Source: a virus
Virus record (IMG/VR): IMGVR_UViG_3300020156_000019
Coordinates: 1 to 21,791 of that record
Direction: 5' to 3' (one strand)
DNA length: 21,791 bases
The notes under the pieces are model-generated. The model was not told where the DNA came from. It saw only the letters and a program-made list of their open reading frames with translations, and searched no databases. The number at the start of each line of letters is the position of its first letter. The first letter of the stretch is position 1. The translations under genes were made by a program, and so were the position numbers. Positions 1 through 21,791 of the stretch are shown in pieces.

Positions 1-127
1 CTATGCGACTAGTGCGGTAGATCTCCCTGTATAAAAACAAATTGCCGTCATTATCTTCAGCCCAGAATTGACAAACAAAAGGATTACGATAACCGAAGTC
101 TAATGACCAATAGCGAGCCCAAGAATC
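1..127. repeat. Left copy of 127-bp terminal direct repeat (circular join)
   Basis: Bases 1-127 are identical to 21665-21791. The repeat lies inside the terminase large subunit gene and the reading frame is continuous across it, so it is most simply an overlap left when a circular molecule was written as a line. The length of 127 equals a common assembler k-mer size, which supports an assembly overlap rather than a biological terminal redundancy. The unique circle is then 21,664 bp. Confidence 0.95.
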
Positions 128-865
128 AGGAATAGTAAATGGCTCGACAATTTCAAAGCCTTCATAAATAAGACCTTCAGCACCAGCCCATACACCATCG
201 CATAGGCGTAGCTTTCTAATTCCAGTCAGGTTCTGCAAGCGTGTGATGTAGGGTTTGCCCTGGTCAGTGAGCTGTTCATCGTCCGTGTAATACACAGGAT
301 TGTCTTTATGCTTGCTTTCCAGCATTACTGTCTTGCCTATATCCACACGCATTTTCAACCAATGTGTCGGTGCGTCTGGGTTGCAGTCGGCTATTAGTTG
401 CTGGTACGGCATACGTCCATTACGGAGACGAGTAGCCAGCATCTCAAGATCATTCTCAGACAGTTCAGTCGACTCACCAACGTAGATCATGTCGAATTCG
501 GAGGACATGATCTTTGTGGCTTTATCCATTCCTGCCATTAAAATGACGGAACCATTAGTGAACTTGTATTGTGCTGGCTCTGAGGCTGACCCTCCGTAGT
601 ACACAACCTGACCTTGCTCAAGGAGCTCTTTAATTACCGCTTTCTTCCACGTCACCAGAGTGGTGCTGGTAAGGCTTGAGGCTGTCTTACGAACAATCAG
701 ACCTCGCATGCCTGGATACTTCAGGGCTGCGAGCATGAGCTTTTCTAGGCAGGCTCGTGACTTACCTGTTCCAGCAGGACCAGCCATAAGCACTTCAGGG
801 TCTTTGATAGCCAGCAGTTGCTTAGCTGCACCCCTAGGTGCATAACGGTGAGTGAGTGGAGGCAT
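1..865 (-). CDS. terL: Terminase large subunit, N-terminal part (continues at 21664 in the circle)
   Basis: This is the ATPase-nuclease motor that packages DNA into the prohead. It starts at ATG 863-865 with a good GGAGGT ribosome site 7 bases upstream. The translated part is 288 codons, and it rejoins the segment ending at 21231 in the same frame, for a full length of 432 aa, which is normal for a small siphophage terminase. A Walker A loop GPAGTGKS lies at residues 29-36. A Walker B-like segment FDMIYVGES lies near residues 124-132. The start of the RNase H-like nuclease domain is seen as SLDFGYRNP near residue 258. It is the second gene of the late operon, 97 bp downstream of terS. The gene is cut by the window edge, not broken. 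Confidence 0.96.
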   Translation of the reverse strand, partial: MPPLTHRYAPRGAAKQLLAIKDPEVLMAGPAGTGKSRACLEKLMLAALKYPGMRGLIVRKTASSLTSTTLVTWKKAVIKELLEQGQVVYYGGSASEPAQYKFTNGSVILMAGMDKATKIMSSEFDMIYVGESTELSENDLEMLATRLRNGRMPYQQLIADCNPDAPTHWLKMRVDIGKTVMLESKHKDNPVYYTDDEQLTDQGKPYITRLQNLTGIRKLRLCDGVWAGAEGLIYEGFEIVEPFTIPDSWARYWSLDFGYRNPFVCQFWAEDNDGNLFLYREIYRTSRI

Positions 866-962
866 GTTGATCTACCTCCACTTGCTTGCCACATAATCGG
901 TATTATGGTGTATCGATACGTGCATTACTGGTGTAGTCGCTACTATGTGGAGTAATGCCAGG
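866..962 (-). other. terS-terL spacer with three palindromes (possible packaging or processing site)
   Basis: No gene fits here. Three inverted repeats are packed into 66 bp: CATAAT/ATTATG (892-897 and 902-907, 4-base loop), the perfect palindrome GTATCGATAC (910-919), and a hairpin with arms CATTACT/AGTAATG (923-929 and 951-957) that contains GTAG-TCG-CTAC (933-943). The site lies between the two terminase genes in an otherwise tightly packed operon, so a cos or pac site, or an RNA processing hairpin, is possible. That role is inference only. Confidence 0.45.
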
Positions 963-1415
963 TCAGATGCTGTCTGTGTCTACGCCAACTACCTCAATGC
1001 GGACATCGCCAGATGCTTCCGTCTTCTGGGTCAGGTGACCACGCTCTTCAGCTACATTGCGTAGGATCTGAGCCATACGCAAGACAGCGTTAACGCTCGC
1101 AGTGTCAAGCTTGTCGGTGCTGTAGACCAACTCTTGCAAGTATTCGTGCAGTGACTCGTATTCAGCAATTCGGTTTACTTGGTCCGCTATCCACAATCCT
1201 GCGAATTCGTTTTCCTTCTCGTCAATTACCTTCTGAATTGCAGCAGCTTCTCTTTTCCTGAATGCGCTTATTGCTGCTTCAGTGTGACCGAATTCTTCTG
1301 CTAATTGCTTTTGGCTTTTATTTCCTAAAGCCAATTCATTAATCAATTGTAACTTACGGTAACCTCGAATTCGTCTGCTTGTTGCGCTAGTACTGTCATC
1401 AGGTGAATTAGGCAT
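963..1415 (-). CDS. terS: Terminase small subunit
   Basis: This protein recognises phage DNA and hands it to the large subunit. It is 150 aa from ATG 1413-1415, which has AAGGAGG six bases upstream; a GTG at 1421 in the same frame is too close to that ribosome site. A helix-turn-helix lies at about residues 33-55 (KSQKQLAEEFGHTEAAISAF), followed by a helical oligomerisation region (about 60-130) and a short beta-like acidic tail. This architecture is typical of small terminases, and the gene directly precedes terL. It is the first gene of the long late operon. The family call rests on domain layout and position rather than on a recognised close relative. Confidence 0.85.
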   Translation of the reverse strand: MPNSPDDSTSATSRRIRGYRKLQLINELALGNKSQKQLAEEFGHTEAAISAFRKREAAAIQKVIDEKENEFAGLWIADQVNRIAEYESLHEYLQELVYSTDKLDTASVNAVLRMAQILRNVAEERGHLTQKTEASGDVRIEVVGVDTDSI

Positions 1416-1457
1416 GATCACCCTCCTTTCCTTAAAAAGGTTATAGTTTGTGGAGGG

Positions 1458-1507
1458 CTAGTAGGAGGAGCTATGTCAGTCAACGAACTGTGCTCAACTC
1501 CTACTAG
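1458..1507. promoter_or_regulatory. Hairpin 1 with CAACGA apical loop
   Basis: The arms CTAGTAGGAG (1458-1467) and CTCCTACTAG (1498-1507) pair perfectly over 10 bp. Inside, GAGC (1468-1471) pairs with GCTC (1492-1495), and CAGT (1477-1480) pairs with ACTG (1487-1490), leaving the hexaloop CAACGA. The same loop closed by AGT/ACT recurs in hairpin 2. It lies in the spacer between terS (minus) and the 1700 gene (plus), and it is read as TCGTTG on the terS transcript. Confidence 0.6.
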
Positions 1508-1524
1508 TTCCTATCCCCTCTATC

Positions 1525-1532
1525 TATATATA
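1525..1532 (-). promoter_or_regulatory. Possible -10 element of the late operon promoter
   Basis: On the minus strand the sequence reads TATATATA, 110 bp upstream of the terS start, and is the most -10-like element in this spacer. No convincing -35 hexamer precedes it. Repeat copy 1 (1543-1574) covers the -35 region instead, so a promoter controlled by a protein bound at the repeat is a reasonable guess. Confidence 0.3.
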
Positions 1533-1542
1533 CCTGTCCAAG

Positions 1543-1574
1543 CAAACCGGGTACTAATAGGCTTCCTGTAAGGT
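1543..1574 (+). repeat. Dispersed 32-bp repeat, copy 1
   Basis: Identical over 32 bp to copy 2 at 1601-1632, with a start-to-start period of 58 bp. The conserved core is AACCGGGTACTAATAGG, followed by CT, a variable base and CCTGTA. One-mismatch copies occur at 6969-6998 (same strand) and inverted at 7933-7958. It is probably a binding site for an element-encoded protein. Confidence 0.8.
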
Positions 1575-1600
1575 CTTTACTATGCTATCTAGAGCAGATA

Positions 1601-1632
1601 CAAACCGGGTACTAATAGGCTTCCTGTAAGGT
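1601..1632 (+). repeat. Dispersed 32-bp repeat, copy 2
   Basis: Exact copy of 1543-1574. It lies 68 bp upstream of the 1700 start codon. The 26 bp between the two copies shows no similarity to the rest of the window. Confidence 0.8.
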
Positions 1633-1657
1633 GTTAGCAAAGCTCAATAGCCGATTT

Positions 1658-1684
1658 AGTTAGTAAGTCAACGAACTACTAACT
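1658..1684 (+). promoter_or_regulatory. Hairpin 2 with CAACGA loop, next to the ribosome site of the 1700 gene
   Basis: AGTTAGT (1658-1664), a bulged A, then AGT (1666-1668) pair with ACT (1675-1677) and ACTAACT (1678-1684), leaving the hexaloop CAACGA at 1669-1674. The hairpin ends just before the ribosome site AGAGG and 15 bases before the start codon, so a protein or RNA that binds it could control translation. The shared 12-mer AGTCAACGAACT (1478-1489 and 1666-1677) is the top of both hairpins. Confidence 0.6.
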
Positions 1685-1699
1685 GAAGAGGTACAGCAC

Positions 1700-2434
1700 A
1701 TGTTTGATTACTCTCCCTTCCTTGGATCTGACCTTGCTAGAGGTCTGTCTAGAATCGCAGTTTCTAAGGCTCGTTATGCCTTAACTGACTTTGGTATTGA
1801 GGTAGCCGCAGAAGACATTGCGTCTGAGTTGTATATGGAGATCCTTTCTCGTCCTGAGCTGAAAACGTGGACATTGAGTAAGGCTCTAGGTGTCTTACGT
1901 GCGGAAGCCAACATCTACATCTGCAAGATCCGTGATCAGCGTGGAGGTTTCTTCACCTCACCGGATTTGTTGGTGAGGGAGTTGAAGGCTTGGCATACAG
2001 AAGGATTAAGCCACACTGTTGAGTGGTGCTTGTATGACCCTGAGTCTGTTTTTGCTGATGCGGGTATCCCACCAGGTTCTTATAGACAGGTGATCCAGGA
2101 TGCTTATTGGGATGGGATTTTTCCTGCCCCTGGTAGTCCTGCCGGAAAGAGACTTAATCGTGCCGTAGCGAGGCTGTCAGAGGTTTTGAGTGGTGTTCTA
2201 GTAGGTCCTGTGAAAGCTCTGGATGTTGAGGCTCATGACCTGGAGGATGATCCTTACTTGGAGCTTGAGTTTGATGCCGATGCTGCTGGTGTGTTCGATG
2301 GGCTGTATTCATGTACTGCCGGGCATACCTCTAAGTTCAGCTTGGCTGTGGAACCACCGAAGACTATTGGCAGTCCTAGAGGTGTGTATGGGTTGAGGTT
2401 CTGTGCGTGCGGTAAGGATATGAAGCGTTTCTGA
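1700..2434 (+). CDS. Putative regulator with sigma-like N-terminus and C-terminal Cys/His cluster
   Basis: The protein is 244 aa from ATG 1700 with AGAGG eight bases upstream. I do not recognise it by name. The N-terminal helices (about residues 8-55, including AAEDIASELYMEIL) resemble the region-2 helices of sigma factors and related phage regulators. A second helical segment ending in KRLNRAVARLSEVL (about 150-165) could be DNA-binding. An acidic linker follows, and C205, H209, C235 and C237 could form a small zinc site. It is a lone plus-strand gene divergent from terS, with two copies of the 32-bp repeat and two matching hairpins in front and a strong terminator behind. A late-transcription activator or anti-repressor would fit this position, but that is inference. 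Confidence 0.8.
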   Translation: MFDYSPFLGSDLARGLSRIAVSKARYALTDFGIEVAAEDIASELYMEILSRPELKTWTLSKALGVLRAEANIYICKIRDQRGGFFTSPDLLVRELKAWHTEGLSHTVEWCLYDPESVFADAGIPPGSYRQVIQDAYWDGIFPAPGSPAGKRLNRAVARLSEVLSGVLVGPVKALDVEAHDLEDDPYLELEFDADAAGVFDGLYSCTAGHTSKFSLAVEPPKTIGSPRGVYGLRFCACGKDMKRF

Positions 2435-2437
2435 TAG

Positions 2438-2493
2438 AAAAAGAGCAGGGTGCATTGACCCATAAGTTGCGAGTCGTGCACCTGCTCTTTTTT
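2438..2493. terminator. Bidirectional rho-independent terminator
   Basis: The left arm (2438-2454, AAAAAGAGCAGG, then a bulged G, then TGCA) pairs with the right arm (2477-2493), which ends in six T. It lies between the convergent ends of the 1700 gene and the 2501 gene, and has A and T runs suited to both directions. Confidence 0.9.
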
Positions 2494-2500
2494 CTGTTGG

Positions 2501-2707
2501 TTAGTCCTCTCGTGTCCAACCTCTGGCTTCCTTCTTGAAGGTATGCTCCGTTCCGTCTCTGTATCTCAGTGTCAGACCTACAAGCTGTCCCTCGTGTAAC
2601 TCGTTGTCCAGGTCGTATGTGTAGGGGCTTTTGCTGTCGTTGGTCGCTAGGAGCTGATCTAGCCGATTACGTACCGCCTGGATTCTTTCCGCTGTTTCTC
2701 TAGTCAT
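2501..2707 (-). CDS. Small hypothetical protein (68 aa)
   Basis: The last gene of the minus-strand operon 4454-2501. The N-terminus (TAERIQAVRNRLDQLLA) is a predicted amphipathic helix, followed by an acidic beta-rich part (LVGLTLRYRDGTEHTFKKEARGW). Its ATG overlaps the stop of the 48-aa gene upstream in the form ATGA, so translation is probably coupled. I recognise no family. The overlap, the operon position and the terminator just past its stop support it as a real gene. Confidence 0.7.
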   Translation of the reverse strand: MTRETAERIQAVRNRLDQLLATNDSKSPYTYDLDNELHEGQLVGLTLRYRDGTEHTFKKEARGWTRED

Positions 2708-2850
2708 CGCTGCTCACTTTTCTCAATCTCAGCTTTTAGCTTCTCTGTTCTGCGGTTGCATTCCTGCTGCGCTAACAGCCACTCAGGGAAGTGCTTGGCG
2801 GTACGTTCGAAGTTGCTGATGAAATCATCAATCAATTCTGCGTCTGTCAT
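2704..2850 (-). CDS. Small hypothetical protein (48 aa)
   Basis: This short gene starts at ATG 2848-2850, with GAGG about eight bases upstream, and ends in a TGA that overlaps the next start by four bases. The product is a charged, mostly helical peptide beginning MTDAELIDDFISNFERTA and ending in a lysine/glutamate-rich stretch (EKLKAEIEKSEQR). Without it there would be an unexplained 150-bp gap in a tightly packed operon. The function is unknown. Confidence 0.65.
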   Translation of the reverse strand: MTDAELIDDFISNFERTAKHFPEWLLAQQECNRRTEKLKAEIEKSEQR

Positions 2851-2859
2851 TTGGGAGCC

Positions 2860-3216
2860 TCATTTCTTCCTTAGCTTCTTCTTGGCTGCTTCAACTTCAG
2901 CCTTGATACTGCTCACACTTTTCTTTCCTGTTGCTTGCACTAGGTTTGGATTCAGCCTCCTGTATTCAGCCATCAGCGCAGCTTGTCTTTCATCTGCCTG
3001 GCGTCGGTGCTCAATAACCTCTGGTAAGGCAAGGTATTCTTTAGTCAGTTCCTCTCGTCGTGCTCTTGTGTCGCCTTTGTCGTGGTGAATCAGACGGTGC
3101 ATCTCTTGCTTGTTTCGCCTTGTATTGGGGGTATCAGGGTAGGGTGCAGAAAGTTCACATCCACATCCAGCCTTAGGTTGTTCGGTCTTACCCCTTAGTA
3201 GTCTCATCAGATTCAT
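2860..3216 (-). CDS. Hypothetical charged protein (118 aa)
   Basis: The gene starts at ATG 3216 with AAGG six bases upstream and overlaps the zinc-finger gene upstream by 29 bp. The N-terminal part has a CGC cysteine pair (residues 18-20) and a short proline-rich stretch. The rest is highly charged and helical (ARREELTKEYLALPEVIEHR and onward), ending in the lysine-rich tail KKKLRKK. I recognise no domain. The charged C-terminus could bind nucleic acid, but nothing more specific can be said. Confidence 0.7.
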   Translation of the reverse strand: MNLMRLLRGKTEQPKAGCGCELSAPYPDTPNTRRNKQEMHRLIHHDKGDTRARREELTKEYLALPEVIEHRRQADERQAALMAEYRRLNPNLVQATGKKSVSSIKAEVEAAKKKLRKK

Positions 3217-3439
3217 GGGAGCCTTCTGCTTTCTTCTTGTAGTACCAGCGCATTACCGCCTCACGATTCTTGGCTGGATCTCGTTTGTAATTTTTGGCTT
3301 GCTTTTTTTGACAGTCTCGGCAGTCAGGTCGATAGCCGTTGAATCCTTGCTTGTTCTTGTTGAATTCATTCCAGAGCTTGTACTTGTCACACTTGCTACA
3401 CACTCGTCCTGTCTCGTCTTTGTACGGTGGTGTAATCAC
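3188..3439 (-). CDS. Small zinc-ribbon protein, like the N-terminus of phage HNH/endonuclease VII-type proteins
   Basis: The product is 83 aa and starts at GTG 3439, overlapping the DUF2637-like stop by four bases (GTGA). Two CxxC pairs, C14-C17 and C40-C43, with the spacer KLWNEFNKNKQGFNGYRP, match the zinc-ribbon module that often sits before an HNH or recombination endonuclease VII domain in phage proteins. Here the nuclease part is absent. After the second CxxC there is only a lysine/arginine-rich helix. It may be a stand-alone DNA-binding protein or a shortened nuclease relative. I see no frameshift that would restore a longer reading frame. Confidence 0.75.
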   Translation of the reverse strand: MITPPYKDETGRVCSKCDKYKLWNEFNKNKQGFNGYRPDCRDCQKKQAKNYKRDPAKNREAVMRWYYKKKAEGSHESDETTKG

Positions 3440-3942
3440 TTCCCTGCCTTCCCTGTATCGCTGTCTTGCAGTACTCGTCTCATAGTCGTGCGAACAGTTC
3501 CGCGAGACACGTTGCCCTTAACTTGTTTCAAGGCAGTCTCGGCTGTGTCGTAGTCGCGAATACCTTGAGACACAAGTACTTCGATGATTTCTTTGATGGT
3601 CATGGTCTCGTTAATGTCTCGTAGCATTTGAGCTGCGAATACTCCGTCAATCTCATTAGCGAGACTGCTTGTCTCATTATTGGTCTCGTCTGAGACTGGC
3701 TCTGTCTCGCTGTGTTGCTGTGCTGTCTCGTCTTGTAGCGGCAGGTCAATTTCTGTGTCTTGCTGTATCGCTACAGGATTCAAACTGTGTCGCAACTCTT
3801 GGATACGTGCTTCTGCTGTCTCGTATGAGAGAGACACAAAGTCTCGTTGAATCTTCTCTACGCGAGACTTGTCTCCGTACTTGCGAGACTTAATGAAGAC
3901 CGGTTTGCGTGGAAGGATCTCTCCTCGTGCCCTACGTGTCTC
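3313..3942. repeat. Dense array of GAGAC/GTCTC (mostly CGAGAC/GTCTCG) motifs
   Basis: Between 3477 and 3942 I count 19 copies of the pentamer GTCTC or its complement GAGAC. Twelve are extended to GTCTCG/CGAGAC, at 3503, 3536, 3605, 3616, 3660, 3683, 3704, 3725, 3818, 3841, 3863 and 3884. Two more GTCTCG copies lie near 3313 and 3413. About one pentamer would be expected by chance in this length. Both orientations occur, and the motif falls in all three reading frames of the gene it sits in (read as ET, RD and SR), so protein sequence alone does not explain it. Confidence 0.75.
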
Positions 3943-4317
3943 ACGGATAGTGTGTTTGATGTAGAACTCAAACAGCAGCGCTGCTACAAATGGGAAGATG
4001 ATTCCTACGAGTCCTCCTGCATAGCCGCCTTCTACATATCCGTGATAGAAGTTCACAGCCAAGCTGATAAGGATGATGAACCAGGTGGCTAACTGAGCAG
4101 CCTTGGTGTTATCTCCAAGTTTGGCTAACACGGTAGTGTGATGCCCTAGCCAGATACCGGCTGCATCAATTACTACGGCTGCGCCTAATGCAATCCAAGT
4201 CACGACACCAACAGAACTAGTCAATACTTCAAAGACTGCATTTCCGGATACCAGCAAGCCATAACCTACGATGACCCAGAATCCAATATGAGCTACTGCT
4301 TTAATTGCTGTGTTCAT
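3436..4317 (-). CDS. DUF2637-like membrane protein with C-terminal winged-helix-like domain
   Basis: The protein is 293 aa. Four membrane segments lie at about residues 11-34, 37-57, 75-91 and 100-120. The pattern of an aspartate in TM2 (VVIDAAGIWLG), ISLAVNFYHG in TM3 and a proline in TM4 followed by a basic stretch (KHTIRETRRARG) matches the actinobacterial DUF2637 family. That family is common on actinomycete plasmids and integrative elements near transfer or spread (spd) genes. A hydrophilic linker rich in ET dipeptides follows. A helical segment at about 230-285 (TIKEIIEVLVSQG to GTVRTTMRRVLQ) looks like a winged helix. The start has GGGAGG five bases upstream and overlaps the 46-aa gene by four bases. 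The linker and C-terminal DNA carries the GAGAC array. A membrane-anchored DNA-binding role fits, but is inference. Confidence 0.75.
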   Translation of the reverse strand: MNTAIKAVAHIGFWVIVGYGLLVSGNAVFEVLTSSVGVVTWIALGAAVVIDAAGIWLGHHTTVLAKLGDNTKAAQLATWFIILISLAVNFYHGYVEGGYAGGLVGIIFPFVAALLFEFYIKHTIRETRRARGEILPRKPVFIKSRKYGDKSRVEKIQRDFVSLSYETAEARIQELRHSLNPVAIQQDTEIDLPLQDETAQQHSETEPVSDETNNETSSLANEIDGVFAAQMLRDINETMTIKEIIEVLVSQGIRDYDTAETALKQVKGNVSRGTVRTTMRRVLQDSDTGKAGK

Positions 4318-4454
4318 CTTAACCTCCCCTCCTCCATTAACTGCTTCTTACGCTCTGTTCTTGCGTTGATCTGCTTCACGGTCTCTTGCAGACCTTTCAT
4401 GTCACGTGCCTTGATTTGACTGCGGGCACGGTTGCTTAGTTCTTGCTTTTTCAT
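4314..4454 (-). CDS. Small basic protein (46 aa), first gene of the minus-strand accessory operon
   Basis: It starts at ATG 4452-4454 with AAGGAG nine bases upstream, and its TGA overlaps the next ATG. The product is very basic and helical (MKKQELSNRARSQIKARD and on), ending MEEGRLR. The overlap, the ribosome site and the good codon structure support it although it is short. The function is unknown; a small nucleic-acid-binding protein is possible. Confidence 0.65.
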   Translation of the reverse strand: MKKQELSNRARSQIKARDMKGLQETVKQINARTERKKQLMEEGRLR

Positions 4455-4475
4455 TGGATGCCACTCCTTATGCCG

Positions 4476-4494
4476 GAAGGACTTCTTGTCCTTC
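4476..4494 (-). promoter_or_regulatory. Leader hairpin of the accessory operon
   Basis: GAAGGAC (4476-4482) and GTCCTTC (4488-4494) form a perfect 7-bp stem with a 5-base loop, a short distance upstream of the ribosome site of the 46-aa gene. It could affect mRNA stability or translation. Confidence 0.4.
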
Positions 4495-4501
4495 TATATG
4501 T

Positions 4502-4533
4502 TCTAATCGGCATTACGAGGCTCTAATCGGCAT
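4502..4533. promoter_or_regulatory. Tandem operator-like repeat TCTAATCGGCAT
   Basis: Two identical 12-mers, TCTAATCGGCAT, at 4502-4513 and 4522-4533, are spaced exactly 20 bp apart, about two DNA turns, upstream of the accessory operon start at 4454. A near copy in the opposite orientation (ATGCCGATTA) lies at 7182-7191, upstream of the 7340 gene. The spacing and the placement before two genes suggest a repressor or activator site. The binding protein is unknown; the small ribbon-helix-helix-like and GntR proteins are candidates. Confidence 0.55.
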
Positions 4534-4584
4534 AGTTAACACAACTGTTACAAAGAATCTTTAGGCACACGCATGACATAGCAA

Positions 4585-4629
4585 AGCGAGCCTTTGCAAG
4601 CGCTGTTTAAGGCACCTGAGAGGCTCGCT
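4585..4629. other. Inverted repeat in the spacer before attP
   Basis: AGCGAGCCT (4585-4593) and AGGCTCGCT (4621-4629) pair perfectly over 9 bp around a 27-base loop; an alternative stem GCAAAG/CTTTGC overlaps it. It is followed by an AT-rich run. There is no T run, so it is a weak terminator at best. The remaining spacer 4630-4767 shows no gene I can support. Confidence 0.35.
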
Positions 4630-4767
4630 GAGTATTTAATTTAATTGCTGTGGGTACTTGCCTGGGTCAGCAGTAATTGATCTCTAAAATCTCCTCCTAC
4701 ATGGACACTGACCCCTGGTTTGCTGACTGTAGTGCTAGCCTGGTGGCTCAAGGTGTTGCTGAAGACA

Positions 4768-4870
4768 TGCAGGTCAAAGCTCAGCCGATCGCGAAACTCG
4801 GGTGCGGGGGTTGGTTGTAGGCGGTGTTCTGCCAGGCGATGGCCTCGCGATACTGGACGTCTGACCTGCA
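4768..4870 (-). other. attP: Candidate attP with the 3' end of a host gene (PL11 rhamnogalacturonan lyase-like)
   Basis: This GC-rich stretch directly upstream of the integrase reads, on the minus strand from 4864 to 4781, as 27 codons and a TGA. The peptide contains AIAWQNTAYNQPPHPSF, which I recognise as the conserved C-terminus of polysaccharide lyase family 11 (YesW-type rhamnogalacturonan lyase). No gene body precedes it, as expected for an attP core that rebuilds the end of a host gene on integration. The segment is bracketed by the inverted repeat TGCAGGTCA (4768-4776) and TGACCTGCA (4862-4870). A second inverted pair, ATCGCGA (4788-4794) and TCGCGAT (4845-4851), lies inside. These are candidate integrase-binding sites. 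Confidence 0.7.
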
Positions 4871-4906
4871 AAAACTCAGCAACCATGATCGAGAAGGGCA
4901 TGGTTG

Positions 4907-5791
4907 ATGACTGAAGGTACAGACCTGGCTTGGAGCAGCTACGCCAGGAACCTGAGGCTACGCAAGAGGAGCCTCGACACGATCAAGGCGTACAAGTTCA
5001 CCTATGACCAGATCAGCAGGTGGGCAGGCAAGCCAGCAGTAGAGCTGACAAGGGCAGATATCGAAGAGTGGATGGTTTACCGGCTTGATGTCGTCAGCCC
5101 TGCACGAGTCAGCCAGGACACTCTCAACCTGAAGATCTTCTTCAAATGGGCGGTAGCTGAAGAATGGGTGAAAACAAACCCCATGGAGAAGATTCCTCTT
5201 GCTGAAGTTGAGGTAGCTCCAAGAAGGGTCATGAGTGAGGCTGAGCTGAAGGCAATCATCAAAGCCTGCTCAGGAACATCCTTCATCGACGTAAGGGATA
5301 CCGCCATCATCCGCATCCTGTGTGAGGTAGGCACTCCAAGGCTGGGTGAGATGATCGCTATGACGATGGGCTCAATTGATTTTGGGCACGATTTAATCAC
5401 TCTGGTAGGCAAGACAGGCACTCGCTACATCCCTATTGGAGACAAATCAGCAGTGGCTCTGGAGAGGTACCTGAGGGTAAGGAATCGTCATCGCCTTGCA
5501 GGGCTGGATGCTTTGTGGATTGGAAAGATGGGACCTTTGAAGCGGGGAGGATTCCAGGTGATGATCAAAAGGCGAGCAAGGATGGCTGGGATTGCAGGGA
5601 GTGTCTTCCCGCATCTGTTCCGGCATGCCACAGCTTCAAGGGCTAGCGCTGCTGGACTGTCTGACAGCCTCCTGGAGCCGTTGTACGGGTGGGCTGATGG
5701 CTCACGTATGCCTAGGGTCTACGGGGCAGCCACACGAGTTGTCAGGGCACAGCAGGCTGCACGGCACATCAAGCTAGGTGACCAACTCTGA
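4907..5791 (+). CDS. int: Tyrosine recombinase (integrase)
   Basis: The protein is 294 aa from ATG 4907, with AAGGG about eight bases upstream; a TTG three bases earlier is less likely. The N-terminal SAM-like, core-binding domain spans about residues 5-90. The catalytic domain spans about 105-290. The active-site set is complete: R145 in GTPRLGEM, K169 in GKTGTRYIP, H236 and R239 in FPHLFRHATAS, W262 in YGWADGSRM (Trp in place of the second His, common in actinobacterial integrases) and the nucleophile Y272 in RVYG. It lies 36 bp from the candidate attP, the usual int-attP arrangement. No excisionase is recognised, but the small protein at 5958-6146 is positioned like one. Confidence 0.95.
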   Translation: MTEGTDLAWSSYARNLRLRKRSLDTIKAYKFTYDQISRWAGKPAVELTRADIEEWMVYRLDVVSPARVSQDTLNLKIFFKWAVAEEWVKTNPMEKIPLAEVEVAPRRVMSEAELKAIIKACSGTSFIDVRDTAIIRILCEVGTPRLGEMIAMTMGSIDFGHDLITLVGKTGTRYIPIGDKSAVALERYLRVRNRHRLAGLDALWIGKMGPLKRGGFQVMIKRRARMAGIAGSVFPHLFRHATASRASAAGLSDSLLEPLYGWADGSRMPRVYGAATRVVRAQQAARHIKLGDQL

Positions 5792-5877
5792 AAATCCAGG
5801 ACCCTAAGCTGCGGCTCGCGCTGGGTATGAATGTCTGGATCAACTGCGCTGGCATTTCAGCAGTAAAACAAGGGCAT

Positions 5878-5907
5878 TTGACACGGCAATGACACAAGCT
5901 TTATACC
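5878..5907 (+). promoter_or_regulatory. Sigma-70-type promoter before the 62-aa gene
   Basis: A perfect -35 TTGACA (5878-5883) is followed by an 18-base spacer and TATACC (5902-5907). This is the best consensus-like promoter I see in the window. It points at the 5958 gene and predicts a transcript start near 5914. The stretch 5792-5877 between the integrase and this promoter holds no gene I can support. Confidence 0.65.
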
Positions 5908-5957
5908 AGAATGACCGATTTAAAGAAAGGAGGATGCACAGTAAAAGGAGGAGTGGC

Positions 5958-6146
5958 ATGCCTAGGAAGAGAGAAGAGTGGCACACAATTCACTTACGAA
6001 CAGCAACCAAGGATGAAGTAACAGCCTGGAAGAAGGCTATCGAGAAGTCACGACGTGAACGAGGAATCTTCCCACCTGAAGTTACATACGACTACGTGAT
6101 TCATCTGATGGAACAACAGTTTGATCCAGATGAAGACCTGGTATGA
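5958..6146 (+). CDS. Small ribbon-helix-helix-like protein (62 aa), candidate repressor or excisionase
   Basis: I chose ATG 5958 because AAAGGAGG lies six bases upstream; starts at 5889 and 5934 in the same frame lack proper spacing. The sequence starts MPRKREEW, then a beta-like strand (WHTIHLR), a helix (TKDEVTAWKKAIEKSRRERG) and a second helix (TYDYVIHLMEQQF), ending in an acidic tail. This strand-helix-helix order resembles Arc/CopG-type DNA-binding proteins. The gene has its own consensus-like promoter and is followed by a strong terminator, so it is expressed alone, as a lysogeny repressor might be. Its position just after int would also suit an excisionase or directionality factor. Confidence 0.75.
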   Translation: MPRKREEWHTIHLRTATKDEVTAWKKAIEKSRRERGIFPPEVTYDYVIHLMEQQFDPDEDLV

Positions 6147-6182
6147 GAAAGAGCCCTAGCCGGTGAAGGTTAGGGCTCTTTC
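6147..6182. terminator. Rho-independent terminator
   Basis: GAAAGAGCCCTA (6147-6158) pairs perfectly with TAGGGCTCTTTC (6171-6182) around a 12-base loop, followed by TTTTT. It serves the 5958 gene and probably also the convergent 6199-6405 gene. Confidence 0.9.
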
Positions 6183-6198
6183 TTTTTCTGGTGGAATG

Positions 6199-6405
6199 CT
6201 AAAGCTTGGATTGGTAATACACACCAGGTCCAAGCTTCTCCATGTGGTTGTCTGGGTCCTCGCTCATAACCTCAAGAAAACTCAACTGCTCCTCCTCCCT
6301 CCAGAACGTCAGGTGCCCATCGCAAGTGCCAGGAACGCCAATCTTCACCTGAGGGTTGTCGTCATCGTCGGTGTAGAGCTTGAATTTGATCTTGAAGTCG
6401 CTCAT
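6199..6405 (-). CDS. Small acidic protein of unknown function (68 aa)
   Basis: The gene lies on the minus strand between the terminator at 6147-6182 and the divergent GntR gene. ATG 6405 follows GGGGGT at a suitable distance. The protein begins with basic/hydrophobic beta-like segments (SDFKIKFKLYT), followed by DDDD and then FWREEEQLSFLEVMSEDPDNHMEKLGPG. I recognise no family. Small acidic phage proteins sometimes act as anti-repressors or DNA mimics, but nothing here proves that. Confidence 0.65.
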   Translation of the reverse strand: MSDFKIKFKLYTDDDDNPQVKIGVPGTCDGHLTFWREEEQLSFLEVMSEDPDNHMEKLGPGVYYQSKL

Positions 6406-6546
6406 ACCGTACCCCCAGGAAGGCTGTCAAGACGTTCTGCACGTGTGCACGTGGAAGGCACTTTACTAGCAAAGTTGCTTAGTAGCGATGCTAGAGATCC
6501 TGGCATAGCTGCCATGCCTGGTCAGGTGTGGTGCTGTGATGATCAG
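6406..6546. promoter_or_regulatory. Divergent control region with palindromes
   Basis: This 141-bp spacer separates the 6405 gene (minus) and the GntR gene (plus). It holds an imperfect 23-bp palindrome at 6499-6521 with arms CCTGGCAT and ATGCCTGG, and a near-palindrome around ACTAGCAA/TTGCTTAGT at about 6464-6482. Both are plausible operators for the adjacent GntR protein, since such regulators usually bind their own promoter. I see no clear -35/-10 pair. Confidence 0.45.
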
Positions 6547-6780
6547 ATGACGGGGTTCGTACCCATGTGGAAGCAGGTCCAGGACGACATCCTGCGGCGC
6601 ATCGAGGCAGGGTTGCTCAAGCCTGGAGACCAGCTTCCCTCGACTACTGCGATGGCTGACCAGTACGACACCTCCCCCGGCACCGTACGCAAGGCTGTAG
6701 ACATCCTCATAGCCATGGGCGTGTTGAGAGGGCACCAGGGCTTGGGTGTGTTCGTGGCAGGCTCTAAGGATGACTCCTGA
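6547..6780 (+). CDS. GntR-family winged-helix regulator, DNA-binding domain only
   Basis: The product is 77 aa from ATG 6547. The reading frame runs further upstream, but that part is the spacer and the antisense of the 6405 gene. Residues 5-72 are a complete GntR winged helix: VPMWKQVQDDILRRIEAG, KPGDQLPS, then the recognition region SPGTVRKAVDILIAMGVL and the wing GHQGLGVFVAG. No effector domain follows, so it cannot sense a ligand in the usual GntR way. Short GntR proteins occur in actinophages and plasmids as repressors (KorSA of pSAM2 is a longer GntR repressor). No strong ribosome site precedes the start; ATG 6565 is an alternative. It is a good candidate for the lysogeny or copy-control repressor. 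Confidence 0.85.
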   Translation: MTGFVPMWKQVQDDILRRIEAGLLKPGDQLPSTTAMADQYDTSPGTVRKAVDILIAMGVLRGHQGLGVFVAGSKDDS

Positions 6781-6940
6781 GGAAGAGCTACTACAGCGGT
6801 TGCTAGAGACTGCTGACCTTGAGGGATACGAACTGCATGGTGAGCCCTACACGGATGCTTGGGGATCAGGGCAATGGGTGAAGGTGCAAGTTGATGGTGA
6901 AGAGCGTTACCTACAAATCCAAGTGATCAGGCATCGCTGA
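6770..6940 (+). CDS. Small acidic protein (56 aa) coupled to the GntR gene
   Basis: It starts at ATG 6770 inside the last codons of the GntR gene (11-bp overlap), which suggests coupled translation. The product has an N-terminal acidic helix (MTPEEELLQRLLETADLEG) and a beta-rich remainder ending YLQIQVIRHR. I recognise no family. The overlap and clean coding sense support a real gene; it may be a partner of the GntR protein. Confidence 0.65.
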   Translation: MTPEEELLQRLLETADLEGYELHGEPYTDAWGSGQWVKVQVDGEERYLQIQVIRHR

Positions 6941-6968
6941 CGTTATCCTATATTCATTCTTCACATAC

Positions 6969-6998
6969 CAAACCGGGTACTAATAGGCTGCCTGTAAG
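6969..6998 (+). repeat. Dispersed repeat, copy 3
   Basis: 30 bp matching copies 1 and 2 with one mismatch (G for T after AGGCT), same strand. It lies 47 bp upstream of the predicted -35 of the 7340 gene, paralleling the placement of copies 1 and 2 before the 1700 gene. Confidence 0.75.
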
Positions 6999-7044
6999 CC
7001 GTAGGCGATGAAGAAGATTGCTTGCAAAGAATAGTCCAGCGCTC

Positions 7045-7073
7045 TTCAGATGAATGCATTCCTATGGTACAAT
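7045..7073 (+). promoter_or_regulatory. Putative promoter of the 340-aa gene
   Basis: TTCAGA (7045-7050) and TACAAT (7068-7073) are separated by 17 bases. The -10 is good, the -35 moderate. The predicted start near 7080 falls at the first base of a 13-bp hairpin, which would give a leader of about 260 nt. Confidence 0.5.
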
Positions 7074-7077
7074 AGAA

Positions 7078-7132
7078 TGGTAGGTAGGGGTTCTTGTCAG
7101 ATGCCACTCTACTTTCCTTCCTCTACCTACCA
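7078..7132 (+). ncRNA. 5' hairpin of the structured leader
   Basis: TGGTAGGTAGGGG (7078-7090) pairs over all 13 positions (one G-U) with CCTCTACCTACCA (7120-7132), enclosing a 29-base pyrimidine-rich loop. It sits at the predicted transcript start. Further downstream TTGGCGT (7146-7152) can pair with ACGCCAA (7175-7181). Confidence 0.55.
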
Positions 7133-7235
7133 AATATTTCTCAGATTGGCGTCTGAGATTTGCCCTGATCGGCTACGCCAATGCCGATTATATAAGGGTA
7201 AGGGTTAATCCCCACGATAAATTTGTGTTCCTCTC

Positions 7236-7324
7236 TCGTAGGAAAAACCCTGGGTCAGGCTTTGCAAGGTCTGGCTCAGGGTCTCTGTTTATCCGAAGGA
7301 TTTAACCGACAGAGAATCCTACGA
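7236..7324 (+). ncRNA. Three-way-junction RNA in the leader of the 340-aa gene
   Basis: Three perfect helices nest exactly. P1 is TCGTAGGA (7236-7243) with TCCTACGA (7317-7324). P2 is CCCTGGGTCAG (7248-7258) with CTGGCTCAGGG (7271-7281), 11 bp including two G-U pairs. P3 is TCTCTGT (7282-7288) with ACAGAGA (7309-7315), containing the small stem ATCC-gaa-GGAT (7291-7301). P2 and P3 abut without an unpaired base, as in coaxially stacked junctions, and only AAAA and one A are unpaired at the junction. It ends 15 bases before the start codon. It matches no riboswitch or ribozyme core I know. It could be a cis-regulatory element or a functional RNA of the element. Confidence 0.6.
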
Positions 7325-7339
7325 AAGCAGTTGAGCCAA

Positions 7340-8362
7340 ATGAGAGACGATAACGAAATTCTATCTGCCCGCATGAGGGCTGTTAAGCGTGTTATGTGCA
7401 CACGCAGGTCAGTATTCCTTAGCTACAGCTTCAGTGACCCCATCGTTTGGTGGGAACTTGAGAAGACTGGCTATCCCCTACGTCGTAATGACAAAAATGC
7501 TGTACGCAAGCTTGAGCAGGACTATGAACGTCACTGCACTTTGAACCTTCAGCGTGAACAGGATCTAACAAACATCTTCTGGTATGGCGTTGACATCATC
7601 CTGAAGCAGCCAGGCAACCAGCAGAAGAACCTACTAATTGCCTGGTGCACCGTGATCAGAATCAGTCTTGGCAATGAGAGTCCTCACGTTATGGCATCTG
7701 TACGTGCCCGAGAAGCGTTCCAAGCTGATGCCTTCCCAACCCTAGGACGCATGAAGCGTGAACAGCAAAACCCTAAGCTTCACAAGCTGGCTGAGCTTGG
7801 TCTAGGTGACTTCCATAAGGGTGAAGCTTACAAGAGGATAGATGCAGGAATCTTCAAGCTGTTTGAAGTATCCACTGTCCCTACTAATGTTGACTCTTCT
7901 TTCGCTGCGCTAGCTTCCATCCTGGAAGTGCATACAGGTAGCCTATTAGTACCCGGTTCTCCGAAGGATAGATTCTTACAAGTAATGGATACCCTTGATG
8001 CTGGCTACAAGAGCTTCCTCAACTACACCGTAGCTGCCAAGGAAACCAATGCAGCAGCCAAGGAAGATTTCAAAAAGGAAAACCCGCTACCGCCTAAGCC
8101 AGTCAAGCCTAAGAAGGTCTACAAGCCTCGCAAGTACAACCCATCCAAGATTGAGAAGAAGCTCATCCAGGAGGGTAAGGTTGAGATCCAGGACAACAAG
8201 CTAGTCATGCTGACTGAGCCAGCCCCTGTTGAGACTCCTGACTTCAACCACCTACTTGCAGAGCCGGTAGATGTGGATGCTTTCGTAGCTAAGGTCTACG
8301 CCGACAACGAAGCAGGCAAGTGGGAGAGGTTCCTAGCTGCTACTACCCACATCGACTTCTGA
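7340..8362 (+). CDS. Unrecognised 340-aa protein (candidate replication or helper-interaction gene)
   Basis: I chose ATG 7340; the frame is open upstream to 7223, but that stretch is the structured leader. The ribosome site is weak, which fits translational control by the leader. I recognise no domain. The N-terminal two thirds is mixed alpha-helical with aromatic clusters (DPIVWWELEKTGYPLRR, NIFWYGVDIILKQ) and basic segments. Around residues 235-265 a hydrophilic linker PLPPKPVKPKKVYKPRKYNPSKIEKK leads to an acidic C-terminal part with a short helix (DVDAFVAKVYADNEAGKWERFLAA). It is the largest non-structural gene, stands alone between its own promoter and a strong terminator, and carries an inverted copy of the dispersed repeat inside its coding sequence. 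A replication initiator binding those repeats would fit, but this is inference. Confidence 0.8.
   Translation: MRDDNEILSARMRAVKRVMCTRRSVFLSYSFSDPIVWWELEKTGYPLRRNDKNAVRKLEQDYERHCTLNLQREQDLTNIFWYGVDIILKQPGNQQKNLLIAWCTVIRISLGNESPHVMASVRAREAFQADAFPTLGRMKREQQNPKLHKLAELGLGDFHKGEAYKRIDAGIFKLFEVSTVPTNVDSSFAALASILEVHTGSLLVPGSPKDRFLQVMDTLDAGYKSFLNYTVAAKETNAAAKEDFKKENPLPPKPVKPKKVYKPRKYNPSKIEKKLIQEGKVEIQDNKLVMLTEPAPVETPDFNHLLAEPVDVDAFVAKVYADNEAGKWERFLAATTHIDF
7933..7958 (-). repeat. Dispersed repeat, copy 4, inverted and inside a gene
   Basis: 26 bp match copies 1-3 on the opposite strand (A at the variable base). It lies within the 340-aa coding sequence. Confidence 0.7.
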
Positions 8363-8374
8363 TAAGATCATACA

Positions 8375-8469
8375 GCCTGCACGTCTTCATCCCAGTAATG
8401 GCGTGCAGGCACCAAAGCAAAAAGACCCCGTATATCTGAGGGCTCCCACAACTCAGATATACGGGGTCT
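8375..8469. terminator. Double terminator between convergent genes
   Basis: A first hairpin has arms GCCTGCACG (8375-8383) and CGTGCAGGC (8402-8410). A second, very strong one has 18-bp perfect arms at 8423-8440 and 8452-8469 (start AGACCCCGTATATC) around an 11-base loop, flanked by A-rich and T-rich bases. It ends both the 7340 gene and the 14.6-kb late operon. Confidence 0.92.
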
Positions 8470-8473
8470 GGCT

Positions 8474-9019
8474 TTAAAAGATTCTACGGATCTCAAAGGC
8501 TGTTCCTGGCTGTACTGCTGTTGCAGCCGCATTGCTACTGAACTGAGCCCATTGCAAGGATAGGCTTCCAGCGGCTGTTACTACGACATTCATGCTGACT
8601 TCACGAAAGCTCGTGTATACAGCAGTGTTGATGATGTTATAAGTCGCAGACTGCCCAGCAGCCTGATACCCCTGCACGTTCACAGTAGTAGCTACGTTAG
8701 GTGCAGCAGTTTCAGTAGCACCAGGACCAAAACACACACGGTCTGGGTTATTCCAAGTACCGGTGAATCCCCAACGGGTAACTAACCTTGGTGTATTGCT
8801 TCCTACGGTGAAGAAGCCGACAAGCTCAATCCTGTAGGTACCAATGTCCAGCGGAATCGTATTCAGCTCAGAATCGTTAGTCAGGGTTGTAGTGCTAGCA
8901 CGAGACTCCGTAGAGCCCTTAACATAAGTCCTGGCAATATAGGACTCAAATTCAGTAATTACCCCGTTTAAGGCAGCCGCTGTGAAGCGTTGCCCTGTTG
9001 CAAATCTTGTGATCGCCAC
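8474..9019 (-). CDS. Distal minor tail protein
   Basis: The product is 181 aa from GTG 9019, with AAGGAGG six bases upstream. The N-terminus (AITRFATGQRFTAAALNGVI) is a signature I associate with short tail-tip or fibre-associated proteins of actinophages. The rest is beta-rich and low in charge (SLSLQWAQFSSNAAA near the end), typical of a jelly-roll-like receptor-binding or tip domain. It is the last gene of the late operon, ten bases after the large minor tail protein. It is not an endolysin: no amidase, CHAP or lysozyme motif is present. Confidence 0.75.
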   Translation of the reverse strand: MAITRFATGQRFTAAALNGVITEFESYIARTYVKGSTESRASTTTLTNDSELNTIPLDIGTYRIELVGFFTVGSNTPRLVTRWGFTGTWNNPDRVCFGPGATETAAPNVATTVNVQGYQAAGQSATYNIINTAVYTSFREVSMNVVVTAAGSLSLQWAQFSSNAAATAVQPGTAFEIRRIF

Positions 9020-9029
9020 AACGACCTCC

Positions 9030-11822
9030 TTAAAGTGTCATGTAAAACGGGTCAGCCAGACGAACTAGCGTGCCTGCTGTATGAGACTTAACTACTCCGT
9101 TAACAGAACGAGTTACAGTAAATGTCTGAGGAAATGACGTACCGCTGATAGCGGTTACTGTCATAATCTCTCCCCCGACACGAATATCGAATGGAAACTC
9201 TGTAGGGTTTGCTGCTGTGGTAATCCACGGGGAATCCTCTACAGCCGTAATGCTTAGACTTGTAGCCGTGCTGTTGACACCAGATGCTAATGATGAATCT
9301 TCCGCATCCAGTCTGTCAGGTCCGCTAACATCAAGGATGTTTGCTTTGTATGGACCGTACGGCACTGCGTTCCAGCGGATATCCCACTGTCTTTGCCCAA
9401 GAATTTCTTCGTACCCTAGGACTAGCAGTTCAACGTCATCAGCAGACTGGAAGATTGGTAGACCTGCAACGGTGCCATAAGAGCCAACATCAGCACTGAT
9501 GACTGCACCAGTCAGAGCACTGCTATTTGCATAAGGTTGACGGCTTAGCTGAACAAAGACCTGTTCATATCTAGCTTCATCCCATGTCCCTAGGAATACC
9601 TTCCATGCGGCTAGGTAGCTCAACCTGCTGTCGTCAAAAGCATTCAGAGTCAGGCTTTCTGTATACCTACCTACACCATCAGGCGATGGCAGAATTGAGT
9701 TCGGTCCATCTTCCTTCACTGCTGTTGCAGAGGAGCCGTTAGGGCGGCTGACGGTTACGTCATTCCTTAATCTCTGGTCGTCATCGACGGGCAAGAAGTC
9801 AGGACTTAAATGCCCGAGACTCATGTCCAGTTCGAAGGTCACTGGGAGATTCAATAGTCCTGCGCGGGAGATGTATTCGATTCCAAGAACATCTCTCGGC
9901 TCGAATAACAGACCATCATCAACCTGACGGCAGTCCTCCAGGAGGTTGATGAAGGTGTCAGTTGGCTGAGGTCCCATTTGCTCGGAATCTCCGCCGTTGT
10001 CGTAGTAGAAGAATGGAACATTCTCTTCTAGACACAACCTAGCCATGCGGTCCATTGCAGTCTCACCTGCATAGCCGACAGATGCATTAGCGTAAGCGTA
10101 GCTAACTACAGAGAAAGACGCTTGAGTCATCATCAGGTGAGCGAACTTTGTCCCTACCAGATTTGAAGATGACCAGATGTAGAAGTCTGTAAACCTTCCG
10201 ACTGACCCAGCTACAGAGTTGATTCCGGTTGTTCGGAAGTCACTAGATCCTACTTGGTTGTAATTGACTACCCAGTTCAAGTTCCCGCTCACGGTCGATA
10301 ATGCAAGGTTCATAGAAACCCAAGTATTAGTGTGAGTGAACGGCGGGTTAGCTGTATCAGTAGTTACCACAGCATTAGTTCCGCTGTATCCAGTAATGAT
10401 GAAGGTTCCAGTAGGCGTTGCAGTGATGTCCCAACGTCTTACAGGACCGGAACTACAGAATAAGCGGATTAGCAGCGTGTTGCTTGCTGGCAAAGCTGGC
10501 ATTTTGAAGAAGAAGCTGAACGATGCTGAACTGGTGTTCGCTGTGCTTCGTGCCTCTCCATGAACTGCCGAGTTCGCATCGTCGATGTTCATCACGCCAG
10601 CAGAACCGGCTAAGTCAGGATCGCTTGTGAATGAAACGAGGTTCAAAGTTCCTGCTGGAGCATTACTTGCAGCATTAGCTAGCGAGGTAGCACCACTACC
10701 ATCTTCCATCGGGAAATATGCTGTAGGGCTGTACTGGGAAAGCATTCGATACAACGGACTGTGCAAAGGTGTTGCGCCTTGACTCAATCTGCGAATGATT
10801 CCAGAGGCATCGACGCTGGAGTACACATCAGTGTTTGTACTGTCAGCTTGATATGGAATCTTGCTGATCTCACCAACGAACCTCACAGCATCATTAGAGA
10901 CTCTAGCCCCGTTACCCAGTACAAAAGTGTTGCCATAAGAATCGAGAACAGAATTGGTGCCAGGCTCAACGTTTGCAAAGTCAGCATCAGCTACAACAGT
11001 CCCTGAAGAGTTCTTTACGATTACTCGATGGAGCTTTCCGTTGAAGTTGCTTCCACCAGTGAACATGTTGTATGGCGTTGCTCCACCAATATCCAAACCA
11101 GCATTGCTGTTGAAGATGCTAGTAGTTCCCGCTGTTACGACTGGAGAACCGAGAACAGTCCAGGGACCAGTAGGGCCAGCGGTTGAGTAATAGAACGTTA
11201 CGGTATTACCAGCAGCACCATTATTGACATCTAGCACGGCTCGAACAGATAGCCGATCTGTACTGGCCGGAAGGACAGCAGTACTGTTGACGATTTTTCT
11301 CGTAGCTAGTGTTCCGTCAGTAGTCCATAGAAACTGAAGCCCTCCAGTTTCACGCAGTGCGAAAAACCAGGATCGCTGATCACTGCTGGTTTTATATTTG
11401 CCCGCAATGGTCCTGGAGTAGCTATCAGTCCAAGATGACGGCTCAATATCAACCGCGATATCAATGTCACCAGTAATATCCAATGCAGCGGCATCGTCGG
11501 CAACAGCTTTAGATCCACTTACGAATGGACCAACTCGCAAGTAGCTGTCAGCCTCATCGACTCTCACTCTGAACGGAGTGTTTCTAGGTAGCTTGCCGTA
11601 ATAAGGGCTGAGGGGATTCCTGTTAGAGAAGCGTCCCTCAGGGTTGTTCAGCCTGAAGCTACAGGTAGCAGCCTGAAGACTCTTCTGCTCATTAGCGTAT
11701 CCTCGGTTGATCCTGAATGCGTTCTGTCCGTTGATTCCACGGATGTACTCGCTGACATCAACCCATGCGCCATCAATGTAAAGCTCACCCTTAAGGGTAA
11801 GGAGGTCATCTGGAAAAGCCAT
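9030..11822 (-). CDS. Large minor tail protein (tail hub/fibre) with LamG-like domains
   Basis: The product is 930 aa from ATG 11822, with AAAGGAGG six bases upstream. Residues 1-95 (FRINRGYANEQKSLQAATCSFRL, then NPEGRFSNRNPLSPYYGKLPRN) match the N-terminus of tail-hub proteins common in Streptomyces phages. Two concanavalin/LamG-like beta-sandwich regions follow (about 110-290 and 365-555), suited to carbohydrate binding. The part from about 570 to 845 resembles tail-hub baseplate domains (DRMARLCLEENVPFFYYD and on). The last 70 residues form a small beta domain (GGEIMTVTAISG, VTRSVNGVVKSHTAGTLV) also found twice in the connector at 15815-16852. It probably forms the tail tip and contacts the host surface. 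Confidence 0.85.
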   Translation of the reverse strand: MAFPDDLLTLKGELYIDGAWVDVSEYIRGINGQNAFRINRGYANEQKSLQAATCSFRLNNPEGRFSNRNPLSPYYGKLPRNTPFRVRVDEADSYLRVGPFVSGSKAVADDAAALDITGDIDIAVDIEPSSWTDSYSRTIAGKYKTSSDQRSWFFALRETGGLQFLWTTDGTLATRKIVNSTAVLPASTDRLSVRAVLDVNNGAAGNTVTFYYSTAGPTGPWTVLGSPVVTAGTTSIFNSNAGLDIGGATPYNMFTGGSNFNGKLHRVIVKNSSGTVVADADFANVEPGTNSVLDSYGNTFVLGNGARVSNDAVRFVGEISKIPYQADSTNTDVYSSVDASGIIRRLSQGATPLHSPLYRMLSQYSPTAYFPMEDGSGATSLANAASNAPAGTLNLVSFTSDPDLAGSAGVMNIDDANSAVHGEARSTANTSSASFSFFFKMPALPASNTLLIRLFCSSGPVRRWDITATPTGTFIITGYSGTNAVVTTDTANPPFTHTNTWVSMNLALSTVSGNLNWVVNYNQVGSSDFRTTGINSVAGSVGRFTDFYIWSSSNLVGTKFAHLMMTQASFSVVSYAYANASVGYAGETAMDRMARLCLEENVPFFYYDNGGDSEQMGPQPTDTFINLLEDCRQVDDGLLFEPRDVLGIEYISRAGLLNLPVTFELDMSLGHLSPDFLPVDDDQRLRNDVTVSRPNGSSATAVKEDGPNSILPSPDGVGRYTESLTLNAFDDSRLSYLAAWKVFLGTWDEARYEQVFVQLSRQPYANSSALTGAVISADVGSYGTVAGLPIFQSADDVELLVLGYEEILGQRQWDIRWNAVPYGPYKANILDVSGPDRLDAEDSSLASGVNSTATSLSITAVEDSPWITTAANPTEFPFDIRVGGEIMTVTAISGTSFPQTFTVTRSVNGVVKSHTAGTLVRLADPFYMTL

Positions 11823-11840
11823 GACTGACCTCCTTTCAAC

Positions 11841-13235
11841 TTATGAGCCCAATACTTGCTGCACGTTTCCTCCACGGATACGGATCTCTTCACGTAGTCC
11901 GCCAAGAACGTTGGCAAAGGTAATGCGTAGGTTGACGTCGGTTGGCTGAGCACTGCCAACAGCGCTTGCTTGCTGCATCTTCCTTTGGCTGTCGCCAGCG
12001 GAGTGCACGGTTGTTCCTGGAGGAAGGTCGACCAACTCAGGACCCTCTTCTCCAACCCATGTCAGGTTGTTTCTGACACCGCCACTAGCCGCTGTGCCGA
12101 CAACACCACCACTCGCCTTGTACCTGCTAAGGATTCGGGCTGTCTCAAGGGCAGCGGTTGCAGCAGCTTGACCGAAGACACGCATACGAATCTTGACCTC
12201 AACCGACACATCTTTGTCGATCTGGTCAAGATACCTGTTCGCATCCTTCTTGAAGTCGTTAAACTTGTTAGCAGCCGTGCGAAGCTTTGGACCTATCCCA
12301 GGCACCCAGCTAAAGGCATCAGCAGCCCCGTTGACAATTGATCCAAAGATGTTCAGCACGGTACGACCGAAACCAGTAATTGCCTTTGTAGTCTTTTCAA
12401 TTGCGATGCGCCATTCGTTGTAGAAGCTGGCGATCTTCCCGATGATTTTTCCGAGAACGATGATCAGCCCAGCAATAAGGTCAAGCAAGTCACCGAAGAA
12501 CGTTGTGGTGTCTCCGCTGTTCTCACTGATGCTTGAGAAGAAGGTTCCGATTGCCTTACCAATACCTGGCAGCTTCTCAGCTAGGGTATTGAACAACGGA
12601 ACTGATGCCTTAACGGCTTGCTCGATTCCAGGCATCATGCTCTTCAGGATGCCACCAAGTGCAGGAGCTAGCCTGTCGATAACAGGTGCGATGATCTCAC
12701 CAAGTCGTTTGATGCTTGGCTTCAGATCATCCAGCACTTTGCCGAATGTCTTTGCAGCTCGAATCAGCGGCTTCTCAAATGGAGTACCGAAGTCTTCGAA
12801 GACCTTCTGAGCTTTCGTCTTCAGATTGCCGAAAGCCTCATCAACCTTCTTGTCCTTAGTTGCTGCCAGGATTCCAAGCCCTAAGACTCCACCACCTAGC
12901 CCTAGGGTGACTGCGGCACTGATAGCGGCACCTACAAGAGGAGCCATGGCTACAGCTAATCCAGCAGCCAGTACAGGAGCTAGGAGTTGTCCCATAGGAG
13001 GCAGTGAGCTGATAGCTTTGCCCAGTCCATCGCTGACTTTGCCACCAATGCCGCTGACAGCCTCAGTAATCTTGCCTGTCAGCTTCCCAGCTAACGCAAT
13101 GAACTTGCCAGAGATTCCAGTGGAGAGTTTGTCACCAGCAGACTTACCTACTCGATCTGCTTCGACCTCAACTTGTCTGAAGGTCTTTGTGGCGTTGTTA
13201 TCAGCCCTGACCTCAATCACTACTTCGTTGTTCAT
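11841..13235 (-). CDS. Tape measure protein (short)
   Basis: The product is 464 aa from ATG 13235, with GGGGAG five bases upstream. It sets tail length and is ejected with the DNA. Evidence: it follows the frameshifted tail chaperone, it is Ala/Gly/Lys-rich with heptad-like helices at the N-terminus, a long hydrophobic stretch spans about residues 84-126 (LLAPVLAAGLAVAMAPLVGA and on), and a second lies near 240-265. At 464 aa it is short for a siphophage. At roughly 1.5 angstroms per residue the tail would be about 70 nm. I see no peptidase or lysozyme motif in it. Its first codons overlap the end of the chaperone frameshift product by 23 bases. Confidence 0.88.
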   Translation of the reverse strand: MNNEVVIEVRADNNATKTFRQVEVEADRVGKSAGDKLSTGISGKFIALAGKLTGKITEAVSGIGGKVSDGLGKAISSLPPMGQLLAPVLAAGLAVAMAPLVGAAISAAVTLGLGGGVLGLGILAATKDKKVDEAFGNLKTKAQKVFEDFGTPFEKPLIRAAKTFGKVLDDLKPSIKRLGEIIAPVIDRLAPALGGILKSMMPGIEQAVKASVPLFNTLAEKLPGIGKAIGTFFSSISENSGDTTTFFGDLLDLIAGLIIVLGKIIGKIASFYNEWRIAIEKTTKAITGFGRTVLNIFGSIVNGAADAFSWVPGIGPKLRTAANKFNDFKKDANRYLDQIDKDVSVEVKIRMRVFGQAAATAALETARILSRYKASGGVVGTAASGGVRNNLTWVGEEGPELVDLPPGTTVHSAGDSQRKMQQASAVGSAQPTDVNLRITFANVLGGLREEIRIRGGNVQQVLGS

Positions 13236-13760
13236 CTTGTCTCCCCAGTTCTTCTAACCTGAGCAGACGGAACAACTCCGCATCCTCCTCATAAATTTGT
13301 GAGGGGAGGCAGCCAAAACGTTCACACAGTCCTAAGATCTTCTCTGCAAGTATCAGGTCATTCGGCTTCTTTACAAGGTTGCCTTCGGAGTCGGTGGCTC
13401 CTGGTGCTGATCGCCAACGGATGATGTCTGTTTCAAAGGGCTATCAACGCCAATAACAGCATCAAGCCAGGCGTAAATGATCTCAAGGATGAAGTCAAAT
13501 TCTTCATCATCCATAGCTTCACGAGTCGCAGGAATAGGCTTGTTGTCCTCATCAACCATGTTCCAGTCGATCAGCTTGGAAGCGAAAAGGTCTAGCAGCT
13601 CAGTGAAGTCCTCTTCTTTGGCGTCTTCCTTTTTGACCTCTGCGAGATGCAGTAGAGACCCAGTTAACTCACGGATGGTCAACCCCTTCATCTGGATCTC
13701 TAAGCCTTCATAATGAGGGAACTTGAGTCTGTAGGTCTTCTTCTTTCGTACGTAGGACAT
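13213..13760 (-). CDS. Tail assembly chaperone, -1 frameshift product (gpGT-like)
   Basis: At 13440-13434 the minus strand reads CCCTTTG, in register as C CCT TTG, a classic slippery heptamer. A -1 slip there leaves the 129-aa frame and continues open for 73 codons to TGA 13215-13213, giving about 182 aa. The extension contains LPSQIYEEDAELFRLLRLE, the kind of conserved acidic segment that marks the second frame of actinophage tail chaperones. The two-product arrangement is near universal just before the tape measure gene. The shorter product is 13371-13760. Confidence 0.85.
13371..13760 (-). CDS. Tail assembly chaperone, unshifted product (gpG-like)
   Basis: The product is 129 aa, starting MSYVRKKKTYRLKF. 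It binds the tape measure protein during tail assembly. It begins with a beta-like segment, a conserved-looking LTIRELTGSL turn, and then acidic helices (EDFTELLDLFASKLIDWNM, DDEEFDFILEIIYAWLDAVIG), typical of this family. It is directly downstream of the tail tube gene. The C-terminal 20 residues after the slippery site are specific to this form. Confidence 0.85.
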   Translation of the reverse strand: MSYVRKKKTYRLKFPHYEGLEIQMKGLTIRELTGSLLHLAEVKKEDAKEEDFTELLDLFASKLIDWNMVDEDNKPIPATREAMDDEEFDFILEIIYAWLDAVIGVDSPLKQTSSVGDQHQEPPTPKATL

Positions 13761-13781
13761 GTTGGGAGCCTTTCTTAGTTA

Positions 13782-14189
13782 TCAGGTGCCCCAGACAGGA
13801 GCCACCCCATCTGCTAATACGCCTGAAGTTGTCCAGGTCAATGACCCATCAGCTCCACGCGCAATTGAGTAGTCGGTGAACAGCAACTCACAAGTCAGTG
13901 ATACATCGCCGTAGTCGATAACTACGGTTCTGGGTACGGATGAACTGGTGACGGTTTTGAACACGTCATGAGACTTGTTAGTTGCTGTGTTTACGGTGCC
14001 GTTGAAGGCGATGGTTGCGTCGCCAAGTAGTAGCAAACGCTCCATCGCACTCTTATCAACACCGGTTACTTCCTGCACAGCCCTAGGGGTTGATGCAGTG
14101 AAACTGTTGATGTCATTACTGATGTCACGTGGTGTACCGCTGGCGTCGTCAACGGTAATAGTCACACCAAGACCAGACTGCTTTGCCAT
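13782..14189 (-). CDS. Tail tube protein (short paralogue)
   Basis: The product is 135 aa from ATG 14189, with AAGGGGG nine bases upstream; a TTG at 14195 is less likely. It begins MAKQSGLGVTITVDD and has SNDINSF, ADGSLTWT and a VAPVWGT end, all beta-rich. These match the next gene upstream (SGDINSF, ADGSLLYT, LEWG), so the two are homologues. One of them forms the tail tube; the position next to the chaperone genes suggests this one or both. Confidence 0.75.
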   Translation of the reverse strand: MAKQSGLGVTITVDDASGTPRDISNDINSFTASTPRAVQEVTGVDKSAMERLLLLGDATIAFNGTVNTATNKSHDVFKTVTSSSVPRTVVIDYGDVSLTCELLFTDYSIARGADGSLTWTTSGVLADGVAPVWGT

Positions 14190-14221
14190 AATCAATAACC
14201 CCCTTCATGAGGCTGTGTTTG

Positions 14222-14980
14222 TCAGAAAGAAACGCTGCCGGTGTTCTTGACCACGACAACAGCGAGCTTGAGATTTGAGAAGGTACCTGAGACGTTCAGA
14301 CGCACGTAGCGTTTAACGGTGGTAGTCCTACCGGTCTGGATGCGTTGTGCTCCTACAACAGATACGGAACTGAATGCAGCTCCTGTGATGTCGGCATACG
14401 CATCACCAGCTCCATCATCGTTTGAGTGTTGAAGCTTGATAGCTGCACTAGTGCCTGTGAAAGCGAATACGTGTAGGTACGCCTGCAAGCCAAAGGCTGT
14501 GCTGCCAATAGCTGAACCGAAGTCGAGCTTGTTGGCTGTAGAAGCTCCTGTAAGAGTGATTGCACCAGCAGTTAGCTGATGTCCCCATTCCAAGCCATAT
14601 CCACTACCTTGCACAGCAACTGTGTAGAGCAAGCTTCCGTCAGCGTTTCGTGCACCTGAGTAGTCGAGCTGCTTACCTACCAAGCAAGCTGCCTGATTAC
14701 CTATGGCAGTTCCTCGGAAGTAGGACGTAATCACATCAGTCCTAGGTAGGGCACTGAACAGGTTGTGTGCCTGGTCTCCATCGGTTCCAGGATCGAAGAA
14801 CACTACGGCTTCGATAGATCCGTCTCTGACTCCACCCTTACGGGCGTTAGCTGACTTAGTGATGTCAGTGAAATCCAGAGCGGTAACGCTTCCACCAATA
14901 CGGCTGAAGCTGTTGATGTCACCAGAGACGTTTGAGCTTCCTACATAGAAGTTGTCTCCTAATCCAGTCTCCTTAGCCAT
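14222..14980 (-). CDS. Tail tube protein paralogue with extra C-terminal beta domain
   Basis: The product is 252 aa from ATG 14980, with AGGGGG seven bases upstream and a one-base overlap with the tail terminator stop. Residues 1-132 align with the 135-aa gene: MAK-x-x-GLG, GDINSF, a central SALPRTDVITSYF that matches SSSVPRTVVIDY, then ARNADGSL and WG. Residues about 135-252 form a second beta domain (LTGASTANKLDFGSA to LKLAVVVVKNTGSVSF), which may decorate the tail surface. Two tube-like genes in tandem in so small a genome is unusual. Confidence 0.75.
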   Translation of the reverse strand: MAKETGLGDNFYVGSSNVSGDINSFSRIGGSVTALDFTDITKSANARKGGVRDGSIEAVVFFDPGTDGDQAHNLFSALPRTDVITSYFRGTAIGNQAACLVGKQLDYSGARNADGSLLYTVAVQGSGYGLEWGHQLTAGAITLTGASTANKLDFGSAIGSTAFGLQAYLHVFAFTGTSAAIKLQHSNDDGAGDAYADITGAAFSSVSVVGAQRIQTGRTTTVKRYVRLNVSGTFSNLKLAVVVVKNTGSVSF

Positions 14981-15453
14981 TAGCTACCCCCTTGTTGCCA
15001 TACGTCATCGATGATGAGAGGTAGCGTGATGTCTACGACTCGATACTCTCGGTTTTCTTCGAATTGCACGTAGCCTGATCTGGCTGTCAGTGGTGTTCCT
15101 TCAGAACCGAATACGTCAACCTGACGCACCATGTCTTCACCGTCGTAGAGCAACGTGTAGTTGCCGTTGAATTCGGTGAAGAGTAGATCCACTGCTTTGA
15201 TGACCTCAGGATCAATCAGATCTGGATCATCCTTGAACAGGCTCGAATACAGACGGATGTTGAACTCAAGCACCATACTGGTTGCTTTCAGCCCTGAGGA
15301 TCTAGCTGGTCGAATAGCTTCGAACCAAATACTTGCCTGTAGGTTATTGCCAGGTGCCCTTTTAGGTTCAGCCGTGTTCACGGCGTCAAATACACCAAGA
15401 CTCATGGCATGAGACACCACTGCGTCTAGAACGTCTTCTACTCGAATAGTCAT
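14980..15453 (-). CDS. Tail terminator (tail completion) protein
   Basis: The product is 157 aa and its ATG overlaps the previous stop. The size, gene order (after the gp10-like gene, before the tube genes) and fold pattern fit. It starts with helices (VEDVLDAVVSHAMSLGVF), has a central segment typical of tail terminators (MVLEFNIRLYSSLFKDDPDLIDPEVIKAVDLLF), then beta strands with a YREVD-like ending (NREYRVVDITLPLIIDDVW). It caps the tail tube and joins it to the head. Confidence 0.8.
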   Translation of the reverse strand: MTIRVEDVLDAVVSHAMSLGVFDAVNTAEPKRAPGNNLQASIWFEAIRPARSSGLKATSMVLEFNIRLYSSLFKDDPDLIDPEVIKAVDLLFTEFNGNYTLLYDGEDMVRQVDVFGSEGTPLTARSGYVQFEENREYRVVDITLPLIIDDVWQQGGS

Positions 15454-15815
15454 CAGGCACCCCCTATGGCTCTGGAGATCTCAACCTCAGCAATCGGCTT
15501 GGCTCTACGCTCAAGCTCCTGAGTTGCCTTCCTGAACTGCCTGTAGCCTTTGAATCGAGTAGAGCTGTTTCTCCTGGAAACACCTTCAAGCCATGGTCCG
15601 TAGACCACTCCCCCATCCGTCACACGGACAGAGCTTGCTTGCCTAGTAGTTCTCAGGGATCGCTCATAGCGTCCAGTCCTGCGTTTAGCGCTGATCCTGA
15701 TGTTGTTACGAACCAGGGCAACGCCTTCATCAGCAATCCTGTACTCAGTTCTGCGTGTAGCTGCTTCAACCGATGCGGCTAACCTTCCATTGAATAATGG
15801 TCCTGAAGTGCTCAT
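15453..15815 (-). CDS. HK97 gp10-like head-tail joining protein
   Basis: The product is 120 aa, very basic, with overlapping start and stop codons at both ends. The segment RIADEGVALVRNNIRISAKRRTGRYERSL, then VVYGPWLEGVSRRNSS and FKGYRQFRKATQEL, matches the HK97 gp10/minor tail family, in which the tyrosine-glycine-proline turn and the (F/Y)RKA helix are typical. It probably links connector and tail. Position between connector and tail terminator agrees. Confidence 0.8.
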   Translation of the reverse strand: MSTSGPLFNGRLAASVEAATRRTEYRIADEGVALVRNNIRISAKRRTGRYERSLRTTRQASSVRVTDGGVVYGPWLEGVSRRNSSTRFKGYRQFRKATQELERRAKPIAEVEISRAIGGA

Positions 15816-16852
15816 CAGATAGCAGCCGTTCTGTATCTGCGGTAGACAGCCTCAGCCTGACTACGGATGTCGTTCAATCCACGTCCAGGAGCTTCACGCT
15901 GGTTGTCACCAGAACCGATCACACGGGCATAGCCGGATGATTGCTGCTCCAACGTGTTAATGGCTTCAGCCAGACACAACTCTTGGATAAGCCCTGGAGG
16001 GGTGTGGCGATAGATAGCCGCACCATTGCTGTGTAGGGCTGCTGTAGTGCCCACAGAGCCACGTTCGACAGTCAGTAGACGTGGAACATAGACCACATCG
16101 TTTAATGCGTGAGAATTCAATACAGAGCCTTGTACGGCTCGCTTTACGATTAGGTCATCACCAGCGATGTCCAGGATCAGCATGCGCTCAGCGCCAATGA
16201 GGATGACCTCACCAACGTGGAAGCCTGAGCCATCCTCTACGGGGACAGTCACAGCGTTGTTCTGGGTGCCTAGGGAGCCCTGGAGCTGCTGCCCGCTGTC
16301 GAGCAGGCTCTTGCCAGTGACTACCAGGCGTTCACTGCCAACCCTGATGAGGTTGCCTACGCCGATGGCTGAGCTGTCTGAGACCTGGATGGTGGTCTGT
16401 ACGGCATCCATGCCCGCTGTGAGGGCTCCTGCGGCTGTCTCAGCGTCTGTATACCCGTAGACACCCGTGATGACAATGGAGCGCTGAGCGGTGCTCCCAG
16501 AGGTGAAGGAAGCGCTAGTAGCTCGGTTCAGAGCCAGACGGTTGTAAGGCTTGCCGTTGGATGGGTAGAGGAAGTAGCTGCCTGCCAGGATCTCAACACC
16601 GCCAGAGGTGATGGTCTCAACTGAAAGCAGTTCACTATCGTCTAGCCACAGTTCGCCTGTGCGGCTACGTGAGTAGTAGTTCGGATAGTCAAAGTATCTG
16701 GTCTCACGTGAAGGGTAGAAGATTCGGTGCATTGCACCATCGATAGCGTCTGACGCAGCTACGATCGCACGGTCAATTGCATCGATGTTACTGGTAGTTT
16801 TGCTATCCAGAGCTGACATCACGTCTTCACGTGAGCAATAAGTAGGACGCAT
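15815..16852 (-). CDS. Head-tail connector (adaptor) with inserted repeat beta domain
   Basis: The product is 345 aa. I chose ATG 16852 because AAGGAG lies six bases upstream; the open frame upstream to 16921 lies over a hairpin. Residues 1-60 (YCSREDVMSALDSKTTSNIDAIDRAIVAASDAID) are the helical start of gp6-like adaptors, followed by a strand segment ending YFDYPNYYS. The C-terminal 60 residues (PPGLIQELCLAEAINTLEQQ) complete the adaptor helices. Between about 150 and 283 lies an unusual insertion with two copies of a small beta module (GVGNLIRVGSERLVVTGKS; VGEVILIGAERMLILDIA then LIVKRAVQGSVLNSHAL and LTVERGSVGTTAALHSNGA). Typical adaptors are near 110-180 aa. Confidence 0.8.
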   Translation of the reverse strand: MRPTYCSREDVMSALDSKTTSNIDAIDRAIVAASDAIDGAMHRIFYPSRETRYFDYPNYYSRSRTGELWLDDSELLSVETITSGGVEILAGSYFLYPSNGKPYNRLALNRATSASFTSGSTAQRSIVITGVYGYTDAETAAGALTAGMDAVQTTIQVSDSSAIGVGNLIRVGSERLVVTGKSLLDSGQQLQGSLGTQNNAVTVPVEDGSGFHVGEVILIGAERMLILDIAGDDLIVKRAVQGSVLNSHALNDVVYVPRLLTVERGSVGTTAALHSNGAAIYRHTPPGLIQELCLAEAINTLEQQSSGYARVIGSGDNQREAPGRGLNDIRSQAEAVYRRYRTAAI

Positions 16853-16884
16853 GATCAGCTCCTTCTCTTGAGTTATAGATTTAA

Positions 16885-16919
16885 GGAGCCCTGGGACTCT
16901 TGTGCGTAACCAGGGCTCC
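16885..16919. terminator. Hairpin in the late operon before the connector gene
   Basis: GGAGCCCTGG (16885-16894) and CCAGGGCTCC (16910-16919) pair perfectly over 10 bp with a 15-base loop. On the minus strand there is no T run, so it is more likely an attenuator or RNA-stabilising hairpin than a full stop. Confidence 0.6.
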
Positions 16920-16940
16920 ATCTTCCGTAAGGACTAAGGA

Positions 16941-17186
16941 TTACTTACGGTCGTCTTCCACAGAACGGACAGAGGAGCTGTCCTTGCGGACCTTCTTTGA
17001 GCGGTTCTCCGTCAAAGCGGCACGCAAGGGGTTCACTGTCTCTTTCTTCTCGTCTTTCTTCGCTGGCTGTTCGCCAAATGTCAAGGAGCTGTTCCCATGC
17101 CATGACTCCTCCTTGGCTTCAGTAGCTTTCTCTGCATCTGCTGCAACGTAAGTGTCACCAGCATGTCTAGTAATCTTGAATGACAT
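16941..17186 (-). CDS. Small charged protein in the head operon (81 aa)
   Basis: It starts at ATG 17186 with GAGGTGA five bases upstream. The sequence is hydrophilic with Lys, Glu and Ser throughout (AEKATEAKEESWHGNSS, NRSKKVRKDSSSVRS) and no clear fold. Position between the putative decoration protein and the connector suggests a minor virion or assembly protein. Many actinophages carry a small gene here, but I recognise no named family. Confidence 0.7.
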   Translation of the reverse strand: MSFKITRHAGDTYVAADAEKATEAKEESWHGNSSLTFGEQPAKKDEKKETVNPLRAALTENRSKKVRKDSSSVRSVEDDRK

Positions 17187-17196
17187 TCAAATCACC

Positions 17197-17700
17197 TCAG
17201 AGTTGTGGGTTGACTAGGTTGGCTGGAGTGCGCTGTACCTTCAGATCACGTAGGAGGTAAAGCACTCCACCGATCTGAGAGTTGGTTCCAACGTCAGCAA
17301 TGTCTAGTGACACGTGGGTGTAGTTGGCGTCAAGCTGAGCAGCATCTACTTCAAATACGTAGATAGCCTCTTCCTCAGCAGAGGTACCATTACCGGTTAC
17401 GGTTGCTGAAGCTGCCTGAGTAACCTTGCTCCAAGTTTCATCACCGTCAAGAGTTGCCTCTTGCTTTACGAAGTAATAGGTGATGGCTGCAAGGTTGGCT
17501 GAAGTTCCACCAGATGCAGCGGTGTGCTGCTTCAAGGTGAAGGAAGGGTCCTCTGCGGCTGTACCAGCACCCTTGAATACAACGATGGTTACTCCACCAG
17601 CATTGCGTAGGGATACTCGCTTACCGGTGTTAGCAGCAGTAGCCAGGTTGACTGGAGAAATTCCAGCACTAATATCGAATGATCTGCCTAGGGCATCCAT
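17197..17700 (-). CDS. Putative capsid decoration protein (167 aa)
   Basis: The gene directly follows the major capsid gene. ATG 17700 follows AGGA at about six bases. The protein is beta-rich and low in charge (FDISAGISPVNLATAANTGK, GVTIVVFKGAGTAAEDP), ending in basic RDLKVQRTPANL. Its position and composition resemble proteins annotated as head decoration or virion proteins of actinophages. It could instead be a virion protein of another kind. Confidence 0.65.
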   Translation of the reverse strand: MDALGRSFDISAGISPVNLATAANTGKRVSLRNAGGVTIVVFKGAGTAAEDPSFTLKQHTAASGGTSANLAAITYYFVKQEATLDGDETWSKVTQAASATVTGNGTSAEEEAIYVFEVDAAQLDANYTHVSLDIADVGTNSQIGGVLYLLRDLKVQRTPANLVNPQL

Positions 17701-17716
17701 TATTTTCCTACTTTCT

Positions 17717-17778
17717 GGTGAGGGGTTTATTGCTCACCAAGAGAAGTCCAGGGAAGGGTTTTAATGCTCCCCTGGACT
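17717..17778. terminator. Two hairpins after the capsid gene
   Basis: On the minus strand, downstream of the capsid stop, AGTCCAGGG/CCCTGGACT (17745-17753 and 17770-17778) forms a 9-bp stem. GGTGAG/CTCACC (17717-17722 and 17733-17738) follows. They may lower readthrough so that capsid protein exceeds downstream products, or protect the capsid mRNA 3' end. Confidence 0.6.
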
Positions 17779-17794
17779 ATTCGATTGATTGAAG

Positions 17795-19123
17795 TCAGCT
17801 ACGTGTTGCTAGCTGTACGAATGGGCTAAGAGATGCCCCACCATTTGCAGGTGTTAGAGGGCTCTGTAGCCATGGGCGACCATCGTTACGCTGGATGATG
17901 CGGTAAGCAGTCTTGTCAGAAGAGAAGGCTGCGTGAGGAGAACTGTCAACAGTCATCTCCTGGCGATCACCGATCAAGTACATTCCGAAGTCAACGAAGG
18001 AAATATCTCCCTGTGTTCCAAGAACACCAGGAACCTTCTCGCTGATGATTACAGGGCGACCTAGCAGAGTTAGCTGAGGTGCACCGTTAGCGTTTGGTAC
18101 GTATACCAGAGCGTTGTCAGGTCCGGTCATTAGAAGCAGACCAGGAAGAGCATCAGGGCTGATTACCCATACAGCACGTCCAAGAGAACTTGGAAGCATG
18201 CGGGCATACATCTTCACTACGTTGGCGTAGTTGATGGTTGCAGCGGTCTGAGCTGATTCCTTGGCAACAGTAATAAGTGCACCGTTAGCCTGGTTCAAAG
18301 CACCTAGAGGTTCACCGGTACCAGAACCGTTTAGGAAGTCATCATCTTCAGCCTGAGCCATAGCCTGAGGGAACAGCTCCTGGATGTACATGTTGAATCC
18401 ACCAGCAGCATCACGCACCAGCTCGTTAGTAACAAGCGCGTACGCAGTCTGCTTGGTTGCCTCAAGCTTGATGGAAGCGAAAGCTGCCTGGGACTCAACT
18501 AGTTCGGCACCTTCTTCAGTACGGTAGACCTGAATTCCACCAAAAACGCTAGATGCGTTAGAGGTTGCATCGATCATTGGGAAGCGAAGAGTCAAGCTGC
18601 CCATAGGAACTACACGGGCACGTGGGCGAACTACAGCAGACTCAAGAGAAATGCGTAGTAGTTCAGCACGGAACTCTTCAGGTACCAGATAGCCACCAGC
18701 AGAAGGAACCTTTTCTGAGTAGTAGTTCCAGACCTTTTCTACCTTGTTGCGAACTTCAGGGGTTCCCTTGTCACGCTGGACGTCCCATACAGCCTTCAGG
18801 TAGTCACCTGCACTGTCGAACAAACCGTTTAGGGCAGCACCTACAGCCTTCTTGTTTTCAAGCTTGCTGTAAGAATGATCCGGAGTTGTGTCAGGATCTA
18901 GGTTGAGCTTATTGCTGATAGCTGCCTTATTGTCACGTAGCATCTCAGCAATGGCGTTCTGAGTTTCCTCAGCAACCTGTGCCTTGATGTCAGCGGTCAT
19001 AGCAGCGTTGGCGTAGTTACGTACTACGTCTTTGAAAGAACCGTCCTTCAGAGCGTTGGTCACCTTGGTTGCGTCACCAAGGAACTCTTCTAACTCTGAG
19101 GTAGTTGTTGGGATTGCAGTCAT
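17795..19123 (-). CDS. Major capsid protein, HK97 fold
   Basis: The product is 442 aa; its ATG overlaps the protease stop by four bases. Residues 1-130 are helical and charged (AQVAEETQNAIAEMLRDN), the delta domain that acts as scaffold and is usually cleaved by the protease. From about 145 the canonical HK97-fold order follows: GGYLVPEEFRAELLRISLESAVVR, a loop and spine (YRTEEGAELVESQAAF, KLEATKQTAYALVTNEL), the FLNGSGTGEPLG motif, then the A domain with YVPNANGAPQLTLLGRPVIISEKVP and DFGMYLIGDRQEMTVDSS. Position after portal and protease confirms it. The cleavage site cannot be fixed from sequence alone. Confidence 0.96.
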   Translation of the reverse strand: MTAIPTTTSELEEFLGDATKVTNALKDGSFKDVVRNYANAAMTADIKAQVAEETQNAIAEMLRDNKAAISNKLNLDPDTTPDHSYSKLENKKAVGAALNGLFDSAGDYLKAVWDVQRDKGTPEVRNKVEKVWNYYSEKVPSAGGYLVPEEFRAELLRISLESAVVRPRARVVPMGSLTLRFPMIDATSNASSVFGGIQVYRTEEGAELVESQAAFASIKLEATKQTAYALVTNELVRDAAGGFNMYIQELFPQAMAQAEDDDFLNGSGTGEPLGALNQANGALITVAKESAQTAATINYANVVKMYARMLPSSLGRAVWVISPDALPGLLLMTGPDNALVYVPNANGAPQLTLLGRPVIISEKVPGVLGTQGDISFVDFGMYLIGDRQEMTVDSSPHAAFSSDKTAYRIIQRNDGRPWLQSPLTPANGGASLSPFVQLATRS

Positions 19124-19845
19124 TTGAAAGCCTCCTTTAAGGCGTCTCGAATTGCTAGGAGATCGACCTCAGAAGTCGGCTCCGTTTCTGTTGGGGTTTT
19201 GCTGGATTGGTCACCAGCACTGATATCAGGTGCAGGAGCTTGGGCTCTGTCCTGATACTTAAACTTGTTAAGAAGCGCTGAATGCTGGTTACGCATGGCA
19301 TCCTGAGGACTAGCCTCATCAGCACCAGAAGCTTCATCGGCTAAACCAGCTTTGACAGCTTCAGCAGCGTTGTACCAAGTTTCAGCACGCATGCGCTCAC
19401 GCCATTGCTCAGCAGTACCGCCAGCACGTGAGGCATAAAGCTCAGCGATGTTGTTGGACGTGCGATCAAGCAACGCTTCAAACTTGCGCATCTCAGCTGC
19501 ATTACCAATGCAGGCACCCATGGCATCGTGGATCATCATTTGAGATCCACGGCTCATGATGATGCGGTCACCAGCCATAGCAATGAAGCTGGCAGCAGAA
19601 GCAGCAACACCATCGACGTAAGTCGTAACTGTCGCTGGATGGTCCCTCAAGGCGTTGAAGATTGTGGTGCCCTCAAAGACATCTCCACCATAGGAATTCA
19701 GGTGAAGCTCAATCTTGTTGGAGGTAATGCCTTCAAGCTCGGAAAGCAAATCCCTAGCTTGTACGCCGTCCCAACCTCCTATGTCGCCAAGGATGAACAC
19801 CTTGGCTGTATCGCCTGAGTTAGTCACTCGCAGGTTCTTGTTCAT
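19120..19845 (-). CDS. ClpP-like (S14) prohead maturation protease
   Basis: The product is 241 aa from ATG 19845, with AGGGGG six bases upstream, overlapping the portal gene by 26 bp. The ClpP fold is clear: NSYGGDVFEGTTIFNAL (oxyanion loop and helix), nucleophile S83 in GVAASAAS, H106 in MMIHDAMG, and AEAVKAGLADEA, which carries the third-residue helix region. After about 175 comes a polar extension rich in Ala, Gln, Ser and Pro, ending LLAIRDALKEAFK, which may bind or scaffold the capsid protein. It cleaves the capsid delta domain during maturation. Confidence 0.95.
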   Translation of the reverse strand: MNKNLRVTNSGDTAKVFILGDIGGWDGVQARDLLSELEGITSNKIELHLNSYGGDVFEGTTIFNALRDHPATVTTYVDGVAASAASFIAMAGDRIIMSRGSQMMIHDAMGACIGNAAEMRKFEALLDRTSNNIAELYASRAGGTAEQWRERMRAETWYNAAEAVKAGLADEASGADEASPQDAMRNQHSALLNKFKYQDRAQAPAPDISAGDQSSKTPTETEPTSEVDLLAIRDALKEAFK

Positions 19846-21028
19846 TGTTACCCCCTAGCTGCGCTGTTGTGCGCCTCATAGGCGGTAATCCAGCTACTGC
19901 TAATACGTCCTCATGGTCATAGCCAGCGTCAGTAAGAGTCTTGACAGCATTGGCTTTAGCGTTGATGTCTTCCATAACTGGAGAGTCGTAGTCGAATTCC
20001 AGACGACTAGCGGCTGTGCCAAACAGTGGCAACAGGTCGTTGTTCAAGGCACTCTTAATGCGTTCCAGACGAGGTACTAGGTTCCACTTGGAGAACTTGT
20101 ACTCACCTGCTTCAGCGTTAGCCCTGTTTACGTCGTTGACGTTTCCAGACATAGCCTTAGGGAACGCATACGCTTCTAAGATCAGCTCACGGCTCAGGTT
20201 CCTCAGCTCGGAGAACTGCATATCCTGGTTGGTGTACTTACGATCTTTCCAGCGTGCCTTTTCCAGAATGGCAACCCTGTGGGCATTCGAAACACCCTTA
20301 TGTTGCTCGTTCCAGCGTTTCAGCATTCGTTCGAATTCTTCATCCGAGAGGTTTCCCTCAACTTCGATCAGCCCACCAGGCTCAGCACCGTTACGGAAGA
20401 AGTTCCTGCTGTAAAGCTCCGCTAGATGCTCACCCTCAATGGTCGGCATCAAAGCCCTTAGAGGAGATGACCCACGATAAGGATTCATAGGGTCTGGGTC
20501 ACGGATCAGGATGACATCCTCACGGCTCAGCGGAATCTTCTCGCCGTCAAACCCGTGATAGATGTAGCCAGCAATGAAATCGTCAGCACTTGGTACTACC
20601 TGCATCCTGTCTGGACGCACAACCCAAAGTTGCTCTGGAATTCGTGTACCTTCCAGGTACTGAACTACGAACCAACCCTCACCTGTCAGTTCTACATGCT
20701 GCTGAGCGGTCTCAATCAGCTCTTGAAAGGTGTAGAACGGGTTAGGGTTCTGGAACAGTCGCAGAACCTGGTTAGGACGTTCTACCGGACTACGATCCTC
20801 AGGTTTAGAAGCCTTACGCCATAACGTAAAGGGAACTTGTGAGGTTGCGGTAGCTAACGTGCTCACAACGCTGTAGAGCGTTGAATTCAGATGGTAGGTC
20901 TCTAGCTGAGCTGTCTTATCGACGTTCAGCATCCAAGATGAGTTGATGTTTATATCGCGTCTCGGTGCGTACGGAACTGGAGTCTTGTTATCGGGTCTGA
21001 ACAGTTCAAAAGGTGACTTCAATCTCAT
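19820..21028 (-). CDS. Portal protein, HK97 type
   Basis: The product is 402 aa; ATG 21028 overlaps the membrane-protein stop as ATGA. The sequence has the HK97-portal order: NSTLYSVVSTLATATSQVPFTLWRK near 48-70, ELIETAQQHVELTGEGWFVVQ, LWVVRPDRMQVVPS, EDVILIRDPDPMNPYRGSSPL, then the stem and crown helices (YSRNFFRNGAEPGGLIEVEG, ELILEAYAFPKAMSG, LERIKSALNNDLLPLFG). It is the dodecameric channel at the packaging vertex. 402 aa is normal for this family. Confidence 0.96.
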   Translation of the reverse strand: MRLKSPFELFRPDNKTPVPYAPRRDININSSWMLNVDKTAQLETYHLNSTLYSVVSTLATATSQVPFTLWRKASKPEDRSPVERPNQVLRLFQNPNPFYTFQELIETAQQHVELTGEGWFVVQYLEGTRIPEQLWVVRPDRMQVVPSADDFIAGYIYHGFDGEKIPLSREDVILIRDPDPMNPYRGSSPLRALMPTIEGEHLAELYSRNFFRNGAEPGGLIEVEGNLSDEEFERMLKRWNEQHKGVSNAHRVAILEKARWKDRKYTNQDMQFSELRNLSRELILEAYAFPKAMSGNVNDVNRANAEAGEYKFSKWNLVPRLERIKSALNNDLLPLFGTAASRLEFDYDSPVMEDINAKANAVKTLTDAGYDHEDVLAVAGLPPMRRTTAQLGGNNEQEPASD

Positions 21029-21234
21029 GATGTGTCGTCACCTCTATCCACAGATCTTTCAAACACCAGAAGCAGCAATCCAAGAACGAAGAAGCCAACT
21101 ACTGTATTCAGGAGGAATGCGCCAATACCCATGCAGGCGTAAGCAGCTAAAATCAGCACTATTGAGGAAAGGCTTGTTGCCTTCCTCACGATGAATCGTC
21201 TGACATTTGCTGCCAGTGCACGAGCCTTAGTCAT
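21025..21234 (-). CDS. Small two-helix membrane protein (69 aa)
   Basis: I chose ATG 21234, with GAGGTGG five bases upstream; it overlaps the terL stop by four bases (ATGA), and its own stop overlaps the portal start. The N-terminus is basic (MTKARALAANVRRFIVRKATS), followed by two hydrophobic segments (SIVLILAAYACMGIGAFLL and VVGFFVLGLLLLVFE) and a short acidic tail. Small membrane proteins occur at this place in other actinophages. A holin is possible by topology, but the tight coupling to terL and portal argues for a packaging or assembly role. Confidence 0.75.
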   Translation of the reverse strand: MTKARALAANVRRFIVRKATSLSSIVLILAAYACMGIGAFLLNTVVGFFVLGLLLLVFERSVDRGDDTS

Positions 21235-21791
21235 CCCAACCACCTCACGTTTGGTCTACCGCCCAGATCCTTATGAGCTACGAGATAACGCATCGCGTCC
21301 ATCCCGTGATCGTGTTCCTTTACCGGAGCTTCCTTATTGGCATCCCAGACGTAACGCAGCACTTCCTCTGCGGTACACGTAGGTCGCTTTGCGTCAACTA
21401 GCTCCTGGTCTCGTTCCACCAGAGCGTTTTTGAGGATGAACAGCCTAGGTTTGCCATCAGGACCAAGCTTGAGGCGATCCTGGACAGCCTGAATGCCCTC
21501 AATGACGTTCTTATGAGCCGCTGTAGTGCTCATGCCAATAATCTTGGCGAACTCCTCACGACCATTCATGTCGTGATCAGCGATGATTACTTGAGGTTTA
21601 GGTTCGATCCACTTGCCTTCAGTGTCAGTCAGCAATCCTCGAATTTGTGTTGCATGCTCGCTGACTATGCGACTAGTGCGGTAGATCTCCCTGTATAAAA
21701 ACAAATTGCCGTCATTATCTTCAGCCCAGAATTGACAAACAAAAGGATTACGATAACCGAAGTCTAATGACCAATAGCGAGCCCAAGAATC
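21231..21791 (-). CDS. terL: Terminase large subunit, C-terminal part (joins the segment at 865-1)
   Basis: From 21791 the frame is codon 247 of the 432-aa protein whose start is at 865; the 127-bp overlap makes 21665-21791 a second copy of 1-127. This part is the RNase H-like nuclease that cuts concatemers. SLDFGYRNP gives the first acidic residue, QVIIADHDMNG the second and DHGMDAMRYLVA the third. The TGA at 21231-21233 overlaps the membrane-protein ATG. The frame is intact, so the gene is functional in the circle. Confidence 0.95.
   Translation of the reverse strand, partial: DSWARYWSLDFGYRNPFVCQFWAEDNDGNLFLYREIYRTSRIVSEHATQIRGLLTDTEGKWIEPKPQVIIADHDMNGREEFAKIIGMSTTAAHKNVIEGIQAVQDRLKLGPDGKPRLFILKNALVERDQELVDAKRPTCTAEEVLRYVWDANKEAPVKEHDHGMDAMRYLVAHKDLGGRPNVRWLG
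21665..21791. repeat. Right copy of 127-bp terminal direct repeat (circular join)
   Basis: Exact copy of 1-127; see the left copy. It should be removed once when counting the genome. Confidence 0.95.

Follow-up and report, generated by a model that had tools for sequence, protein, structure and literature searches.

Arrays of element-specific hexamers in DUF2637-type membrane protein genes of Streptomyces phages, satellites and plasmids: a possible class of self-addressed genome anchors

Results

The DUF2637-type gene and its array of sites

This study concerned a 21,791-base virus record (hereafter the window, meaning the whole stretch of DNA analysed), a genome fragment of a siphophage in which an HK97-type capsid, a portal and an integrase were recognised among the encoded proteins. 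It carries a gene for a DUF2637-type membrane protein, a small ORF just downstream, and a dense array of GAGAC/GTCTC sites that extends from the one into the other (Table 1).

Table 1. Features of the array-bearing locus, in window coordinates.
Feature	Position	Strand	Remarks
Array, 21 GAGAC/GTCTC sites	3314..3942	both	consensus CGAGAC[A/T]
Array site starts, first half	3314, 3411, 3477, 3504, 3536, 3567, 3605, 3616, 3661, 3671, 3683		
Array site starts, second half	3692, 3704, 3725, 3818, 3831, 3841, 3864, 3871, 3885, 3938		
DUF2637-type membrane protein gene, 293 aa, proposed array reader	3436..4317	-	phrog_10376, Streptomyces phage homologues
Helical bundle, residues 3-130, read as membrane part	3928..4311	-	AlphaFold2, pLDDT mostly 80-90
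Disordered linker, residues 179-218, many array sites	3664..3783	-	pLDDT <50 for 179-223
C-terminal helical domain, HTH-like, residues 219-288, proposed DNA-binding	3454..3663	-	pLDDT 85-93
Last helix, residues 272-288 (..RGTVRTTMRR..), proposed recognition helix	3454..3504	-	co-varies with motif between phages
83-aa downstream ORF, HNH/endonuclease VII-like, holds sites 3314 and 3411	3188..3439	-	phrog_2255, E 7e-8

The protein matches phrog_10376, which comprises phage DUF2637-type proteins, over its full length (E 9.4e-19, residues 8-284 of 293 on 13-296 of 303), and tblastn found homologues in Streptomyces phages over 95% of its length. Its match to Pfam DUF2637 (PF10935) is weak (E 6e-4, 20.2 bits vs a cut-off of 22.8), the cut-off being passed by the homologues of Coruscant, Karimac, Kromp and pNBC01353, and NCBIfam profiles gave no name for DUF2637 proteins. 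An AlphaFold2 model built with 21 sequences has long helices within a hydrophobic stretch at residues 3-130 and another helix at residues 150-178, followed by the linker and by a C-terminal domain with a conserved G-x-x-D...G...T...R pattern. Neither the whole model nor the C-terminal domain could be matched reliably to a known fold: against solved structures the domain had nothing significant (best Foldseek match E 2.6; a StbA domain, second in the list at E 3.1 and probability 0.20, is only a lead), and a PDB sequence search returned one, non-significant match. Since the domain is without a significant structural match, HTH is here a reading of its helix pattern and conservation, and both the HTH fold and the membrane topology are to be taken as predictions.

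The pentamer GTCTC/GAGAC occurs 59 times in the whole window, with 21 copies at 3314-3942, where there are also 14 of the 19 copies of the hexamer GTCTCG/CGAGAC. At the density of the remaining window, 1.2 pentamers and 0.15 hexamers would be expected per 651 bp. The coding part of the array (3477-3942, 466 bp), inside the DUF2637-type gene, has 19 pentamers and 12 hexamers, and two further hexamers (3314 and 3411) lie just downstream in the next ORF. These are exactly the counts given for the coding part in a preliminary description of this DNA, which also reported sites on both strands and in three codon registers. Read as GAGAC, seven sites are on the plus strand and 14 on the minus strand, and all registers are used. 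No other hexamer in the window is as clustered as CGAGAC, which reaches 13 copies in 500 bp (the next unrelated hexamer, 7). The consensus is C-GAGAC-[A/T], with C at position -1 in 14 of 21 sites and A (11) or T (7) at position +1. Spacing is irregular, and a search for helical phasing of the sites found none. The membrane part is almost without sites; the array lies mainly beneath the linker and C-terminal domain and then continues past the gene end.

Codon choice was controlled for by 5,000 within-gene synonymous shuffles and by 5,000 draws from the phage's own codon usage. The 19 GTCTC pentamers of the gene compare with 8.5 (maximum 15) in the shuffles and 6.5 (maximum 15) in the draws, and the 12 GTCTCG hexamers with 4.0 (maximum 10) and 2.8 (maximum 9), respectively. 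The observed counts were reached by 0 of 5,000 in each control, so that the codon-shuffle test, one of two by which the preliminary description had proposed that its claim should stand or fall, left it standing. The array is confirmed as real and independent of codon choice.

Arrays with other words in homologous genes

Relatives were reached by tblastn in Streptomyces phages and by scans seeded from those matches; they were picked by protein similarity and not by their arrays, the sole exception being L006, which came to attention by its array. When the window gene was used directly in protein scans, no close relative was found in viral or bacterial contigs and none in plasmids, and among the capsid-based relatives of the window phage, DUF2637 was mostly absent from their fragments. 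Arrays as dense as that of the window were found in Streptomyces phages, satellite phages, prophages and plasmids, the words across homologues being GTGACA, GAGACA, ACGACA, CGGACA, TGCGAA, CGCTCA and CGCCAG. The arrays are, then, a property of a gene family in which the word changes between members. GTGACA is found 12-20 times, vs 3-7 in shuffles, in the genes of Coruscant, Paradiddles, Mildred21, MulchMansion, Karimac, Tomas and Wofford, and CGGACA about 10-23 times, vs 1-7, in Kromp and its prophage relatives, one Kromp relative (L062) having AGGACA. ACGACA is used by the satellite phage Mulchroom and two relatives, TGCGAA by the satellite MiniFlayer (16 vs 2.9 in shuffles), and GAGACA/AGACAA, which resembles the window word, by a phage of 34% GC (L050). 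DUF2637-type genes of Streptomyces plasmids have CGCTCA (32 vs 6.3), CGTTCC (25 vs 8.3) or GAGACC (31 vs 16), and a Streptomyces genomic gene of this type, with a C-terminus of another HTH-like kind (L103 609-1214), has CGTGAA (33 vs 8.1). Two loci with CGAAC (L025 and L026) were marginal in the codon test (P about 0.03). When all 184 ORFs of at least 200 aa in 27 loci were given a hexamer score in the same way, the top 16 were all DUF2637 genes; the 19 DUF2637 genes had a median of 8.2, vs a 95th percentile of 4.8 and a maximum of 6.4 for the 165 others.

In two phages of the Loccivirinae, Muntaha and BillNye, the gene has retained its membrane part and a related C-terminus but holds no array, and a search of the entire Muntaha genome found no displaced array. 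Because Muntaha keeps the protein without an array, a rule that the domain implies an array has exceptions. The Hiyaa DUF2637-type gene also has no array, nor do the majority of DUF2637 genes on Streptomyces chromosomes. In Samisti12 (L035 4001-5722), a gene for an HNH endonuclease separates a short 5' piece of the DUF2637 gene from its main part, and the array part is intact. The window gene combines an array in its 3' half that exceeds shuffles with the C-terminal pattern, and is placed in a proposed group of DUF2637-HTH genes with gene-borne arrays, in which binding of the hexamer by the domain is suggested by co-variation of the two.

Co-variation of the word with the C-terminal helix

Loci that share the C-terminal domain have arrays with a GACA core, and vary in the two preceding bases. 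With residues of the last helix numbered from the conserved Thr (0), helices of the form NT[IV]xKAVSR go with GTGACA plus NGGACA; NT[IV]xV(A/S)LSR with GTGACA, NGGACA being wholly absent; STLNTCIQR with ACGACA/GCGACA; [DS]T[VI]xRTxxR with CGGACA; and GT[VI]xxTMxR, as in the window and L050, with GAGACA/AAGACA. Where residue 3 is Arg (Kromp family), almost every site has G as the second base of NNGACA; with Lys3 (12 loci), this base is G in 9-21 and T in 16-24 sites per array, and with Val3 (five phages) it is T in 29-32 and G in 0 sites. This would amount to recognition governed by little more than one residue (Arg to G, Lys to G or T, Val to T). The arrays themselves predict a binding word for each element.

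Motif distance is correlated with helix distance (r 0.82; partial r 0.53 after removing membrane-domain distance), and motif similarity also with membrane-domain similarity (r 0.77). A single evolutionary event may underlie the Lys/Val contrast, so the tracking of the helix by the motif is strong but does not amount to independent replication. Natural domain swaps are found in two Streptomyces loci (L081 and L082), where the membrane domain is kept, the C-terminus is unrelated and there is no array, and in L006, which has a GntR-like C-terminus and a CGCCAG array.

Site turnover and second arrays

In 11 relatives, the membrane part is 82-96% and the linker 42-73% identical to that of Mildred21 (the reference). 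Each gene has 10-20 sites, and these occupy 63 positions overall, only two of which are common to at least nine relatives. Karimac has a second GTGACA cluster in a non-coding gap at about 78.9-79.05 kb, 64 kb from the first (L074 2912-3047), and at the corresponding place there is a second GTGACA array in Coruscant (L075 3045-3508) and MulchMansion (77.1-77.4 kb). These second arrays are largely intergenic, beside a gene for a small DUF3307 protein and about 2 kb from an FtsK-like gene; that of Coruscant also extends through the DUF3307 gene. In positions 1-85,442 of the Karimac record there is no GTGACA cluster besides these two, and a paired-site search of the whole record found no third. 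Codon shuffles, the turnover of sites at a kept count, the intergenic array of Karimac and the different motifs of relatives together provide strong support for selection on the DNA, as the preliminary description had supposed, and for what would be a binding array.

Dense intergenic repeats were also seen in capsid relatives of the window phage. One of these, with no DUF2637 in its fragment, has an ATGACA/TGACAA array in the interval that separates a primase-like gene from the terminase genes (L004 4540-4900). Another (L005 2960-3180) has 14 CTGACC(CC) sites, perhaps a packaging site, in the gap before a small-terminase-like HTH gene; the DUF2637 gene of this relative (L025) has a weaker CGAAC array and is directly followed by an FtsK-like gene.

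Satellites, their helper and the likely binder

The satellite Mulchroom has ACGACA and no GTGACA pair, its helper MulchMansion has GTGACA and no CGACA run, and the satellite MiniFlayer has TGCGAA and neither of the other two. The DUF2637-type genes concerned (satellites, L027 11331-12287 and L083 3914-4858; helper, L028 3992-4873) thus carry mutually different words, which suggests orthogonal addresses for helper and satellites in one cell. Because satellite and helper use different words, the reader must be encoded by the element itself, which rules out a translocase of the host or the helper as the common reader. DUF2637 is the gene shared by all of these elements, and the most probable binder is its own product, a membrane protein, acting through the C-terminal HTH-like domain; judging from the sequence comparisons, this domain very probably binds the array.

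Discussion

The preliminary description had proposed a binding array for a translocase, a partition protein or a replication initiator. The array as such has stood up to analysis; the suggested binders have given way to the gene's own product, and of the suggested functions partition is the one preferred here, an origin of replication being less likely. Binding of the array by the DUF2637-type protein is strongly implied by the sequence patterns, and it is rather likely that the protein attaches to the sites within the gene encoding it and anchors the genome that carries them at the membrane, or moves that genome there. The N-terminal helices would hold the protein in the cell membrane, the disordered linker would let it reach into the cytoplasm, and the small C-terminal HTH-like domain would bind many copies of an element-specific hexamer, CGAGAC[A/T] in the window and NNGACA, with other bases at NN, in relatives. 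A protein that is held in the membrane, where it is probably oligomeric, could together with many close sites form a stable anchor, in effect a centromere bound to the membrane and private to a single phage, satellite or plasmid genome. In a mycelial host, the genome could in this way be placed at the membrane or septum for segregation, for spread between compartments, or for replication. Anchoring is the simplest function to propose because a membrane protein would have many specific sites on its own genome.

Parts of this arrangement are familiar from other systems. SpdB2 is an oligomeric, DNA-binding integral membrane protein that helps the spread and stability of Streptomyces plasmids and is described as binding DNA without sequence specificity (PMC4170104); it shows that membrane DNA-binding proteins serve mobile elements in mycelia. 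Compared by description only, the protein proposed here resembles SpdB2 and the Spd proteins of pSVH1, pIJ101 and SLP2 in that a mobile element of a mycelial actinomycete encodes it, that it is predicted to lie in the membrane and that it probably binds DNA, but differs in that this binding would be specific for an element-specific word; moreover, no site array inside the spdB2 gene is described (PMC4170104), whereas here the array is in the gene. The TRS of clt, read by TraB, are also short repeated words that act as an element-specific address and are used at the membrane or septum (PMC5133688, PMC4170104). However, TRS are 8-bp repeats (e.g., GACCCGGA) read by an FtsK-like ATPase, whereas the word here is of 6-7 bp (CGAGAC[A/T]), occurs in both orientations, and lies inside a membrane-protein gene with no ATPase.

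In StbA/stbDRs of plasmid R388, a protein and a site array beside its gene govern segregation and position (PMC3098194), and the present arrays are similar in being sites at the gene of a putative DNA-binding protein. Unlike the array here, the stbDRs are regular 9-bp direct repeats around the promoter region. To our knowledge, StbA is not known as a membrane protein. The parS/ParB and lambda O/ori systems likewise have the sites of a DNA-binding protein within or beside the gene encoding it, but the reader proposed here would be membrane-borne and its word changes from element to element. Neither ParA/ParB nor an initiator was seen among the ten window proteins scanned, the window being a fragment.

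Among the alternatives, autoregulation, in which a membrane-bound transcription factor of the ToxR/CadC sort would repress or roadblock its own gene through internal sites, is marginally the most probable. Sites within and directly after the reader's own gene would suit such a role, as would the second Karimac array, which, read from sequence, lies between an apparent terminator and a promoter-like stretch. It is nevertheless unlikely, given that 10-35 sites over 400-600 bp of coding sequence far exceed the needs of repression and that the sites avoid the 5' end and promoter side of the gene.

An origin of replication, with iterons bound by an initiator and the gene as their convenient seat, has a precedent in lambda, where ori lies inside gene O and its repeats are bound by the gene's product. 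In Karimac (NC_048724.1), the cumulative GC skew has its minimum at 15-17.5 kb, beside the array at 14.5-15.4 kb, but this turn is close to a gene-strand switch, and the helicase, primase and polymerase genes are 40 kb away. Karimac and Coruscant each carry two arrays, a membrane protein is proposed as reader and not a known initiator, and satellites, which need their helper in order to replicate (PMC10690885), use words other than the helper's; an origin is accordingly quite improbable.

A loading or orientation sequence for an FtsK/TraB-like DNA translocase, akin to the TRS of clt or to KOPS, was the parallel first drawn for these repeats. Streptomyces TraB recognises short repeats, such as that of pSVH1 given above, and acts jointly with Spd proteins (PMC5133688); in BE-cluster phages, a gene for an FtsK-like protein lies near the second array, and in one relative (L025) an FtsK-like gene directly follows the DUF2637 gene. 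A translocase needs polarity, however, and site orientations are mixed, nearly half and half in several phages; satellites in which no FtsK gene is annotated carry arrays too, in words that differ from the helper's; the motif follows the DUF2637 C-terminal helix; and among the ten main window proteins scanned, in what is a fragment, none is FtsK-like. This explanation is very unlikely.

That the word is a by-product of the protein, spelled by chance by the codons of a low-complexity linker rich in Glu-Thr, Arg-Asp or Val-Thr, is hardly credible and was rejected: shuffles alone do raise the counts (to 4 CGAGAC in the window and as many as 7 GTGACA in Karimac), but those observed are two- to fourfold greater and were not reached in 5,000 shuffles, and the sites occur on both strands and in three registers, continue into neighbouring and non-coding DNA, and change position while their count is kept. 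A reading as restriction sites was also set aside, as the word varies by element and follows the HTH domain.

To return to the membrane anchor, it is about an even chance that such genes form a class of self-addressed anchors across Streptomyces phages, satellite phages, prophages and plasmids, each with a private six-letter word. The gene itself, through its disordered linker, would serve as the multi-site address, and reader and address would be inherited as one piece and diverge together. If true, co-resident genomes such as those of helper and satellite would be anchored or moved independently, and the arrays would represent naturally occurring DNA addresses that are orthogonal to one another. 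Streptomyces and its mobile elements commonly encode DUF2637 proteins, a family without an assigned function that a single paper in the literature searched mentions by name. For the subset with the C-terminal domain, the arrays offer a testable function, sequence-specific binding of their own gene, and with it a way into the question of how multigenomic hyphae position and transmit the genomes of phages, satellites and plasmids.
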